Below are positions 1 through 64,000 of a stretch of 64,000 bases of DNA, piece by piece (within the stretch, counting starts at the first letter, position 1; every line of letters begins with the position of its first letter). The DNA comes from Thermococcus nautili (GTDB lineage Archaea; Methanobacteriota_B; Thermococci; Thermococcales; Thermococcaceae): positions 1,674,001 to 1,738,000 of the forward strand of contig NZ_CP007264.1 in assembly GCF_000585495.1 (NCBI RefSeq). Reading direction: 5' to 3'. Both the position numbers and the translations under genes were made by a program. Below the pieces are notes generated by a model. That model did no database searches and was not told the DNA's origin. It was given only the letters and a program-made list of their open reading frames with translations.

Positions 1-1138
1 CAACTCGATGAGCACGGCAGTGGGAGCGAAGGCGATAACGCCAAAGCAGGCGGTGGTCATAGCCGGAGTGCTTGAGTTCACGGGTGCCTACTTCTTTGGA
101 AAGAGCGTTACCGAGACGATACGGAAGGGAATCCTTGACCCGAGCAGAATCACCGACCCCAACGTCCTCATTTACGGCTCAATAGCGGCCCTTTTAGCTG
201 CGACGATTTGGTTGATAATAGCGACCAAGTTTGGACTGCCTGTTTCAACCACTCACTCGATAATCGGCGGAATAGCCGGCTACGGCATCGTTTACGCCGG
301 GACGAGCATCGTTAACTGGGGTAAGATGACTCAGGTGGTCCTCAGCTGGATTCTTTCCCCAATCGTCGGCGCAATAATGGCCTACCTCGTCTTTAAGGCC
401 CTCACGAGGAGCATTTTCATGAGCAAAAATCCCGTTAAAAACGCCCGTGTGTGGTCGCCGTTCTGGATTGGACTCGCCTTCGTGGTCATAGGGACGATGT
501 TCTACATCAAGGTTCTCCACGGCAAAGACCTGAAGGCGGGCGTTCTCTTCTATGGAATCCCTGCGGGTTTCCTCGTTTTCCTGATTACCTACGCTCTGAT
601 ACGGCTCAGGTTCCCCATAAACGACCCCTACATAGGGGTTGAGAGCATATTTCGGCGCGTTCAGGTTATCACCTCTGGCTACGTGGCTTTAGCGCACGGT
701 GCCAACGACGTCGCGAACGCCATAGGACCAGTCGCTGCAGTCTACGCCGTCGCGAGTATGGGAATGGCGGGAATGAAGGTTCCTGTTCCGAGGTGGATTT
801 TGGCCCTCGGAGGTCTCGGCATAGCGGTCGGCGTCGCCACCTACGGCTACCGCGTCATGGAGACAGTTGGGAAGAAGATAACCGAGCTGACGAACACGCG
901 CGGCTTCACGATAGACTTCTCGGCCGCGACGGTCGTCCTCTTCGCGAGCTGGCTCGGAATGCCAATCTCAACCACTCACACCGTTGTTGGTGCGGTCGTT
1001 GGCGTCGGCCTGGCGAGGGGAATCAAGGCGATAAACACTTCAATCCTGAAGGACATAGTAATCTCATGGTTCGTTACCGTTCCGGTCGCCGGCCTAATCA
1101 GCGCCGTCATATTCAAGGTCTTAATGCTCGTGGGGTGA
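1..1138 (+). CDS. PiT-family inorganic phosphate permease (5' end outside window)
   Basis: Membrane phosphate/cation symporter of the PiT (Pho-4) family. The first codons in the window read Asn-Ser-Met-Ser-Thr-Ala-Val-Gly, which aligns with the interior of the family signature GxNDxAN(S/A)MxTAVG. The start therefore lies upstream of base 1, and the first ATG at base 8 is internal. The second half carries the duplicated signature HGANDVANAIGP (about residue 230 of the visible part) and the PISTTH motif seen twice. It has many hydrophobic segments and ends in a transmembrane helix. The stop is 4 nt before the DUF47 gene, so the two are almost certainly one operon: permease plus PhoU-like partner. 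A second PiT gene lies at 25285-26247. Family assignment is very sure; the ion specificity is known only from the family. Confidence 0.93.
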   Translation, partial: NSMSTAVGAKAITPKQAVVIAGVLEFTGAYFFGKSVTETIRKGILDPSRITDPNVLIYGSIAALLAATIWLIIATKFGLPVSTTHSIIGGIAGYGIVYAGTSIVNWGKMTQVVLSWILSPIVGAIMAYLVFKALTRSIFMSKNPVKNARVWSPFWIGLAFVVIGTMFYIKVLHGKDLKAGVLFYGIPAGFLVFLITYALIRLRFPINDPYIGVESIFRRVQVITSGYVALAHGANDVANAIGPVAAVYAVASMGMAGMKVPVPRWILALGGLGIAVGVATYGYRVMETVGKKITELTNTRGFTIDFSAATVVLFASWLGMPISTTHTVVGAVVGVGLARGIKAINTSILKDIVISWFVTVPVAGLISAVIFKVLMLVG

Positions 1139-1142
1139 TACC

Positions 1143-1817
1143 ATGCAGGTTTGGACCAAACTCTTCGCGAAAAGCCCATTCAAGCCCCTGATAAAGCACG
1201 CGGAAGTGGTCATCCAGACGGTTGAAACCCTTGAGAAGGCCCTCCAGGCCTGGCACGATGGAAACGCGGAGGAGATGGAGAGGCTTGCCATCGAGGTTGA
1301 CCGGCTCGAAGACGTCGCCGACAGGATAAAGGAGGAAATCCGCGACTCGCTCAGCTCGAAACTCATGATGGCGGTCTCGCGCGAGGACGTTCTCATATAC
1401 CTCCACATGCAGGATAAGGTGGCCGATTCAGCCGAGGACACCGCCAAGTGGCTCCTCGTCAAGAGCCCGTGCGAGATTCCAACGGAGATAAAGGACGTAA
1501 TCCTCCAGATGGGAACCGAGAGCATAAAAGCTGCTAAGCTCGTTTACGAGGCGATAGTGCAGATGGACAGGGTTATAGAGAGTGGCTTCGCTGAGAACGA
1601 GATAGCGAGGGAATACGAACTTATTCGGGCAATAGAAGACGTCGAGAGCAAGATTGACGGCCTCGACACCAAGCTGATGAAGCTCGTCTTCGAGAACGCC
1701 GATAAGCTCGATTGGGGAACCGGCTTCTGCATCCTGAACATCGCGAGGACAATCAGCAACATATCGGACAAGGCAAAGGACGCCGCCGAGAGGATAAGGC
1801 TGATGATGAACAAGTGA
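1143..1817 (+). CDS. DUF47 (PhoU-like) protein, partner of the upstream PiT permease
   Basis: A 224-residue, almost entirely helical protein of the DUF47/TIGR00153 family. The family resembles PhoU and is usually encoded next to PiT permeases, where it is thought to regulate phosphate uptake. It is rich in Glu/Lys heptad-like helices, with no signal peptide or membrane segment. The start is ATG with GGGGTGATACC before it, 4 nt after the permease stop, which implies translational coupling. A paralogue of similar length (215 aa) lies at 15423-16070, away from any permease. The family call is firm; the regulatory role is inferred from gene neighbourhood. Confidence 0.9.
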   Translation: MQVWTKLFAKSPFKPLIKHAEVVIQTVETLEKALQAWHDGNAEEMERLAIEVDRLEDVADRIKEEIRDSLSSKLMMAVSREDVLIYLHMQDKVADSAEDTAKWLLVKSPCEIPTEIKDVILQMGTESIKAAKLVYEAIVQMDRVIESGFAENEIAREYELIRAIEDVESKIDGLDTKLMKLVFENADKLDWGTGFCILNIARTISNISDKAKDAAERIRLMMNK

Positions 1818-1884
1818 TAAATTTTTCCTATTTTTAATCGCATGCAATTTCCAGGGAGAATAATGCGAGAGAAGAACGAGAGAA

Positions 1885-2112
1885 TCAGATGGCTATCATC
1901 GTCGAGGTCATCTGGATTTCCGGCATGCGCCTTATCTTCTCGGTTATGAACTGGTCGAGGTCCTTGAGCGTGTCCGTTTCAACTTTGACAACGAGGTCGT
2001 ACTCGCCGTAAACGACGTAGGCCTCCTTAACTTCTGGCATGGCGAGAAGCTTCTCCATAACTTCCCTTTCCTTTCCAGCGGCCGTAACCATCAAAATAAA
2101 AGCCGTCACCAT
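1885..2112 (-). CDS. Stand-alone Lrp/AsnC ligand-binding (RAM) domain protein
   Basis: At 75 residues this is only the C-terminal regulation-of-amino-acid-metabolism domain of Lrp/AsnC regulators. The visible pattern is VTAFILMVTAAGKE at the start, the turn VYGEYDLVVKVE in the middle, and ITEKIRRMPEIQMTSTMI at the end. There is no helix-turn-helix, so it cannot bind DNA alone. Such proteins form oligomers and may bind amino acids or partner with full Lrp proteins. It is transcribed divergently from the kinase-like gene at 2163, sharing a 50-bp intergenic region with two TTTAA-type promoters. Family sure; ligand unknown. Confidence 0.88.
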   Translation of the reverse strand: MVTAFILMVTAAGKEREVMEKLLAMPEVKEAYVVYGEYDLVVKVETDTLKDLDQFITEKIRRMPEIQMTSTMIAI

Positions 2113-2162
2113 GGGCTATCACCAAAAATATTTAACCCGCGACCTATTTAAGCTTATCGAGT

Positions 2163-2813
2163 ATGACTTTCGAGAACATCATCGGTCGTAAGAAACTGGA
2201 GCGGTTTCTGAACCACCTTGAGGGTCTTGGGTTAAGTGGGGTCAGGCCGTTCTCCAAAGGCACTACGAGCCTCGTCTTCCTCGGCGAGTTCAAGGGAAGA
2301 AAGGTCGTCGTGAAGCTCCAGAGGCCGGATTCGCCGAGGAACAACTTTGAAAGGGAGGCGAGGATACTGAGGGCGATAGAGCCCTTCGGAATCACGCCCC
2401 CGCTCCTCTTCACGGGGGTCTTTGAGGGCCTGCCCTACCTCGTCAGGGAGTTCGCCAATGGTGAGCCCGTTCTCTACGCCGACATTGAAAAGCGTCACCT
2501 CTTCGGAATAGCCGAGAAAACTGCCCTGCTCGACAGACTTTACCTCGACCACGGCCAGATTCAGGGTGGCAAGCACATCATCGTCGGCGAGGGGGTTTAC
2601 ATTATAGACTTTGAGAAGGCCGGCTGGAGGAAGCCGAACAACCTAACCTCGGCCTTTTCGATGCTCTTCGTCGGCAGAAACGCGATTTCAGAAAGGTTAT
2701 ACATGAAGTTCGGTCTCGGCGAGGGTTTCAGGGAGGAGGTAAAAGAAGCGCTGAGGGAGTACAAGAGAACCGGAAAGCTTTCACGCCTTCTGGGCCTTCT
2801 TTCCGGCCTTTAG
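2163..2813 (+). CDS. Predicted Ser/Thr protein kinase-like protein (COG2112)
   Basis: A 216-residue small kinase-fold protein. Features visible in order: a Gly-poor nucleotide loop near residues 28-40 (FSKGTTSLVFLG), the ATP-anchoring Lys in GRKVVVKLQRP, an HGQ-type catalytic-loop equivalent in LYLDHGQIQGGKHI, and IIDFEKAG in place of the DFG motif. The altered catalytic motifs are those I recall for COG2112 proteins, which resemble RIO/aminoglycoside kinases, so activity cannot be assumed. The ATG is very close to the TATTTAAG promoter, suggesting a leaderless or short-leader mRNA. The 3' end overlaps the convergent membrane-protein gene by 33 bp. Confidence 0.8.
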   Translation: MTFENIIGRKKLERFLNHLEGLGLSGVRPFSKGTTSLVFLGEFKGRKVVVKLQRPDSPRNNFEREARILRAIEPFGITPPLLFTGVFEGLPYLVREFANGEPVLYADIEKRHLFGIAEKTALLDRLYLDHGQIQGGKHIIVGEGVYIIDFEKAGWRKPNNLTSAFSMLFVGRNAISERLYMKFGLGEGFREEVKEALREYKRTGKLSRLLGLLSGL

Positions 2814-3107
2814 CCTGTCGGCGTAGAGAGCCAGGAGCGGAACGACGATGGCGAGGGCTATGAGTCCAATCCTCGGGTCGAGGAAGTAGTTGAAGACGAG
2901 GATTACAACTATCGAGATGCCAATCATGAGGAACAGGTCCCTGTCGTAGAGCCTTGACTTCGCGAGTATGTTCTGTTCTCGGGCGGTGTAGGCGAGGTAC
3001 GCCGGTATTCCGAAGGCCGCTATGGCTATCCCGATGTAGTTCTTCAGGAGCAACGAAACGCCTATTCCCACGGCCAGGATTATCGCTATGGCGCTCGTTT
3101 CCTTCAT
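2781..3107 (-). CDS. Small integral membrane protein, unknown function
   Basis: A 108-residue protein with about four hydrophobic segments: near residues 5-22, 24-40, 60-76 and 80-98. A charged loop lies between the second and third segments, and a Lys-rich C-terminus (RLKAGKKAQKA) should be cytoplasmic. It has no recognisable domain. It has its own start with a GGTGAGAG-type ribosome site and overlaps the end of the COG2112 gene tail to tail. It is probably conserved among Thermococcales, but I do not recognise a function. Confidence 0.72.
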   Translation of the reverse strand: MKETSAIAIILAVGIGVSLLLKNYIGIAIAAFGIPAYLAYTAREQNILAKSRLYDRDLFLMIGISIVVILVFNYFLDPRIGLIALAIVVPLLALYADRLKAGKKAQKA

Positions 3108-3224
3108 TCTCTCACCTGTCCCGGCACTATCGGCGGGCTCCTTTTAAAGGTTCCCGTGTTCATTGATGTCCATTGGAGTTAAGCTTTTATACCTCGGCGC
3201 CTATCATAACTGGGTGATAGCGTT

Positions 3225-5096
3225 ATGAGCGGTATCGAATGGAACGAGAAGACCTTTTCTCGGTTCGCCTACGTGAACGACCCTCGGATTGAAGGGAGCA
3301 GAATAGCCTACACCCTGACCAAGGTCAACATGAAGGACAACAAGTACGAGAGCACTGTAGTCGTTGAGGACCTTGAAACGGGCTCAAGGCGCTTCATTGA
3401 GAACGCCTCCATGCCGAGACTCTCGCCGGATGGGAGTAAACTTGCCTTCACGAGGCCCAACGAGGAGAAGAAGGAAACAGAGGTCTGGGTTGCAGAGCTT
3501 GAGACGATGAGCGCCAAGAAGGTTCTCTCGGCCAAGAACATTCGCTCCCTCCAGTGGAACGACGACTCAAGGAGGCTTCTGGTGGTAGGCTTCAAGAGGC
3601 ACGACGATGACGACTTCGTCTTCGACGACGACGTTCCCTTCTGGTTCGACAGCATGGGATTCCTGGACGGTGAGAAAACGACCTTCTGGGTCCTCGACAC
3701 CGAGGCGGAGGAAATCATAGAGGAGTTCGAGAAGCCCCGCTTCAGTTCCGGCCTCTGGCACGGGGAGGGAATACTCATCAACGTTCCGCATCGCGAGGAC
3801 GGCAAGCCGGCGCTCTTCAAGTTCTACGACATCTACCTCTGGAAGGACGGAAACGAGGAGAAGCTCTTCGAGCACGTTTCCTTCGAGGCGGTTGACTCCG
3901 ACGGAAAGGCGATTCTCCTGAGGGGCAAGAGGGAGAAGAAGTTCATCAGCGAGCACGACTGGCTTTACATCTACGACGGCGAGCTCAAGCCCGTTTACGA
4001 GGGTCCGCTCGACGTCTGGGGCGCGAAGCTAACGGAAGGCAAGGTCTACTTCCTGACGCCAGATGCGGGCAGTGTTCACCTCTGGCTCTGGGACGGGAAG
4101 GCTGAGAGGGTCGTCGTTGGTGACCACTGGATTTACGGCTTGGATGCCAGCAACGGAAAGGCGTTGCTCCTCATAATGACCGCGACGAGGATAGGCGAGC
4201 TCTACCTCTACGATGGCGAGCTCAAGCAGGTCACCGACTACAACGGGCCAATCTTTGAGAAGCTGAAAACCTTCGAGCCGAGGCACTTCCGCTTCAAGAG
4301 CAAGGATTTGGAGATAGACGGCTGGTACCTCAAACCTGAGCTCAAGGAGGACGAGAAGGCCCCGGTGATAGTCTTCGTCCACGGCGGGCCGAAGGGAATG
4401 TACGGGCACCGCTTCGTCTACGAGATGCAGTTGATGGCGAACAAAGGCTACTACGTGGTCTACGTCAACCCGCGCGGTAGCGACGGCTATAGCGAAGACT
4501 TCGCGCTCCGCGTTCTTGAGAGAACGGGTCTGGAGGACTTTGAGGACATAATGGCCGGTATAGAGGAGTTCTTCAAGCTTGAGCCTCAGGCAGACCGGGA
4601 GCGCGTTGGAATAACGGGCATAAGCTACGGCGGCTTCATGACCAACTGGGCGCTAACGCAGAGCGACCTCTTCAAGGCCGGAATCAGCGAGAACGGCATA
4701 AGCTACTGGCTGACGAGTTATGCCTTCTCGGACATAGGCCTCTGGTACGACGTTGAGGTCATCGGCCCGAATCCACTCGAAAACGAGAACTATCGGAAGC
4801 TCAGCCCGCTGTTCTACGCGGGGAACGTGAAAGCCCCGATACTGCTCATCCACTCGCTGGAGGACTACCGCTGTCCGCTCGACCAGAGCCTGATGTTCTA
4901 CAACGTGCTTAAGGACCTCGGTAAGGAAGCTTACATAGCCGTCTTCAAGAGGGGCCCGCACGGCCACAGCATTCGTGGAAGCCCGAAGCACCGCTCAAAG
5001 CGCTACAAGCTCTTCATCGAGTTCTTCGAGAGGAAGCTCAGGAAGTACGAAGAGGGCTTCGACGTTGAGAAGATACTGAAGGGAGGGAAGGAGTGA
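3225..5096 (+). CDS. S9-family serine peptidase (prolyl oligopeptidase / acylaminoacyl-peptidase type)
   Basis: Cytosolic peptidase of 623 residues. The N-terminal part (about 1-350) shows repeated beta-propeller WD-like strands (SPDGSKLAFT, WNDDSRRLLVVG). The C-terminal alpha/beta hydrolase domain has the nucleophile motif GISYGGF (about residue 466), the Asp in LIHSLEDYRCP and the His in GPHGHS. These give a complete Ser-Asp-His triad. Length matches acylaminoacyl-peptidases of Thermococcales. It has its own promoter (AAGCTTTTATA at 3181-3191) and the ribosome site GGGTGATAG before ATG. Whether it prefers acyl-amino acids or oligopeptides cannot be read from sequence. Confidence 0.93.
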   Translation: MSGIEWNEKTFSRFAYVNDPRIEGSRIAYTLTKVNMKDNKYESTVVVEDLETGSRRFIENASMPRLSPDGSKLAFTRPNEEKKETEVWVAELETMSAKKVLSAKNIRSLQWNDDSRRLLVVGFKRHDDDDFVFDDDVPFWFDSMGFLDGEKTTFWVLDTEAEEIIEEFEKPRFSSGLWHGEGILINVPHREDGKPALFKFYDIYLWKDGNEEKLFEHVSFEAVDSDGKAILLRGKREKKFISEHDWLYIYDGELKPVYEGPLDVWGAKLTEGKVYFLTPDAGSVHLWLWDGKAERVVVGDHWIYGLDASNGKALLLIMTATRIGELYLYDGELKQVTDYNGPIFEKLKTFEPRHFRFKSKDLEIDGWYLKPELKEDEKAPVIVFVHGGPKGMYGHRFVYEMQLMANKGYYVVYVNPRGSDGYSEDFALRVLERTGLEDFEDIMAGIEEFFKLEPQADRERVGITGISYGGFMTNWALTQSDLFKAGISENGISYWLTSYAFSDIGLWYDVEVIGPNPLENENYRKLSPLFYAGNVKAPILLIHSLEDYRCPLDQSLMFYNVLKDLGKEAYIAVFKRGPHGHSIRGSPKHRSKRYKLFIEFFERKLRKYEEGFDVEKILKGGKE

Positions 5097-5099
5097 ACT

Positions 5100-5951
5100 T
5101 TACTTCCCCTTCTTCCCCGGTTTTCTCGCCACGACTCCAAGTGCCTCTTCAACGCGCTTAACGCTGACGAAGCCCGCTTTTCGTAACCGCTCCATGACGC
5201 CCCTTTGGAGGTCTTTTCTTCTGTATTTCTTTCCAGGGTTGCCGACGTAGTGGAAGAGCCTTCCGCCGGGCTTCAAAACCCTGAAAAGCTCGCGGTAGAA
5301 CTCCTCCGAGTAGAGCTGGCCGGCTAAGGAAAAGCGCGGTGGGTCGTGGATTACAACATCGAAGCTCTCGTCGTTAAAGCGCTTTACGACCTCGAAGGCG
5401 TCGCCGTGAATCACCTGGATTTTACCGCCCGTGAAGAGCTCCCTGCTCCAGGGGTTTATCTTTGCCAGCTCGATGACGTTTGGGTCTTTCTCGATTGTTA
5501 TGACGTAGGCTCCGCGCTTTGAAGCCTCTATGGCGGTATAGCCGAGCCCCATGCAGGTATCTAAGACCGTCTCGCCTTCCTTTGGTTTTACCGTGTTAAC
5601 CTTGTTCCTCGTGTCCTGGAGCGGGTTTACTTCCTTCGTCCTGTGCATCCTGATGCCGTTTATCTCAATCGTCGGCGGAATCGTCGGGACGAGCTTGTAG
5701 AAGTGCTCTCCAGCGATGGCGGCCTTGTAAACTCCCCCATCTTTAACGAAGTAAACGCTACCCTCGTCCCTTGCTATCCTCTCGATGACGTCTCTCGAAA
5801 CTCGCGTTCCGTCGGGGAAGATGAACTCATCACCTTCCCGCGTTACCTCCCACGTCCTGTTGGTCTTCCTGAGGTCGAGGTTGAGCCTGACCGCCCCCCG
5901 TGAGAGGAGCATCCTCCTCGCGTCCTGAGCAGTTAAAAAGTAAGCGTTCAT
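5100..5951 (-). CDS. Predicted class I SAM-dependent methyltransferase (COG2521)
   Basis: A 283-residue archaeal protein. The N-terminal 110 residues form a substrate domain (RDVIERIARDEG, VPTIPPTIEINGIRMHRT). The Rossmann methyltransferase domain begins near residue 127 with VLDTCMGLGYTAIEA, followed by the acidic VITIEKDPNV, GDAFEVV and the catalytic-type motif VVIHDPPRFS. The DPPR motif resembles the (D/N)PPY/F motif of enzymes that methylate planar nitrogen, so an RNA or nucleobase substrate is plausible but unproven. It is convergent with the S9 peptidase (3-nt gap) and divergent from the KaiC-like gene. Confidence 0.82.
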   Translation of the reverse strand: MNAYFLTAQDARRMLLSRGAVRLNLDLRKTNRTWEVTREGDEFIFPDGTRVSRDVIERIARDEGSVYFVKDGGVYKAAIAGEHFYKLVPTIPPTIEINGIRMHRTKEVNPLQDTRNKVNTVKPKEGETVLDTCMGLGYTAIEASKRGAYVITIEKDPNVIELAKINPWSRELFTGGKIQVIHGDAFEVVKRFNDESFDVVIHDPPRFSLAGQLYSEEFYRELFRVLKPGGRLFHYVGNPGKKYRRKDLQRGVMERLRKAGFVSVKRVEEALGVVARKPGKKGK

Positions 5952-5980
5952 GGCCTTTCCCTCTTCCAGGATGGGACACC

Positions 5981-5990
5981 TTTTTATATA
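5981..5990 (+). promoter_or_regulatory. TATA box for the KaiC-like ATPase gene
   Basis: The AT-rich box TTTTTATATA lies 39-48 nt upstream of the ATG at 6029. That places transcription start near 6010 with a short leader containing GGGAGGCTGAT. It argues for the start at 6029 rather than an in-frame ATG at 5900, which would lie upstream of the promoter and inside the divergent gene. Confidence 0.6.
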
Positions 5991-6028
5991 GTTTTACCTC
6001 ACTTATTAATAAGCGGGAGGCTGATAGG

Positions 6029-6724
6029 ATGAGGGCCGGCGAGAGGGTTCGCACCGGAATCCCTGGCTTTGACGAGCTCATCGAGGGTGGCTTCGTTCCT
6101 GGAAAGGCCTACCTGGTCACAGGTCCTCCAGGGAGCGGTAAGACCACCTTTGCCATGCAGTTCCTCGTGGAGGGCGCGAGAAACGGCGAGAGGGTTGCAT
6201 ACATATCACTCGTCCACAATCCTGAGGAGGTCATCAAAGACTTTGAGCGCTTCGACCCGGAGGTTAGAGACCACATCGCCCACGGAAACCTAATCCTCTA
6301 CGACCTTGGGCGGGAACTCTGGGGCTCCACGGCCAAACCTCCCCAGTGGAGCAGCGTTATGTTCCGCATCAAAGACCTCGCGAGGGAGGCGAAGATTTCG
6401 CGCCTCGCCATAGACCCGCTTACCGCCATAGACTTCCCCACAACAGACCCCGCCGAGAAAAGGGCGGAGCTGGCGACGTTCCTCCGAACCATTGAAGACC
6501 TTGGGATAACAAGCATACTTGTTGCCGAGCTGACTGAGCTCGACCGCTACACCGAGGAGCACTACCTCGTTGATGGAGTCATAATGCTCCACTACTACCT
6601 CGACGGCGTCAAGATGGTTCGCGCCGTTCAGGTTCTCAAGATGCGCAGGACGAACCACGAGACGAGGATGTACCGCGTTGAGTTTGGTTCCCGCGGACTC
6701 TCCGTTAGGGGGCCGCTCATATGA
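6029..6724 (+). CDS. KaiC/RecA-superfamily ATPase (GvpD/Rad55-like single domain)
   Basis: A 231-residue single-domain ATPase. The opening RTGIPGFDELIEGGFVPGKAYLVTG is the typical KaiC-family entry. Walker A is GPPGSGKTT at about residues 32-40. A Walker B-like segment, SRLAIDPLTAID, lies near residue 130. Archaea carry many such solo KaiC domains, linked to signalling, motility or DNA repair accessory roles. The start is chosen at 6029 because it follows GGGAGGCTGAT and fits the upstream TATA box. Its stop overlaps the next gene's start (ATGA), so the 149-aa unknown protein is translationally coupled and probably a functional partner. Confidence 0.88.
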   Translation: MRAGERVRTGIPGFDELIEGGFVPGKAYLVTGPPGSGKTTFAMQFLVEGARNGERVAYISLVHNPEEVIKDFERFDPEVRDHIAHGNLILYDLGRELWGSTAKPPQWSSVMFRIKDLAREAKISRLAIDPLTAIDFPTTDPAEKRAELATFLRTIEDLGITSILVAELTELDRYTEEHYLVDGVIMLHYYLDGVKMVRAVQVLKMRRTNHETRMYRVEFGSRGLSVRGPLI

Positions 6725-7170
6725 GTATGAGAAGGCGTTTCAGAAGAAAACCCGTGACAATAGCGGAAATACTCTCGGAGGAGAGTCCTGTTCGAAAGGC
6801 CTATTTGCTCGGCTACTTTCTGGGCTACTCCGGCCACTTGGCTTGGAGCGGCTGGTCGAGGGAGCTTAAGGAGCGCGTTCTTCGGGAGGCAGAGGCGAGG
6901 AACGTTCTCGGCCCGGCCCTCGACTCCTTCAGAAAAGGAAGAACTGAGGGTGCCTCGGACAGGGAGCTTGACGTCATGCTTGGAGTTTACAGGCCTCCCG
7001 TTCTTGAGGCGGAGCTCAGTGCGGAGTCAGTTCGCTCGGTCGTTGAGCGCTCAAGGATTCTGGGCATGCTCTCCGTCCGGCTTACTGGTGAAGCGAGGTT
7101 CCTCGGCTTCGTGCGCTTTTCCAACAGCAGGGGGCATCTGGGGATACCCTCTTTTCTCAGGAGGCCTTAG
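6721..7170 (+). CDS. Unknown protein coupled to KaiC-like ATPase
   Basis: A 149-residue protein that I do not recognise. It has an Arg/Lys-rich N-terminus (MSMRRRFRRKPVTIAEIL), a middle helical segment (ESPVRKAYLLGYFLGYSGHLAWSGWS) and a basic C-terminus ending LRRP. There are no cysteines or membrane helices. It starts within the stop codon of the KaiC-like gene, which implies co-translation. The end overlaps the convergent dipeptidase gene by 4 nt. The coupling suggests an adaptor or regulator of the ATPase. Confidence 0.72.
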   Translation: MSMRRRFRRKPVTIAEILSEESPVRKAYLLGYFLGYSGHLAWSGWSRELKERVLREAEARNVLGPALDSFRKGRTEGASDRELDVMLGVYRPPVLEAELSAESVRSVVERSRILGMLSVRLTGEARFLGFVRFSNSRGHLGIPSFLRRP

Positions 7171-8096
7171 GTTACCCTCTCAAAAACCCTTTCAAAGTTC
7201 TTGAAGGCTATTGCCTCCACCTCTTTCTCGCTGAAGTTTTCCCTCAGCTTTTCAATGAGCGCAGGAATCTTCGATTCATCCTCAAAGCCCTCGACGCTCC
7301 TCCCGCTCCAGCCGCTCAGGTAGTAGACGAAGTCAAAGCCGAGGCCAACGTGTTTGTAGCCTATGAGGTCGGCCATGTAAGTTATGTGCTCGACGTACTT
7401 TTCCAGCGTCGGCTTCTCCTTATCCACGAAGCCCGGTATGGCGACGGCACCAACAACGCCGTCCCTCTCGGCTATCGCCTTCAACTGCTCGTCCGTTAGG
7501 TTCCTCCTGTTATCGCAGAGCTTCCTCGCGTTGGAGTGCGACGCTATGACCGGGAACGAGGTAACGTCCAGCGCGTCCCAGAAGCCGGCCTCGTTTATGT
7601 GGCTGAGGTCTATTACTATCCCCAGCTCCTCGGCCTTTCCAACGACCTCCACGCCGAAGTTGGTGAGGCCTCCGTTGGTCCTCTCGAAGACGCCGTCGCC
7701 TATCGCGTTCCTCAGGCTCCACGTGAGCGTCAGAACGCGGAGCCCTAGGCGGTGAAAGACCTCAAGGAGTTCTAAACTCTCGCCTATTGGCTCTCCCCCT
7801 TCGAGGCCCAGCCAGAGTGCCACTCTGCCGTCCTCTATGGTTTTTCTCATCTCCTCAACGTTCCTCACGAGCTCGAAGCGCTCGCTCTCCTCGACGTCCT
7901 TGAGAAATGCGTTCAAAACCTCGAAGCCGTAAACGGTTGCGTCCTTTCGTCTGTCCGGCCTCGTCCATATCGCCATAACCCTTGAACTAACCCAGCCGTT
8001 GAAGAAGTGCCAGTTCCCTTCGAGGACGCGCGTTTTTCCTGCCTTCCTTTCGTCGTAGATGAAGGTGGGCAAATCCGAGTGTGCGTCGAAAATCAT
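7167..8096 (-). CDS. Membrane-dipeptidase-type peptidase (family M19)
   Basis: A 309-residue metallopeptidase of the renal dipeptidase family. Metal-binding signatures are visible: FDAHSDLP (His-x-Asp) at the start, LGLEGGEPIG (bridging Glu) near residue 115, IDLSHIN near 190, and IASHSNARKL with the second His. A typical GLGFDF segment follows near 265. The start is the ATG at 8096, preceded by GGGTGAGCCC; an in-frame TTG 12 nt upstream has no better site. The start sits 5 nt beyond the stop of the TPR gene, so both are in one transcript. Substrate dipeptides, including D-amino acid forms, are known only from the family. Confidence 0.9.
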   Translation of the reverse strand: MIFDAHSDLPTFIYDERKAGKTRVLEGNWHFFNGWVSSRVMAIWTRPDRRKDATVYGFEVLNAFLKDVEESERFELVRNVEEMRKTIEDGRVALWLGLEGGEPIGESLELLEVFHRLGLRVLTLTWSLRNAIGDGVFERTNGGLTNFGVEVVGKAEELGIVIDLSHINEAGFWDALDVTSFPVIASHSNARKLCDNRRNLTDEQLKAIAERDGVVGAVAIPGFVDKEKPTLEKYVEHITYMADLIGYKHVGLGFDFVYYLSGWSGRSVEGFEDESKIPALIEKLRENFSEKEVEAIAFKNFERVFERVT

Positions 8097-8100
8097 GGGC

Positions 8101-9177
8101 TCACCCAAGGGACATCGTCTCGACGTCCCTTAAGGTTTCCGCCCTGACCTCGGGTAAGGGTATTGACTCGGCCACCTTTTTGGCCTCGTCGTACTCCTCC
8201 CTCTCGGCGAGGGCAATCGCTATTCCCCTGAGGGCGCTGCTCTTCCGCCCGGGGTCTTCTATCATCTCCGCAAAGGTCAGCGCGTCCCTGAGGCTTCCGA
8301 GCTGGGTCAGGAGCATCGCCACCCTCTGGGCGCTCGCCGGTGAGAGCTCAACGTTGCCGGCCTCGCGGAGTGCCTCTTCAATAACCTCTACGTAAGTCGG
8401 CTCGTTTACGCGCTTCATCCAAAGGGCCGCCTCGAGTTCCCCAATGAGCTTCGACGCACCCTTGAACTTCCTCCTTATCAGGGCCAGCGCGTAGTGGTAG
8501 CGTCCCTCAAGCAGGGCGCGCCTTATCTCCGGCAGCCCAGTCTCGCTCATTATCTCGGCGAGCTGGAGCTTCTTTTCTGTGACGCCGGCCCTCTGGTTCA
8601 CGTGGAGCTTGTCGAAGATGTCAAATGCGGTCCGGTAGAAGCCTATTGCGTTTTTAGAGAACAGCTCATCACCGGCGTTCTCCATGAGTTCAGCTATCTT
8701 GAGAAGGCCGTCAACTTTAGCCCGGTATTCTACCTCCGCCCTGGCTATAACGTCGAAAGCAACATCGAAAAGTTCCATAGCGGTTTCGGCGTCGCCGGTT
8801 GTGGCAACGTAGTAGGCTACCGTTGCCAGAGCTTCCCCCTTCAGCAGGGGGTCTTTTATCTTGCCGGCCTCCTCTATGGCGGTGTTGAAGGTCTCGGCCG
8901 CCTCTTTGTAGTATCCGAGGGCATGAAAGGCAAAGGCGATTATGCCGTATCCCACCGCCCTTGTGTACGGGTCTTTTGAGTGCTCGGCGATGTATTCAGC
9001 ATCCTCGAGGATTCCGGGAATCCAGTCCTCGGGGCCGCCTTTCCGTCTTATGGCTAAGGCAACGTTGATGAGGGCCTCAATCTGGTCGAGCTCATCATCT
9101 AGCTCCCACACCCTCTCAAGCGCGTCCTCGAACTGCCCCCTCTCTGCCAAAGCCCTAATCTCTTCGAGGTCGGTCAT
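8101..9177 (-). CDS. TPR-like helical repeat protein
   Basis: A 358-residue all-helical protein built from degenerate tetratricopeptide-like repeats: ALAERGQFEDALERVWEL, YKEAAETFNTAIEEA, GDAETAMELFDVAFDVI, REEYDEAKKVAESI. It is acidic, with no signal peptide or membrane span, so probably a cytosolic scaffold. It lies directly upstream of the dipeptidase with a 4-nt gap. Comparable TPR proteins are common in Thermococcales and have no fixed role. Confidence 0.82.
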   Translation of the reverse strand: MTDLEEIRALAERGQFEDALERVWELDDELDQIEALINVALAIRRKGGPEDWIPGILEDAEYIAEHSKDPYTRAVGYGIIAFAFHALGYYKEAAETFNTAIEEAGKIKDPLLKGEALATVAYYVATTGDAETAMELFDVAFDVIARAEVEYRAKVDGLLKIAELMENAGDELFSKNAIGFYRTAFDIFDKLHVNQRAGVTEKKLQLAEIMSETGLPEIRRALLEGRYHYALALIRRKFKGASKLIGELEAALWMKRVNEPTYVEVIEEALREAGNVELSPASAQRVAMLLTQLGSLRDALTFAEMIEDPGRKSSALRGIAIALAEREEYDEAKKVAESIPLPEVRAETLRDVETMSLG

Positions 9178-9233
9178 GGCAACTTTTAATTAACTTCCAA
9201 ATCCTTATAAACCTTCTCGGACGTCATACAACC

Positions 9234-9788
9234 ATGCCAATGCTAACTTTGGCCCTCTACAACACCTACGATGCCAGAAGGCTTCACGAGGCACATCTGC
9301 GCGCAATAGCCCGCTCCGCCCCGATAGCGTACGCCTACGGCTTTCACCTGGCCCTAATCGGCTTCCCTCTCGATGGAAAGCCCCTCGACGTTGCCGAGGA
9401 GGTCAGCGAGCACACGACGATAGGGGAGGGTGGCAAATACCTCGTTGAACTCGCCAGGGGAAACCGCTTTCACCTCCTTGACTTTCCGAAGAAGGGATTC
9501 CCCCCGCAGTTCGGCGTTCCCGTTGCCACGACGAGAAAGCCCTCGGAGGAAAAAGAAATTACGCCCCTTGAACTTGCTGAGAGGGCCCTCAACGGCGAGC
9601 GTTTTCTCCTCCTCATAGGGCTCGGAAGGCACGGACTGCCGAAGGAAACCTTTAAGTTGGCGCGCCACCATATGGACGTCACAGGAAAGAGGGTCAGCCT
9701 CGAAACCTGCACGGCCATAGGCGCGATAGCCGTTAGAATCGCCACCTACATGGAGGCCTTAACATGGAGGAGTGGAAGAAGGAAGTAG
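9234..9788 (+). CDS. DUF531 protein (archaeal, SPOUT-like)
   Basis: A 184-residue archaeal protein matching DUF531: the opening LTLALYNTYDARRLHEAHLRAIARSAPIA, the central KKGFPPQFGVPVATTRKPS, and the ending FLLLIGLGRHGLPKETFKLARHHMDVTGKRVSLETCTAIGAIAVRI. The GLGRHGLP plus C-terminal 'SLETCTAIGAIAVRI' pattern resembles the knot of SPOUT RNA methyltransferases, so an RNA-modifying role is possible but unproven. It overlaps the signal peptidase gene by 25 nt. Confidence 0.82.
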   Translation: MPMLTLALYNTYDARRLHEAHLRAIARSAPIAYAYGFHLALIGFPLDGKPLDVAEEVSEHTTIGEGGKYLVELARGNRFHLLDFPKKGFPPQFGVPVATTRKPSEEKEITPLELAERALNGERFLLLIGLGRHGLPKETFKLARHHMDVTGKRVSLETCTAIGAIAVRIATYMEALTWRSGRRK

Positions 9789-10261
9789 CGTGGTTTTTGG
9801 TGGCAATCGTCGTCGTTTTCGGAATTCAGGCGGGCCTCAGGGTGGCCCTTCACACGGACTCGCCCCTCGTTATAGTGGTGAGTGGCTCTATGGAGCCCGT
9901 CTTTTACAGGGGGGACGTCGTTCTCCTCAAGGGCGTTACCAACCCCGACCAGATAAAGGTCGGCGACGTGATAGTTTACAAGCGTCCCGGTTACGAGTAC
10001 CCGATAATTCACCGCGTTCGCTACATCTACACGGTTAAAATCGATGGGAAGCCTGAGAAGTGCTTCGTAACCTGGGGTGACAACAACCCCGTTCCGGACC
10101 CGCCGTACCCAACTTCGGACGGCCTGCTTGAGGTCCAGCTCCCCGACGGCTACATAGCCGGATGCGTGCCGACGTACGCCGTCGAGGCCAAGGCCGAGTT
10201 TGTGTTCCCGAAGATAGGCCTCATCCCGCTCTGGATTCGCAACGCCCTCGGCCTGGGATGA
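9764..10261 (+). CDS. Signal peptidase I, archaeal/SipW type
   Basis: A 165-residue membrane peptidase that removes signal peptides from exported proteins. An N-terminal hydrophobic segment (residues 6-24) is followed by the Ser motif VVSGSMEPVFYRGD near residue 45. The His motif YPIIHRVRYI, which replaces the bacterial Lys, lies near residue 85. A second segment near the C-terminus (FPKIGLIPLWIRNALG) could be membrane associated. It starts inside the DUF531 gene. Its stop codon is overlapped by box C of a predicted C/D sRNA. Confidence 0.92.
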   Translation: MEEWKKEVAWFLVAIVVVFGIQAGLRVALHTDSPLVIVVSGSMEPVFYRGDVVLLKGVTNPDQIKVGDVIVYKRPGYEYPIIHRVRYIYTVKIDGKPEKCFVTWGDNNPVPDPPYPTSDGLLEVQLPDGYIAGCVPTYAVEAKAEFVFPKIGLIPLWIRNALGLG

Positions 10262-10311
10262 TGTGAGGGTAGGTAACTGAGCCGTGATGAGCTAATCGGC
10301 CCCTGACCGCT
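10253..10311 (+). ncRNA. Predicted box C/D sRNA overlapping the signal peptidase stop
   Basis: All four boxes are present in correct order and spacing. Box C is ATGATGT at 10258-10264, then a 12-nt guide, D' CTGA at 10277-10280, a 3-nt spacer, C' GTGATGA at 10284-10290, a 12-nt guide GCTAATCGGCCC, and box D CTGA at 10303-10306. Short G-rich/C-rich flanks could close the terminal stem. Two equal 12-nt guides and a 3-nt D'-C' spacer are typical of compact Thermococcales sRNAs. By the N+5 rule the D guide would direct methylation of the fifth nucleotide of GGGCCGATTAGC; part of this (GATTAGC) recalls 16S rRNA near position 240, from memory only. The last base of box C deviates from consensus. 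Confidence 0.72.
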
Positions 10312-10378
10312 TTCTGTCAATTTTTCTTTTCATCGAAAGGCATTTTAACTTCTATATGCCAACCCCTTCGGTGGTCGA

Positions 10379-11665
10379 ATGGACGCGAGGGATTTTCACA
10401 GGGGTAACTTCATCGGCAATGGCAAAATAGAGGTTATTCCAAAGGTTCCGCTAACGAGGGAAACCCTTCCCCTGGCGTACACTCCGGGTGTCGCCGAGGT
10501 CTCGCGCGAGATAGCTGAAGAGCCTGAGAAATCCTATGATTACACCAACAGGGGCAACACGATAGCTGTCGTAAGCGATGGGACGAGGGTTTTAGGCCTC
10601 GGCGACATAGGGCCCCTTGGCGCTCTCCCAGTTATGGAGGGCAAGGCCCTGCTTTTCAAGGCCTTCGGCGGCGTTGACGCGTTCCCGCTCGTCTTAGCAG
10701 AGAAGGACCCCGAAGGGTTCATAGAGGTCGTTAAAGCCGTCTCACCTTCCTTCGGTGGGATAAACCTTGAAGATATAGCCTCACCGAAGTGCTTCTACAT
10801 CCTCGACAGGCTGAGGGAGGAACTTGACGTTCCGGTCTTCCACGACGACCAGCAGGGCACGGCGAGCGTCGTTTTAGCAGGTTTAATCAACGCCCTCAAG
10901 GTAGTTGGTAAGAAGCTTGACGAGATAAGCGTCGCGCTCTTCGGGGCCGGGGCGGCCGGTTTCGCAACGCTCAGATTAATCGTCAGGGCAGGCGTCAAGC
11001 CGGAAAACGTCCGGGTCGTCGAGCTGATTGACGGGGAGCCGAGGGTTTTAACGCCGGATTTGCCCCTTGAAGAGCTGTTCCCGTACAGGGGCGAACTCCT
11101 CGCGAAGACCAACGGCGAGGGGATTGAGGGGGGCCCGGCAGAGGCGCTCAGGGGAGCGGACGTTCTAATCTCCTTCACGAGGCCGGGGCCGGGCGTCATA
11201 AAGCCCGAGTGGATAAGGAACATGGCCGACGACGCGATAGTCTTTCCCCTCGCCAATCCCGTTCCGGAGATACTGCCGGAAGATGCTAAAAAGGCCGGCG
11301 CGAGAATTGTGGCAACGGGAAGGAGCGACTACCCGAACCAGATTAACAACCTCCTCGGCTTTCCGGCGATTTTCAGGGGAGCGCTCGACGTCAGGGCTAG
11401 GACGATAACGGACGGCATGATAATCGCGGCATCAAAGGCAATGGCTTCGGTCATAGAGCCGAGCGAGGAGGAGATAATCCCATCACCGTTCCACCCCGAC
11501 GTTCATCCCGTCGTGGCTAAGGCGGTAGCGGAGGAGGCCATGAAGGAAGGCGTTGCGAGGGTTCGCGTTAATCCAGAGGAGGTCGCGGAGAGGCTTAGGA
11601 AGTGGAGGGAGTTCTACTCCCGGTTCATAGTCCCCATGAACGAGGAGCGTAAGGCCTACCGGTAG
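10379..11665 (+). CDS. Malic enzyme (malate dehydrogenase, oxaloacetate-decarboxylating)
   Basis: A 428-residue enzyme that converts malate to pyruvate and CO2 with NAD(P). Short-form malic enzyme features are visible: [14 protein letters not shown], the [20 protein letters not shown] block, [13 protein letters not shown] with the metal-binding acidic residues, and the Rossmann motif [13 protein letters not shown] near residue 190. Length equals other archaeal and bacterial short malic enzymes. It has its own promoter (CATTTTAACTTC). It converges, overlapping by 10 nt, on the fumarase genes, so fumarate to malate to pyruvate can proceed from one locus. Confidence 0.94.
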
Positions 11666-12171
11666 AGCGAGTTTCCGTGCGCGTCTATGGCCACAATCAG
11701 CGGGAAGTCCTCCACCTCAAGGACCCAGAGGGCCTCCGGTATTCCAAGGTCGAGCCAGTGGGCGGCTTTAACGCGCTTTATGCTTTTGGCGGCGAGCGAG
11801 CCGGCTCCACCGGTGAAGGAGAAGTAAACCGCTCTGCCCCTGAACGGCTCAGCTTTCATTCCTCCCTTTCCTATTATCCCCCTGACGCCCAGGTCAAGAA
11901 CCCCGTCGAGGTAGCGGTTCATCCTCGCGCTCGTCGTCGGCCCAGCCGAGACTACCTCGTAGCCCTCCCAGGTTTTCCTCACGACCGGCCCGCAGTGGTA
12001 GATTACGGCCCCCTCCGGGCTGAAGGGCAGTTCCTCCTTCGGAAGGCTCAGAATTCTCCTGTGGGCCGAGTCTCTTGCGGTAACGATTTCTTCCGACAGG
12101 TAAACGACGTCCCCCGCCTTCAGTCTAAGGACGTCCTCCGTGCTCAGCGGGGTTCTCAGCTTCACTGCCAT
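11656..12171 (-). CDS. Fumarate hydratase class I, beta (C-terminal) subunit
   Basis: A 171-residue small subunit of the two-subunit oxygen-sensitive Fe-S fumarase. Features are [35 protein letters not shown], the conserved [10 protein letters not shown] near residue 70, and [28 protein letters not shown]. The start is the ATG at 12171; a longer reading to 12228 would cover the alpha subunit's end. It overlaps the alpha stop by 10 nt, typical for paired subunits. Tartrate dehydratase beta is the main alternative, but the neighbouring malic enzyme favours fumarase. Confidence 0.92.
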
Positions 12172-13013
12172 ATATCGACCCTCCCGTCGGGTTTTATCCT
12201 CAGAAACGCCCGCCTGTTCGCCCAGCACTGGACTATTAGGCCAACGGGAAAGCTCGCCGGGTGCCTGTGGGCGACCTCTATCTTCACGTCCAGGGCGGTC
12301 GTTCTCCCGCCCATCCCCATCGGGCCGATTCCAAGGGCGTTGATTTCCTCCAAAAGCTCCCCCTCGATTTCCGCAATCCTTTCGTCGGGGTTCCTCTCGC
12401 CGACCCTCCTGAGGAGGGCCTTCTTTGCCAGCAGGAGGGAGTAATCGGCGCCACCGCCGACGCCTATGCCCAGAACAACCGGAGGGCAGGGCCTTCCACC
12501 GCAGGCCTTAACCCTCTCGACCACGAAGCGCTTAACTCCTTCCCAGCCCTCGCCAGGAGTGAGCATCGCCAGGGCGGAGCAGTTCTCGCTCCCGCCGCCC
12601 TTCGGCAGAACCGCTATCTCGATTTCATCGCCCTCGGTAAGCTCCCAGTGGATTACCGGAACGCCCCTGCCCGTGTTGTCGCCCGAGTTCTTTCCCGTGA
12701 GAACGTCCACCGCGTTGGGCCTGAGCGGGATTTCTTTCGTCGCGAGCCTCGTGGCTTCCACTATTGCCCTCTCGATTTCTCCCAGAAACGGGCTGTCCAG
12801 GCCGGCTTTCACGAAGAAGGTGAGCGTCCCCGTGTCCTGACAGACTGGTATTGCTTCTGCCTTTCCAATCTCTATCGCCCTCAGGATGTTCTCAAGGTTG
12901 AAGCGCGCCACTCCGTTTTCCTCGCGCTCGTAGGCTTTCTTCAGAGCGGAAACGACGTCGTCTGGAATCCTCGTCACCGCAAGCCTTATCGCCTCGACGA
13001 TTGCCCCTATCAA
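12162..13013 (-). CDS. Fumarate hydratase class I, alpha (N-terminal) subunit
   Basis: A 283-residue catalytic subunit that hydrates fumarate to malate with a 4Fe-4S cluster. Candidate cluster ligands are visible in [12 protein letters not shown] (about residue 58), ENCSALAML (about 150) and [20 protein letters not shown] (about 175). The only fitting start is TTG at 13013, preceded by GGTGA at 13021-13025; the ATG at 13020 is out of frame. It lies 15 nt downstream of the ATPase gene stop, so it may be co-transcribed with it. Confidence 0.92.
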
Positions 13014-13028
13014 TAGGCATTCACCTGT

Positions 13029-14321
13029 CTAAGGCTGGGTGTGAGAGTTAAAAAGATTGACGCGAGAATTTAAAAGCCACTTCCAGAGGGGAACGGCGTT
13101 AACCCTCAGTCCGTCCCTTGTTATCTCGCCGAAGTAGTCCCACGTCACGAGTGTCCCGGTTTTCACGCCGAAGAGTTCCATAACTCTGAATAGGTTTTCC
13201 AGCTCTCTTTTTGCTATCTCCCCTTCCTCTGAAGCGTAGGTGACCTGAATTAACTCAACACTTCCGTTCTCCCTGACAACGAAGTCCACTTCGCCCTTGG
13301 CGTCCCTGTAGTAGTAGAGCTCAATCCTCGGTCTCCAGTAATGTTTGAGCCTCAAGAGTTCGAGGAAAACAACGTTCTCCATGAATCTGCCGATGTTCTC
13401 GGAAACCTTTGGTAGAACGGCGTTGAGCATTCCAGTGTCGATTGCGTAGACCTTCTTATCGCTTCTCACGACTTCCTTCGGCTTGAAGGAGAACTTAGGA
13501 AGTTCGAATATCAGGTAGGCCGACTGCAGGTACTCGACGTAGTTCTTGACAGTCTCGACGTTGCCGATTCCAAGGGCGTTCTTCGTCTTGCTGTAGGTAA
13601 ACCTGCCCGCGAAGTTCGAGAAGAGATAGAACGCGACCTCCTTCAGCTCGCGGACGTTTCTAACGCCGTAGCGGACTATAACGTCCCTCGTGATTATGTC
13701 GTTGTAGAGGTTCACGAGGTATTCCCTGCCGAAGCGCAGTGCCTCTGGAAATCCCCCGCGCTCGATGTACTCCGTTAGGGCTCTCTTTACCCTTGCCTCG
13801 TCCCGGGTAGTCATTACCTCAGGCTTAATCCCCCTGTAAGCTAAGAACTCCCTGAACGAAAACGGGAGGAGGGTGTAGCTCAGGTATCGGCCGGTTAGGT
13901 AGGTTGAGAACTCCCGCGAGAGGAGGCGAGCGTTGCTTCCCGTAACGACGGTGGGATAGCTCTCCCTCAGAACTGAGACCATTCGCTCCCAGCCTTCAAC
14001 TTCCTGAACCTCGTCGAGGACTATGTAGTCGAACTCGCCGAGGAGCTCGTAGCCAGCTTTGAGTAACTCCTTGTAGTCCCCCACGCCGAATCCTGCCATC
14101 GCGGGGTCCTCGAAGTTCACGTAGAGTGGCCTGCCCAGTAGGGATGCCGAAAGAACGGACTTTCCAGAGCGCCTCGGCCCCGTTATTATGTGGGCCGTTG
14201 GGCTGAAGTTCTTCACTATCTTTTCTTTTAGCTCCCTCTCGACGATGTTCTCCCTTTCGAGCTTCTCGCGGAGGGTCTCCCACTGGTCCGCCAAAACACG
14301 CTTGAGTTCCTCTGCCTTCAT
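13029..14321 (-). CDS. AAA ATPase with DUF4143-type C-terminal domain
   Basis: A 430-residue P-loop protein of the large archaeal ATPase group that carries a C-terminal nuclease-like DUF4143 domain. Walker A is GPRRSGKSVLSASL near residue 48 and Walker B FDYIVLDEVQEVEGW near 97. Then TGSNARLLSREFSTYLTGR (sensor region) is followed by the AFYLFSNFAGRFTYSKTKNAL winged-helix-like segment. The C-terminal ELYYYRDAKGEVDFVV is a restriction-nuclease-like motif. Function is unknown; such genes are often accessory and mobile. The upstream region holds a three-copy 34-bp repeat, and the promoter CTTTATAGG lies about 20-30 nt before the ATG. Confidence 0.85.
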   Translation of the reverse strand: MKAEELKRVLADQWETLREKLERENIVERELKEKIVKNFSPTAHIITGPRRSGKSVLSASLLGRPLYVNFEDPAMAGFGVGDYKELLKAGYELLGEFDYIVLDEVQEVEGWERMVSVLRESYPTVVTGSNARLLSREFSTYLTGRYLSYTLLPFSFREFLAYRGIKPEVMTTRDEARVKRALTEYIERGGFPEALRFGREYLVNLYNDIITRDVIVRYGVRNVRELKEVAFYLFSNFAGRFTYSKTKNALGIGNVETVKNYVEYLQSAYLIFELPKFSFKPKEVVRSDKKVYAIDTGMLNAVLPKVSENIGRFMENVVFLELLRLKHYWRPRIELYYYRDAKGEVDFVVRENGSVELIQVTYASEEGEIAKRELENLFRVMELFGVKTGTLVTWDYFGEITRDGLRVNAVPLWKWLLNSRVNLFNSHTQP

Positions 14322-14350
14322 GGTCTAAACTGGTGCGAACTTCCTATAAA

Positions 14351-14452
14351 GTTTACCACCATACCGGTAAACTTTTCCCCAGGACTCTACCACTATACTG
14401 GTAAATATTCCGCAAGAACTATCACACCATACCGGTAGTTTCCGCTCCCAAG
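14351..14452. repeat. Three tandem degenerate 34-bp repeats upstream of the ATPase gene
   Basis: Three units, 14351-14384, 14385-14418 and 14419-14452. Each contains the core CCATACCGGTA or CTATACTGGTA, starting at 14359, 14393 and 14427, exactly 34 bp apart. The first unit also has a perfect GTTTACC...GGTAAAC inverted repeat. The array lies directly upstream of the ATPase promoter on the minus strand. It looks like an operator or iteron array for a regulator of that gene. Confidence 0.75.
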
Positions 14453-14503
14453 AACCCTGCTTCAGCGGGCGCCAGAATTGGGAAGTAATGAAGGAAAAGG
14501 GCC

Positions 14504-15418
14504 TCAGCCCTTCAGAATCTCGACTATCTGCTCCGCGACCTGGACTCCAGCGCGCATCTGGGCCTCCTCTGTCGAGGCTCCGATGTGGGGCGTTAGGACC
14601 ACGTTGTCGAGCTTAGTTAGTGGGTGGTCCTTCGGGAGAGGCTCCTCCTCGAAGACGTCGAGACCCGCTCCGTAAATCCAGCCCTCCTGAAGGGCCCTGA
14701 CGAGGGCGTTGGTGTCAACGACGGCCCCGCGGGCGGCGTTTATGAGTATCGCGGTTTTCTTCATGAGCTTAAGGCGCTCCTCGTTTATGAGGTGGTAGGT
14801 GGCATCGATGAGCGGGACGTGGAGCGTTACGACGTCGCTCTCCCTGAGGAGCTCTTCAAGCTCGACGAACTTTCCGCCTACTTCCCTCGCGCGCTCCTCG
14901 TTTGGCTTGGGGTCGTAGAGGAGGACGTTCATTCCGAAGGCGTTCGCGATTTTCGCGACCTCGTAGCCTATCCTTCCGAAGCCGATTATACCTATCGTCT
15001 TGCCCTCGAGCTCGATTCCCATGCACTGCTTCTTGGCCCAAACGCCTTCCCTCATCTTCCTGTCGGCGAAGGCCACCTTTCTGGCAACTGCAAAGAGCAG
15101 GCCGAAGACGAGCTCGGCGACGCTCCTTGAGCTCGCTCCGGGGCTGTTAACGACCTTAACCCCCCTCTCCTTCGCGGCCTCAAGGTCTATGTTGTCCAGG
15201 CCGACGCCGGCCCTTCCGATGACCTTGAGTTTGGGAGCGTTTTCGATGACCTTTCTCGTCACCTTCGGCTTGCTCCTAACGATAATCGCGTCAACATCGC
15301 GGACGAGCTCTACTAACCTCTCCTCGTCCGGATACTCCTCGTAAAGAACCTCAAAACCGGCGTTCTTCAAAACCTCCAAGGCTTTCTCGTGCAGTGGCGC
15401 CGCAACGAGAACCTTCAT
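14504..15418 (-). CDS. D-3-phosphoglycerate dehydrogenase (or close 2-hydroxyacid dehydrogenase)
   Basis: A 304-residue NAD-dependent D-2-hydroxyacid dehydrogenase, short form without the C-terminal ACT/ASB domains of bacterial SerA. It contains the IVRSKPKVTRKVIENAPKLKVIGRAGVGLDNID block, the NAD motif GKTIGIIGFGRIGYEVA near residue 143, catalytic Arg in NAARGAVVDTNAL, and His in LTPHIGASTEEAQ. Serine synthesis is the likely role, but glyoxylate/hydroxypyruvate reductase paralogues look similar. The gene is 4 nt downstream of the DUF47 gene on the same strand. Confidence 0.85.
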   Translation of the reverse strand: MKVLVAAPLHEKALEVLKNAGFEVLYEEYPDEERLVELVRDVDAIIVRSKPKVTRKVIENAPKLKVIGRAGVGLDNIDLEAAKERGVKVVNSPGASSRSVAELVFGLLFAVARKVAFADRKMREGVWAKKQCMGIELEGKTIGIIGFGRIGYEVAKIANAFGMNVLLYDPKPNEERAREVGGKFVELEELLRESDVVTLHVPLIDATYHLINEERLKLMKKTAILINAARGAVVDTNALVRALQEGWIYGAGLDVFEEEPLPKDHPLTKLDNVVLTPHIGASTEEAQMRAGVQVAEQIVEILKG

Positions 15419-15422
15419 GCTT

Positions 15423-16070
15423 TCACCCCCTCCTTTTTATAGCCATCAGCATTACCTGGTCGGAAGCGTCTTCCGCGCGGTCGGCTATGTCGCCGACCTT
15501 CGTGATTGCCTGGTTCCATATTAGCTTTGCGTATGTTGTTATCGTCTCGCTCTCAAACACCATCGCCTTGAGCTTGTACTCGACCTTGTCAGCGTTCTCC
15601 TCGAGGTCTTCTGTCTCCTTTGCGAGCTCCAAAGCCCTGTCAACGTCCTCGTTAAGGGCCTTTACCGCTTCCATGAGCTTCTCGTAGGTTTTTACCGCCT
15701 CCCTCACGAGGGCCATTATCTCCTCTCTGAGCTCCTCTGGAACCTTCGGCTTTGCCAGAATAAGGGTGTGGGCCGCGCTCTCTGCCGCGTCCGCCACCTG
15801 GTCTATTAGCTCGCTCAGCCTCACGTAGTCTCCCCTGCTGGCGGGCAGAAAGGCCCCTTCGTAGAGCATGAGCTCGATGCTCCTCCTCAGCTTGTCGGCC
15901 TCGCTCTCGAGCAGGGTTACCCTCTCCTCAAGCTCCTTTGCGCCCTCAAAATCACCGTTCAGGTACGCCTCGATGAGCTTCTCAAAGGCCTTGACGGTTT
16001 CGTAAACGACGTTGAGGTGCCTGTCTATGGCGTCAAAAACGTTGCTCTCCTTACCCCCAAAGAGCGGCAT
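15423..16070 (-). CDS. DUF47 (PhoU-like) protein, orphan copy
   Basis: A 215-residue all-helical protein homologous in pattern to the DUF47 protein at 1143 (VFDAIDRHLNVVYETVKAFEKLIEAYLNGDFEGAKELEERVTLLESEADKLRRSIELML). The start is the ATG at 16070, with GGGGTGTGAAG before it; the GTG six bases upstream is part of that site. It lies between ketopantoate reductase and phosphoglycerate dehydrogenase, not next to a permease. It could serve the PiT permease at 25285, which has no DUF47 neighbour. Confidence 0.87.
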   Translation of the reverse strand: MPLFGGKESNVFDAIDRHLNVVYETVKAFEKLIEAYLNGDFEGAKELEERVTLLESEADKLRRSIELMLYEGAFLPASRGDYVRLSELIDQVADAAESAAHTLILAKPKVPEELREEIMALVREAVKTYEKLMEAVKALNEDVDRALELAKETEDLEENADKVEYKLKAMVFESETITTYAKLIWNQAITKVGDIADRAEDASDQVMLMAIKRRG

Positions 16071-16083
16071 CTTCACACCCCGC

Positions 16084-16998
16084 TCAACGATTGGTTGAAC
16101 CCCTATTTAGGTTTTCCTTCCCCTTGATGAGTGCCCACAGAAGTTCGTTCCTCGGGGCTTCGAGGCCGACGGAGTGGGCATATTCCACGATTTTGCCGTG
16201 AATATAGTCCACCTCCGTCCTTCTTCCGCGCATTATGTCCTGGAGCGTCGAGTTGTAGTTCTCCCGCGTTCTCTCTATCGTGTCCCAGAGCAGTTCGAGG
16301 GGATGAATTTCGAACTCGATGCCGAGCTGCTGTGCAACCATACAGCCCTCCCGCGCTATCTCCACCGAGATTCCCTCCAGCTCTGGGATGTCACGCAGGG
16401 CCCCGTTCTTGACCTCCAGAACCGTTCCAAGCCCGTTTATGACTGAGTTCACTATGGCTTTTGCCCACTTCCAGCCGACTGCGTTTTCAGTGACCCTCGT
16501 CTCTATCCCGGCCTCGTTGAAGACCTTCGCGACCTCCTCGACGAACTCAGCCCTTCCCGTTGGATACTTCCCGATGACGGTTATCCCCTTTCCCGTCCAC
16601 CTGACGACGCCCCAGTCAACGAGCATTGCGCCGTTTGTGGTTATTCCCCCGATGACGTTGGGCGTCAGCTTCAAGGCTAACTCCTCGTTTCCGAGGCCGT
16701 TCTGGACGCTCAGAACCCACGTCTCCGGCCCTATGCAGTTCCTCGCGCACTCTAAGGCGGTCTTCGTTGAGTAGGACTTCGTTGTCAGGAGGAGCAGGTC
16801 CGGAGGCTCGTCCGGCGCGTGGAGGGAAGCCTTGACCTTCACCTTGAACTCCTCTATTCCGGTAATCTTCAGTCCGTTCTCGTTTACCGCCTTAACCTGC
16901 TCCTCTCGCCCTATGAGCAGGACGTCGTTTCCGGCCCTCGCCAGGAGCGCGCCGAGAAGGGAGCCTATGCTTCCAGCTCCGAGCACGTAAATCCTCAT
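16084..16998 (-). CDS. panE: 2-dehydropantoate 2-reductase (ketopantoate reductase)
   Basis: A 304-residue enzyme reducing ketopantoate to pantoate in coenzyme A synthesis. It starts with [23 protein letters not shown] (GxGxxG nucleotide fold), followed by [20 protein letters not shown] and the catalytic Lys region [25 protein letters not shown]. Length and motifs match archaeal PanE; the archaeal enzyme from Thermococcus is reported to be feedback-inhibited by CoA. Another CoA gene, phosphopantothenate synthetase, lies at 58533. Its stop is 13 nt before the DUF47 start. Confidence 0.92.
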
Positions 16999-17002
16999 CC
17001 TC

Positions 17003-17467
17003 TCACCTCAGGAGCTTTCTAAGGTGGTTGAGCGAGTAAACGTAAACCAGCGCGAAGAGGGCCAGCTTAACCCTCTCGGGAACCTGGTAAGCCCCGATTA
17101 GGTAGAGCGCCGACGCCGGGAGGAGCCCGAAGGAAGAGAGAACCCGGTTCCTCAGTAGGAGGAACGGAACGGCAACCCCGAGAACTGCCCCTGTGCTCCC
17201 GAGGTTGTAGAGGCCGAGCGCTATGGCAAGACCAGTCCCCCCGATTACCGCGTTGATGAAGCGCTCCCAGAACTTCACCGGCTGTTTCTCGTAGGGATAG
17301 CCAAGGGCAAGAATGAGGGCCGAGAGAGCTATTAGCGCGTACCTCGCCTCTTCCCCGAGCGGGTAGGTCAGCGCGAAGGCGAGAACTGCGCCGGCCGAGA
17401 AGGGTCTGGCCTTTTTCTTCACCGCCGGAACGATGAGCGGGATATATAGGTAAGGAATCCACTCCAT
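17003..17467 (-). CDS. Integral membrane protein, unknown
   Basis: A 154-residue protein with about five hydrophobic helices (residues 4-16, 24-60 as two segments, 72-90, 95-108, 118-145), ending in a basic tail (NHLRKLLR). No domain is recognised. Its stop is 4 nt before the panE start on the same strand, so it is likely co-transcribed. It is divergent from the RNA methyltransferase gene at 17513. Confidence 0.72.
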
Positions 17468-17512
17468 GCTCCCACCGCAAGCGTTTAAAGAGTCCTCCTT
17501 AAATGCATACCG

Positions 17513-18214
17513 ATGCTCTCGGTCGTTCTCGTTGAACCTGAGGGGCCGGCGAACATAGGCATGGTTGCGCGGACGATGAAGAACTTCGGCTTCTCGCGGT
17601 TAGTCCTCGTGAACCCGAACCTGACCGAGGAGAGCTACAGCTACGCGGTCCACGCTACCGACGTCCTTGAAAACGCGGTCATAGTGGATACCTTTGACGA
17701 AGCCTTAGAGCTGTTCGATTTGACCGTCGGAACCACTGGAAAGCCGGGAAAGAGGTTCATACCCTACCGCGCACCGCTCTATCCCTGGGAGCTGAGGGAA
17801 ACCCTGAAGGACTACCCCGGTGAGGCCGGTCTGTTCTTCGGTCGGGAGAGCATAGGGCTTAAGAACGATGAGCTTGAGAGGCTCGACCTAATCGTCACTA
17901 TTCCGACGAGCGACGCTTACCCGGTTATGAACTTAGCTCAGGCGGTCGCGGTTATACTCTACGAGCTCTCGAAGGCTAAACCGGAACCTTCCGTCGAAGC
18001 CCTAAAACCTGCGACGATGGAGGAGAAGGAGGCGCTAGTAAGAGTATGGGCCGAACTTTTAAACGTCCTCAACTACCCCAAGGACGAGGAGAGGCGGGCT
18101 GTCTTCGTCAAGGTCTTCAGGAAGGCAATCGGTAAGGCCTTCCTCTATGGTCGAGAAGTGCACACCCTCATAGGTCCGCTGAGAAGGGCCGTTAAGAGGC
18201 TGGAGGAATGCTGA
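17513..18214 (+). CDS. TrmJ-like SpoU-family tRNA/rRNA 2'-O-methyltransferase
   Basis: A 233-residue SPOUT-class enzyme of COG0565. Motifs are VVLVEPEGPANIGMVARTMKNFGF (motif 1), GLFFGRESIGLKNDEL (motif 2) and DAYPVMNLAQAVAVILYEL (motif 3, knot). The archaeal homologue TrmJ methylates the ribose of C32 in tRNA; that specificity is a family inference. The C-terminal helical extension fits the TrmJ group. The next gene, MGMT, starts immediately after its stop codon. Confidence 0.88.
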   Translation: MLSVVLVEPEGPANIGMVARTMKNFGFSRLVLVNPNLTEESYSYAVHATDVLENAVIVDTFDEALELFDLTVGTTGKPGKRFIPYRAPLYPWELRETLKDYPGEAGLFFGRESIGLKNDELERLDLIVTIPTSDAYPVMNLAQAVAVILYELSKAKPEPSVEALKPATMEEKEALVRVWAELLNVLNYPKDEERRAVFVKVFRKAIGKAFLYGREVHTLIGPLRRAVKRLEEC

Positions 18215-18739
18215 ATGCTCGCGGTGGAGAGGTTTAGGGTCAGCGGCCGGGACGTATGGATTGGGGTAATCTTTCACGGCAGGATTCAGGGAATCAGCTT
18301 CGCCTTCACGAGGGGCGAGCTTTTGGGGAGAATCAGAAACCTCGCCGAGTTCCTGCGGGGGAGAAACGTTGCCGTTTCCCTCGACGTCCAGCCGAGCAAT
18401 TACACAGAGCTCGTTTATCGCGTTATGGTTGGGGAGCTTGACAACGGGAAAGCCCTTTCCGAGCTCTCCTTCGAGGGTGTAACGCCCTTTGAGAGGCGCG
18501 TTTACGAGTGGCTCACGAAAAACGTTAAAAGAGGCACCGTTATAACCTACGGTAGCCTTGCGAAAGCCCTTGGAACGTCGCCGAGAGCCATCGGCGGGGC
18601 GATGAAGAGGAACCCGTATCCGATAATCGTCCCCTGCCACAGGGTCGTGGCGAGCGACGGCATAGGCTACTACAGCTCCGGGATTGAAGAAAAGAAGTTC
18701 CTGCTCGAACTTGAGGGGGTGAAAGAATGGACAAGCTGA
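18215..18739 (+). CDS. Methylated-DNA--protein-cysteine methyltransferase (MGMT/Ogt)
   Basis: A 174-residue suicide DNA-repair protein removing O6-alkyl groups from guanine. The helix-turn-helix TPFERRVYEWLTKNVKRGTVITYGSLAKALGTSPRAIGGAMKRNP precedes the active-site PCHRVV near residue 141, then GIGYYSSGIEEKKFLLELEG. It begins directly after the TrmJ stop and ends overlapping the TPR gene start by 13 nt, giving a three-gene coupled unit. Confidence 0.95.
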   Translation: MLAVERFRVSGRDVWIGVIFHGRIQGISFAFTRGELLGRIRNLAEFLRGRNVAVSLDVQPSNYTELVYRVMVGELDNGKALSELSFEGVTPFERRVYEWLTKNVKRGTVITYGSLAKALGTSPRAIGGAMKRNPYPIIVPCHRVVASDGIGYYSSGIEEKKFLLELEGVKEWTS

Positions 18740-19746
18740 AGGCATATATAATCGGCTTCCTCGTTGTCCTCCTTGCGGTGGCCGGTTTCATAGTCTACAA
18801 CTGGGGCTTCTGGAAGCTGGTGCAGGTAATCCTTGCGATAGGCTTCGTCGGATTCACGCTCGCACTGCTGTTCTTCACGGCTCTGACACTCTACGCCGAG
18901 AGCTGGAAGTACGGGGCAGTTCTGGCGGTTCTGACGGCGATAGCGGGCTATGGCTCCTACCTCGTGCTCACCTGGCAGAAGCTGGAAATCGTTGGAGGAA
19001 TCATAGCGTTCTTCGTCTTCCTGCTGGCCTTTGGAATATGGTACATAAGCGAGCCCGATTTGAGCATAGCGGACCGCTTCCGCTCGGCTGAAAAGCTTGA
19101 GAGGATGGGACGCTACAAGCAGGCCGCGAGGAAGTACGAGAAGGCCGGAAACTATGAGAAGGCGGCTGAGATGTACCTGAAGCTCGGCTGGCTTGAGAGC
19201 GCGGCGTGGGCCTACGAGAAGGCCGGGAAGTATGAGAAAGCTGCCGAGCTCTACGAAAAGCTCTACGAGAAGGAGAAGGACACCTACTACCTGAAGGAGG
19301 CCCACGAGTACTGGAAGAAAGCTGGAAACATGGAGAGGGCCGCTAAGGCGCTTGAAAAGTACGCCGAGGAGGAGCCTTGGTTCTGGGAAGATGTTGCCAA
19401 GCTCTACGAGGAGCTCGGAAACGAGGAGAAGGCCAGGGAAGCCTGGGAGAAGGCCCTTGAGTACTACACCAAGGAGGCTCAGGAGGAGGGCGTCTTCTGG
19501 GAGGACGTTGGCAACATAGCGAGGAAGCTCGGTAGAGAGGAGCTGGCCCGCGAGGCTTACCAGAAGTTCCTCGAGTACTGCCTCAAGGAGGCGGAGGAGG
19601 ACCCGATGTGGTGGAAGCACGTTGCAGAGGCCTACGAGTACCTGGGCGAGGCGGAGAAGGCTGAAGAAGCCAGGAAGAAGTACGAGGAGTACAGGCAGAG
19701 AATCCTTAAGGCCAACGAGGAGACCTCGCACTTCCCTGAGAATTAA
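18727..19746 (+). CDS. Membrane-anchored TPR protein
   Basis: A 339-residue protein with about four N-terminal membrane segments (residues 5-25, 30-50, 57-75, 83-103), then a soluble region of tetratricopeptide repeats: AEKLERMGRYKQAARKYEKAG, YEKAAEMYLKLGWLESAAWAYEKAG, YEKAAELYEKLYEK, NEEKAREAWEKALEYY, REELAREAYQKFLEYC. The regular KAA-x-YEKAG pattern shows well-kept repeats. It probably works as a membrane-bound scaffold; partners are unknown. Confidence 0.85.
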   Translation: MDKLKAYIIGFLVVLLAVAGFIVYNWGFWKLVQVILAIGFVGFTLALLFFTALTLYAESWKYGAVLAVLTAIAGYGSYLVLTWQKLEIVGGIIAFFVFLLAFGIWYISEPDLSIADRFRSAEKLERMGRYKQAARKYEKAGNYEKAAEMYLKLGWLESAAWAYEKAGKYEKAAELYEKLYEKEKDTYYLKEAHEYWKKAGNMERAAKALEKYAEEEPWFWEDVAKLYEELGNEEKAREAWEKALEYYTKEAQEEGVFWEDVGNIARKLGREELAREAYQKFLEYCLKEAEEDPMWWKHVAEAYEYLGEAEKAEEARKKYEEYRQRILKANEETSHFPEN

Positions 19747-19788
19747 CCTTTTAAGCTCTCCCTCCCTACCTTTTCTTCGGGGATTGCC

Positions 19789-20250
19789 TTGGACGAGGAA
19801 AAGCCGAAGCTGAACGTTATCAAGCTCTCCAAGATGCCGATAAGGCTCGCGATGGAGGAGAAGTTCCTCCGCCTGAGCCCGGACGACAGGGTCGAGGACC
19901 TAATCAAGGGCCTCGAGCACAGAACCTGCGCCGTCGTAACCGACGAGTCCGGAAAACTGCTCGGCTTCATCTCCGTTGACGAGATAATAAACCTCCTCCT
20001 TCCGCCGTCCGATTACGTTCTCGTTGGCCTCGACGCCCTCAGGGAGGCCCATTTCGACTGGGACAGGCCGGTAAAGGAGATAATGAACCCCCGGCCGATA
20101 ACGCTCTCCCCGGACGATAAGCTCGGCTACGCACTCAGCATGATGCTCGAAACCGGCGTGAGGCAGTTCCCGGTGGTCGAGAAGAAGAAAGTCGTCGGAA
20201 CCTTCTCGGCTCAGAGCGTCATACGCTTGCTCAGGGTCTTCGCGCGGTGA
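19789..20250 (+). CDS. CBS-domain pair protein
   Basis: A 153-residue protein made of two CBS domains that bind adenosine ligands. The first spans about 22-75 (LRLSPDDRVEDLIKGLEHRTCAVVTDESGKLLGFISVDEI), the second about 96-150 (VKEIMNPRPITLSPDDKLGYALSMMLETGVRQFPVVEKKKVVGTFSAQSVI). The start is taken as TTG at 19789 with GGGG upstream; an ATG at 19834 is the alternative. The antiporter follows 6 nt downstream, so it may sense energy state for that transporter. Confidence 0.85.
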   Translation: MDEEKPKLNVIKLSKMPIRLAMEEKFLRLSPDDRVEDLIKGLEHRTCAVVTDESGKLLGFISVDEIINLLLPPSDYVLVGLDALREAHFDWDRPVKEIMNPRPITLSPDDKLGYALSMMLETGVRQFPVVEKKKVVGTFSAQSVIRLLRVFAR

Positions 20251-20256
20251 GGGAAG

Positions 20257-21387
20257 TTGATTGAGCTAATCCTCTACCTCGCGCTCATGCTCTTAACGGC
20301 AGAAACCTTCGGCTGGCTGTTCTCGAGGATTGGACAGCCCGTGGTTCTCGGCCAGATAGTCAGTGGAATCCTCCTCGGGTTGGCGTTCCCGCCGACTGAG
20401 GAAGTGAAGGACATATCCATGATAGGCGTCCTCATGCTCCTCTTTCTGGCGGGCCTTGAGAGTAGCGTTGAAGAGCTCAAGAGCGCCGGCAAGAGCGGTT
20501 TTTCCGTCGCTTTCGTCGGTGTCGTTGTGGCCTTCGCAATGGGCTTTGGGATAGCCTACCCCTTCAAGGGCTTCGACCAGGCCCTCCTCTACGGCGCGCT
20601 GACCACTCCGACGAGCGTCAGCTTAACCGTCAGGGTTCTAATGGAGATGGACCGGCTGAAGAGCCGTGAGGGGACTACAATCCTCACCGCGGCGATAGTT
20701 GACGACATACTCGGTATAATCGTCCTGACGGTCGTCATATCGTCTCTCGTCTCCGGGGGCGTCAGCGTCGTCAGTCTCGTTGAAATCCTCGCCAAGGTTG
20801 GCATCTTCATAGCCCTGATGCTCTTCGCGATGCCGAGGGTTCTCGACTACGCCCTCAGGAAGGTCGTGAGGATAGGATTCGCCGATTCGACGGTTACCCT
20901 TTCAATGGCCGCCCTCTTCGCTTTCGCATACCTTGCCGAGCACATGAACCTTGCCTCTATCCTGGGTGCCTACCTGCTCGGCCTCGCGCTGAGCGAAACC
21001 GAGTTCAGGAAGCCGATTTTCGAGCACTCAAGGATAATAGCTCATTCGGTCTTCGTCCCACTGTTCTTCGTCGACGTCGGTATGAACATACCTGTTAAAG
21101 ACCTCAAGAGTGCTGGACTCTTCGCGGTGCTCTTCAGCCTCGTGGCGATAGTGAGCAAGGTAATCGGCTGTGGAATCGGGGCGCTAATCGGCGGTATGAG
21201 CCCGAGGGAAGCCCTCCGCGTCGGCGTTGGAATGGTTCCGAGAATGGGCGTCGAGCTCGCGATGCTGGCGATAGCGATGAAGGCCGGCATAGTCGGGAGC
21301 GACGCCTACCTCGTGATAGTCCTGATGATATTCCTGAGCACCCTCGTTACCCCACCGCTCCTCAAGCTTGCCTTCAAGGGTCAGTAG
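20257..21387 (+). CDS. Na+/H+ antiporter, CPA2 family (NapA-like)
   Basis: A 376-residue transporter with about 12 hydrophobic helices. CPA2 marks are visible: GQIVSGILLGLAF, LFLAGLESSVEEL, TTPTSVSLTVRVLMEM, ILTAAIVDDILGIIVLTVV (the ion-binding Asp pair), HSVFVPLFFVDVGMNI, and GVGMVPRMGVELAMLAIAMKAGI. The start is TTG at 20257 shortly after the CBS stop, with GGTGAGG upstream. Paired with a CBS protein, which may regulate it. The 3' end overlaps a small convergent gene by 7 nt. Confidence 0.9.
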   Translation: MIELILYLALMLLTAETFGWLFSRIGQPVVLGQIVSGILLGLAFPPTEEVKDISMIGVLMLLFLAGLESSVEELKSAGKSGFSVAFVGVVVAFAMGFGIAYPFKGFDQALLYGALTTPTSVSLTVRVLMEMDRLKSREGTTILTAAIVDDILGIIVLTVVISSLVSGGVSVVSLVEILAKVGIFIALMLFAMPRVLDYALRKVVRIGFADSTVTLSMAALFAFAYLAEHMNLASILGAYLLGLALSETEFRKPIFEHSRIIAHSVFVPLFFVDVGMNIPVKDLKSAGLFAVLFSLVAIVSKVIGCGIGALIGGMSPREALRVGVGMVPRMGVELAMLAIAMKAGIVGSDAYLVIVLMIFLSTLVTPPLLKLAFKGQ

Positions 21388-21563
21388 ACGTCTCCAGAGT
21401 CTTCGAGCTCCCTCAATTCCTCCTCAATTTCCCTCTCTTTCCGTTCGGCGTAGCGCTTGAGGTAGTCCGCGAGAACGTAGAGCGCAACTCCGCCAAGGGC
21501 CGTGAGAAGAAACGCCGCCGCGAGGGTTCCGAGGGTTACGTCGCCTCCGGACGGCAGGGGCAT
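21381..21563 (-). CDS. Small single-pass membrane protein
   Basis: A 60-residue protein with one hydrophobic helix (LGTLAAAFLLTALGGVALYVLADYL, about residues 11-35) followed by a charged coiled tail (KRYAERKEREIEEELRELED). The start is ATG at 21563 preceded by GGTGGTGACG; a GTG nine bases upstream belongs to that site. It lies between the antiporter (7-nt tail overlap) and NAC (divergent). Function unknown. Confidence 0.65.
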   Translation of the reverse strand: MPLPSGGDVTLGTLAAAFLLTALGGVALYVLADYLKRYAERKEREIEEELRELEDSGDVY

Positions 21564-21651
21564 CGTCACCACCGGAGACCTTTCGAAGAAGGCCGTTAAA
21601 ATCTTCCGCCAACCTTTTAAGAGCCCCGGCGAACCTTAGCCGGTGGTTGAG

Positions 21652-21987
21652 ATGATGGGAATGAACCCAAGGCAGATGAAGAAGCTCATGCGCCAGCTCG
21701 GCATAAAGATGGAGGAGATGGAAGGCGTTAAGGAGGTCGTTCTTAAGCTTGAGGGCAAGGAAATAGTCCTCAAGAACCCCGTTGTCACTGTTATGGTCGT
21801 CCAGGGCGAGAAGACCTACCAGATTGTCCCCGGGAGCGAGGAGGTGAGGGAGGTCATAGAGATTCCCGAAGAGGACATCGAGCTCGTCATGGAGCAGGCC
21901 GGCGTTGACAGGGAAACCGCGCTCAAGGCCTTGAAAGAAACGAAAGGGGACATAGCGGAGGCAATCCTCAAGCTCAGCGGGGAGTAA
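21652..21987 (+). CDS. Nascent polypeptide-associated complex protein (archaeal NAC)
   Basis: A 111-residue chaperone that binds nascent chains at the ribosome exit as a homodimer. The NAC domain (about 5-65: MNPRQMKKLMRQLGIKMEEMEGVKEVVLKLEGKEIVLKNPVVTVM) is followed by a C-terminal UBA domain (EDIELVMEQAGVDRETALKALKETKGDIAEAILKL). The start is the ATG at 21652 with GGTGGTTGAG before it; the GTG at 21643 is within that site. Length is typical for archaeal NAC. Its stop abuts the convergent AhpD-like gene. Confidence 0.95.
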   Translation: MMGMNPRQMKKLMRQLGIKMEEMEGVKEVVLKLEGKEIVLKNPVVTVMVVQGEKTYQIVPGSEEVREVIEIPEEDIELVMEQAGVDRETALKALKETKGDIAEAILKLSGE

Positions 21988-22335
21988 TCACTCCTTCTTG
22001 AACTTCTCTATTGCCTTCATGAGCGGTATGAGGTGCATTAACGCCGGGCCTCCGGCCATAAGAACTGCGACCAAACCGGCCTCTATGAGCTCCTCCGGCT
22101 TCGCTCCCGCCTCCAAAGCTTTCTGGGTGTGGAGGTAGATGCACCACTCACAGCCCTGGGCAATGCCGAGGGCGAGCGCTATAAGCTCCTTCTCCCTGGT
22201 TGTAAGGGCCTTGTTGTCGAGGGTCTCGCGGAGGAACCTTGAGAACGCGGCAATCTCCTTCGGGTGCTCCTTCCCGAGCCTGTCAAGGAGCTCCTCAATC
22301 TCCTTAAGCTTGACCTCAACCTCGGCGTACTCCAT
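21988..22335 (-). CDS. AhpD-like / carboxymuconolactone decarboxylase family protein
   Basis: A 115-residue helical protein with the peroxidase motif GIAQGCEWCIYLHTQKALEAGAKPEELIEA: Cys-Glu-Trp-Cys and His three residues later, as in AhpD. This implies thiol-dependent peroxide or redox activity. The start is the ATG at 22335 with GGTGGTTTCT upstream. It ends exactly where the NAC gene ends (adjacent stops). Confidence 0.88.
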   Translation of the reverse strand: MEYAEVEVKLKEIEELLDRLGKEHPKEIAAFSRFLRETLDNKALTTREKELIALALGIAQGCEWCIYLHTQKALEAGAKPEELIEAGLVAVLMAGGPALMHLIPLMKAIEKFKKE

Positions 22336-22395
22336 AGAAACCACCGAGGTAAGTTGGGAAAAAAGAATCTTAAGGCTTTCCTGAACGAAACGTTC

Positions 22396-23937
22396 TCAAC
22401 CACTCGTTGGAACTATTCCCTGCCTGCGCATCTTCAGGATGTCGTCTATAACGTCTACCAGCCCCGCTATTATCTGGTCGTACTTGCCCCCGTCCTTTCC
22501 GTAGATTTCCTTCAGCTTGTCCTCAAGTGCGAAGAGGTCTTCGGTGTCGAGGTCAAGGAGCTTCTGGGCTTCCCTTGCAATCACGCGGAGCGTGACCCCC
22601 CTGGTTCTGTCGTCGTCGAGCAGTTTCAGAACGAGCTTGAGCATGCCTGAGAGCATTTCCCTTGAAGGAAGCCTGTCCGAGAGCCGGGCCATGAGCTCAA
22701 GGGCTCCTTCAACGTCCCTCTCCTTACCGGACTTGAGGAGCGTGTCTAGTAAACTGCTGAAGAACTTGGAGGTTCCCGGGTAGAGGGCGTAGATATCAGC
22801 TAAAACCCTCGCGGCGGTTTCCCTTGCCCAGGGGTTCTTGCTCTTCAGGAAGTCCCCGAGAACCGGGAGAATTCTGTAGGCGTCGCTCGGGGTTAGATGA
22901 CTCGTCAGCCTCGCCACAATCCAGAGCGCGTCCATTCTCCTGCTGTAGTCGTCGCTCTCCAGCATGCCGAGAACCCTGTCCATGACCTCCGGGTCGAGCT
23001 TTGCCATCTCCGCCACTATCTCCGTTTTTCCGGCGTCCAAGAGCCTCTCGATGTCGTCTATGCTGTACTGGCTTATTTCGAGCCTCTTCTTGGCTTCGGT
23101 CTCGCTCACGAGCTCTTCGCTCGTTACCGCGCTTTTCTCGAGCTTCTCAAGAACCTGCGACGCCTTGACACCGAGCTTGACGTCTCCCTTGAGCTCCTTT
23201 ATCCTCGTTATCGCCTTCAGCTTGTTCCTCGTGCTTATATCCTTCTCGCGGGAGAGCATCCTCTCGATAGAGTACAGTGCCCTCTCAACGACGTAGGGGT
23301 CGGGATGGGCAAGTAAATCGGCTATCCCGTCGAAAACTTCGTTCAGGACCTTTCTATCGTCGGTCTTCATCGCCATCTCTGTAAGGGCCGTTATAGCCGC
23401 GCTCTGAACTTCCCTCTTCTTGCTCGACCCTATGAGCGAGAACAGCCAGCGGATAATCTTGTACGCTATCTTCGCGACCTTTGCGCCGAGCTTTCCAAGT
23501 CCCTCTGCCGCGTACTCGCCGAGGACAGGCATTCCGGACTTCACCACGTCCTTCAGGGCCTCGGTGACCCTCTCGTACTCCTCGTCGGTGAGCTCGCCGG
23601 TTTCGAGGAGTGCGTTTATGAACTCCAGCGCCTTCAGCGCCACCCGCTCATCGTCGTCCTTCACGAGCCCAAGAACCGCGTCCAGCGCGAGCTTCTTCCT
23701 CTCACCGTCAAGCTTTCCCTCGGAGAGCATGTCTATAAGCACTTGAACCACGTTGGCACGCACGTGGGGGTTCTCGTCGTTCAACAGTTCGAGCAGAACC
23801 TTGAAGACCTTGTCGTACTCCTCGGCCAGCGCCCGAACCTCCTTGAGGCGCCAGGCGAGCAAATCTTTTCTAAGGCCCTCCTTGTCAACTATGATATCGC
23901 CACCTTTTAGCACGGCGAGAAGCGTCAAACCCAGCAT
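22396..23937 (-). CDS. HEAT-repeat protein
   Basis: A 513-residue all-helical solenoid with HEAT/armadillo-like repeats throughout: NDENPHVRANVVQVLIDML, KDDDERVALKALEFINALLE, DPYVVERALYSIERML, ESDDYSRRMDALWIVARL, KNPWARETAARVLADIY. No catalytic motif, membrane helix or signal peptide. Probably a scaffold; similar large HEAT proteins occur across Thermococcales without a known role. Its promoter lies in the 81-bp divergent gap with hflX. Confidence 0.83.
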   Translation of the reverse strand: MLGLTLLAVLKGGDIIVDKEGLRKDLLAWRLKEVRALAEEYDKVFKVLLELLNDENPHVRANVVQVLIDMLSEGKLDGERKKLALDAVLGLVKDDDERVALKALEFINALLETGELTDEEYERVTEALKDVVKSGMPVLGEYAAEGLGKLGAKVAKIAYKIIRWLFSLIGSSKKREVQSAAITALTEMAMKTDDRKVLNEVFDGIADLLAHPDPYVVERALYSIERMLSREKDISTRNKLKAITRIKELKGDVKLGVKASQVLEKLEKSAVTSEELVSETEAKKRLEISQYSIDDIERLLDAGKTEIVAEMAKLDPEVMDRVLGMLESDDYSRRMDALWIVARLTSHLTPSDAYRILPVLGDFLKSKNPWARETAARVLADIYALYPGTSKFFSSLLDTLLKSGKERDVEGALELMARLSDRLPSREMLSGMLKLVLKLLDDDRTRGVTLRVIAREAQKLLDLDTEDLFALEDKLKEIYGKDGGKYDQIIAGLVDVIDDILKMRRQGIVPTSG

Positions 23938-24018
23938 AGTCTCCCCCCACTATATTACGGTGCGTTAGGATTTAAGCTTAGCCCAAAGGTTATTAAGGGC
24001 CCCTCCGATGGGTGGACG

Positions 24019-25347
24019 ATGAGGGCAGTAGGCGTCATAAGGTACTCGCGAAGGGAGAGGCTCAGCAGGGAGGAGTTCGAGGAGCTCTTGAGGAGCGCCG
24101 GTTACGAGGTTCTGGCCGTTCTTGAGCAGAACAGGGAGGAGCATCCGCGCTACAACATCGGAAAGGGGAAGCTGGAGGAGCTTAAGGAACTCGTCAGGGA
24201 GCTTAAACCGGACAAGGTGGTTTTTGCGAACCGGTTAACGCCTTCCCAGGCCTACAACCTCTGGAAGGAGCTTCGCGTTGAGGTCATCGACCGCTGGCAG
24301 CTCGTCCTTGAGATTTTCGAAAAGCGGGCCCACTCAAAGGAGGCCAAACTTCAGGTGGAACTCGCGAGCCTCCAGTACGAGGTTCCGCTCGTGAAGGAAG
24401 CGATAAGGCGGATAAAGCTCGGCGACAGGGCCGGTTTCAAGGGAATGGGTGAGTACCAGACCCAGCAGTACCTCAAGCACATCAGGTACAGAATGGGCAA
24501 GATAAGGAAGGAACTTGAGAGGGTCAAGGCCGAGCGGGAAATCAGGAGGAAGAAGCGCGAGGAAGTCGGCTTTATCCTCGTCTCCCTTGCTGGATACACG
24601 AACGCCGGCAAATCAACGCTCCTCAACGCCTTAGCTGGAGAGAGCGTCGAGGCAAGGAACCAGATGTTCACGACCCTCGACACAACTACCAGGCGCTTCA
24701 AGCTCGGGAGCAAGAGGGTTCTCGTCACAGACACTGTCGGCTTCATAGATGGACTGCCACCTTTCATAGTTGAAGCCTTTCACTCGACGCTTGAGGAGAT
24801 TGTCAAGGCCGACATAGTTCTCCTCGTCCTCGATTCGAGCGAGCCCTGGCGCGAGATAGCGAGGAAGTTCCGGGCGTCGGTAAACGTTCTCCGCGAGCTC
24901 AAGGCCCTCGACAAACCATTGGTCGTTGTCCTCAACAAGGTTGACCTGATTGAGAGAGAAGATGCCGAGGAGAAGGCGAGGCTTTTGACTGAGCTGAGCG
25001 AGAACCTCGGGGTCTCGATTGAGGGAGTGGCGAAAGTTTCGGCCAAGGAGAGGCAGCTTGACGAGCTCTACTCGCTCCTCGAACGGGTTCTCCTCAAGCT
25101 TCCCAAGTACGGGGCCTTTGAGATAGTTGTTGAAGACCCCTCAAGGGTTCCGGCGGTGATGGCCTTCCTGAGCTCGGTTGGTGAGGTTCTGTCGGTTGAG
25201 TATGGCGACGTAACGAGGATTAGGGCCTACGTCCAGACCGGTATGCTGAAGGAACTCACGAGAATGGGGGTAAAGATAGAGAGGCTAAAGCATCCCGGCG
25301 ATGCTGAAGAGCTTGACGAGGACGAAGGAAATCACGATGGCCGTTAA
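24019..25347 (+). CDS. hflX: GTPase HflX
   Basis: A 442-residue translation-associated GTPase. The N-terminal HflX domain has NPRYNIGKGKLEEL-type sequence (HPRYNIGKGKLEELKELV), then VIDRWQLVLEIFEKRAHSKEAKLQVELASLQYE and a coiled linker. The G domain has G1 GYTNAGKSTLLNAL, G3 DTVGFIDGLPP and G4 VVLNKVDL. HflX family members split stalled ribosomes. A C-terminal domain of about 80 residues is retained. The end overlaps the convergent PiT gene by 63 bp, an unusually long overlap with both reading frames intact. Confidence 0.95.
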   Translation: MRAVGVIRYSRRERLSREEFEELLRSAGYEVLAVLEQNREEHPRYNIGKGKLEELKELVRELKPDKVVFANRLTPSQAYNLWKELRVEVIDRWQLVLEIFEKRAHSKEAKLQVELASLQYEVPLVKEAIRRIKLGDRAGFKGMGEYQTQQYLKHIRYRMGKIRKELERVKAEREIRRKKREEVGFILVSLAGYTNAGKSTLLNALAGESVEARNQMFTTLDTTTRRFKLGSKRVLVTDTVGFIDGLPPFIVEAFHSTLEEIVKADIVLLVLDSSEPWREIARKFRASVNVLRELKALDKPLVVVLNKVDLIEREDAEEKARLLTELSENLGVSIEGVAKVSAKERQLDELYSLLERVLLKLPKYGAFEIVVEDPSRVPAVMAFLSSVGEVLSVEYGDVTRIRAYVQTGMLKELTRMGVKIERLKHPGDAEELDEDEGNHDGR

Positions 25348-26247
25348 AGGCGTCGCGACCCAGCCGAAGAGTATGTCCCTGATTACCCTCCTGTCAACGC
25401 CCTGACCGACGACGAGGCCGACCCCGACGACGCCTCCGACGATTGACTGGCTTGAGCTGACGGGCAGTCCGAGGAAGTTGGCGAGGCTGACCGATATCGC
25501 CGAGCCGAACTGGGCCGCGAAGGCTGAAATCGGGCCGAGGGCGGTTATCTTCTTTCCAACGGTGTGCATCACCGCGTAGCTGAAGGTAAGAGAACCGATG
25601 GCTAGGCTTATCGCGACGAGAACGCCCGCCGTCTTGGGCTCCATGAATCCCGCCCCGACTATCGGGCCCGAAGCGTTCGCGACCTCGTTGGTTCCGAAGT
25701 TGAAAGCCATGTACGAGCCACCGAGAATCGCGAGGGCCTTGTAGAGGGCTTCAATCGTCGAGACGCTCTTGATTTCTGAAATCACCCGGGAGTAGAACTT
25801 GTAGAGAATCATCGCAAGGATTCCCGAGAGTATCGGTGAGATAACCCACGCGGCCGCTATTTTCCCGAGGGTGGACCAGTTCACTGGGGCGTTCATCGCC
25901 AGACCAACGCCTATAACGCCGCCGACTATGGCCTGGGTGGTTGATACCGGAAGGCCTTTGACAGTTGCCACCGTGACCCAGATTCCGGCGGCGAGGAGAG
26001 CTATCAGGGCCATCTCCATCGTGAGAAAGCCCTCCGGGACTATGCCCTCTCCGACGGTCTTCATGACCTTGTAACCCTTCAGGTAAGCCCCGAGAACGAC
26101 GAATATCGCTATCGTGAGAGTCGCCTGCCGAAAGCTCAGTATTCCCGAACCGACGGCGGTTCCCATAGCGTTCGCCGAATCATTTGAGCCTATGTTCCAG
26201 GCTATGTAGAAGGCCACTGCGATTATAGCAACCGCAAGTCCCTCCAT
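25285..26247 (-). CDS. PiT-family inorganic phosphate permease, second copy
   Basis: A 320-residue permease with the full N-terminal signature NIGSNDSANAMGTAVGSGILSFRQ, the repeated FGTNEVANASGPIVGAG and two PVS(T/S)(T/S)Q motifs. About ten hydrophobic helices. It is shorter than the copy at base 1, which has a longer central loop. No DUF47 gene adjoins it. The promoter region contains two CTATATAG palindromes just before the ATG. Confidence 0.93.
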   Translation of the reverse strand: MEGLAVAIIAVAFYIAWNIGSNDSANAMGTAVGSGILSFRQATLTIAIFVVLGAYLKGYKVMKTVGEGIVPEGFLTMEMALIALLAAGIWVTVATVKGLPVSTTQAIVGGVIGVGLAMNAPVNWSTLGKIAAAWVISPILSGILAMILYKFYSRVISEIKSVSTIEALYKALAILGGSYMAFNFGTNEVANASGPIVGAGFMEPKTAGVLVAISLAIGSLTFSYAVMHTVGKKITALGPISAFAAQFGSAISVSLANFLGLPVSSSQSIVGGVVGVGLVVGQGVDRRVIRDILFGWVATPLTAIVISFVLVKLFSIAGML

Positions 26248-26260
26248 CGCTCACCACTGG

Positions 26261-26278
26261 CTATATAGTCTATATAGT
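26261..26278 (-). promoter_or_regulatory. Two tandem CTATATAG palindromes before the PiT gene
   Basis: CTATATAGT occurs twice back to back (26261-26269 and 26270-26278), and each CTATATAG is a perfect palindrome. The pair lies 14-31 nt upstream of the PiT ATG on the minus strand. A separate TATA-like TTTTTAATT lies farther upstream (26280-26289). The position fits an operator overlapping the transcription start, or a duplicated TATA box. Confidence 0.45.
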
Positions 26279-26382
26279 CAATTAAAAAAGTTTTCGAGAA
26301 ACGATGAGCGGAAAAAACCATCGGAGGAATTTAAAGTTCACCCTTACCCAGAAAATCCCGTTTAGGGTTCCTTAACACGATA

Positions 26383-26406
26383 CCGAAACCTAAATAAATG
26401 TTTCGG
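26383..26406 (+). promoter_or_regulatory. Inverted repeat around the por/vor promoter TATA box
   Basis: CCGAAAC (26383-26389) and GTTTCGG (26400-26406) form a perfect 7-bp inverted repeat separated by 10 bp containing the TATA-like CTAAATAAAT. It lies about 40-60 nt upstream of the porG ATG. A protein bound here would block TBP, so this is a probable repressor operator for the whole seven-gene cluster. Confidence 0.6.
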
Positions 26407-26444
26407 ACTAACTACCGGTGAAAAACCCACAGGAGGCAGGGAAG

Positions 26445-27002
26445 ATGATTGAGATACGTTTTCACGGTAGGGGTGGACAGGGTGCCGTTACGGCCGCCAA
26501 CATCTTAGCCTCTGCAGCGTTCAAGCAGGGAAAGTACGTCCAGGCGTTCCCCTTCTTCGGTGTTGAGAGGCGTGGAGCACCGGTTACCGCATTCACCAGA
26601 ATTGACGACAAGCCGATAAGGATTAAGACCCAGATTTACGAGCCCGACATCGTCGTCGTCCTCGACCCGAGCCTTCTCGACACCGTTGACGTTACTGCCG
26701 GTCTCAAGGACGGCGGAATCGTTATCGTCAACACCGAGAAGAGCAAGGAGGAGGTTCTTGAGAAGCTCAAGAAGAAGCCGGCCAAGCTGGCCCTCGTCGA
26801 CGCCACCACCATCGCCCTCGACATACTCGGCCTTCCGATTACCAACACGGCCATCCTCGGTGCCGTTGCCAAGGCCACCGGCGTCGTCGAGCTCAAGTAC
26901 GTCCAGGAGGCCATCAAGGAGACCTTCTCAGGAACCCTCGGCGAGAAGAACGCCAAGGCCGCTGAAGAGGCCTTCAACAAGACCGTTGTCTACGAGCTCT
27001 AA
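26445..27002 (+). CDS. porG: Pyruvate/2-ketoisovalerate ferredoxin oxidoreductase, shared gamma subunit
   Basis: A 185-residue subunit of POR and VOR, which oxidise 2-keto acids to acyl-CoA and reduce ferredoxin. It starts [26 protein letters not shown] and keeps the conserved [19 protein letters not shown]. In Pyrococcus one gamma subunit serves both enzymes, and the gene order here (gamma, VOR delta-alpha-beta, POR delta-alpha-beta) is the same. The start is chosen at ATG 26445 because AGGAGG stands 8 nt before it; an in-frame GTG at 26418 lacks a site. Confidence 0.95.
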
Positions 27003-27043
27003 TCTTCTCTTCCCTTCCTTAACCGAGGCGGGTGGTGGTAAAG

Positions 27044-27361
27044 TTGAACACCTTGTTTGGAGAAAAGAAAGCCCAGGCTGAGAAACTCGTCTTCACGTCA
27101 GTGGAGCAGTACCCCGAGGCGCCGATAACCCTTGGAACGACCCTCAGCAACTTCACGGGTGACTGGAGAACCTTCATACCCGTTGTGGACGACGACAAGT
27201 GCGTCAAGTGCTACATCTGCTGGAAGTTCTGCCCCGAGCCTGCAATCTACATCCGCGAGGACGGTTACGTCGGGATAGACTACGACTACTGTAAGGGTTG
27301 TGGAATCTGCGCGAACGAGTGCCCGACCAACGCCATAACGATGGAGAAGGAGGAGAAGTGA
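27044..27361 (+). CDS. vorD: 2-ketoisovalerate ferredoxin oxidoreductase, delta subunit
   Basis: A 105-residue ferredoxin-like subunit with two 4Fe-4S motifs: CVKCYICWKFCPEP and CKGCGICANECPTNAI. It relays electrons from the thiamine site to external ferredoxin. The start is taken as TTG at 27044 (MNTLFGEKK), with GGTGGTGGTAAAG before it; this gives the same length as POR delta. Earlier in-frame GTG codons lie within the ribosome site. It is followed 1 nt later by vorA. Confidence 0.93.
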   Translation: MNTLFGEKKAQAEKLVFTSVEQYPEAPITLGTTLSNFTGDWRTFIPVVDDDKCVKCYICWKFCPEPAIYIREDGYVGIDYDYCKGCGICANECPTNAITMEKEEK

Positions 27362-27362
27362 T

Positions 27363-28550
27363 ATGGCGGAGTACAAGCCGATTAGGAAGGTTGTGAGCGG
27401 TAACTATGCAGCTGCCTACGCGGCCAAGCACGCCCGCGTCCAGGTCGTTGCCGCTTACCCAATCACCCCGCAGACGAGCATCATCGAGAAAATAGCCGAG
27501 TTCATAGCCAACGGAGAGGCAGACATCCAGTACGTCCCCGTCGAGAGCGAGCACTCTGCCATGGCGGCCTGCATAGGTGCTTCCGCCGCTGGAGCGAGAG
27601 CTTTCACCGCAACCTCCGCCCAGGGTCTCGCTCTCATGCATGAGATGCTCCACTGGGCGAGCGGTGCGAGGCTCCCGGTTGTGATGGTCGACGTCAACAG
27701 GGCCATGGCTCCCCCGTGGAGCGTCTGGGACGACCAGACCGACAGTCTCGCTCAGCGCGACACCGGCTGGATGCAGTTCTACGCCGAGAACAACCAAGAA
27801 GTCTACGACGGCGTGCTCATGGCCTTCAAGATAGCCGAGACCGTCAACCTTCCCGCGATGGTGGTCGAGAGCGCCTTCATACTGAGCCACACCTACGACG
27901 TCGTCGAGATGATTCCGCAGGAGCTCGTTGACGAGTTCCTTCCGCCAAGGAAGCCCCTCTACGACTTAGCGGACTTCAGCCAGCCGTTCTCGGTTGGAGC
28001 CCTCGGTGGGCCGAACGACTACTACGAGTTCAGGTACAAGATAGCCAAGGCCATGGAGGACGCAGTCAAGGTCATCAAGGACGTCGGTAAGGAGTTCGGC
28101 GAGCGCTTCGGCAGGGACTACAGCGAGATGATTGAGAAGGGCTACGTTGACGATGCCGACTTCGTCTTCATGGGTATGGGCTCGCTCATGGGAACCGTCA
28201 AGGAAGCGGTGGACCTGCTCAGGAAGGAGGGCTACAAGGTCGGCTACGCGAAGGTTAGATGGTTCAGGCCGTTCCCGAAGGAAGAGCTAAGGGAGATAGC
28301 CGAGAGCGTCAAGGGCATAGCCGTCCTCGACAGGAACTACTCCTTCGGCCAGGAGGGCATACTCTTCAACGAGTCCAAGGGCGTTCTCTACAACACCGAC
28401 GCCAGGCCGATAATCAAGAACTACATCGTCGGACTCGGTGGCAGGGACTTCACGGTTGGAGACGTCAGGGCCATAGCGGAGAACATGAAGAAGGTTATCG
28501 AGGCAGGAAAGCTCGATAGAGAGGTTGAGTGGTACCACCTCAAGAGGTGA
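27363..28550 (+). CDS. vorA: 2-ketoisovalerate ferredoxin oxidoreductase, alpha subunit
   Basis: A 395-residue subunit carrying the pyrimidine-binding and transketolase-C-like domains: [58 protein letters not shown] and the C-terminal GMGSLMGTVKEAVDLLRKEG. It differs from PorA below mainly in the substrate pocket region (MVDVNRAMAPPWSVWDDQTDS). It starts right after the delta stop and is followed by vorB 5 nt later. Confidence 0.94.
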   Translation: MAEYKPIRKVVSGNYAAAYAAKHARVQVVAAYPITPQTSIIEKIAEFIANGEADIQYVPVESEHSAMAACIGASAAGARAFTATSAQGLALMHEMLHWASGARLPVVMVDVNRAMAPPWSVWDDQTDSLAQRDTGWMQFYAENNQEVYDGVLMAFKIAETVNLPAMVVESAFILSHTYDVVEMIPQELVDEFLPPRKPLYDLADFSQPFSVGALGGPNDYYEFRYKIAKAMEDAVKVIKDVGKEFGERFGRDYSEMIEKGYVDDADFVFMGMGSLMGTVKEAVDLLRKEGYKVGYAKVRWFRPFPKEELREIAESVKGIAVLDRNYSFGQEGILFNESKGVLYNTDARPIIKNYIVGLGGRDFTVGDVRAIAENMKKVIEAGKLDREVEWYHLKR

Positions 28551-28555
28551 GAACG

Positions 28556-29491
28556 ATGGAGATTCCCGAGAACGTTAGAAAAAGGCTGAGCATTCCCGCT
28601 GAGGAGCACTTCTTTGCCGGCCACACGGCCTGCCAGGGCTGTGGCGCCTCGCTCGGAATAAGGTACGTCCTCAAGGCCTACGGCAGGAAAACCATCTTCG
28701 TCATCCCCGCGTGCTGTTCGACCATCATAGCCGGTCCCTGGCCCTACACCGCGCTTGACGCTAACCTCTTCCACACCGCCTTCGAGACCACCGGTGCTGT
28801 CATAAGCGGTATCGAGGCGGCACTCAAGGCGAGGGGAATAAAGGTCAAGGGCGACGACGGGGTTATGGTCGTCGGCTGGGCCGGCGACGGTGGTACAGCG
28901 GACATAGGCCTTCAGGCCTTGAGCGGCTTCCTCGAGAGAGGCCACGACGCTGTTTACATAATGTACGACAACGAGGCTTACATGAACACCGGAATCCAGA
29001 GGAGTTCCTCAACCCCCTACGGAGCCTGGACCACCAACACACCGGGAGGAAAGAGGCACTTCCTTGAGAAGAGGCACAAGAAGAAGGTCATTGACATTGT
29101 CATCGCCCATGAGGTTCCCTACGCGGCCACGGCAAGCGTCGCCTTCCCGGAGGACTTCATAAGGAAGCTCAAGAAGGCCAGGAAGGTTGAGGGTCCGGCT
29201 TTCATACAGCTCTTCGCCCCCTGTCCGACGGGCTGGCGCTCACCAACCGATAAGAGCATCGAGCTCGCCCGCCTGGCAGTTCAGACCGCCTACTTCCCGC
29301 TCTTTGAGTACGAGAACGGAAAGTACAAGATAAACATGCCCTCGCCCAAGAAGGAGCCGAAGCCGATAGAGGAGTACCTCAAGCTCCAGGGCAGGTTCAA
29401 GTACATGACCAAGGAGGACATTGAGTACCTCCAGAGCTGGGTGCTTCGCGAGTGGGAGAAGCTCAAGAAGCTCGCCGAGGTCTTCGGCTGA
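28556..29491 (+). CDS. vorB: 2-ketoisovalerate ferredoxin oxidoreductase, beta subunit
   Basis: A 311-residue thiamine-diphosphate-binding subunit. The Cys motif HTACQGCGASLG near residue 21 helps bind the proximal 4Fe-4S cluster; a further Cys pair lies near residue 50. The ThDP motif [12 protein letters not shown]...[11 protein letters not shown] is complete. Start ATG at 28556 follows GAGGTGAGAACG; the in-frame GTG at 28529 is inside vorA. Length matches the Pyrococcus protein. Confidence 0.95.
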   Translation: MEIPENVRKRLSIPAEEHFFAGHTACQGCGASLGIRYVLKAYGRKTIFVIPACCSTIIAGPWPYTALDANLFHTAFETTGAVISGIEAALKARGIKVKGDDGVMVVGWAGDGGTADIGLQALSGFLERGHDAVYIMYDNEAYMNTGIQRSSSTPYGAWTTNTPGGKRHFLEKRHKKKVIDIVIAHEVPYAATASVAFPEDFIRKLKKARKVEGPAFIQLFAPCPTGWRSPTDKSIELARLAVQTAYFPLFEYENGKYKINMPSPKKEPKPIEEYLKLQGRFKYMTKEDIEYLQSWVLREWEKLKKLAEVFG

Positions 29492-29563
29492 CCTTTCCTT
29501 TTCCAACTTTGGGTTTCCATAAGGTTTAAGTTTCCATCTGACAACTCACCAGGGGTGATACAT

Positions 29564-29881
29564 ATGGCTGAGAGCCCGTTTAAGGCCGACATAGAGAGGG
29601 TTCAGAAGGAGTATAGCGAAAAGATGACGCCGGGAGCGATTGCCTACATCCCGGGGAGTAGCGTAATAAACAAGACCGGTTCCTGGCGTGTCTTCATGCC
29701 GGAGTTCAACAGGGACAAGTGCGTTAGGTGCTACCTCTGCTACATCTACTGCCCGGAGCCGGCCATCTACCTCGACGAGGAGAACTACCCGGTCTTCGAC
29801 TACGACTACTGTAAGGGTTGTGGAATCTGTGCGAACGAGTGCCCGACCGACGCGATAATAATGGTTAGGGAGACCAAGTGA
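29564..29881 (+). CDS. porD: Pyruvate ferredoxin oxidoreductase, delta subunit
   Basis: A 105-residue ferredoxin-like subunit with CVRCYLCYIYCPEP and CKGCGICANECPTDAI, binding two 4Fe-4S clusters. It is closely related to VorD; the second cluster motif is nearly identical at DNA level (near 27290 and 29810), suggesting duplication or gene conversion. Start ATG at 29564 with AGGGGTGATAC. A 72-nt gap with GGTTTAAG before it may hold a second, internal promoter for porDAB. Confidence 0.94.
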   Translation: MAESPFKADIERVQKEYSEKMTPGAIAYIPGSSVINKTGSWRVFMPEFNRDKCVRCYLCYIYCPEPAIYLDEENYPVFDYDYCKGCGICANECPTDAIIMVRETK

Positions 29882-29892
29882 GGTGGTGAAAG

Positions 29893-31077
29893 ATGCCGAT
29901 TAGGACGGTTATGAAAGCCAACGAGGCGGCCGCCTGGGCCGCGAAGCTTGCCAAGCCGAAGGTCATAGCGGCCTTCCCGATTACGCCGTCAACCCTCGTT
30001 CCCGAGAAAATCAGCGAGTTCGTCGCCAACGGCGAGCTCGATGCGGAGTTCATCAAGGTCGAGAGCGAGCACTCGGCCATTTCAGCCTGTGTCGGTGCCT
30101 CAGCGGCCGGTGTTAGGACCTTCACCGCGACCGCTTCTCAGGGTCTCGCTTTGATGCACGAGATACTCTTCATCGCCGCTGGAATGCGCCTTCCGATAGT
30201 CATAGCCGTTGGAAACAGGGCTCTCTCAGCTCCGATTAACATCTGGAACGACTGGCAGGACACCATCAGCGAGCGCGACACCGGCTGGCTCCAGTTCTAC
30301 GCCGAGAACAACCAAGAAGCTTTAGACCTTATCCTGATAGCCTACAAGGTCGCCGAGGACGAGCGCGTTCTCCTCCCGGCGATGGTCGGCTTCGACGCGT
30401 TCATCCTCACCCACACCGTCGAGCCCGTTGAGATACCTGACCAGGAGCTCGTTGACGAGTTCCTCGGCGAGTACGAGCCGAAGCACGCTTACCTTGACCC
30501 GAAGAGGCCGATAACCCAGGGTACCCTTGCCTTCCCGGCCCACTACATGGAGGCCCGCTACAAGGTCTGGGAGGCCAACGAGAACGCGAGGAAGGTCATC
30601 GACGAGGTCTTTGCCGAGTTCGAGAAGAAGTTCGGCAGGAAGTACCAGAAGATTGAGGAGTACAGGACTGATGACGCCGAGATAATCTTCGTCACCATGG
30701 GTTCACTCGCCGGAACCGTCAAGGAATACGTTGACCACCTCCGCGAGAAGGGCATCAAGGTCGGAGCCGCGAAGATGACCGTTTACAGGCCGTTCCCGAT
30801 TGAAGAGGTTCGCGAGCTGGCCAAGAAGGCTAAGGTTCTCGCTCTCCTTGAGAAGAACGTCACCTTCAGCGTCGGCGGAGCCCTCTTCCAGGACTTCAGC
30901 AGGACCCTCGTGAACGAGAAGGAGAAGCCGGTCATAGTTGACTTCATCCTCGGACTCGGTGGCAGGGACGTCACCTTCAAGGACCTTGACGAGGCCCTCG
31001 CGATTGCGCAGAAGGCCCTCAACGGAGAGGAGTTTGACGAGGTCAACTGGATAGGCCTTAGGAAGGAGATTCTGTGA
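29893..31077 (+). CDS. porA: Pyruvate ferredoxin oxidoreductase, alpha subunit
   Basis: A 394-residue alpha subunit with [74 protein letters not shown] and the C-terminal [20 protein letters not shown]. It provides part of the thiamine site and CoA-related pocket and converts pyruvate to acetyl-CoA with PorB. It starts 11 nt after porD with GGTGGTGA and is followed by porB. Confidence 0.95.
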
Positions 31078-31087
31078 GGTGATGAAG

Positions 31088-32083
31088 ATGGCCGTTAGGA
31101 AGCCCCCCGTTACCACTCGCGAGTACTGGGCACCGGGCCACGCCGCCTGTGCCGGCTGTGGCTGTGCCACCGCTCTCAGGCTTGCCACCAAGGCCTTTAG
31201 CGAGGCTATGGAGGAGAAGTACGGCGACCCCGATGCCTTCGCCATAGCCCAGGCCACCGGATGTATGGAAGTTGTTAGCGCCGTCTTCCCGTACACCGCC
31301 TGGAAGGCCCCGTGGGTCCACGTGGCTTTTGAGAACGCCGCGGCAGTGGCGAGCGGTGTCGAGGCTGCCTGGAAGAAGCTCGGAAGGAAGGGCAAGATTC
31401 TTGCCATAGGCGGTGACGGTGGAACTGCCGATATCGGTATGCAAGCTTTGAGCGGTATGCTCGAGCGCTGGCACAACGTCGTTTACCTGATGTACGACAA
31501 CGAGGCTTACATGAACACTGGAATTCAGCGCTCAAGCTCAACCCCCTACGGAGCTTGGACGACCACCTCACCGCCCGGCAAGTACTCCATCGGTGAGGAC
31601 AAGCCCAAGAAGTGGGTCGCTCTCATAGCTGCAGCCCACCAGATACCCTACGTCGCCACCGCGAGCATAGGCAACCCCTTCGACTTCGTCAGGAAGATGA
31701 AGAAGGCCGCCAAGGTTGACGGCCCGGCATTCGTCCAGGTCCACTGTACCTGTCCGACCGGCTGGAAGAGCCCGCTCGAGAAGGGCGTCGAGATAGCGAG
31801 GCTCGCCATCGAGACCGGCGTCTGGCCACTCTTCGAGATTGAGAACGGCGACTTCCACAACATCAAGATACAGAGCCCAGGAGGAGGCGCGAAGGTCAAG
31901 CGCGAGGGAGGCAGAGTAGTTGCCATCGAGTTCAAGAAGCCCATCGAGGAGTACCTCAAGCTCCAGGGCAGGTTCAAGCACCTCTTCAAGCAGCCAGAGG
32001 CAATTGACCAGCTCCGCGAGCAGATAAAGGCCATGTGGAAGGTCCTCGGCGTCGAGGTCACCCTCCCGAAGCCGGAGGAGTGA
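31088..32083 (+). CDS. porB: Pyruvate ferredoxin oxidoreductase, beta subunit
   Basis: A 331-residue ThDP-binding subunit: [17 protein letters not shown] (cluster Cys residues), [17 protein letters not shown], the ThDP motif [10 protein letters not shown]...[11 protein letters not shown], and [12 protein letters not shown]. The start is ATG at 31088; an ATG at 31082 lies inside the ribosome site GGTGATGAAG. This ends the seven-gene cluster. Confidence 0.95.
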
Positions 32084-32128
32084 GCCTTCTTCCCCTTTCC
32101 TTCTAACGTCTTTTTGAGTGAAACTTCT

Positions 32129-32179
32129 GGGTACTTCTATGGGCTCTGAGAGTACCCGCGCTCCTGACTTTTAGTACCC
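32129..32179. repeat. Three GTACCC-type 7-mers between porB and mrp
   Basis: GGGTACT at 32129-32135 and AGTACCC at 32151-32157 form an inverted repeat with a 15-nt loop. A third AGTACCC stands at 32173-32179. The two direct copies share further bases (CTGAC follows each). This could be the porB terminator hairpin or an operator of mrp, whose TATA (TTTTTAAG) is at 32214-32221. Confidence 0.4.
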
Positions 32180-32253
32180 ACTTCTGACCAATCTTACCCT
32201 TTTTGGGACAAAGGTTTTTAAGTTCACCGAACTATTCTCGTCGGTGGTGTAAG

Positions 32254-33150
32254 ATGACGATTAAGGCTCCGACCCTCAACATAGGCGGTCTGGGCGCTGA
32301 CCCACTCACGGAGAGGATAAAGGAGAAGCAGAAGAAGTGGAAGTACAAGATAGCGGTTCTCAGCGGTAAGGGTGGCGTTGGAAAGAGCACCGTTGCGGTG
32401 AACCTCGCGGCCGCGCTTGCGAAGAAGGGCTACTACGTCGGCCTGCTCGACGCGGACATACACGGGCCGAACGTTGCAAAGATGCTCGGCGTTGACAAAG
32501 CCGACGTTCTGGCGGAGAGGCTGGAAGACGGTCGCTTCGAGATGCTCCCGCCGATGGCCGACTTCATGGGTCAGATAACGCCCATCAAGGTCATGAGCAT
32601 GGGCTTCCTCGTTCCGGAGGACCAGCCGATAATCTGGCGCGGTGCCCTCGTCACCAAGGCCATCAAACAGCTCCTCGGCGACGTCAAGTGGGGCGAGCTC
32701 GACTTCATGATAATCGACTTCCCGCCCGGAACGGGCGACGAAATCCTGACGGTGGTTCAGAACGTCCAGCTCGACGCCGCTGTCATCGTCACGACCCCCC
32801 AGGAGGTTGCCCTTCTCGACACCGGCAAGGCCGTCAACATGATGAAGAAGATGGAGGTTCCCTACATAGCCGTCGTTGAGAACATGAGCTACCTCATCTG
32901 CCCGCACTGTGGCAACGAGATTGACCTCTTCGGCAAGGGTGGGGGCAAGAAGCTGGCCGAGAAGGAGGGCGTTGACTTCCTCGGTGAGGTTCCGATAGAC
33001 CTCAAGGCGAGGGAGGCAAGCGACGCCGGCATTCCAATAGTCCTCTATGGAGATACCCCCGCCGCGAGGGCCTTCATGGAGCTCGCCGATAAGCTCGTGA
33101 AGAAGCTCGAGGAGCTCAAGGGTGAGGAGAGCAAAGAGAAAACCGAGTGA
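32254..33150 (+). CDS. Mrp/Nbp35-family ATP-binding iron-sulfur carrier
   Basis: A 298-residue P-loop NTPase thought to carry Fe-S clusters. Deviant Walker A LSGKGGVGKSTVAVNLA near residue 37, switch motif DADIHGPNVAKM, DFMIIDFPPGTGDE, and the cluster Cys pair YLICPHCGNEIDLFG near residue 220. Start ATG at 32254 with GGTGGTGTAAG; the in-frame TTG at 32203 precedes the TATA box and is rejected. Placement after the Fe-S-rich POR cluster fits its role, though it has its own promoter. Confidence 0.93.
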   Translation: MTIKAPTLNIGGLGADPLTERIKEKQKKWKYKIAVLSGKGGVGKSTVAVNLAAALAKKGYYVGLLDADIHGPNVAKMLGVDKADVLAERLEDGRFEMLPPMADFMGQITPIKVMSMGFLVPEDQPIIWRGALVTKAIKQLLGDVKWGELDFMIIDFPPGTGDEILTVVQNVQLDAAVIVTTPQEVALLDTGKAVNMMKKMEVPYIAVVENMSYLICPHCGNEIDLFGKGGGKKLAEKEGVDFLGEVPIDLKAREASDAGIPIVLYGDTPAARAFMELADKLVKKLEELKGEESKEKTE

Positions 33151-33177
33151 TTTTTAACTCCTTCTACTCATTCTTTC

Positions 33178-33250
33178 CCGGGCGCGGCTCAGGCCGGCGG
33201 GAGCCGCTGCGATGGGGCCGCGCTGGACCAGGCTACGTTAAGCTTTTTAA
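33178..33250 (+). ncRNA. Candidate GC-rich non-coding RNA
   Basis: A very GC-rich block in an otherwise AT-rich intergenic region. GCGCGGC near 33182 can pair with GCCGCGC near 33219, and GCGGCTC with GAGCCGC is an alternative. A TATA-like GATTTTTAAC at 33149-33158 lies at the right distance for transcription starting near 33180. A T-run (CTTTTT) ends the block, also serving as TATA for the next gene. The 13-mer TGGACCAGGCTAC matches the reverse complement of the tRNA-Trp D arm in this window. No box C/D or ACA pattern is convincing. It could instead be only the mrp terminator. Confidence 0.35.
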
Positions 33251-33279
33251 CCCCTTCCCCTACCTATCCCGGGGAGAGG

Positions 33280-34638
33280 ATGAGAAGGGCTTTGGCTTTG
33301 ATTTTGCTCCTCCTGCTCGTTTCACCGCTCGTTTCGGCCGGTGGGGTTAGCTATTATCCGGATAAAGAAAGCTTCGAGCACTTTTTGCACTCCAGCACCA
33401 CTTATCGCGTCGTTCCGGGCAGGGATTACTGGGCAAAGGGCTGGGCCCGCTACGTTGACGCCAAACTCGGTGAAGTCCTTGAGCACGGGAACGGCACGCT
33501 AGTTCTCGTCGGAAACGTCTACGAGAACCCCGAGATGAAGAGGCTTTGGAACCTAACGGGCCTTCCCGAGAGTGCCTCTCTTTCCCCCATGGTAATCGTC
33601 GTCAACAACACCCTCTTCGTCACCGGAAGCGAGGACAACATTTACCTCACCCACGACGCCTTCTCGGAGATTTGGGTTCCCTCCCGAAGTGCCCTCGGTG
33701 TCTTTGCGGTTCTGGCGTTTGTTATAGTTCTCCTGTTTGGATTGAGTTTAAGGAAGGACCGGAGCTACTCCGCTAGGTTCTTCCTTCTCGGTGCGTCCCT
33801 CATCTTCGTCTGGTTCACCCTCTCGGAAACGCCCGTTCTGCCAAGCAACTTCCTTGAGTTCTTCTCACGGGCCCTGTCCGTTTCCGCGGGTGCAGTTCCA
33901 TCCTCCCCGTTACTGGCCCTCGTTGGGCACCTCCTCTCCATAGTCTCCCCCACGGACGAGAACCTTTGGCTGGCCCACTGGCTTTTCCTTCTAACCCTGG
34001 CTGGACTCTTCTTCTACGTCGCCCCCAGGCGTGAGAGGGCGCTCGGCTTCATAGCCTTCGGGCTCGTTTTCTCGGCACCGCTCTTCCGCTCCCAGGTTGC
34101 TACGGTTGGAACTGCCCTGCCCGGACTCGTTTTGACGTTACTCTCGATTGCGATAGCCACAAACTCCTCTTTCGTCCCCGGTTCGCGGAGAACCCTGGGG
34201 ATACTGGCCCTGGCCGGCGCCACGCTCCTCGCGTCCATCTTCAACCCGTACCTTCTGCTCTTCCCTCTGTTCTTCGCCCTGACGTACCCCGGCAGGAAGC
34301 TCAGGAACTCCTCCTACCTCGTCCTCGTGTGGGCAGGCTTCTGGGCCCTGTGCAGGGTTTACGGCTTCGACTGGCTGTCGAAGTGGACGAGCTTTCAGCC
34401 CCATCCCGGCTTCGTCGAGAACTTCATCCTTCAGTCTCTCCTGGGGCTCGTCATAGTGGTCTACGCCCTGTTAACAGGGCTGAGAAGAATAAGGTGGAGG
34501 GGCCCGACGGCTTTCATAACCCTGTCGACGCTGGCGTTCCTTCTGATTGCCCCCTTCGTGGGCGGTTTCTTCCCCTACGTGCTGACTCTCGTTTCGATAC
34601 TCGCCGTCAGGCTCGTTCATTCGGTCATTCAAACTTGA
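33280..34638 (+). CDS. Exported multi-pass membrane protein, unknown
   Basis: A 452-residue protein with a clear signal-like N-terminus (MRRALALILLLLLVSPLVSA). Next comes an outside domain of about 120 residues (YYPDKESFEHFLHSSTTYRVVPGRDYWAKGW...) with possible N-glycosylation sites, then about ten hydrophobic helices to the end. I do not recognise the family. The 3' end overlaps the convergent DUF2110 gene by 14 nt. The promoter AAGCTTTTTAAC lies about 30 nt before the ATG. Confidence 0.75.
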   Translation: MRRALALILLLLLVSPLVSAGGVSYYPDKESFEHFLHSSTTYRVVPGRDYWAKGWARYVDAKLGEVLEHGNGTLVLVGNVYENPEMKRLWNLTGLPESASLSPMVIVVNNTLFVTGSEDNIYLTHDAFSEIWVPSRSALGVFAVLAFVIVLLFGLSLRKDRSYSARFFLLGASLIFVWFTLSETPVLPSNFLEFFSRALSVSAGAVPSSPLLALVGHLLSIVSPTDENLWLAHWLFLLTLAGLFFYVAPRRERALGFIAFGLVFSAPLFRSQVATVGTALPGLVLTLLSIAIATNSSFVPGSRRTLGILALAGATLLASIFNPYLLLFPLFFALTYPGRKLRNSSYLVLVWAGFWALCRVYGFDWLSKWTSFQPHPGFVENFILQSLLGLVIVVYALLTGLRRIRWRGPTAFITLSTLAFLLIAPFVGGFFPYVLTLVSILAVRLVHSVIQT

Positions 34639-35365
34639 TTGCGCCGAAGACGGCCCCCTTAAGGTGCGGGCCGATTGCCTTGATGATTCCCGGGGCCTGG
34701 GTTCCCTTCTTGAGGACGAGTAGGGTTTCCATTAAGCCGAGCTCCTCCATTCTCCTGACGTCCCTGCCGTGGCCCGTCTTGATAAGCGCCTCCTCGACCT
34801 TCTCGCTTATCGTTCCCGCTATGAATAGCTTGTCGTAACCGTCGCTCAGCCACTCCTTAATCCTCTTCAGCTGGGCGTCGCTGAAGGCCAACTCAACTTC
34901 CCTGGCGCCGAACTCGACGTCCGTCACTTCAACCTCGACGGGCAGGTTGTCCACCCAGCCGAACTCCCGAATCATCTGCCTTACCGGCATGTCCCCGAAG
35001 GTTTTCTTGAGGTAGTAGAGCGGAATCAGCGCGTCCTTGGGCTTCGGCTTGAAGATTCCAATGTCAACGTAGGCGCCGTAGCCGACTTTGCCGAGGTCTA
35101 TGAAGCGTCCCCTATAGGTCTTTCCGACTTCGACGTTCTTGAGGCTGTAGGGAACCTCACCGAACTCTTCTCTAACGAGGTTCGCGCTGATTTCCTCGTC
35201 CTCACCGCTGAGGCTGACCTTGACCCAGTTCTTGGTCGTTGCTGAGAGCTTCCACTCGACCTCCAAATCCCCCAGAAGGGAGCGGAGCTTCCTGTGGAGT
35301 TTGTCAAAACCGCTCCTGTCCCCGTAAACCTTCTCAAGAATAACCACTTCTTCCATCTTCACCAT
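34625..35365 (-). CDS. DUF2110 protein
   Basis: A 246-residue archaeal conserved protein. The middle region, VEVGKTYRGRFIDLGKVGYGAYVDIGIFKPKPKDALIPLYYL, resembles an S1/OB-like RNA-binding fold, and the C-terminus ends GIIKAIGPHLKGAVFGAIKFE. Archaeal DUF2110 genes are often close to TFE; here TFE is next, 33 nt upstream on the same strand. An RNA-related role is an inference. An ATG at 35356 is an alternative start. Confidence 0.83.
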   Translation of the reverse strand: MVKMEEVVILEKVYGDRSGFDKLHRKLRSLLGDLEVEWKLSATTKNWVKVSLSGEDEEISANLVREEFGEVPYSLKNVEVGKTYRGRFIDLGKVGYGAYVDIGIFKPKPKDALIPLYYLKKTFGDMPVRQMIREFGWVDNLPVEVEVTDVEFGAREVELAFSDAQLKRIKEWLSDGYDKLFIAGTISEKVEEALIKTGHGRDVRRMEELGLMETLLVLKKGTQAPGIIKAIGPHLKGAVFGAIKFE

Positions 35366-35398
35366 CCCCGAAGTTCATTAAGAGGCCATTCCGTTTAT

Positions 35399-35938
35399 TT
35401 AACCGCTCTTTTTCTTCCTCGGCTTCTTCCTGAGGCCGAGCTCGATTTCGAGTTCCTCTATGCGCTTCTTGAGCTCCTCGACAATTCGACTGTTGTCGTA
35501 CTGCATGAGCATCTTACCGCATATCGGGCACTGGAACTCGTACTCCATCGCTTCGTCGAAGGTGAGCCTCGGATGGCCCTCCTCGCCGCACCAGTAGTAA
35601 ATCTCGCTGGTTTCTTCCTCAAGCATCTCCTTGAGCCTCTTCAGCTCGGCCATCTTTCGGGCCTTTATTATCTCGGGCAGTCTCTTGGTCTCAAGGCGCC
35701 AGTAGTAGTAATACCATCCCGTCTCGGGGTCGCGGATTCTCTTGAAATCTGCCAGTCCCTGGTCGTTGAGCTGGTAAAGGATTCTCCTGACGGTATTAAC
35801 TCTTATCCCCGTTTTCTCGGCGAGTTCCTCATCTGTGGCTTCCTTCATCTTTTCGAGGGCTTTGACTACCTCAACGGCCTCCTCACCGCCTATGTCCATT
35901 GCGATTTCGATGAGCTCCTTGTTCTTCCGTCTTGCCAC
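35399..35938 (-). CDS. tfe: Transcription initiation factor E, alpha subunit (TFE)
   Basis: A 179-residue basal transcription factor that helps RNA polymerase open promoters. An N-terminal winged helix (about 8-85: [58 protein letters not shown]) leads through a helix to a zinc ribbon: [12 protein letters not shown] ... [10 protein letters not shown], with three Cys and a His visible as ligands. Start is GTG at 35938, seven nt after a strong GGAGGT; the GTG at 35953 overlaps that site. It has a strong promoter with an inverted repeat. Confidence 0.93.
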
Positions 35939-35987
35939 TGGGACGACCTCCACACGATTTGATTAACGGTCACCTAAACGGATAGAC

Positions 35988-36021
35988 CCCAATAGAAATA
36001 TTGGGTGCGGGGATATATATA
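35988..36021 (-). promoter_or_regulatory. TFE promoter with inverted repeat at the start site
   Basis: A TATATATA box (36014-36021) on the minus strand is followed downstream by CCCAATA-GAAA-TATTGGG (35988-36005), a perfect 7-bp inverted repeat. It fills the space between TATA and the expected start near 35990. This is a classic place for an archaeal repressor; a 5'-leader hairpin is the alternative. Confidence 0.55.
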
Positions 36022-36064
36022 AGTTTCCTGTCAAAACGACAACTATAATGAACAGAAAAGGACG

Positions 36065-36352
36065 TCAGTCGTTGAAGTACTCGTTGAGGAGTTCCTTCGC
36101 GGACGGCTTGTAGAGTTCGAGAACCTCAATATCCTCGATGACGTTTCCCTCACGGAGCTTGAGCTTCACCTTACCCCCGTAAACCTGAAGGTCGTCGAGC
36201 ATGCCGTAGATGGCGTCTTCCGCCTCAAGGGGGCTCTTGAACTTCATTATGTACTCCTCTCCCTCGGGAAGGATGAGCTTGACCCAGTACTCGTTCTTCC
36301 TCTTGAAGGGCCTTGTTATCTTTGGCTTGAAGTTGTCAATCACTATTTCCAA
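36065..36352 (-). CDS. Conserved hypothetical protein
   Basis: A 95-residue small protein: MEIVIDNFKPKITRPFKRKNEYWVKLILPEGEEYIMKFKSPLEAEDAIYGMLDDLQVYGGKVKLKLREGNVIEDIEVLELYKPSAKELLNEYFND. It looks like a compact beta-rich fold with a central helix; no cysteines. Start is TTG at 36352, after a full GGAGGTGA; the GTG at 36361 is within that ribosome site. No function recognised. Confidence 0.7.
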   Translation of the reverse strand: MEIVIDNFKPKITRPFKRKNEYWVKLILPEGEEYIMKFKSPLEAEDAIYGMLDDLQVYGGKVKLKLREGNVIEDIEVLELYKPSAKELLNEYFND

Positions 36353-36432
36353 AGGGCTCACCTCCGCTCTTCCGGCTCCCTAACCTTTTTTGAAACCCGA
36401 ATTTTTAAGGTTTTCCAACTCGAGAACTTTCG

Positions 36433-37305
36433 TTACCAAGGCAAATCGAGGCCCAGCTCCTTTGACAGTTTGATGACTTCATCGAGCGGAACTATTGCAC
36501 TCCTCGCGCCTACCTTCTGGACGGTGAGATACGCCAGGAGCATGCCGAGCTTTGCCGAATCCCTGAGCGACCATCCCTTCAGGATTCCGTAGATTACGCC
36601 CGCGTCGAAGGAGTCTCCAGCCCCAGTGCTGTCAACAACCTTCGCGCTCAGCCCGCGAACCTCAAAGGTTTCATCCCCCTCGCGAACTATCGCCCCGCCC
36701 CCGTTGAGCGTTATTATCAGGTTCTTGGCGTTGCTGAGGGAGGTGTCGAGCGAGCCGTACTTCCTCCTGTACTCGTCCTCGTTCATGAGGAGGTAGTCAA
36801 CCATGCCCTCCACTTCCCTTGGTAGAGTGGCCTCTCCGATATCGACCGAGATGGGAATTCCGCTGGCGTTGGCGAAGCGGACTGCTTCCTCGATGAGCTC
36901 TGGGGGATTTGAGGAGAGGTGCAGGAATCTGGCTTTCTTTGCGTACTCGGGCTTGAACTTCCTGAGCGAGTTGGCTCCAAGGTGCTTGACTATCCTCTTG
37001 TCGTCGCCGTGAACCATCGCAACGGCAACTCCTGATGGAACGTCAACGACGTCTATTCCCGAGGTGTCGACGCCGAGCCTTTCGAAGTACTTCAGGTGGG
37101 CTTCTCCTATCTCGTCCCTTCCAACAGCCCCGATGAAGCCTGCCTTCAGTCCAAAGGTTGCGAGCCAGCTTATCGTGTTCCCGGCCGCACCGCCGAGGCC
37201 GAAGTGAGCCTCCCTGGAGACGACCTTCTCGTGGAATTCGGGAAAGCGGTCGAGCAGGAAGATTATGTCGTAGTTGAGGTTCCCCATGCCGATTACGTCG
37301 AGCAT
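36433..37305 (-). CDS. PfkB-family carbohydrate/nucleoside kinase
   Basis: A 290-residue ribokinase-superfamily sugar or nucleoside kinase. The N-terminal [23 protein letters not shown] and [31 protein letters not shown] are typical; the C-terminal signature [18 protein letters not shown] holds the catalytic Asp and anion hole. Start is ATG at 37305 with GGAGGTGGTGGA. Thermococcus has several such kinases (ribose-1-phosphate, myo-inositol, cytidine); I cannot tell which this is. Confidence 0.88.
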
Positions 37306-37412
37306 TCCACCACCTCCGGAATCCCCAATACGGTGTTGGACGTTATAACCTTTGTCCGGGGAAAGATTTAAATATCCATTTCTACCCAGGTATGAGTAAG
37401 AGGTGAACAAAG

Positions 37413-38006
37413 ATGATGCTCATACTTGAGGCCTACTTCAAGAACTATCCCGCCAGGAGGAAGGTCGCCGAGTTCCTCTTCGAGAACGGCCTGAGCGTGC
37501 GGAACGGTAAAATCTACCTCAAGAACGTTGAGGTCCCGATAAGCGAGCTCGCCAGGGCAATAGGCGTCAACAGGAAGATAATCTACCACACAATCGAGTA
37601 CATCGAGAAGACCTACCCGCTGAAACTCATCTTCGAGCGTCTCAACCCACTCCCCAGCTTGATAGACGTCGCCCCGCTGATGGGCTGGGAAGTGCTCGAG
37701 ATTGACGTTGAAAAGGGGGACTACCAGGGGGCCTTTGCCGAAGTTATGAGGATTCTCGCGGAGAGCAACGTCCCGGTTATGGAGGTCTTCGGCAGGAACC
37801 TGAGGGAGGAAACGAGCAAGATATTCATCGTCATCGACGGAACGCTTCCTGTCGAGACCTTCGCGAGAATAAAGGACATCCACGGCTTCCAGAGGCTCAT
37901 ACTCCACACGCCGGAGAAGGAGAAGGAAAAACTGGTCTGCAACTACTGTGAGGTCAAGTACTGCCCCAAGAGGGTTCTCCTTGAGGCAATCAACCAACGA
38001 CCTTGA
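37413..38006 (+). CDS. Predicted regulator of amino acid metabolism with ACT domain (COG2150)
   Basis: A 197-residue protein. An N-terminal helix-turn-helix (about 8-75: [22 protein letters not shown] ... [28 protein letters not shown]) is followed by an ACT-like ligand domain (about 95-165: [50 protein letters not shown]). The C-terminal tail has [14 protein letters not shown], a three-Cys knuckle. TTTAAATAT promoter near 37366; GAGGTGA before ATG. It overlaps the convergent acylphosphatase gene by 17 nt. Confidence 0.83.
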
Positions 38007-38265
38007 AGCCCTCCAGCCCCTCCGGTTCTTCCCATTTAACCTCGACGCGCGTTACCCTCGCCAGCGGCGGTCCCTGGTGGGCCCATCCAATCAGCGCCTC
38101 GACCCTCTCTTCCTCGCCCTCGACGACTGCCTCAACGCTACCGTCCGGCAGGTTCCTGACCCAGCCGGAAACCCCGAGCTTCTTCGCTTCCCTCTGCATG
38201 CTCCAGCGGAAGCCGACCCCCTGAACGCGCCCGTATATCCTAAGGTGCGCCCTAACCTTCCTCAT
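37990..38265 (-). CDS. acyP: Acylphosphatase
   Basis: A 91-residue enzyme hydrolysing acyl phosphates. The anion-binding Arg loop [22 protein letters not shown] and catalytic Asn in [38 protein letters not shown] are intact. Length is that of the family. It lies tail to tail with the COG2150 gene, 17 nt overlap, and divergent from cutA. Confidence 0.95.
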
Positions 38266-38335
38266 ACACCATCCCGTTTCGATTTCTCCACAAGGGATTT
38301 AAGCTTTACTTGCCCTACTCTCCTTGGGGTGCCCT

Positions 38336-38650
38336 ATGGAGGCGATATTCGTTTACACGACCTTCCCGGACTGGGAGAGCGCCAGGAAAGTCGTCAGAGA
38401 GCTCCTTGAGAGGAAGCTCATAGTCTGCGCCAACATGCGGGAGCACGAGGCGATGTACTGGTGGGAGGGCAAGATAGAGGAGGGCAAAGAGATTGGAGTG
38501 CTCCTAAAGACCGAGGTGAGCAGGTGGAAGGCTTTGAGGGACGCGCTGAGGGAGCTCCACCCCTACGAGGTCCCGCTGATAGCGAGAATTGACCTCGACA
38601 AACTCAACAGGGAGTACTCGGAGTGGATGGCAAGGGTGCTGTTCGGATGA
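38336..38650 (+). CDS. cutA: CutA1 divalent-ion tolerance protein
   Basis: A 104-residue trimeric protein of the CutA1 family: [56 protein letters not shown] ... [31 protein letters not shown]. Very heat-stable trimers are known from Pyrococcus; the physiological role is unsettled. Start ATG at 38336 with GGGGTG. Its stop overlaps the DUF99 start (ATGA). Confidence 0.95.
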
Positions 38651-39234
38651 TTCGCAAGGTGAAGCCCGAGATAAGGGTCGTTGGCTTCGACGACGGGACG
38701 TTCTCCTTTTCTTCCAAGCTCGAAAGGAGAAAGACGGTTCTCTTCGGTGTCGTCATGAAGGGCTCGAAGGAGGTTGTTGGTGCGGTATCGAGGTGGATAA
38801 CCGTCGACGGAACCGACGCCACCGAGAAGCTGATTGATGCCGTAAACCGGTCCCGCTTCAGGGATTTGAGGGTTGTTATGCTCAAGGGGATAACCTACGG
38901 GGGCTTCAACGTCGTTGACATTGAGAGGCTTCACCACAAGACCGGCCTCCCGGTAATCGTCGTCGTGAGGAAGAGGCCCGATTTAAACGCCATGGAGCTC
39001 GCGCTTAAGAAGCACTTCCCGGACTGGAGGGAGAGGGTTGAGCTCCTGAGGAGGGCTCCCCCGCTCTTGGAGATGATTCCCGGAAAGCTCTACGTCCAGG
39101 CACTCGGCATTTCTCCGGAGGTCGCCTTTGAGGTCGTCAGGGTAACCACGAAGACCGGCCTGATTCCGGAACCGCTGAGGCTCGCCCACATAATGGCGAG
39201 CGCCTTCATGACAGGAGAAAGCACGAAGGAGTAG
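38647..39234 (+). CDS. DUF99 protein (endonuclease V-like fold)
   Basis: A 195-residue archaeal DUF99 protein: [88 protein letters not shown]. The family is related to endonuclease V, but I cannot confirm intact catalytic residues. It is coupled to cutA by a stop-start overlap. A C/D sRNA lies 30 nt downstream. Confidence 0.83.
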
Positions 39235-39264
39235 CTTTATAAGGCCGGAAAAATAGGGAAGGAC

Positions 39265-39325
39265 AGCCGATGATGGCAACAGGGTAGCTACCGAGTTGAT
39301 GAGGAAGCCGTTCCAGTCTGAGGCT
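39265..39325 (+). ncRNA. Predicted box C/D sRNA
   Basis: Complete C/D architecture with closing stem: AGCC (39265-39268), box C ATGATGG (39270-39276), 14-nt guide, D' CCGA (39291-39294), C' TTGATGA (39296-39302), 15-nt guide, box D CTGA (39318-39321), GGCT (39322-39325) pairing with AGCC. A promoter CTTTATAAG (39236-39244) stands at the right distance upstream. By the N+5 rule the D guide points to the G after ACTG in ACTGGAACGG, and the D' guide to the U after TAGC in TAGCTACCCTG. Box C ends in G and D' is CCGA, both small deviations. The 3' end overlaps the USP stop codon by 2 nt. Confidence 0.8.
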
Positions 39326-40160
39326 ATTCGCACGGGACGAGGAGGACCGGGAGCTTCGAGTCCCGCATGACCCTCTCCGCCGTGCTACCGAGTATCAAAT
39401 CCTTGAGAATGCTCCTGCCCTTCTTGCCGATGACTATGAGCGTTGCATTTTTCGCCAGTGCCGTCCCTATTATCGCCTGGCTGGCGGTTCCGACCATGAC
39501 CTCAAGCTCGAAGTCGGCTTTGACCCCCTTGGCCGTCTTCTCGAGGTTCGCCTTCGCCACCTCAATGTTGTGCTCCAGCTCGTCAACCTTGCCGTAGTCA
39601 ACCGAGTGCAGAAGTATTCCCCGCTCTATGAGCTCCTCGAACTTCCGGACGGTCTTTACTATCTTGATTGAGCACTTTGAGAAGTCCACTGCAACCAGAG
39701 GCTTCTTGAAGAGCTCGGAGCAGTCAACGGCCAGCTCGTAGGAGTCGTCCTTCTTGACGTACTTGAGCAGGAGGACCGGCCTCTTGGTGGCCCTCGCGAG
39801 GTTTGAGGCGGTGCTCCCCATGAACATCTGCCTCCATATGTTCTCGCCGACGCTCGGAGTCACGACGAGGTCAACCCCGGCTTCCTCGCTCGCCTCCGCT
39901 ATCTCGAGCGATGGGATTCCCACCCTCACGTCGGCCTTGGCGTTGATTCCCCTCTCTCGCATCTCCTCGGCGAGCTTCTCAAGCTTCTCGCGGTAGATTT
40001 CTTCAAGCTCGAACGCCTCAAGCTCCGCAACGGTTATGTCGATGACGTGGAGGAGGTGGAGCTCCCTGGCACCGAGCTCGAAGAGTTTGGGGATGCAGTG
40101 CCTGAGGGCGTGGAGCGATACGTCTGAGAAGTCGGTCGGGTAGAGGATTCTCTCAAACAT
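39324..40160 (-). CDS. Universal stress protein, tandem UspA domains
   Basis: A 278-residue protein with two UspA domains (about 1-140 and 150-278). The second keeps the ATP-binding pattern IVIGKKGRSILKDLILGSTAERVMRDSKLPVLLVP; the first has a looser VTPSVGENIWRQMFMGSTASNLARATKRPVLLLK. So one domain may bind nucleotide and the other may be structural. Cytosolic. Confidence 0.92.
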   Translation of the reverse strand: MFERILYPTDFSDVSLHALRHCIPKLFELGARELHLLHVIDITVAELEAFELEEIYREKLEKLAEEMRERGINAKADVRVGIPSLEIAEASEEAGVDLVVTPSVGENIWRQMFMGSTASNLARATKRPVLLLKYVKKDDSYELAVDCSELFKKPLVAVDFSKCSIKIVKTVRKFEELIERGILLHSVDYGKVDELEHNIEVAKANLEKTAKGVKADFELEVMVGTASQAIIGTALAKNATLIVIGKKGRSILKDLILGSTAERVMRDSKLPVLLVPCE

Positions 40161-40266
40161 TTTGGTTCACCCAAGTATAATTCTGTTCGTCAATGTTTAT
40201 TATCGTTGCGATGGGCCCTTTGGAAAGTGTTATAACGTTCAGGTCCAAGTTTGAGCGGTGATTGCC

Positions 40267-41463
40267 ATGGTCAAAAGGGTGCACCTCTTCGACTGGCATA
40301 AGGAGCACGCCAAGAAAATCGAGGAGTTCGCGGGCTGGGAGATGCCAATCTGGTACTCGAGCATAAAGGATGAACACCTCGCCGTCAGGAACGCGGTCGG
40401 CGTTTTTGACACCTCCCACATGGGCGAGATAGTCTTCCGCGGGAAGGATGCCCTCAAGTTCCTCCAGTACGTCACGACCAACGACATAAGCAAGCCTCCT
40501 GCCATAAGCGGAACCTACACGCTCGTCCTCAACGAGAGGGGAGCCATTAAAGACGAGACCCTCGTCTTCAACATGGGGAACGACGAGTACCTGATGATAT
40601 GCGACAGCGACGCCTTCGAGAAGCTCTACGCATGGTTCACCTACCTCAAGGGCACGGTTGAGCAGTTTACCAAGCTCGACCTTGAGATTGAGCTCAAAAC
40701 GTACGATATAGCCATGTTCGCCGTCCAGGGGCCGAAGGCGAGGGATTTAGCGAAGGACCTCTTTGGGGTAGACATCAACGAGATGTGGTGGTTCCAGGCC
40801 AGGTGGGTCGAGCTCGACGGAATCAAGATGCTCCTCTCAAGGAGCGGCTACACCGGCGAGAACGGATTCGAGGTCTACATCGAAGATGCGAACCCCTACC
40901 ACCCCGACCCCGAGAAGAGGGGTAAACCGGAGAAGGCCCTTCACGTCTGGGAGAGAATCCTTGAGGAGGGCGAGAAGTACGGCATAAGGCCGGCCGGACT
41001 CGGAGCAAGGGACACGCTCAGGCTTGAGGCCGGCTACACGCTCTACGGCAACGAGACGAAAGAGTTACAGCTCCTCAGCACGGACATCGACGAAGTCACC
41101 CCGCTCCAGGCCAACCTCGACTTCGCGATATTCTGGGACAAGGAGTTCATAGGTAAAGACGCCCTCCTCAAGCAGAAGGAGCGCGGTTTGGGAAGGAAGC
41201 TCGTCCACTTCAAGATGGTCGAAAAGGGAATCCCGAGGGAGGGCTACAGGGTTCTGGCCAACGGCGAGGTCATCGGCGAGGTCACGAGCGGAACGCTCTC
41301 GCCGCTCCTTGGCATAGGAATCGGAATAGCCTTCGTGAAGGAGGAGTACGCCAAACCCGGCCTCGAAATCGAGGTGGAAATCAGGGGCAAGCCCAAGAAG
41401 GCCGTAACAGTTGCACCGCCGTTCTACGACCCCAAGAAGTACGGCCTCTTCAGGGAGGAGTGA
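40267..41463 (+). CDS. gcvT: Aminomethyltransferase, glycine cleavage T protein
   Basis: A 398-residue folate-dependent enzyme that transfers the methylene group of glycine to tetrahydrofolate. Motifs: [81 protein letters not shown], and [21 protein letters not shown]. Start ATG at 40267 with GCGGTGATTGCC. The other gcv genes are not in this window. Confidence 0.94.
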
Positions 41464-41491
41464 TTCTTTCCTTTTTCTCCAAACCCTTATT

Positions 41492-41511
41492 AGGTAACGG
41501 TACCGTTACCT
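41492..41511. promoter_or_regulatory. Perfect 20-bp palindrome between gcvT and the DMT exporter
   Basis: AGGTAACGGT followed directly by its reverse complement ACCGTTACCT, with no spacer. It lies 29 bp after the gcvT stop and 79 bp before the exporter ATG. A palindrome without a loop is better suited to a dimeric DNA-binding protein than to a terminator hairpin. Confidence 0.6.
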
Positions 41512-41589
41512 GGTCCTGGGGGCAGAACCAAATTTTATTAGGGGACTAAAATCGCTGAATTTATATTCCCCAAATAATGAGTTAATGCC

Positions 41590-42414
41590 ATGTCCAAAAA
41601 ACACGCCGTCGGTGCCGTTCTCCTCTGGTCAACGGTTGCAAGTGCTTTCAAGCTCTCACTCCGCTACATGAGCCCGCTCCAGCTCCTCTTCTGGGCCTTT
41701 CTGACGTCGCTCGTTCTCTACGGTGCCCTCTACTTCCGGAGCTTCAGGCCCTCCAGAGAAAACCTGCGCTCCGCTTACCTTGGCCTCGTACTCCTCCTCT
41801 ACTACACCGTCCTCTTCTCAGCCTATGACCTTCTTCCCGCCCAGGAGGCGCAGGCGCTCAACTACACTTGGCCCCTGGCGCTCGTTCTGCTTTCCGTCCC
41901 CCTGCTTAAGAGAAAACTTGCCCTGAAGACATTATTTGGCCTCTTTCTTGGCTTTCTCGGTGCCCTCATTGTTGCAACCAGGGGCAACGTCCTATCCCTC
42001 GGCTTCTCGAATCCAATCGGGGATGCCCTCGGTCTCGGAAGCGCCCTAATCTGGGCCGCCTACTGGCTCCTGAACGTTCGGGACGGCAGGAGGCTTGAGG
42101 AGAAGATGTTCTGGAACTTCGCCTTTGCCCTCTTCTACGCCTCCCTGCTGATGCCCTTCGCGGGCTTTTCACCCCCTCCCCTGAAGGGCATTGCCGGCGC
42201 GGTTTACGTTGGCCTGTTCGAGATGGGCGTTACTTACCTCCTCTGGTACCGCGCGGTTGAGAGCGACGTTGCCTTTGCCTCGAACCTGGCTTACTTAGTG
42301 CCGTTTCTTAGTCTGCTCTTCATCTCCCTCATCCTTGGTGAGAGGATAGAACCGACAACCGTTCTGGGCTTGATTCTGATAGTGGTGGGAATCCTCCTTG
42401 GAAGGGAGGAGTAG
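41590..42414 (+). CDS. EamA/DMT-family membrane transporter
   Basis: A 274-residue, ten-helix drug/metabolite exporter-like protein with the EamA duplication: first half VGAVLLWSTVASAFKLSLRYMSPLQLLFWAF, second half GDALGLGSALIWAAYWLLNVRDGR and VAFASNLAYLVPFLSLLFISLILGERI. Substrate unknown. A 20-bp palindrome upstream suggests ligand-controlled expression. Promoters TTTATTAGGGG and TTTATATTC lie between. Confidence 0.88.
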   Translation: MSKKHAVGAVLLWSTVASAFKLSLRYMSPLQLLFWAFLTSLVLYGALYFRSFRPSRENLRSAYLGLVLLLYYTVLFSAYDLLPAQEAQALNYTWPLALVLLSVPLLKRKLALKTLFGLFLGFLGALIVATRGNVLSLGFSNPIGDALGLGSALIWAAYWLLNVRDGRRLEEKMFWNFAFALFYASLLMPFAGFSPPPLKGIAGAVYVGLFEMGVTYLLWYRAVESDVAFASNLAYLVPFLSLLFISLILGERIEPTTVLGLILIVVGILLGREE

Positions 42415-42468
42415 GCGCTTAACTGGCTTTATCTTTCGCTATCAGTCGGGGACGTTTGAACGAGTGAG

Positions 42469-43427
42469 AACGGCCTGAAGCTTTTGGCAGCCTTTAAGAA
42501 AGGCTGGCGAAGAAGCTTTTGGAAAAAGCTTGACCAAGGAAACTTTGCTTTCGCAAAGTTTCATCAAAGTTTGTGATTCCTCTAACAGGGTGTTTTGAGG
42601 GGTTTGCACTTTTAACGGCTTTTGTAGATTGTGAATTCCCTAATTTTGGAAGCTCTCTCGTGCGGGTTTACCTTTTCTCGCGCTCCAAAGGGGCGCTTTT
42701 AGAGAAAACCCCCTCTTGAGGGCCTTTTAAAGGGAGTTCTCTCAAGAAAATGGCCGTTTAAAAGCGCAAACCTCTTAGAATTTATTTTGAATGAAGAATC
42801 ACGAACCTTGGTCAAACTCTGCGGGACTGTCGTCCCTTGCGTCGAGCAGAGCTCGACGTCGCGCAGGCGAGCAAGCTTTAAGAAAGCTTGACCAAAAAAG
42901 TGCCCTATCTCGCCAACGGGCAAAAAGACAGTTGTGCACTAATTAAGGCGCGATTTTAAAACGAGTTTAACTTCAAAGATACCTTGAGGATTAGTTTCAA
43001 CTTAGTTTTGGCGTCCGAAGGACGCCGTTTGGAGAGTGAAACACTCAACAAAGGGCAAGTTAATAAGAAACTCCACTTTACAATTGTTAAATCTTAGAAC
43101 ATGCACTCGCTCTTCCGCCAGCGCTGAAGCTTTTGGAAAAAGCTTCACCCAAAGCTCGTGATTCCTATTTTGGACTCCTCTGAAATGGAATTTCAAAATC
43201 GAGACAGCAGTTGAAAGTTTGAATTCACACTCCAAGGACTCCTTCACGCGGGTTCCATCTACTCGCGCTCCGAAGGAGCGCAAAAGACGTGAACCCCTTA
43301 TCAGAAGGGCCTTTTAAAGAAATTCACCTCTCCAAAAGAGCAACTCGATAGAGAAATCCACCCGAAGAATGGCCCCTTCAAAAGGGAATCACAAACTTTG
43401 ATGAAACTTTGCCCAGCAAAGTTTCAA
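42469..43427 (-). ncRNA. Large hairpin-rich structured element directly 3' of tRNA-Trp (copy A)
   Basis: No gene is seen here. Read in the tRNA-Trp direction, the element starts 2 nt after CCA with a perfect 10-bp hairpin (43403-43412/43416-43425). It then has a long-range stem GTGATTCC/GGAATCAC (43385-43392 with 43158-43165) that encloses GGGTTC/GAACCC (43250-43255/43291-43296) and a GCGCTCC hairpin (43265-43281). Next come the GAAGCTTTT hairpin (43126-43146), the GGCGTCC hairpin (43010-43026) and conserved single-stranded blocks. A second partial copy of the first domain follows (42573-42802), then a CAGCCTTT hairpin (42488-42506). The order is colinear with copy B at 57153. Whether it acts as RNA or as DNA is not shown. 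Confidence 0.7.
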
Positions 43428-43567
43428 TGGTGGGGGCGCGGGGATTTGAACCCCGGTCCGCGGGTTTCTCCGGGTCAGAGCTCCAAAGGCTCATCCCCAA
43501 TCAGCAAACCCGCAAGTCCTCATACCTCTGGAGCCCGCGATGATGGACCAGGCTACACCACGCCCCC
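43428..43567 (-). tRNA. tRNA-Trp (CCA) with box C/D intron
   Basis: Acceptor GGGGGCG/CGCCCCC, T arm CGGGG-TTCAAAT-CCCCG, encoded CCA, anticodon CCA. Exons are 43528-43567 and 43428-43465; the 62-nt intron 43466-43527 lies between positions 37 and 38. The splice site is a textbook bulge-helix-bulge: CTCC/GGAG 4-bp helix with AGA and AAA bulges. The intron has boxes C (ATGAGGA), D' (CTGA), C' (GGATGAG) and D (CTGA). The D' guide GCGGGTTT pairs with AAACCCGC and points to nt 39; the D guide TGGAGCT pairs with the anticodon region and points to C34. The same guide activity is known for pre-tRNA-Trp introns in Euryarchaeota. Confidence 0.97.
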
Positions 43568-43593
43568 GTCCGTCTCAACCTTAGCGATGGGAG

Positions 43594-43603
43594 GTTTATA
43601 AAC
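43594..43603 (-). promoter_or_regulatory. TATA box of tRNA-Trp
   Basis: GTTTATAAAC lies 27-36 nt upstream of the tRNA 5' end on the minus strand, the expected spacing. Nearby TTTTATTAACC on the plus strand (near 43618) is the likely promoter for the gene at 43661. Confidence 0.6.
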
Positions 43604-43660
43604 TTTGCTCCCGGAAGTTTTATTAACCTTGACACACAAAAATCTACCGAGGTGGTGGCG

Positions 43661-43897
43661 ATGGAGGAGCCTATAGTCATCGGAAAGGACAAGTTCAGGA
43701 TTGGGGAGGACGAGACTGCTAGGAGGGAGCTCAGGGTTGTCAAAGTCCACGACGACGTTATACAGCTCCAGGAGGAGGTTCACGGCATCATTGCCCTCGT
43801 CGGCGCGAGCTCGAGCGTCAACATCAAGAAGGACGAGCTCAAGAACCTCATCAAGGTCGTCAAGGAGCAGTTCGGCTGGACCGACATCTGCGAGTGA
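43661..43897 (+). CDS. Conserved hypothetical protein
   Basis: A 78-residue protein: MEEPIVIGKDKFRIGEDETARRELRVVKVHDDVIQLQEEVHGIIALVGASSSVNIKKDELKNLIKVVKEQFGWTDICE. Beta-strands in the first part, then helices; one Cys near the end. Start ATG at 43661 with GAGGTGGTGGCG. No family recognised; it lies between tRNA-Trp (divergent) and FBPase. Confidence 0.7.
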   Translation: MEEPIVIGKDKFRIGEDETARRELRVVKVHDDVIQLQEEVHGIIALVGASSSVNIKKDELKNLIKVVKEQFGWTDICE

Positions 43898-43920
43898 CCT
43901 TTCTCCTTTTAGGCCCACCG

Positions 43921-43952
43921 TATCATTTATGGTGATATTAACGTTTTATAAG
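43921..43952 (+). promoter_or_regulatory. TGM-like operator and TATA box of the FBPase gene
   Basis: TATCAT-TTATG-GTGATA at 43921-43937 matches the Thermococcales glycolytic motif TATCAC-N5-GTGATA at all but one base. It sits directly upstream of the TATA element TTTTATAAG (43944-43952). In the known Tgr/TrmBL1 regulon, sites upstream of the TATA box activate gluconeogenic genes and downstream sites repress glycolytic genes. The upstream position fits FBPase being switched on during gluconeogenesis. Confidence 0.75.
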
Positions 43953-43986
43953 TATAAAACTCTCTATTCTCGTCGGGTGGTTTGCC

Positions 43987-45114
43987 ATGGCCGTTGGAGA
44001 AAAGATAACGATTAGCGTAATCAAGGCAGACATAGGTGGCTGGCCGGGGCACTCCAGGGTGCACCCACAGCTGATAGAAACCGCGGAGGAAGTCCTTGCC
44101 AAGGCCAAGGAGGAAGGCACGATAATCGACTTCTACGTGGCCTACGCGGGCGACGACCTCCAGCTGATAATGACCCACAAGAAGGGCGTTGACAGCCCCG
44201 ACGTTCACGGGCTCGCCTGGAAGGCCTTCGAGGAGGCAACCAAGGTCGCCAAGGAGCTCGGCCTCTACGGCGCCGGACAGGACCTTCTCAAGGACGCCTT
44301 CAGCGGAAACGTCCGCGGAATGGGCCCGGGCGTTGCCGAGATGGAGATTACCCTCAGGAAGAGCGAGCCGATAGTGACCTTCCACATGGACAAGACCGAG
44401 CCTGGCGCGTTTAACCTGCCGATATTCAGGATGTTCGCTGACCCGTTCAACACCGCGGGCCTCGTCATCGACCCCAAGATGCACATGGGCTTCCGCTTCG
44501 AGGTCTGGGACATCCTCAAGCACAAGAGGGTAATACTCAACACCCCTGAGGAGGTCTACGACCTTCTCGCCCTCATCGGCGCCAAGAGCCGCTACGTCAT
44601 CAAGCGCGTTTACCCGAAGGAGGGTCACCCGATTCCGAAGGACGAGCCGGTAGCTGTTGTCAGCACCGAGAAGCTCTACGAGATTGCCGGAGAATACGTC
44701 GGTAAGGACGACCCGGTCGCTATAGTCAGGGCCCAGAGCGGACTTCCGGCCCTTGGAGAGGTCCTCGAGCCCTTCGCCTTCCCGCACCTCGTGAGCGGAT
44801 GGATGAGGGGAAGCCACAACGGCCCGATAATGCCCGTTCCGATGAACTACGCCAACCCGACCAGGTTCGACGGCCCACCGAGGGTTGTCGCGCTCGGCTG
44901 GCAGATAAGCCCCGAAGGAAAGCTCGTCGGCCCGGTTGACCTCTTCGACGACCCGGCTTACGACTACGCCAGGCAGAAGGCCCTTGAGATTACCGAGTAC
45001 ATGCGCAGGCACGGCCCGTTCGAACCCCACAGGCTCCCGCTCGAGGACATGGAGTACACCACCCTGCCGGGCGTGCTGAAGAGGCTTGAGGAGCGCTTCG
45101 AGGACATCGAGTGA
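43987..45114 (+). CDS. fbp: Fructose-1,6-bisphosphate aldolase/phosphatase (archaeal class V FBPase)
   Basis: A 375-residue bifunctional gluconeogenic enzyme of the archaeal type. Signature regions: ISVIKADIGGWPGHSRVHPQLIETA, YVAYAGDDLQLIMTHKKGVDSPDVHGLAWKAFEEA, the metal-binding QDLLKDAFSGNVRGMGPGVAEMEI, and DPFNTAGLVIDPKMHMGF. Lys/Tyr/Asp residues for Schiff base and metal sites are in the conserved blocks. Upstream TGM-like operator. It is followed by GAPOR. Confidence 0.96.
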   Translation: MAVGEKITISVIKADIGGWPGHSRVHPQLIETAEEVLAKAKEEGTIIDFYVAYAGDDLQLIMTHKKGVDSPDVHGLAWKAFEEATKVAKELGLYGAGQDLLKDAFSGNVRGMGPGVAEMEITLRKSEPIVTFHMDKTEPGAFNLPIFRMFADPFNTAGLVIDPKMHMGFRFEVWDILKHKRVILNTPEEVYDLLALIGAKSRYVIKRVYPKEGHPIPKDEPVAVVSTEKLYEIAGEYVGKDDPVAIVRAQSGLPALGEVLEPFAFPHLVSGWMRGSHNGPIMPVPMNYANPTRFDGPPRVVALGWQISPEGKLVGPVDLFDDPAYDYARQKALEITEYMRRHGPFEPHRLPLEDMEYTTLPGVLKRLEERFEDIE

Positions 45115-45240
45115 TTCCTCCCTTTTCTATTAACATTTCCGTTTAACTTTTCTCGATTGGGTTAGTTCTTATGTTTTTGGAAAACCTTATTAACTTTTGG
45201 CGAGACCTAACACTTAGAGTGATACAAAGGGGTGGTGGCC

Positions 45241-47199
45241 GTGAAGTTCACTGTCATACATATAAAGCTCAACGAGAACAAAGTTGAAAGCGAGGAAATC
45301 GAGAAAGATGGCATTTACGGCGTCATAGATTACGGTCTTGAGCTCCACGAGACCCTTGAGACTCATAGCATTGACCCGTACGACCCGAGGAACGTCGTTA
45401 TAATGGGAATGGGTCCCTTCGCCGGCTCGGTTCTTCCTGGAGCACACAGGCTCATGTTCTTCTTCCGCTCACCCCTCTACGGCACGCTGTTCCCCTCGGC
45501 GATGGGCGGTGCCGCCTACGCCTTCAAGAACGTCGGCGTTGACTTCGTGACCTTCGAGGGCAAGGCCGAGAAGCCCGTCGTGGTTCTCCTCTACAACGAC
45601 GGCGAGAACGTTAGGGTCGAGCTCCACGAGATTGAGCTTGAAAAAGTCATCGAGATATGGAGGGGCTACAAGGGTGAGGAGGGTGTCTATGCCCTCACCC
45701 AGTACCTAATAGACACGTTCGGGGGGCGCTTTGACTTCGAGTACCGCATAGCTGTCGTCGGTCCTTCTGCCCTCAACACCAACTACGGCGCTATATTCTC
45801 CCAGGCATTGAGGAAGGGCCAGCGCCTCGTCGGTAGCGAGGACTGGGCCGCTAGAGGTGGCTCTGGAAGCGTTCTGCTGAAGGCTCACAATGTCATCGGA
45901 ATAATCTTCGGCGGAAAGCCGAGGAAGAGGAAATTCCCGGGCGAGGACATCTCGAACTTCAGGACGGCGAAGGAGATAGTTGAGGGCGTGCACAAAAAGC
46001 CCTACAACGAGATTATTGCTGAGAAAACCACCAAGTACCGCTTCAACCCCAAGCTCAACACCGGCGGAACCTTCGGCGGAAACTATCCGGCTGAGGGAGA
46101 CTTCGTTCCGATACTCAACTGGCAGATGCCTTACATTCCGAAGGAGGAGCGCATAAAAATCCACGAGAACATAATGAAGCACTACTGGGAGCCCTTCAAC
46201 GAGGAAGCAATAAAGCCCAAGAACTGGACGACCTGTGGCGAGCCCTGTCCTGTGGTCTGTAAGAAGTACCGCAACGGCCACCACGTCGAGTACGAGCCCT
46301 ACGAGGCCAACGGTCCGCTCAGCGGAAGCATAAGCCTCCGCGCCAGCGACATAAGCGTGAAAGCCGTTGACTCCATGGGCTTCGACGCGATAGAGTTCGG
46401 AGGAACCGCCGCCTGGGTTCTTGAGCTTATCCACCGCGGGCTCCTCAAGCCGGAGGAGGTCGGCCTAAGCGGAAAGCCGGAGTTCACGAAGGAGGCCTTA
46501 ATCGAGCGTCCTGTCGAGGCGAGCGAAATCAACGCCAGGCTCGTTGCTGAACTGGCCCACCGCGTAGCCTTCGGCGAGAACGAGATAGCGAGGATAATCG
46601 GCCTCGGCAAGAGGAAAGCGAGCGTAATCTTTGACGAGCGCTTCAAGGACAGGCTCAAGTACGGCGAGAGCTTCAAGGACTACGCGGTCTTCACTCCGCT
46701 CGGCGAGGACGGCGAGATGACACCCACGATGTACTGGGCGATAGGCAACTACATACCGCTCCCGATTCAGGGTCGCTACTGGACCTTCTACCAGTTCGGC
46801 GTCTTCCTTGAGCCCGAGGAGCTCGCCCAAAAGATAATCGCCTCGGCTCTCTGGGAGTTCTGGTACGACAACGTCGGCTGGTGTCGCTTCCACAGGGGCT
46901 GGATGAAGCCCGTGCTTAAGGCGCTCTTCATGGACGCCTACGGCCAGAACATCGACATGGAGGAGCACGCGAAAAAGCAAATCAGGAGGCTCATCGAGTA
47001 CGCAAGGAAGGCCGGCTACACCCCGGTCTTCTGGGACAGCATGCGCGTCATAGACCTCGTTTCGGCTGGCAGTGAGGAGTTCGGAAACGAAAAGTGGGCC
47101 GAGAAGTTCAAGGCCGACAAGGTCGGCACTGCGAAGGAGTACCTGAGCAAAGTGCTGGAAGCCTACAGCGAGATTCTTGGGGTTGAGTGGAGGCTCTGA
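45241..47199 (+). CDS. gor: Glyceraldehyde-3-phosphate:ferredoxin oxidoreductase (tungsten enzyme)
   Basis: A 652-residue enzyme of the aldehyde:ferredoxin oxidoreductase family that oxidises glyceraldehyde-3-phosphate to 3-phosphoglycerate in the modified Embden-Meyerhof pathway. Marks: MGMGPFAGSVLPGAHRLMFFFRSPLYGTLFPSAMGGAAYAFKNVGVDF, GPSALNTNYGAIFSQ, RGGSGSVLLKAHNVI, the 4Fe-4S Cys TTCGEPCPVVCKKY (about residues 325-335) and DNVGWCRFHRGW near 550. The sequence is very close to what I recall of Pyrococcus GAPOR and not AOR/FOR. Start is GTG at 45241 with GGGGTGGTGGCC. Its own promoter is CCTTATTAAC. Confidence 0.94.
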   Translation: MKFTVIHIKLNENKVESEEIEKDGIYGVIDYGLELHETLETHSIDPYDPRNVVIMGMGPFAGSVLPGAHRLMFFFRSPLYGTLFPSAMGGAAYAFKNVGVDFVTFEGKAEKPVVVLLYNDGENVRVELHEIELEKVIEIWRGYKGEEGVYALTQYLIDTFGGRFDFEYRIAVVGPSALNTNYGAIFSQALRKGQRLVGSEDWAARGGSGSVLLKAHNVIGIIFGGKPRKRKFPGEDISNFRTAKEIVEGVHKKPYNEIIAEKTTKYRFNPKLNTGGTFGGNYPAEGDFVPILNWQMPYIPKEERIKIHENIMKHYWEPFNEEAIKPKNWTTCGEPCPVVCKKYRNGHHVEYEPYEANGPLSGSISLRASDISVKAVDSMGFDAIEFGGTAAWVLELIHRGLLKPEEVGLSGKPEFTKEALIERPVEASEINARLVAELAHRVAFGENEIARIIGLGKRKASVIFDERFKDRLKYGESFKDYAVFTPLGEDGEMTPTMYWAIGNYIPLPIQGRYWTFYQFGVFLEPEELAQKIIASALWEFWYDNVGWCRFHRGWMKPVLKALFMDAYGQNIDMEEHAKKQIRRLIEYARKAGYTPVFWDSMRVIDLVSAGSEEFGNEKWAEKFKADKVGTAKEYLSKVLEAYSEILGVEWRL

Positions 47200-47244
47200 C
47201 GACACCCTTTTATATTCCCCCTCTCTTCTCTTCCCGGTGGTAGA

Positions 47245-48507
47245 ATGAGGGCTGTGGTAATAGGCTCGGGCATCGGCGGACTTTTAACCGCTTCATTTCT
47301 CGCCAAGAACGGCTATGAGGTTACCGTTCTCGAAAAGTCCCCGAGAATCGGCGGCAGGTTCGCGAACCTTCCGTACAGGGGCTTTGGCCTCTCCACCGGT
47401 GCCTTCCACATGCTCCCCCACGGCGAGGACGGGCCTCTGGCTCATCTCCTGAAACTGCTCGGCGCGAAAGTCCAGATAGTCAACTCCAACCCGAAGGGCA
47501 TGATTTTCTACGAAGGTAGAACCTTCCACTACCGCGAGGGCTGGAGGTATTTGAGCTTCACTGAGAAAGCCAAAGCGACGAAGTTGCTCCTCGACGTGAA
47601 GAGGAACAAACTCCCAGAGGGAGAAGAGGCCGAGATGAGCGGGCGCGAGTGGATTCGGGAAAAGATAGGCGACAACGAGTTCGTTGACCTCTTCATCAAG
47701 AGCTTCCTCGGCTGGGCCGACAGCGTCTTGGACGTTCCCGCGGGAGAGCTGGCGAGGGAAATTAAAGCGGCACTTAAGTGGGGCGGACCCGGACTTATCA
47801 AGGACGGTTGCAGTGCAGTAACCGATGAACTCGCGGGAATCGTCGAGCGGAACGGGGGCAGAGTGCTCACGAGAAAGCGGGTCGTTGAAGTTGATGTTGA
47901 GGAAAAGAAGGTCATCACCGCCGAAGGCGAGGAGTTTCCCTACGACGTCCTCATCTCAAACGCAGGAATCAAAGAAACTGTTGAGTTGATAGGCCGTGAC
48001 AGTTTTGACCGCGATTACCTGAAGCGCGTTGATTCGCTGAAGCCGAGCGAGGGCATTAAATACAACGTGGCTTTGAAGGGGAAGCCGAGGATAGGCAACA
48101 CCGTCATGTTTACCCTTGACACAGAGAGGATAAACGGCTACAACGAGCCCTCCTCGCTCAGCCCGGAGCTGGCTAAAGAGGGCTACACCCTGATAATGCT
48201 CCACCACGCTTTGCAGAGTAAAAACGTCAAGGCCGAGCGGAGAAAGGGCATCGAGGACGTTTACAAAATCTTCCCGAACCTCGATAGCGAGGGCGAAATC
48301 CTTCTGATACAGACATACCTTGACGGAAACCCCGTGAACAGAGTCGCCAGCGGTCAGGTCGTGGAAGACTTTCCTATAAAAGACGTCTACGTCGTCGGCG
48401 ACGCCTACAAGCCCCCCGGTGGGATAGAGGTCGAGGGGATAGCGCTGGGCGTGATGAGGACGCTTGAGAGGCTCGGTCTCGGAAGCTTTTCGGAATGGTA
48501 TTTGTGA
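47245..48507 (+). CDS. FAD-dependent NAD(P)/FAD oxidoreductase, phytoene-desaturase-like
   Basis: A 420-residue flavoprotein. N-terminal dinucleotide fold VVIGSGIGGLLTASFLAKNGYEVTVLEKSPRIGGRFA; middle SGREWIREKIGDNEFVDLFIKSFLGWADSVLDVPAGELAREI; C-terminal FAD-closing segment VYVVGDAYKPPGGIEVEGIALGVMRTLERLG. This resembles carotenoid/isoprenoid desaturases and CrtI-like proteins. In a Thermococcus it could act on archaeal isoprenoid lipids, but the substrate is unknown. Confidence 0.82.
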   Translation: MRAVVIGSGIGGLLTASFLAKNGYEVTVLEKSPRIGGRFANLPYRGFGLSTGAFHMLPHGEDGPLAHLLKLLGAKVQIVNSNPKGMIFYEGRTFHYREGWRYLSFTEKAKATKLLLDVKRNKLPEGEEAEMSGREWIREKIGDNEFVDLFIKSFLGWADSVLDVPAGELAREIKAALKWGGPGLIKDGCSAVTDELAGIVERNGGRVLTRKRVVEVDVEEKKVITAEGEEFPYDVLISNAGIKETVELIGRDSFDRDYLKRVDSLKPSEGIKYNVALKGKPRIGNTVMFTLDTERINGYNEPSSLSPELAKEGYTLIMLHHALQSKNVKAERRKGIEDVYKIFPNLDSEGEILLIQTYLDGNPVNRVASGQVVEDFPIKDVYVVGDAYKPPGGIEVEGIALGVMRTLERLGLGSFSEWYL

Positions 48508-48649
48508 AGGAAAGGCCTTCCGCGATTTTTCTTTACGTTTGAAAATTAAGTTCACCGCTCACCGAACCTTTTTCAAATGAACACCGTTGGGGCCTAACGA
48601 ACGTTTTTATGCCCAGGCACAGAATCCTTCATCCCAGGAGGTGATGCTC

Positions 48650-49594
48650 ATGAAGAGAGTCGTCATAGCCCTTGGCGGTAACGCAATCCTCCAGCGAGGT
48701 CAGAAGGGAACCTACGAGGAGCAGATGGAGAACGTGAGAAAAACCGCCAGACAGATAGCGGATATAATTGAAAAGGGCTACGAGGTCGTTATAACACACG
48801 GAAACGGCCCGCAGGTCGGTGCTCTGCTCCTCCACATGGACGCGGGCCAGCAGGTTTACGGCATACCGGCACAGCCGATGGACGTGGCTGGCGCGATGAC
48901 GCAGGGGCAGATTGGCTACATGATACAGCAGGCCCTAATCAACGAGCTCCGCGCGCGCGGTATAGACAGGCCAGTCGCGACGATAGTGACCCAGACGCTT
49001 GTGGATAAAAACGACCCTGCCTTCCAGAACCCGAGCAAGCCCGTCGGGCCCTTCTACGACGAGGAGACGGCAAAGAAGCTCGCGAAGGAGAAGGGCTGGG
49101 TTGTCGTTGAGGACGCTGGAAGGGGCTGGAGAAGGGTAGTGCCGAGCCCTGACCCCAAGGGGCACGTCGAGGCCCCCGTAATCCAGGACCTGGTGGAAAA
49201 GGGCTTCATAGTCATCGCGAGCGGCGGCGGTGGCGTCCCCGTTGTGGAGGAGGACGGAAGGCTGAAGGGCGTCGAGGCGGTTATAGACAAGGATTTGGCC
49301 GGGGAGAAGCTGGCGGAGGAAGTCAAGGCTGATATCTTCATGATTCTCACCGACGTCAACGGCGCGGCAATAAACTTCGGAAAGCCGAACGAGAAGTGGC
49401 TTGAGAGGGTTACCGTCGGGGAGCTGAGGAAGTACTACGAGGAAGGCCACTTCAAGAAGGGAAGCATGGGGCCGAAGGTTTTAGCCGTTATCAGGTTCGT
49501 CGAGTGGGGCGGCGAGAGGGGAATCATAGCCTCGCTCGATAGGGCCGTCGAGGCTCTCGAGGGGAAGACCGGAACCCAGGTTGTAAAGGGCTGA
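48650..49594 (+). CDS. cpkA: Carbamate kinase
   Basis: A 314-residue enzyme with the amino acid kinase fold: [134 protein letters not shown]. In Pyrococcus this enzyme makes carbamoyl phosphate (carbamoyl-phosphate synthetase-like activity). Start ATG at 48650 after AGGAGGTGATGCTC; ATG 48644 is in the ribosome site. TTTTTATG promoter at 48604. Confidence 0.96.
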
Positions 49595-49641
49595 ACCAAA
49601 GCCTATAAATACCTCTCCATCTTTTTCTATTGGGTGATTGC

Positions 49642-50496
49642 ATGACGGATGCCGCAGGCGCCGCGAGCGGGTTCTTTGGCTCGCTTATATGGTGGTTGTT
49701 CTTCCTGTACCTGCTCCTCTGGCCTCAGATGCAGTACAGGAGCCTTCAAATGGCCAGAGCGAAGATACTTCAGCAACTCTCTCGCAAGAGGGGCTCGACG
49801 GTAATAACGATGATTCACAGGCAGGAGAGCATAGGGCTCTTCGGCATACCCTTCTACCGCTTCATCAGCATGGAAGACAGTGAGGAAATCCTCAGGGCTA
49901 TCAGAATGGCCCCCAAGGACAAGCCCATTGACCTGATAATCCACACTCCAGGGGGACTCGTCCTCGCGGCGACCCAGATAGCCAAGGCCCTCAAGGACCA
50001 CCCTGCCGAGACTCGCGTAATAGTCCCGCACTATGCCATGAGTGGTGGAACGCTTATAGCCCTCGCGGCGGACAAGATAATAATGGACCCCCACGCGGTT
50101 CTCGGCCCTGTTGACCCACAGCTCGGCCAGTACCCGGGACCGAGCATAGTCAGGGCCGTTGAGAAGAAGGGCGTTGAAAAGGTCGACGACCAGACGCTAA
50201 TCCTTGCCGACGTGGCTGAGAAGGCCATAAAGCAGGTTCGCGACTTCGTCTACAACCTCCTCAGGGACAGGTACGGCGAGGAGAAGGCAAGGGAGCTTGC
50301 CCAGATTCTGACGGAGGGCAGGTGGACGCACGACTACCCGATTACCTACGAGCACGCCAAGGAGCTCGGCCTCCACGTGAGCACCGACGTTCCCGAGGAA
50401 GTTTACGCCCTCATGGAGCTCTACAAGCAACCGATGAGGCAGAGGGGAACGGTGGAGTTCATGCCCTATCCCCAGAAGGCCGAGAACTCGAAGTGA
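49642..50496 (+). CDS. SDH/ClpP-class membrane serine protease
   Basis: A 284-residue member of the archaeal/bacterial serine dehydrogenase-proteinase (SDH) group. One N-terminal membrane helix (GSLIWWLFFLYLLLWPQM) is followed by a crotonase/ClpP fold: LIIHTPGGLVLAATQIAKAL, VPHYAMSGGTLIALAADKIIMDPHAVLGPVDPQLGQYPG. The Ser in MSGGT is the expected nucleophile, as in SppA/ClpP enzymes, with the Asp/His/Lys partner not certain. Start ATG 49642 with GGGTGATTGC. Own promoter CCTATAAATAC. Confidence 0.88.
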   Translation: MTDAAGAASGFFGSLIWWLFFLYLLLWPQMQYRSLQMARAKILQQLSRKRGSTVITMIHRQESIGLFGIPFYRFISMEDSEEILRAIRMAPKDKPIDLIIHTPGGLVLAATQIAKALKDHPAETRVIVPHYAMSGGTLIALAADKIIMDPHAVLGPVDPQLGQYPGPSIVRAVEKKGVEKVDDQTLILADVAEKAIKQVRDFVYNLLRDRYGEEKARELAQILTEGRWTHDYPITYEHAKELGLHVSTDVPEEVYALMELYKQPMRQRGTVEFMPYPQKAENSK

Positions 50497-50617
50497 GTTA
50501 CTTCCCTTTTACTCCTTTTCGATTTCGGCCAAAAAGTTTTTATTTGCTTTCTCATTTTTCAGTCCAGATGTTTGGAGTGAACAGAGCTGTTCTAAAAATG
50601 GGAGAGGGGTAAGAGAG

Positions 50618-51523
50618 ATGCCAACGGTTAAAGTGGACCCAGAGGAGATTAAGAGAATCAAGAGAGAATTGGAGGCCCTTGAAAAGGAGAGAAACGAGAT
50701 AAGGGCCAAACTTGATGAGCTCGAGAAGGAGCTCCAGACCTGGATTCAGAAGAGGGACGAGAAGAACAAGGAAGTCCAGCAGTTGAGGCAGAAGGGCAGG
50801 GAGTACAAGGCGAAGAGGGACGAGATAAACCAGAAGATAAAGGAGCTCAAGAAGAACAGGGAGGAAATCAACGCCAAGCTCGACCTCCTCTACCAGGAAA
50901 TCCTGGAGTACAGGACGAAGAGGGACGAGTACAACCAGCTCAGAAGGCTCAAGATGAGTCCCGAGAAGATACAGGAGAGGATAGAGAAGCTCGAGTGGGA
51001 GCTCCAGACCAACCCGAACATCACCCCCGAGAGGGAGAAGCAGATAGTCGACCAGATACAGGTTCTCGCGACCGAGCTTGAGATAATCCAGCAGGCCGAC
51101 AGGTTCCACAAGAAGCTCGTCGAGACGAGGAAGAAGGTTGACCAGCTCAAGAAGGCCAGAAAGGCCATAAGCCTCGAGATACAGAAGCTCGCCAACCAGA
51201 GCCAGCAGTACCACGAGCAGATGATTCAGGCCTTCAACAAGGCCGACGAGGTCAAGAAGGAGGCCGACGAGTACCACGCCAAGGTCGTCGAGCTCCGCGA
51301 GAAGGTCAGGGAAGTCAGAAGGGAGCTCAGGGAAATCGAGAGGAAGATTCGCGAGTACGACGAGAAGCACAAGGAGCTCATAGCTTACAGGCTCGTCGCG
51401 AGAATGCGCGCCAAGAAGGACGCCAGCTTCGAGAGGGCAGTTGAGGCCCTTGAGAAGTTCAAGCGCGGTGAGAAGCTCACCCTCGACGAGCTGCTGCTCC
51501 TCCAGCGCTACAACCTCGTGTGA
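50618..51523 (+). CDS. Archaeal coiled-coil protein (COG1340)
   Basis: A 301-residue, highly charged protein that is almost entirely coiled coil: EEIKRIKRELEALEKERNEIRAKLDELEKELQTWIQKRDEKNKEVQQLRQKGREYKAKRDEINQKIKELKKNREEINAKL, with a central break near NPNITPEREKQIVDQIQ. COG1340 proteins have no settled function. Its stop overlaps the ArcS start (TGATG), so the two may be co-translated. Confidence 0.88.
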   Translation: MPTVKVDPEEIKRIKRELEALEKERNEIRAKLDELEKELQTWIQKRDEKNKEVQQLRQKGREYKAKRDEINQKIKELKKNREEINAKLDLLYQEILEYRTKRDEYNQLRRLKMSPEKIQERIEKLEWELQTNPNITPEREKQIVDQIQVLATELEIIQQADRFHKKLVETRKKVDQLKKARKAISLEIQKLANQSQQYHEQMIQAFNKADEVKKEADEYHAKVVELREKVREVRRELREIERKIREYDEKHKELIAYRLVARMRAKKDASFERAVEALEKFKRGEKLTLDELLLLQRYNLV

Positions 51524-53235
51524 TGCCCATGGAAGTCATCAAACACGAAGGGCCTGGAAGGTTGGGGTTAGTTCGCTTAGGAGACTACTCCTTCAGGACC
51601 CCCGCCTTGGCAGGGGTAGACTTCACGCTCTCCCCCTTCAATTCCTTCTTCCACCCCAGCGAGCCCGGCGACTACGACTTCAACTTAGCTCCTTCAATCC
51701 CGCTCGGCTTCTACACACCGGCGGAAGTCATTGAGAAGGCTCTTGGAAGGCTGTGGAGCGTTAACTATGACGGCTTCAACGCCTTCTATTTGCCAGCCCT
51801 GAGGAGAACCGAGTACCTCGAGGAGTTCTTCAAGATAATCGAGCGCTACAACTTTGAGGCAGTTTACCTCGGCAACTCCAAAATCCTCGTCAAGGAGTAC
51901 CGTTACTTCGTTAAAATCCTCCGCGAACTACGCGAGAGGTTCCCCAACCTGATGATTATAGCGGATTTGGAGCCGTTCTTTTATCCGCTCGCCGTTTACC
52001 TCGGCGTTGATGCCTTCGACACGCGCTCGCTCAAGCTCTACGACTTCGAGGGCAAGGGTTTCACCCAGTACAGCCCGTTCCTCTGGGGAAAGGAGCCGAA
52101 CTCCCTCGACTTCGCGAGAGAAACTATCCTTCTCGTGAGGAATGCCCTTGAGAGCGGTAAGCTCCGCTACCTCGTGGAGAACCTGTTCTACACCCAGTAC
52201 CACGCGGGAATTCTCCGCATAGCGGATTTGGAGCACGCCGATTACCTTGAGAAGTACACGCCGATTCAGAAGGAGACGGTTTACTTCATCAGCGACGCCT
52301 CCATCAGGAGGCCTGAAGTTAAGCGCTGGCACTCTCGCGTCCTCGAGCGCTTCACCCCCCCAAAGAACACCGAGCTGGTCCTCCTCTTCCCCTGTTCGGC
52401 CAAGAAGCCCTACTCCTTCTCCCGCTCGCACACCCTCTACAGGCGTGCCGTGAAGGAAGCTTTAGGCTCCGGAACGGCCAGGGTTCACGAGCTAATCCTC
52501 ACTTCCCCCTTCGGTGTCGTTCCGAGGGAGTGGGAGTGGCTGGCGAAGTACGACATAGTCGTCACCGGCCACTGGAGCGAGGAGGAAATCAAACCTGCGG
52601 CAGAGCTACTCGCGAAGACCCTCGAGAAGTACCCGAAGGACGTTCCGATAGTAGCGCACCTCGACGAGGCCTACGTCGAGATAGCGAGGCTCGCGGGCGA
52701 GCTCTCGGGCAGGGAGATAATCTTCACCCGCGTTGAGAACGGAACGACGAGCAAGGAAAGCCTGAACTCTCTCACCGAGACTCTGAGGGAGTTCCACCTT
52801 GAGGGAACTAAGGAGGACAGAACCTACCGCTACTTCGAGAACATAAGGAAGGTCTTCGACTTCTACTTTGGCATCGGTGCCGGAGAGGCCGTCCTTCCCG
52901 ATAACGGCCACGTCAAGGGCTCAAAGATGCTCCGCCTCTTCGTTGAAAACCAGCAGACGGGAACCTTCAGGGATGGCGTCATAAGCGTCACGCCCTTCGG
53001 AATGCAGAGGATTTACGACTCTCTCAAAGCCTACTGGGTGAAGATTGACTTCGACCTGCGCGGTGACGTCTTCGCGGTCGGCGTCAACGAGGCCGACGAG
53101 AGAATTCGTCCTGACGACATAGTCGGCGTCGTGAGGGACGAGACGGTCGTCGGCGTCGGCAAGGCCGTTCTCGCTGGAGAGGAGATGATTAGGGCGAAGA
53201 AGGGCGTCGCCGTCAAGGTGAGGAAGCGGGCATAA
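51523..53235 (+). CDS. arcS: Archaeosine synthase ArcS (TgtA2), with PUA domain
   Basis: A 570-residue enzyme that converts preQ0 at tRNA position 15 towards archaeosine. The N-terminal half is TGT-like (VDFTLSPFNSFFHPSEPGDYDFNLAPSIPLGFYTP). The ArcS core motif LFPCSAKKPYSFSRSHTLYRRAVKEAL lies near residue 285, and a C-terminal PUA domain covers about 490-570 (KIDFDLRGDVFAVGVNEADERIRPDDIVGVVRDETVVGVGKAVLAGEEM). Start ATG 51523 shares a base with the COG1340 stop. Its last 23 nt overlap the convergent toxin remnant. Confidence 0.92.
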   Translation: MPMEVIKHEGPGRLGLVRLGDYSFRTPALAGVDFTLSPFNSFFHPSEPGDYDFNLAPSIPLGFYTPAEVIEKALGRLWSVNYDGFNAFYLPALRRTEYLEEFFKIIERYNFEAVYLGNSKILVKEYRYFVKILRELRERFPNLMIIADLEPFFYPLAVYLGVDAFDTRSLKLYDFEGKGFTQYSPFLWGKEPNSLDFARETILLVRNALESGKLRYLVENLFYTQYHAGILRIADLEHADYLEKYTPIQKETVYFISDASIRRPEVKRWHSRVLERFTPPKNTELVLLFPCSAKKPYSFSRSHTLYRRAVKEALGSGTARVHELILTSPFGVVPREWEWLAKYDIVVTGHWSEEEIKPAAELLAKTLEKYPKDVPIVAHLDEAYVEIARLAGELSGREIIFTRVENGTTSKESLNSLTETLREFHLEGTKEDRTYRYFENIRKVFDFYFGIGAGEAVLPDNGHVKGSKMLRLFVENQQTGTFRDGVISVTPFGMQRIYDSLKAYWVKIDFDLRGDVFAVGVNEADERIRPDDIVGVVRDETVVGVGKAVLAGEEMIRAKKGVAVKVRKRA

Positions 53236-53694
53236 CTTCTTCAAGTCTTTTCACGGGGGAGTAGAAGCCCGTTTCAATCATTTTCTCCAGCAATTCATTG
53301 CCTTCTTCCAACGTTAAAATGCCTTTCTTGACTCCAAGCACGAGAAGGCCTGTCGTCCCCGATACTTTGACCCCGAGCAGTCTCGCCTTCTTTCGCGCGT
53401 CGTAGTCATCGCTGAGCAAAATTAACCCCCTGTGTTTTGCGACGGCTATGCAAGATGATTCTCCCTTTCCCAGCTTCGCGCGAAGGAGTCTGTACAATCT
53501 TTCTTCCTCGGGAGTTAGCTCCGTAATGGGCATGGGGATTTTAACTGGAGGATACCTGCCTCTATTAACTCCCACCATAAATTCCTCAATAACGTGGGGA
53601 GTTGTTAGCGCTGTTCACCGAGAATTTTCCCGAGAACGTCCATCGAATTCGTCTTTGCAAAGTTGGACAACACCGTTGTGTCAACTACAAACAC
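53213..53694 (-). pseudogene. PIN-domain (DUF3368-like) toxin, disrupted by a frameshift
   Basis: The full frame would start at GTG 53694 (MFVVDTTVLSNFAKTNSMDVLGKILGE), right after GGAGGT. It meets TAA at 53605-53607 after 29 codons. The rest continues in another frame from about 53613 (ALTTPHVIEEFMVGVNRGRY...) to the stop at 53213, with LGKGESSCIAVAKHRGLILLSDDYDARKKARLLGVKV. Acidic PIN residues (VVDTT, GKGES, LSDDYD) are split between the frames. A one-base loss explains it. It overlaps the upstream UPF0175 antitoxin gene and the ArcS end. A sequencing error or programmed shift are alternatives. Confidence 0.82.
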
Positions 53695-53957
53695 GTTATA
53701 ACCTCCACCTCTGAGAGAACGTCTTCTCTGTCGGAGGTTCTGATGGGGATTCCCCGTTTTTTAAACTCCTCCATAAGCTCCTCTCTCGTTACCCCGAGGA
53801 CTTCTGCGGCTTTCCCGAGACTTATGATTTCATCAAGATACGCTGAGATTACTATCTCCTTTAAAAGGTCGGGGTCTTTCTTTATAAGGCTGAGGGCTTT
53901 CTCTGGCATTAACTCCGCTACTTTTTCAAACTCTTTAACAATCCACAGGTCCTCCAT
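53685..53957 (-). CDS. UPF0175 antitoxin-like small protein
   Basis: A 90-residue protein of the UPF0175 family, usually the antitoxin partner of DUF3368 PIN toxins. The pattern is EKALSLIKKDPDLLKEIVISAYLDEIISLGKAAEVLGVTREELMEEFKKRGIPIRTSDREDVLSEVEVI: a helix-turn-helix-like LGKAAEVLGVTREELMEEF followed by the toxin-binding tail. Its last codons overlap the toxin start by 10 nt. With the toxin broken, it may be decaying or acting on another toxin. Confidence 0.85.
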   Translation of the reverse strand: MEDLWIVKEFEKVAELMPEKALSLIKKDPDLLKEIVISAYLDEIISLGKAAEVLGVTREELMEEFKKRGIPIRTSDREDVLSEVEVITCL

Positions 53958-54031
53958 TCTCCCACCGATTTAGTTTGACATCGAGGATAACTTAAGCCTT
54001 GCGCAAGAGCTAAAAGTCCCGGGTTGAATCT

Positions 54032-54334
54032 ATGCCCATGCCCAAGTACTTCCGCAAAGGCGTCAAGAGGGAGCACCACTTCCTCAAGGGCCTTGAGAAA
54101 CCTCTCGAGGAGATAGCCTCGATTCCCGGCGTCAAGAAGGTAATCCCGGGCAGGATTTACGCAAGCGATTCCCGGGGATTTGAGATTAAGGTGACGCGGG
54201 AAACGCAGACCGGCCTTAAGCTCGTCGCCAAGAGCGACGGGAGCGTTCAGGAGGTGTTTCTCGTCGTTGACAAGGCCGACCGGGCCAGGGTTCGCGAAGA
54301 GATAAAGCATCTTGCTGATGAGTGGGCGAAATAA
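54032..54334 (+). CDS. DUF2103 protein
   Basis: A 100-residue archaeal protein with the DUF2103 pattern: PKYFRKGVKREHHFLKGLEKPLEEIASIPGVKKVIPGRIYASDSRGFEIKVTRETQTGLKLVAKSDGSVQEVFLVVDKADRARVREEI. Basic N-terminus and compact alpha/beta sequence suggest nucleic-acid contact, but no function is known. A second ATG at 54038 is an equal start candidate. Confidence 0.83.
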   Translation: MPMPKYFRKGVKREHHFLKGLEKPLEEIASIPGVKKVIPGRIYASDSRGFEIKVTRETQTGLKLVAKSDGSVQEVFLVVDKADRARVREEIKHLADEWAK

Positions 54335-54359
54335 TTTTAAGTTCGGTTTTTAACTATTC

Positions 54360-55772
54360 ATGATGGTGAACCTCAAATTTAAAACCCGGTTATCAGCTTA
54401 CGACATTACTGCGGTTCTCATAGCCCTATTCTATTCGCTCGTTATGATTCATCTTAGCCTCCTTAAGTTCAAATACTTCCGCTACACCAGCTTTGACCTT
54501 GGAATCTTTACGCAGTCCTTCGCGGGCTTCCTCCACGGTCGTCCGTGGTTCAACACTGTGGAGTGGCAGGTTCACGGCGTTACCAGCCACTTCGGTGTTC
54601 ACTTCCAGCCGATAATGTACGCCCTTATTCCCCTTTTCAAGCTATTCCCATCCGCGAAGACCTTTCTCGTGGTTCAGAGTCTTGCACTCGGCACGTCAGT
54701 TTTTCTCGCTTACCTCCTCGCCAAGAAGGTTCTGAACGAGAGGCTAGCGCTCGCGCTGACGGGGCTCTACGCCTTCAACTCCTCCCTCATTGGAATCAAC
54801 CTCTTTGAGTTTCACCCCGTTTCCCTCGCGGTTCCGCTCTTCCTTCTCGCGGCAGTTCTCCTCGTTGACGGCAGGGAACGTGAGTTTTTCGCAACCTCGG
54901 CCATCTTGCTCTCAGTGAAGGAAGACACGTTTCTCGGCGTGGCTTCGCTTTCGCTGTGGTGGGCCTTTCGCGATGGCTTTTCCATCGAGGAACTGAAGAA
55001 AAACCGCCGCTTTCTTGTTTTTGCGGCCCTATCCGTGCTCTACGGCGTAATCGTCATCAAGCTTATAATCCCCCACTTCGGGAAGGGCTACATCTACGGT
55101 AGTCTTTACAAACACGTCCATCTAACCGGCAGAAAGCTTGCCTACTTCTTACTCTTTAATCTAAGCTTTGGTCTCCTTCCACTCTTCCTCCCGAGAAACT
55201 GGGCCCTTCTTACCCTTCCTTGGCTTGAGAACCTCCTTGCCTCAAGGGCCAGTCAGTACTCCTTCGGCTTCCATTATCCTTACATGCTCGTCCCGCTTTC
55301 CTTCCTGGGCACAGTCTACGCCCTGAAAGAGCTTGAATTCAGGCATCTCAAAAGGATTCTATCAGTGCTCCTCGTGCTTGGGTTTATAACATCGTGGGCT
55401 ACTATGCCTATCGCGGAGACTCCACCCAAAGAGCCGTTCTCTCTTGTCTACTATTCAATTCTTGAGCCGCTCCCCGGATACAAAACTGCTTGGGAAGTTA
55501 TAGACGTTCTTCTGAAGACAAACCTCTCAATTTACACCCAGCCTGCTTTTTATCCAGCCCTGGCGGTTAAGGAGAATGTCTATGTTTATCCAGCAGGGAT
55601 TAAGCCGGATTTGGTGTTCGTGGACGTGAGGACGTATCACGGGAGGCTCTACCTGAAGAGACTTAGGGAGATGGTGAGGAATAACTACGTTCTCGTTTAT
55701 TCAAAAAATGGAATTGAACTGTACGCAAGGTCGGGTTTAAAGCTCCCGCTTCCCCTCAAAGAACTCAATTAG
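54360..55772 (+). CDS. DUF2079 multi-pass membrane protein
   Basis: A 470-residue membrane protein of the DUF2079 family, which is glycosyltransferase-like (GT-C fold). Marks: YTSFDLGIFTQSFAGFLHGRPWFNTVEW, VTSHFGVHFQPIMYALIPLFKLFPSAKTFLVVQSLALGTS, FHPVSLAVPLFLLAAVLL. The SFDLGIFTQ acidic residue after the first helix is the expected GT-C site. About ten helices. Codon use is more AT-rich than neighbours, suggesting accessory origin. It overlaps the Sfm1-like gene by 36 nt tail to tail. Confidence 0.82.
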   Translation: MMVNLKFKTRLSAYDITAVLIALFYSLVMIHLSLLKFKYFRYTSFDLGIFTQSFAGFLHGRPWFNTVEWQVHGVTSHFGVHFQPIMYALIPLFKLFPSAKTFLVVQSLALGTSVFLAYLLAKKVLNERLALALTGLYAFNSSLIGINLFEFHPVSLAVPLFLLAAVLLVDGREREFFATSAILLSVKEDTFLGVASLSLWWAFRDGFSIEELKKNRRFLVFAALSVLYGVIVIKLIIPHFGKGYIYGSLYKHVHLTGRKLAYFLLFNLSFGLLPLFLPRNWALLTLPWLENLLASRASQYSFGFHYPYMLVPLSFLGTVYALKELEFRHLKRILSVLLVLGFITSWATMPIAETPPKEPFSLVYYSILEPLPGYKTAWEVIDVLLKTNLSIYTQPAFYPALAVKENVYVYPAGIKPDLVFVDVRTYHGRLYLKRLREMVRNNYVLVYSKNGIELYARSGLKLPLPLKELN

Positions 55773-56372
55773 CTCCTCATCGCTTATTTCCTCGTCCGCT
55801 TCGGTGTAGCCGAGCTCCCTCTTCTGCAACTCAATGAGGCCCGGCGTGAGCAAAAGCCTCCCGTCCAGCTTCGGAACCGCGTAGTGGAGCGTTATCTCGC
55901 TGAACTCGTCGAGCCTTATCGTCGGGTTCTCCTCGTACTCAATCTCCTCCAGCCTCTTGCCGTCCGCGATTAGCCTGGCCACTATGCTTGCCCCGTCAAT
56001 CGAGAACTGGGGTTTTCCGATGTGCCTGACCTTAACGCCTTCCATCTTCGACGTTATGAACTCCCTGGTTCTTCCCCTCGGAACGGCATCGCCGAGGATT
56101 CCGCCGACGACTATTATCGTATCATCATTGATGTCCTCCGGCTTCAGCTCTTCCTCGGCCTGGAGGTCGAGGACTATGATTTTTGAGCGGTCAAAGGGGA
56201 ACTTCGTGACACTTTCATCTATGACGCTCCCGAGCTTCGCGAGTTTTTCCCTCTCCTCCGGCAGGACGTTGGTGAAAATCAGCTTATCCTTCCACCACTC
56301 GCTCGCGTGCTTGTACTCCAGCCACAGCCAGTCGCTTATCTCCTCGAGGTGCTCTATGACGAGGTACGGCAT
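55737..56372 (-). CDS. SPOUT methyltransferase, Sfm1 family
   Basis: A 211-residue SPOUT protein resembling yeast Sfm1, an arginine methyltransferase of ribosomal protein uS3: MPYLVIEHLEEISDWLWLEYKHASEWW, DDTIIVVGGILGDAVPRGRTREFI, and VRHIGKPQFSIDGASIVARLIADGKRLEEIEYEENPTIRLDEFSEITLHYAVPKLDGRLLLTPGLIELQKRE. The VGGILGDxPPRxRT block and the later QxSxD...V motif match. Start ATG 56372 with GGTGAGAGC. Whether the archaeal target is protein or RNA is unknown. Confidence 0.85.
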   Translation of the reverse strand: MPYLVIEHLEEISDWLWLEYKHASEWWKDKLIFTNVLPEEREKLAKLGSVIDESVTKFPFDRSKIIVLDLQAEEELKPEDINDDTIIVVGGILGDAVPRGRTREFITSKMEGVKVRHIGKPQFSIDGASIVARLIADGKRLEEIEYEENPTIRLDEFSEITLHYAVPKLDGRLLLTPGLIELQKRELGYTEADEEISDEELIEFFEGKREL

Positions 56373-56428
56373 GCTCTCACCGCCCGGCTTTGGGTTCAAC
56401 TTTTTAAAAGCTCTTCCCAAGTTAGGCC

Positions 56429-57061
56429 ATGTCGTTCAGGGAGAAGTACTCGCGCATTGCCCGGCACTACGAGACCCTTGAGAAACCCCTCGACAGGTTT
56501 TTCTGTCCGCTGAGGAAGAAGGCGGTTTCCTTTGCCGAGGGGAGAACCCTGGAAGTCGGTGTTGGCGTCGGGAAAACGTTGCGCCATTACCCGAAGGACG
56601 TTGAGCTCTGCGCCGTCGATGCCGTTCCCGAGGCCATTGAAATCGCCCGGGAAAAGGCCAGAAGGCTTAACCTGAACGCCTGTTTCGAGGTTGCCGACGT
56701 TGAGAAACTTCCTTTCCCGGATAACAGTTTTGACACCGTTCTGAGCTCCTTCATCTTCTGCACCGTTCCGAACCCCGAGAGGGGAATGAGGGAAATCCTC
56801 CGCGTTTTAAAGCCTGGGGGAAGGGCGATTTTCCTCGAGCACACGAAGAGCGACTCGATTTTGCTCGACTACCTCTTTCTCCTTCCCCTGAAGTTGCCGT
56901 TGAGGCTGCTCCTCGATGACGACCCGCTCAGGGAGACGCATAAACTGGTCTCGAAGCACTTTGAAATCGAGCGCGAGGAGCGCTATTACCGCGGAATCGT
57001 CCGTTTAATCGTCGCGCGGAAGCCCGCTGAGAGTAAAACTTTTAAAGCTCCCTCCCCTTAA
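56429..57061 (+). CDS. Class I SAM-dependent methyltransferase (UbiE-like)
   Basis: A 210-residue methyltransferase: TLEVGVGVGKTLRHYPKDVELCAVDAVPEAIEIAREKARRLNLNACFEVADVEKLPFPDNSFDTVLSSFIFCTVPNPERGMREILRVLKPGGRAIFLEHTKS. Motif I, acidic D of motif II and the LKPGG motif are intact. Substrate unknown; phospholipid or small-molecule methylation is common in this group. Its 3' end holds the tRNA-Gly promoter. Confidence 0.88.
   Translation: MSFREKYSRIARHYETLEKPLDRFFCPLRKKAVSFAEGRTLEVGVGVGKTLRHYPKDVELCAVDAVPEAIEIAREKARRLNLNACFEVADVEKLPFPDNSFDTVLSSFIFCTVPNPERGMREILRVLKPGGRAIFLEHTKSDSILLDYLFLLPLKLPLRLLLDDDPLRETHKLVSKHFEIEREERYYRGIVRLIVARKPAESKTFKAPSP
57037..57047 (+). promoter_or_regulatory. TATA box of tRNA-Gly inside the upstream gene's end
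   Basis: AACTTTTAAAG is 28-38 nt upstream of the tRNA 5' end at 57075, within the last codons of the methyltransferase gene. Confidence 0.55.
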
Positions 57062-57074
57062 GAATAACGGGCGT

Positions 57075-57152
57075 GCGGTGGTAGTCTAGCCTGGTCCAGG
57101 ACACCGGCCTCCCAAGCCGGTGACCCGGGTTCAAATCCCGGCCACCGCACCA
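57075..57152 (+). tRNA. tRNA-Gly (CCC)
   Basis: Acceptor GCGGTGG/CCACCGC, D loop AGCCTGGTCCAG, anticodon stem ACCGGC...GCCGGT with loop CTCCCAA, giving anticodon CCC. T arm CCGGG-TTCAAAT-CCCGG; CCA is encoded (57150-57152). No intron. The structured element copy B starts 2 nt after CCA. Confidence 0.96.
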
Positions 57153-57740
57153 CACAAACTTCGCCTGTGCGAAGTTTGACCAAGGCTCGTAGCTCCTGTT
57201 GGAGGGCTAAATTTCGAGTCATTTCTTATCAACTGGCCCTTTTTGAGTTGGAGAACCTATCGAATTGCTCTTTTACCGTGGGTTTACCTTTAAATCAACG
57301 CCCGAAGGGCGTCAAGGGAGAGTAAACCCCTTTGAGAGGCTTTCTGAGAGAGTTCTCCTTTTGAAAGTGCGATTTATGAGCAAAATCTGCTCTACTTGAG
57401 CCCTCGATCAGGAGCTACTAACTTTTGGTGAAGCTTTTTTCAAAAGCTTCCTGCGCAAGCGCTGGCGGGAGATGAGGTGCCTTTTTAAGAGTGCAGGTTT
57501 TAGAGTGGGTTTCTACTAGAGTTGCTCCTTTTGTGAGTGTTTCTCCCTTTGAAGGCGCCCAAAGGGCGCCGATATGAAGTTGAAACTATCCCCAAGGAGT
57601 TTTGTTGTAGTGTTAAACCTGTATGAACTTGCTTTTTCATTAGTGCTCGACTGTTTTTCTGCTCTTTGGCGAGAAGGGCACTCATTTCGCCAGCCTTTCT
57701 CAAAGGCTGTGGGCAAAGTTTCTTTGGCGAAGCTTGCCTA
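57153..57740 (+). ncRNA. Large hairpin-rich structured element directly 3' of tRNA-Gly (copy B)
   Basis: No gene is seen in this stretch. Elements in order: 10-bp hairpin 57155-57164/57169-57178; long-range stem GTAGCTCCTG (57189-57198) with CAGGAGCTAC (57409-57418); inside it GGAGAAC (57250-57256) with GTTCTCC (57352-57358), GGGTTTAC/GTAAACCC (57280-57287/57322-57329) and hairpin ACGCCC/GGGCGT (57298-57312). Then GAAGCTTTT hairpin (57430-57450), GGCGCCC hairpin (57554-57570), conserved ATTAGTGC and GGCGAGA blocks, and CAGCCTTT hairpin (57691-57709). It is colinear with copy A, and the paired bases differ together. It ends before the promoter of the Xre gene. Confidence 0.72.
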
Positions 57741-57804
57741 AAAACCAGAACGGGGTTTCAGCAATTGCCGAAAGGCTTATAATCTATTACGAGTAGTAAC
57801 GGGC

Positions 57805-58536
57805 ATGCTGGAGAAAGAGAAGGAAGCGCTCGCTAAGAGGATTGCAGGTGAGATAACGCTCTCCTCTGACCCCGGGAAAACAATGAGAAAATGGCGTGAA
57901 ATCTTTGGAATCAGCCAGACCGAGCTTGCTGAATACCTCGGCGTCTCTTCCTCGGTCATCAGCGATTACGAGGGCGGAAGGAGAAAGAGTCCCGGCGCCT
58001 CAACTATAAGGAAGTTTGTGGAAGCCCTTCTTGAAATCGACGAGAGGCGCGGTGGCAACGTCATAAGGGCCTTCAGCAAGACCATCGAAGGGGAGCTCCC
58101 CACGAGTGCGATACTCGACATAAGGGAGTTCGCGGTTCCGGTGAAGATTTCTGACGTCGTTGAGGCCGTCCGCGGCGAGGTTGTGGCGAATCCACACCTC
58201 ATCGAGCGGAGAATCTACGGCTACACCGTCGTTGACAGCATAAGGGCGATACTTGAGATGAGCAGTGAGGAGTTCCTCAAGCTCTACGGCTGGACTACCG
58301 AGAGGGCCCTAGTTTTCACGAAGGTGACCACAGGGAGGAGCCCCATGATAGCCGTCCGCGTCCAGGGGTTGAAGCCGGCCGTCATAGTCCTTCACGGGGT
58401 CAAGAGGCTCGATGAGCTCGCTGTTAAACTGGCCGAGCGCGAAAGGGTTCCCCTGGTAGTTTCGAAGGCATCGAGTGAGATGGAGCTCATAACCAACCTC
58501 AGAAAACTCGTTGAAAAAACGGAGAAGGAACTTTAA
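57805..58536 (+). CDS. Xre-type transcriptional regulator (COG1709)
   Basis: A 243-residue archaeal regulator. N-terminal helix-turn-helix (about 28-75: MRKWREIFGISQTELAEYLGVSSSVISDYEGGRRKSPGASTIRKFVEALLEID), then an archaeal ligand/oligomer domain (VVDSIRAILEMSSEEFLKLYGWTTERALVFTKVTTGRSPMIAVRVQGLKPAVIVLHG). TATA CTTATAATC at 57776-57784 gives a short leader. It may be autoregulated. Convergent with phosphopantothenate synthetase with a 4-nt overlap. Confidence 0.88.
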   Translation: MLEKEKEALAKRIAGEITLSSDPGKTMRKWREIFGISQTELAEYLGVSSSVISDYEGGRRKSPGASTIRKFVEALLEIDERRGGNVIRAFSKTIEGELPTSAILDIREFAVPVKISDVVEAVRGEVVANPHLIERRIYGYTVVDSIRAILEMSSEEFLKLYGWTTERALVFTKVTTGRSPMIAVRVQGLKPAVIVLHGVKRLDELAVKLAERERVPLVVSKASSEMELITNLRKLVEKTEKEL

Positions 58537-59315
58537 AGCTCCTTCCTTCTCCAGATTCCTTCTTCGGCGAGCTCAGTTAGTCTGTTCCTTATGTGCACCA
58601 GAACGTCGCTCAGCGTTTTCCCGTTGTCGTAGGACTCAACTATCTTCTTGAGCTCTTCCCTTGGAAGGTTCTGCATTTCCTTTGCCAGCTCAACCATTCT
58701 CGGGTATGCACGGACTATGTTGTCAACTATCGTTATATCAGCCATCCTCGCGCTCCTTGAGAGGGGGTTCAGGTCAACGGTAACCACGAACTTGCCCATC
58801 TTCACGAGCGCCTCCGTCCTGTCGCCGTCCTCAAGCGGGACGAGAACGACGTCTGCCCTCCAGATGCCGTTTTCGTCAACCTTCCCGCGCTCGTGCTCAA
58901 GGCCCGGAATCCTCTTCGTCGGGTTTATGCCGAGTATCTCCATCTCCGGGTCGTACTTCCGGAGCTCCCGCTCTATGGCTCTAACGCGCTCTTCCGTCCG
59001 GTAGAAGAGGTTTATCTCGAGCTTCGCGCCGAGGGCCTTCGCCAGTTCAATCGTCTCCTTCGGAACGAGCGCCGCGACGTTGCCGTTCACCGAGATTACG
59101 GGCCATTCCGCGAGCAGAAACTTGGCAACCGCTGCCCTCATGGCTCTTTCGGCGGGTTCTATCGTTTTCTCACCGATGAGGTAGTCAAAAGCCTCCCCGC
59201 GCCCGTGGGCGATTAGACCGGCTTTGGCCGTCATTCCCTTCTCCATACCCGCGATAATTTTCTCGCGGTAGTAGAGGCTCCAGTAGCGCGGATGGCTCTT
59301 TGGAATCTTCACCAT
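58533..59315 (-). CDS. 4-phosphopantoate--beta-alanine ligase (archaeal phosphopantothenate synthetase)
   Basis: A 260-residue enzyme of the archaeal CoA pathway, which joins 4-phosphopantoate and beta-alanine with ATP instead of the bacterial PanC/PanK route. Features: IPKSHPRYWSLYYREKIIAGMEKGMTAKAGLIAHGRGEAFDYLIGE, VISVNGNVAALVPKETIELA, INLFYRTEERVRAIEREL, ADVVLVPLEDGDRTEALVKMGKFVVTVDLNPLSRSARMADITIVDNIVRA. Start ATG 59315 with GGTGGTTGGA. It divides CoA synthesis with panE at 16084. Confidence 0.94.
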   Translation of the reverse strand: MVKIPKSHPRYWSLYYREKIIAGMEKGMTAKAGLIAHGRGEAFDYLIGEKTIEPAERAMRAAVAKFLLAEWPVISVNGNVAALVPKETIELAKALGAKLEINLFYRTEERVRAIERELRKYDPEMEILGINPTKRIPGLEHERGKVDENGIWRADVVLVPLEDGDRTEALVKMGKFVVTVDLNPLSRSARMADITIVDNIVRAYPRMVELAKEMQNLPREELKKIVESYDNGKTLSDVLVHIRNRLTELAEEGIWRRKEL

Positions 59316-59412
59316 TCCAACCACCGGAGACTTTTCTCCCCATCCCTAATAAACCTGTCTTAGTGGTCCCCTTCGAAAAAGCAAGCTCGTTCCTTCTTTT
59401 GGCTGAAAAAGG

Positions 59413-59469
59413 GTTCTAAACCTTTGGTTCAAGAAAATCGTATAAACTCAAGGTTCAGAACTTTTGGTG
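59413..59469 (+). promoter_or_regulatory. Two SurR-type sites flanking the promoter of the Nfn-like genes
   Basis: GTT-CTA-AAC-CTTTG-GTT at 59413-59429 is an exact match to the extended SurR site GTTn3AACn5GTT. GTT-CAG-AAC-TTTTG-GTG at 59453-59469 matches except for the last base. The TATA-like GTATAAAC (59440-59447) is between them. SurR is the Thermococcales redox regulator of sulfur response and hydrogenase genes; an upstream site usually activates, one over the start represses. Confidence 0.7.
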
Positions 59470-59503
59470 AACAAAAATGTTCCCGTGAGCGGGGGTGTTC
59501 ATC

Positions 59504-60355
59504 GTGGGATACAAGATTACCGCAAAGGAGGATTTGAGTCCAATTGACTATTTTGTAGAAGTGGAGGCACCGCACGTTGCAAAGGCCTGGAAACCCGGAC
59601 AGTTCGTCGTCTTCATCCTCCACGAGAGGGGAGAGAGAATACCCATGTCTGTCTACAAAGCCGAAGATGGAAAGGTTGGGATGTTTATCAGGAAGCTCGG
59701 AAAGACAAGCCTTCAGCTCTACCACGAGTACAAGCCTGGTGACGAGCTCTGGAGCTTCGTCGGGCCCCTCGGAAAGCCGATTAAGGTCAAGAACTACGGT
59801 AGAGTCGCCTTCGTCTCCGATGCCGTCTGCGGCCACGCCGAGAACCGGGCAACACTTAAAGTCATGCGTGAGGCCGGCAATTACACGATTTCCGTTCAGA
59901 CCTTCGAGGACAGGGAGAAGGTTTACCCAACCCGCTTTTTGGCTAGGGAAGTCGCTGACGAGTACTACCTAACGACCCTTGACGGGTCGGTCGGCATAAA
60001 GGGCCACTACCTCGACGTTGTGCGAGAGCTCATCGAGAAAGACCGGGTTGATGTCATATTCGCGGGAGGAAGTCTAAGAAACCTCGCAAAACTCGCCGAG
60101 CTCACGAGGCCCTACGGAATCCCAACCTACGCAACGGTGAGGCAGATTATGGTGGATGGAACCGGCATGTGCGGTTCGTGCAGGGTTCTATACGACGGGG
60201 AAGTAAAGTTCGCCTGCAGGGACGGGCCGGTCTTTGACGCCCACAAGATTGACTGGGAGGACGCGATAAGGAGAAACTACGAGCGCTTCTCGGAACAGGA
60301 GAGGCTTGCCAAGGAGCGCTATCTTGAATATCTCCGCGCCAAGGGGGTGATTTGA
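59504..60355 (+). CDS. Nfn/SudB-like flavoprotein small subunit, altered dinucleotide site
   Basis: A 283-residue ferredoxin-NADP reductase-like subunit. The FAD part (KPGQFVVFILHERGERIPMSV) and the C-terminal 2Fe-2S site (MVDGTGMCGSCRVLYDGEVKFACRDGP: Asp plus three Cys) are intact. But the usual GGGVGVAEIYP segment after the FAD domain reads VSDAVCGHAENRATLK, so the Gly-rich NAD(P) loop is lost. This fits the third Nfn-type paralogue of Thermococcales rather than NfnI/NfnII. Start is GTG 59504 after GGGGGTG. Directly coupled to the large subunit. Confidence 0.87.
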   Translation: MGYKITAKEDLSPIDYFVEVEAPHVAKAWKPGQFVVFILHERGERIPMSVYKAEDGKVGMFIRKLGKTSLQLYHEYKPGDELWSFVGPLGKPIKVKNYGRVAFVSDAVCGHAENRATLKVMREAGNYTISVQTFEDREKVYPTRFLAREVADEYYLTTLDGSVGIKGHYLDVVRELIEKDRVDVIFAGGSLRNLAKLAELTRPYGIPTYATVRQIMVDGTGMCGSCRVLYDGEVKFACRDGPVFDAHKIDWEDAIRRNYERFSEQERLAKERYLEYLRAKGVI

Positions 60356-61771
<1,416 letters not shown>

Positions 61772-61778
61772 GTTCCCT

Positions 61779-62243
61779 TTACCATTCCCTTTTTCTGGAA
61801 CCCAAGAACAGGCCCTTTCTCAGATAGTCCATGAACTCGCTGTTGAGAAACGTCTTTGTGAACTCAAGGGTCTCCTCCGGCGAGAGCCACTCGACCTCCT
61901 CGGGAACTCCCTCGACCCAGAGGTAGACGAGCTCGTTCTCCTTCCTCGCTATGAGAAGGGTGAAGATTTTAACGCCGAGCTCCTGCGCGAGCTTAACTTC
62001 CCTCCCGACGAGGGACGTGAACTTCCCGAGGGGAGCAACCGCGACGAGGTACTCGGCTTCCTTAATCCTGTCGCTCGTGTCCCTCATGCCGTACTTCGAG
62101 GGCACGAGGATGTTGTTGGAGTTCAGTTTTTCTTCGATAATCTCAACGATTGCCCTCTCGGTTCGGGTGTGGTAGAGGAAGGTGGGCTCCGTCAGGTAAA
62201 CGAAGGGCCCGTAGGTTTTCTTCCTCCTCAAAAAGCCCAGCAT
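61779..62243 (-). CDS. Hypothetical protein
   Basis: A 154-residue protein: basic N-terminus MLGFLRRKKTYGPFVYLTEPTFLYHTRTERAIVEIIEEKLNSNNILVPSKYGMRDTSDRIKEAEYLVAVAPLGKFTSLVGREVKLAQELGVKIFTLLIARKENELVYLWVEGVPEEVEWLSPEETLEF. The middle alternates strands and helices like a Rossmann-type nucleotide-related domain, with a TIR-like feel that I cannot confirm. Convergent with the Nfn large subunit. Its ribosome site GAGGTGG overlaps the D box of a predicted sRNA. Confidence 0.65.
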   Translation of the reverse strand: MLGFLRRKKTYGPFVYLTEPTFLYHTRTERAIVEIIEEKLNSNNILVPSKYGMRDTSDRIKEAEYLVAVAPLGKFTSLVGREVKLAQELGVKIFTLLIARKENELVYLWVEGVPEEVEWLSPEETLEFTKTFLNSEFMDYLRKGLFLGSRKREW

Positions 62244-62248
62244 TGGAC

Positions 62249-62312
62249 CACCTCAGGTGGGGATAATGTCATCATCTTGGCATCAGGAGGGATGACACTC
62301 CTCATCGGTTCG
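62249..62312 (-). ncRNA. Possible box C/D sRNA
   Basis: On the minus strand: box C-like CGATGA (62302-62307), a 15-nt guide, D' CTGA (62283-62286), 7-nt spacer, C' ATGATGA (62269-62275), 12-nt guide CATTATCCCCAC, D CTGA (62253-62256). ACC and GGT outside can close the stem. Box C has one deviation. The D guide would pair with GTGGGGATAATG and point to its fifth base. It overlaps the leader of the gene at 61779-62243, so it could be chance or a processed leader. Confidence 0.45.
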
Positions 62313-62563
62313 CAACCTAAATCTTCCCTCTCAAGCCTCCTTTCGGCCAAAGGAGTATTTTCAGCGGAGCGGGCGTCATCGGTTAAAGAGGCCCTGTCAT
62401 CCAACCCCGTGAGAGTTGTGAAGGAAAATAGTGTTAATTAAGCTTTTGTTTTTGAATGGGTAAGGTTCCCACCTCATGACAACTGGATGGGGGAATCCTC
62501 GTGAAAATCTCGTAATCCGATGGTGCTTTAAACTCTTATTCAACATCCCGTGGGGGAGAAAAC
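62313..62563. other. Gene-free stretch with a possible coding remnant
   Basis: About 250 bp without a convincing gene. On the plus strand an open frame ending at 62441 reads like protein (GGMTLLIGSQPKSSLSSLLSAKG...ALSSNPVRVV) but has no proper start or ribosome site. It could be the decayed end of a lost gene. The rest is AT-rich leader of the DUF3800 gene; GTTAATTAAGC near 62435 may be a promoter. Confidence 0.4.
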
Positions 62564-63160
62564 GTGACTCAAGTGTTCGTGGACGAGAGCGGGGACCTCG
62601 GTGGCAGTAGGAGTAACAAGCGATACTTTGTAATTGCAGCTGTGCTCTGCGAGGAGGCTGCAATAAAAACCACGATACAAGACATATCTAAGAAATTTGG
62701 ACTACCGGAACTTAAGTTCAGCGAGCTATCTTACGACGAGAAGGTTGAAGCCGTGAAAATGCTCTCCCCTTTGGAATTCAAAGTTGCATACGTGGTCCTT
62801 TCAAAGAACGATAGGAAACTGAGGGATTGGCTGGACAAGAGCAAACGCAACAAGAGCTTAGCGGCCATGAAGCTACACGGGGCGTTGGTTCAAGGTCTGC
62901 AATCATATGGTGCTCCGCAAATTATCGTTGTGGATAGGAGTCAATACTCAAAGGATATCTCGGGATTTCTCTCAAGAAGGTACTCCCTAGCTGTTGCCCC
63001 GGGCGATTCTCAGAAAAGGGCTGGTCTCCAGCTCGCCGATGCAATGGCTAATGTCATCTACCTCCACTATCAGTACAAAAACGGTGAGCTAATCGATGAA
63101 ATACGGGATAAAATCATCTTCGGAAGGTTCATCAACGAGAGAGAACTCAGAAGGTTATGA
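62564..63160 (+). CDS. DUF3800 protein (RNase H-like)
   Basis: A 198-residue protein with the DUF3800 signature TQVFVDESGDLGGSRSNKRYFVIAAV at the start and VDRSQYSKDISGFLSRRYSLAVAPGDSQKRAGLQLADAMANVIYLHYQ near the end; the Asp/Glu residues resemble an RNase H-like metal site. DUF3800 genes are found in accessory and defence-related places. Start GTG 62564 after GGGGGAG. Codons are more AT-rich than neighbours, suggesting gain by transfer. Confidence 0.85.
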   Translation: MTQVFVDESGDLGGSRSNKRYFVIAAVLCEEAAIKTTIQDISKKFGLPELKFSELSYDEKVEAVKMLSPLEFKVAYVVLSKNDRKLRDWLDKSKRNKSLAAMKLHGALVQGLQSYGAPQIIVVDRSQYSKDISGFLSRRYSLAVAPGDSQKRAGLQLADAMANVIYLHYQYKNGELIDEIRDKIIFGRFINERELRRL

Positions 63161-63275
63161 GGAGTCGGGTGGCTAGTCCCCTTCCGGGCGACCCCCACCC
63201 TCATACCTCTGAGAGACACTTTGATGGCAGATTTTATTAAACTTTCGGCAGATTTTTGAGTGGTAGGTGATATCC

Positions 63276-64000
63276 ATGCGACTCATTCCGCTCGCCTCTG
63301 AAAGCCTCGGCGTTAGGAGCCTGGCGACGTTCGTGGAAGCTGCTGGCTTAAAAATCCTCATCGACCCCGGCGTCGCCCTCGGGCCGAAGCGCTACGGTCT
63401 CCCGCCGGCAAAAATCGAGCTCGAGACCCTTCAAAAGATGAGGGGGAAGGTACAGGGCTACGCGAGGAAAGCGGACCTCGTGACGATTTCCCACTACCAC
63501 TACGACCACCACACTCCTTTCTTCGAGGGTCTCTACGAGAGCTCCAGCGAAGCCTTTGCGAGGGAAATCTACGAAGGAAAGCTGATATTCACCAAACACC
63601 CCACCGAGAACATCAACTTCAGCCAGAGGAAACGGGCCTGGGCCTTCCTCAAGAAGGCGGAGCCAATAGCTAAGAGGGTGGAGTTCTCGGACGGGAGGAG
63701 CTTCGACCTCGGTGGCGTTACACTGGAGTTCTCGCCGGCGGTTCCGCACGGTAGCGAGGGCTCAAGGCTTGGCTTCGTGGTCATGGCCCTCATAGACGAC
63801 GGAACCAGGCTAATCCACGCCAGCGACATCCAGCTCCTCAACAGGAAGGCCGTCGAGTGGATAATCGAGAAGAACCCCGACGTCCTCATAACGGGTGGAC
63901 CGCCAACTTACCTTGGAAAGCGCGCCGAGGGGAGCTGGGAAACGGGAATTAAAAACCTCAACGAGATAATCCGCGAAACGAACGCCCAAATAATCCTCGA
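63276..64000 (+). CDS. UPF0282 metallo-beta-lactamase-fold hydrolase (3' end outside window)
   Basis: The visible 241 codons start MRLIPLASESLGVRSLATFVEAAGLKILIDPGVALGPKRYGLPPAKIE. The metal motif is VTISHYHYDHHTPF, followed by FSPAVPHGSEGSRLGFVVM, IHASDIQLL and ITGGPPTYLG. This is the archaeal UPF0282 group of metal-dependent hydrolases; the substrate is unknown. Start ATG 63276 with TAGGTGATATCC. The gene runs past the window end. Confidence 0.9.
   Translation, partial: MRLIPLASESLGVRSLATFVEAAGLKILIDPGVALGPKRYGLPPAKIELETLQKMRGKVQGYARKADLVTISHYHYDHHTPFFEGLYESSSEAFAREIYEGKLIFTKHPTENINFSQRKRAWAFLKKAEPIAKRVEFSDGRSFDLGGVTLEFSPAVPHGSEGSRLGFVVMALIDDGTRLIHASDIQLLNRKAVEWIIEKNPDVLITGGPPTYLGKRAEGSWETGIKNLNEIIRETNAQIIL

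Follow-up and report, generated by a model that had tools for sequence, protein, structure and literature searches.

Palindromic repeat modules behind tRNA genes of Thermococcus: a probable non-autonomous mobile family and candidate substrate of chromosome inversions

Introduction

Close relatives within the genus Thermococcus are hard to align with each other, their chromosomes rearranging so often. In the genome paper of T. gammatolerans this plasticity was called "paradoxical", with few IS elements or repeats present and long-range gene order lost faster than in Pyrococcus (PMC2718504), and rearrangement in the face of a scarcity of recognised repeats and IS elements is also termed paradoxical in the available text of a study on T. 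nautili (PMC5495485). In that text, an inversion that arose in cultures of T. nautili between the tRNA-Gly genes BD01_1557 and BD01_1976 is mapped to a perfectly shared segment of 176 bp (Cossu et al. 2017, PMC5495485), and the tRNA-Leu and tRNA-Thr end points are left unexplained, these two tRNAs being too dissimilar. Directly behind BD01_1976, in the window analysed here (a stretch of 64,000 nucleotides of the T. nautili chromosome, to which all positions refer unless they are given as genome positions), lie 590 bp whose nature is the question of the present work. The original prediction for this locus had described one large structured element with covarying stems, present in a second copy near tRNA-Trp, which may be released as an RNA when the tRNA 3' end is cut or may be a tRNA-linked mobile non-coding element.

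Organisation of the array behind tRNA-Gly(CCC)

The tRNA gene that anchors the array, tRNA-Gly(CCC), was placed at 57075–57152 on the forward strand by ARAGORN and Rfam, and it was identified as BD01_1976 by means of a primer published as lying "upstream of BD01_1976" (PMC5495485), which has an exact match at 57001–57023. The chromosome is taken to be that of T. nautili 30-1, as its tRNA-Leu(CAA), at genome 10012, also agrees with the location published for this strain (PMC9897764). The first hairpin begins 2 nt past the 3' end of this tRNA at 57152, and the region 57153–57740 contains only short, mechanical ORFs (at most 67 aa), none of which is meaningful; both observations agree with the prediction of a gene-free element 2 nt behind the tRNA. 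All of the stems that had been named could also be located (57155–57164 with 57169–57178, 57189–57196 with 57411–57418, 57280–57287 with 57322–57329, and the GGCGCCC hairpin). However, although the structure is present, it is not a single unit, as the 590 bp consist of two overlapping modules, L and R, each of which also occurs apart from the other.

Module L (57153–57451, forward strand) has hairpins at its two ends (57155–57178 and 57430–57450), between which lies a long imperfect fold-back with a GC-rich tip. Module R (57430–57723, forward strand), which has the hairpin 57430–57450 in common with L and is followed by a short tail to about 57740, is likewise bounded by a hairpin at either end, and its long irregular fold-back carries the GC-rich tip hairpin GGCGCCCAAAGGGCGCC near 57554–57570 on the same strand. 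From hairpin to hairpin a module measures about 270–310 bp, and it is approximately its own reverse complement; a search with either module matches the opposite strand at the same place. The loop of the first hairpin holds, in some L modules, two extra hairpins, GTCGAGC..GCTCGAC and GGGAC..GTCCC (loci L033:1760–1836, L042:2000–2066, L007:1830–1880, L090, and L097).

The copy near tRNA-Trp spans 42539–43425 and is composed of three modules. Behind the intron-containing tRNA-Trp gene (43428–43567, reverse strand; genome 1717428–1717567), module L was found by the L model at 43126–43425 (reverse strand; genome 1717126–1717425) and module R by the R model at 42867–43146 (reverse strand; genome 1716867–1717146). 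The third module, of the L type, lies at 42539–42824, and since it is nearly palindromic, with matches of 102 and 96 bits on the two strands, its strand is ambiguous.

Occurrence of the modules in Thermococcus and other genomes

The genome searches were carried out with sequence-only models of L and R. Where the prediction had known two copies, the genome of T. nautili was found to contain 49 modules in 27 arrays. About 20 of these arrays start 3–15 nt behind the 3' end of a tRNA, mostly in the direction of the tRNA, and one further array is located 125 nt behind tRNA-Gln. At about half of the tRNA genes a module takes up the position immediately 3' of the CCA (one is present within 60 nt of 22 of the 46), and modules rarely do so behind other small-RNA genes, one array lying behind the H/ACA RNA Pab160. 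The start of another array coincides with the stop codon of a protein gene. Copies are also located between divergent genes. The three C/D box RNAs that Rfam detects in the window, sR36, sR22 and sR55 (10254–10308, 39266–39323, and 62251–62309), have no module behind them.

In other species, 37 of 45 arrays are located at tRNA 3' ends, the usual gap to the start of the model being 3–7 nt. Of the remaining eight, one (locus L031) lies behind the C/D RNA sR36, and four lie directly behind tRNA 3' halves, three of these beside apparent integrase sequence. Judged by their sequence, the arrays at tRNA 3' halves near integrase-like sequence read as probable attachment sites of integrated elements. 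At another locus, L019:1500–1575 (genome 1017075–1017145), a tRNA 3' half is followed immediately by a truncated L, probably an attachment-site remnant of an integrated element. A targeting of tRNA genes only was rejected, as the hosts include an H/ACA RNA, a C/D RNA, a protein stop codon and the interior of a gene.

The L model has matches in 58 of the 61 Thermococcus genomes, each a different species, and homologues of the kind that the prediction had named as a check are present there at many tRNAs. The model is rare in four other genera of the family and has no match in the nine genomes of a sister genus, which is probably Pyrococcus. An exact 27-mer of L (with one N) occurs, among 84,980 species, only in records of Thermococcus or Thermococcaceae. 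No match to the modules was found among the plasmids of PLSDB or the phages of INPHARED, nor, by exact-pattern search, among the viruses of IMG/VR, and an origin as plasmid or virus cargo was rejected on these grounds. A known RNA family was likewise rejected, as the element has no gathering match in Rfam, the best sub-threshold hit being a chance viral stem-loop (E 0.056). No earlier description of this repeat family was found in the open-licence literature, within which it appears to be previously unnamed.

In several genomes a second, GC-rich repeat of about 90 nt ("CTGTACTCTCAAACCCCCG...GTGGGGCTTCGCCCCAC...CCTCCGGGGGGCTAACGCCCCCACACCCCC") is present between the tRNA and a module or between modules; at tRNA-Gln loci it was observed at L011:1840–1935, L016:1800–1885, L031:1368–1495, L090, and L097.

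Possible termination signals within the modules

Runs of at least five T are strongly enriched on the sense strand of the modules. There are 67 such runs in L versus 27 ± 5 expected and 71 in R versus 21.5 ± 4 expected, an enrichment of 2.5–3.3-fold, whereas runs of at least five A are far less enriched; at least one T run of this length is carried by 34 of 37 L and 30 of 32 R modules. In the array behind tRNA-Gly(CCC), the first T5 tract 3' of the tRNA is at 57240–57244 on the forward strand, and by its sequence and the enrichment it is a putative terminator; further T tracts are present at 57435–57440 and 57482–57486. This pattern suggests that transcripts may end inside the modules.

The modules might on this basis be regarded as being mainly terminators or insulators of tRNA genes, which gene conversion spread since no stable RNA gene can do without one, their mobility being incidental. 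The T-run enrichment in both L and R, the location behind tRNA, H/ACA and C/D RNA genes, and the single module that in some species occupies precisely the space from tRNA-Gln to the gene convergent with it are all in accordance with such a role. However, 24 of the 46 tRNA genes of T. nautili lack a module, up to four modules per array would be excessive for termination, and copies are also found between divergent genes and within a gene. Hence, we consider it doubtful that this is the main function of the modules.

Turnover of modules at orthologous and unrelated loci

Modules are gained, lost or exchanged as whole units. At tRNA-Leu(GAG), the order in T. nautili is tRNA, R, flank, and in a close relative (G031) it is tRNA, L, R, flank; R and 2.3 kb of the flank are 90% identical between the two genomes, and the L of G031 is situated exactly between the CCA and R, where it replaces 19 nt of the leading hairpin of R. 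The same two genomes differ at tRNA-Val(CAC) and tRNA-Arg(CCT) by L versus R, with flanks that are 95–97% identical, and across species the tRNA-Gln(TTG) locus carries L, L and R, L with the other repeat and a second L, or the other repeat and L.

Copies are also common to unrelated tRNA loci. L modules that are 90–97% identical were observed at different tRNAs of different species within unrelated flanks; a 90.5% identical L, for example, is present at tRNA-Val(CAC) of one species and tRNA-Gln(TTG) of another, the similarity stopping at the module ends. The nearest neighbour of a module was at a different tRNA in 35 cases versus five at the same tRNA, counting only the tRNA-labelled rows of a list that includes reverse-strand duplicates due to the palindrome. 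With the nearest relatives at other tRNAs and with L and R exchanged at orthologous tRNAs, simple vertical inheritance together with the tRNA was rejected.

One module interrupts a protein gene. In T. nautili (genome 1934849–1935116, outside the window) and one other species (G010), a methyltransferase gene is split in its 5' part by an L-type module some 271 bp long, and the gene is uninterrupted in seven relatives. About 65 bp of the target were lost and no target duplication is present, in which this insertion is unlike most transposons. The SAM-methyltransferase gene of T. nautili (L138:405–1321; genome 1934204–1935120), its 5' part replaced by the module, is possibly a pseudogene or has an altered N-terminus. 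The genus-wide homologues, the polymorphism at tRNA-Leu(GAG) and the insertion in a gene that is intact elsewhere bear out that part of the prediction which took the element to be tRNA-linked, mobile and non-coding.

It could alternatively be proposed that the repeat is ancient and static, that it was present ancestrally at most tRNAs, and that all differences are due to deletion and gene conversion, with no new insertion. Some degradation and exchange of this kind does occur, as seen from a deletion derivative at tRNA-Gly(GCC) of one genome (G018), from mosaic copies within one genome, and from module-like remnants behind tRNA-Gly(GCC) and tRNA-Asp(GTC), the latter with a partial L only; a loss at tRNA-Leu(GAG) is also formally possible. 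Nevertheless, the methyltransferase insertion and the clean presence or absence of L at tRNA-Leu(GAG) require some gain of whole modules, and an entirely static history is in our view improbable.

Palindromy and base pairing

Compared with dinucleotide shuffles, the fold of the 590 bp has a z-score of −6.95 on the sense and −6.14 on the antisense strand. Over 37 L modules, 81% of the cells are paired, versus at most 55% when the partners are slid, and 58 of 112 pairs are altered on both sides, a number reached in none of 500 shuffles (47.6 ± 3.4), which do not preserve relatedness. The paired changes that had been noted between two copies are real. RNAalifold over whole modules yielded few pairs. 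Template-switch correction of imperfect palindromes can also yield covariation in stems.

The expectation for an RNA, that G-U pairs are tolerated and A-C pairs are not, was not borne out in a comparison of pairs picked by their Watson-Crick consensus. The ratio of G-U to A-C on the sense strand is about 1.5–1.9, and as this strand is rich in T and G, composition alone gives 1.47 for L and 1.72 for R. At 85 °C the element folds with −0.04 to −0.06 kcal/nt, versus −0.11 for tRNA. Because the G-U to A-C ratio shows no strand preference beyond base composition and the fold at 85 °C is weak, the covariation describes a fold-back element and not necessarily an RNA, and neither a free functional RNA nor the predicted selection for an RNA fold is supported. 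That the modules are structured tRNA trailers, freed by the tRNase Z cut at the tRNA 3' end and kept for their fold, is very improbable, since the strong fold and covariation, the T and G excess of the sense strand and the somewhat better sense fold of L (z −6.4 versus −5.4, ahead in 27 of 37 modules) are set against a near-palindrome in which both strands fold, pair counts as predicted by base composition, marginal stability at 85 °C, covariation that template switching can mimic, the swapping of L and R at orthologous tRNAs, a module within a gene, and closest relatives that are mostly behind another tRNA.

Involvement in chromosome rearrangements

The loci of tRNA-Gly(CCC) and tRNA-Gly(TCC) are identical over 57112–57287 (forward strand; 176 bp) except for position 57198, and this is the published crossover segment (PMC5495485), of which 135 of 176 bp belong to module L. 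The crossover of one published inversion fell within a stretch of which three quarters are module L. At position 57198 there is a G here and a T in the tRNA-Gly(TCC) copy; a sequencing error in BD01_1976 was corrected in the same study (PMC5495485), and the corrected base may be this one. The modules are not the only substrate of inversions, as three of the four published inversions of T. nautili used other repeats (PMC5495485).

All tRNA neighbourhoods were also compared for synteny between one pair of genomes, T. nautili and G031. Module-bearing tRNAs had lost their downstream flank in 11 of 25 cases and tRNAs without a module in none of 17 (p = 0.0012), although some of these breaks could be large insertions and not rearrangements; when tandem tRNAs were merged, the numbers were 9 of 21 versus none of 16 (p = 0.005). 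Upstream breaks were alike in both groups (4 of 25 with a module, 3 of 17 without). Several of the lost flanks were found behind other module-bearing tRNAs, that of Gly(CCC) behind Pro(CGG), Gly(TCC) behind His(GTG), Pro(CGG) behind Gly(TCC) and Thr(GGT) behind Met. As conserved flanks are exchanged between different tRNAs, these observations point to the modules and not to the tRNA sequence, and the modules are recombination sites.

Repeats confined to a few dozen fixed and dispersed sites would offer few breakpoints and yet lead to strong scrambling, which, judging from this one genome pair, would fit the paradox described above. Whether the tRNA-3'-end-anchored mobile palindromes, which occur throughout Thermococcus and were not found in the sister genus (probably Pyrococcus), are also the main hidden substrate of its frequent long-range inversions is a question on which we consider the odds to be even. 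If so, the paradox of the scrambled genomes would be resolved, and inversion end points at pairs of unrelated tRNA genes would be explained.

Origin and spread of the modules

Based upon these results, we conclude, with a probability of about 0.7, that the 590 bp behind tRNA-Gly(CCC) are an array of two modules, L and R, from a family of palindromic, MITE-like repeats that is non-autonomous, mobile at tRNA 3' slots and recombinogenic. The modules would be moved or copied by host or mobile-element activity at tRNA 3' ends, perhaps by tyrosine integrases such as Int-pTN3, or the copies would undergo ectopic recombination and gene conversion with one another; gene conversion among existing copies could account for much of the apparent movement. 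In the published work a tRNA-Leu x tRNA-Thr substrate failed to recombine with Int-pTN3. The loci that were read contain neither a transposase nor a partner element that shares the module ends. Modules may be tolerated behind tRNA genes because they supply their own terminator tracts on the sense strand. Since the copies are long enough (identical over more than 100 bp in the published cases), dispersed and present in both orientations, they would serve as substrate for many of the large inversions by which the chromosomes of Thermococcus are scrambled. Found throughout the genus at half of the tRNA genes, such a repeat is a concrete and testable rearrangement substrate, and it may explain the fast shuffling of these genomes.

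Comparison with known elements

The modules resemble MITEs, including those of archaea, in being short, non-coding and multicopy, in their inverted-repeat symmetry and in their insertion polymorphism; they are well below 600 bp, and the 49 dispersed copies come with both occupied and empty sites. As to terminal inverted repeats, a module has a hairpin at either end and approximates its reverse complement over its whole length, a simple pair of such repeats being absent. They differ from MITEs in the tandem arrangement with a shared hairpin, in the anchoring at tRNA 3' ends, in the loss of target sequence without duplication at the sole clean insertion, and in having no known autonomous partner in the loci read. 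The ERIC/IRU and REP/BIME sequences of bacteria are likewise palindromes of intergenic DNA, able to fold on either strand and often located near gene 3' ends; by their description, they are set apart by their hosts, and the Thermococcus modules are 2–10 times longer, tRNA-anchored and tied to chromosome inversions. Large non-coding RNAs such as OLE, GOLLD and ROOL also comprise hundreds of nucleotides with covarying stems, but the modules match no Rfam family, are strand-symmetric, dispersed and multicopy, and fold weakly at growth temperature.

Integrated elements of the SSV and pT26-2 type likewise use tRNA 3' ends, and some arrays lie behind tRNA 3' halves near integrase-like sequence; in contrast to such elements, the modules carry neither an integrase nor an att-like copy of a tRNA, and they persist when the element is absent. 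Among the inversions described in connection with Int-pTN3 (PMC5495485), the one between two tRNA-Gly genes has its crossover in 57112–57287, which is mostly module L and which the available text of that study reads as tRNA paralogy together with "strictly conserved sequences immediately following", a repeat family not figuring in that text. Lastly, the TRE elements of Dictyostelium and the Ty elements of yeast likewise insert safely beside tRNA genes, but they are autonomous retroelements, whereas no ORF or reverse transcriptase was seen in the Thermococcus modules. The modules would be an archaeal counterpart of such elements with safe landing sites in tRNA flanks, possibly one that carries the terminator of its host gene.
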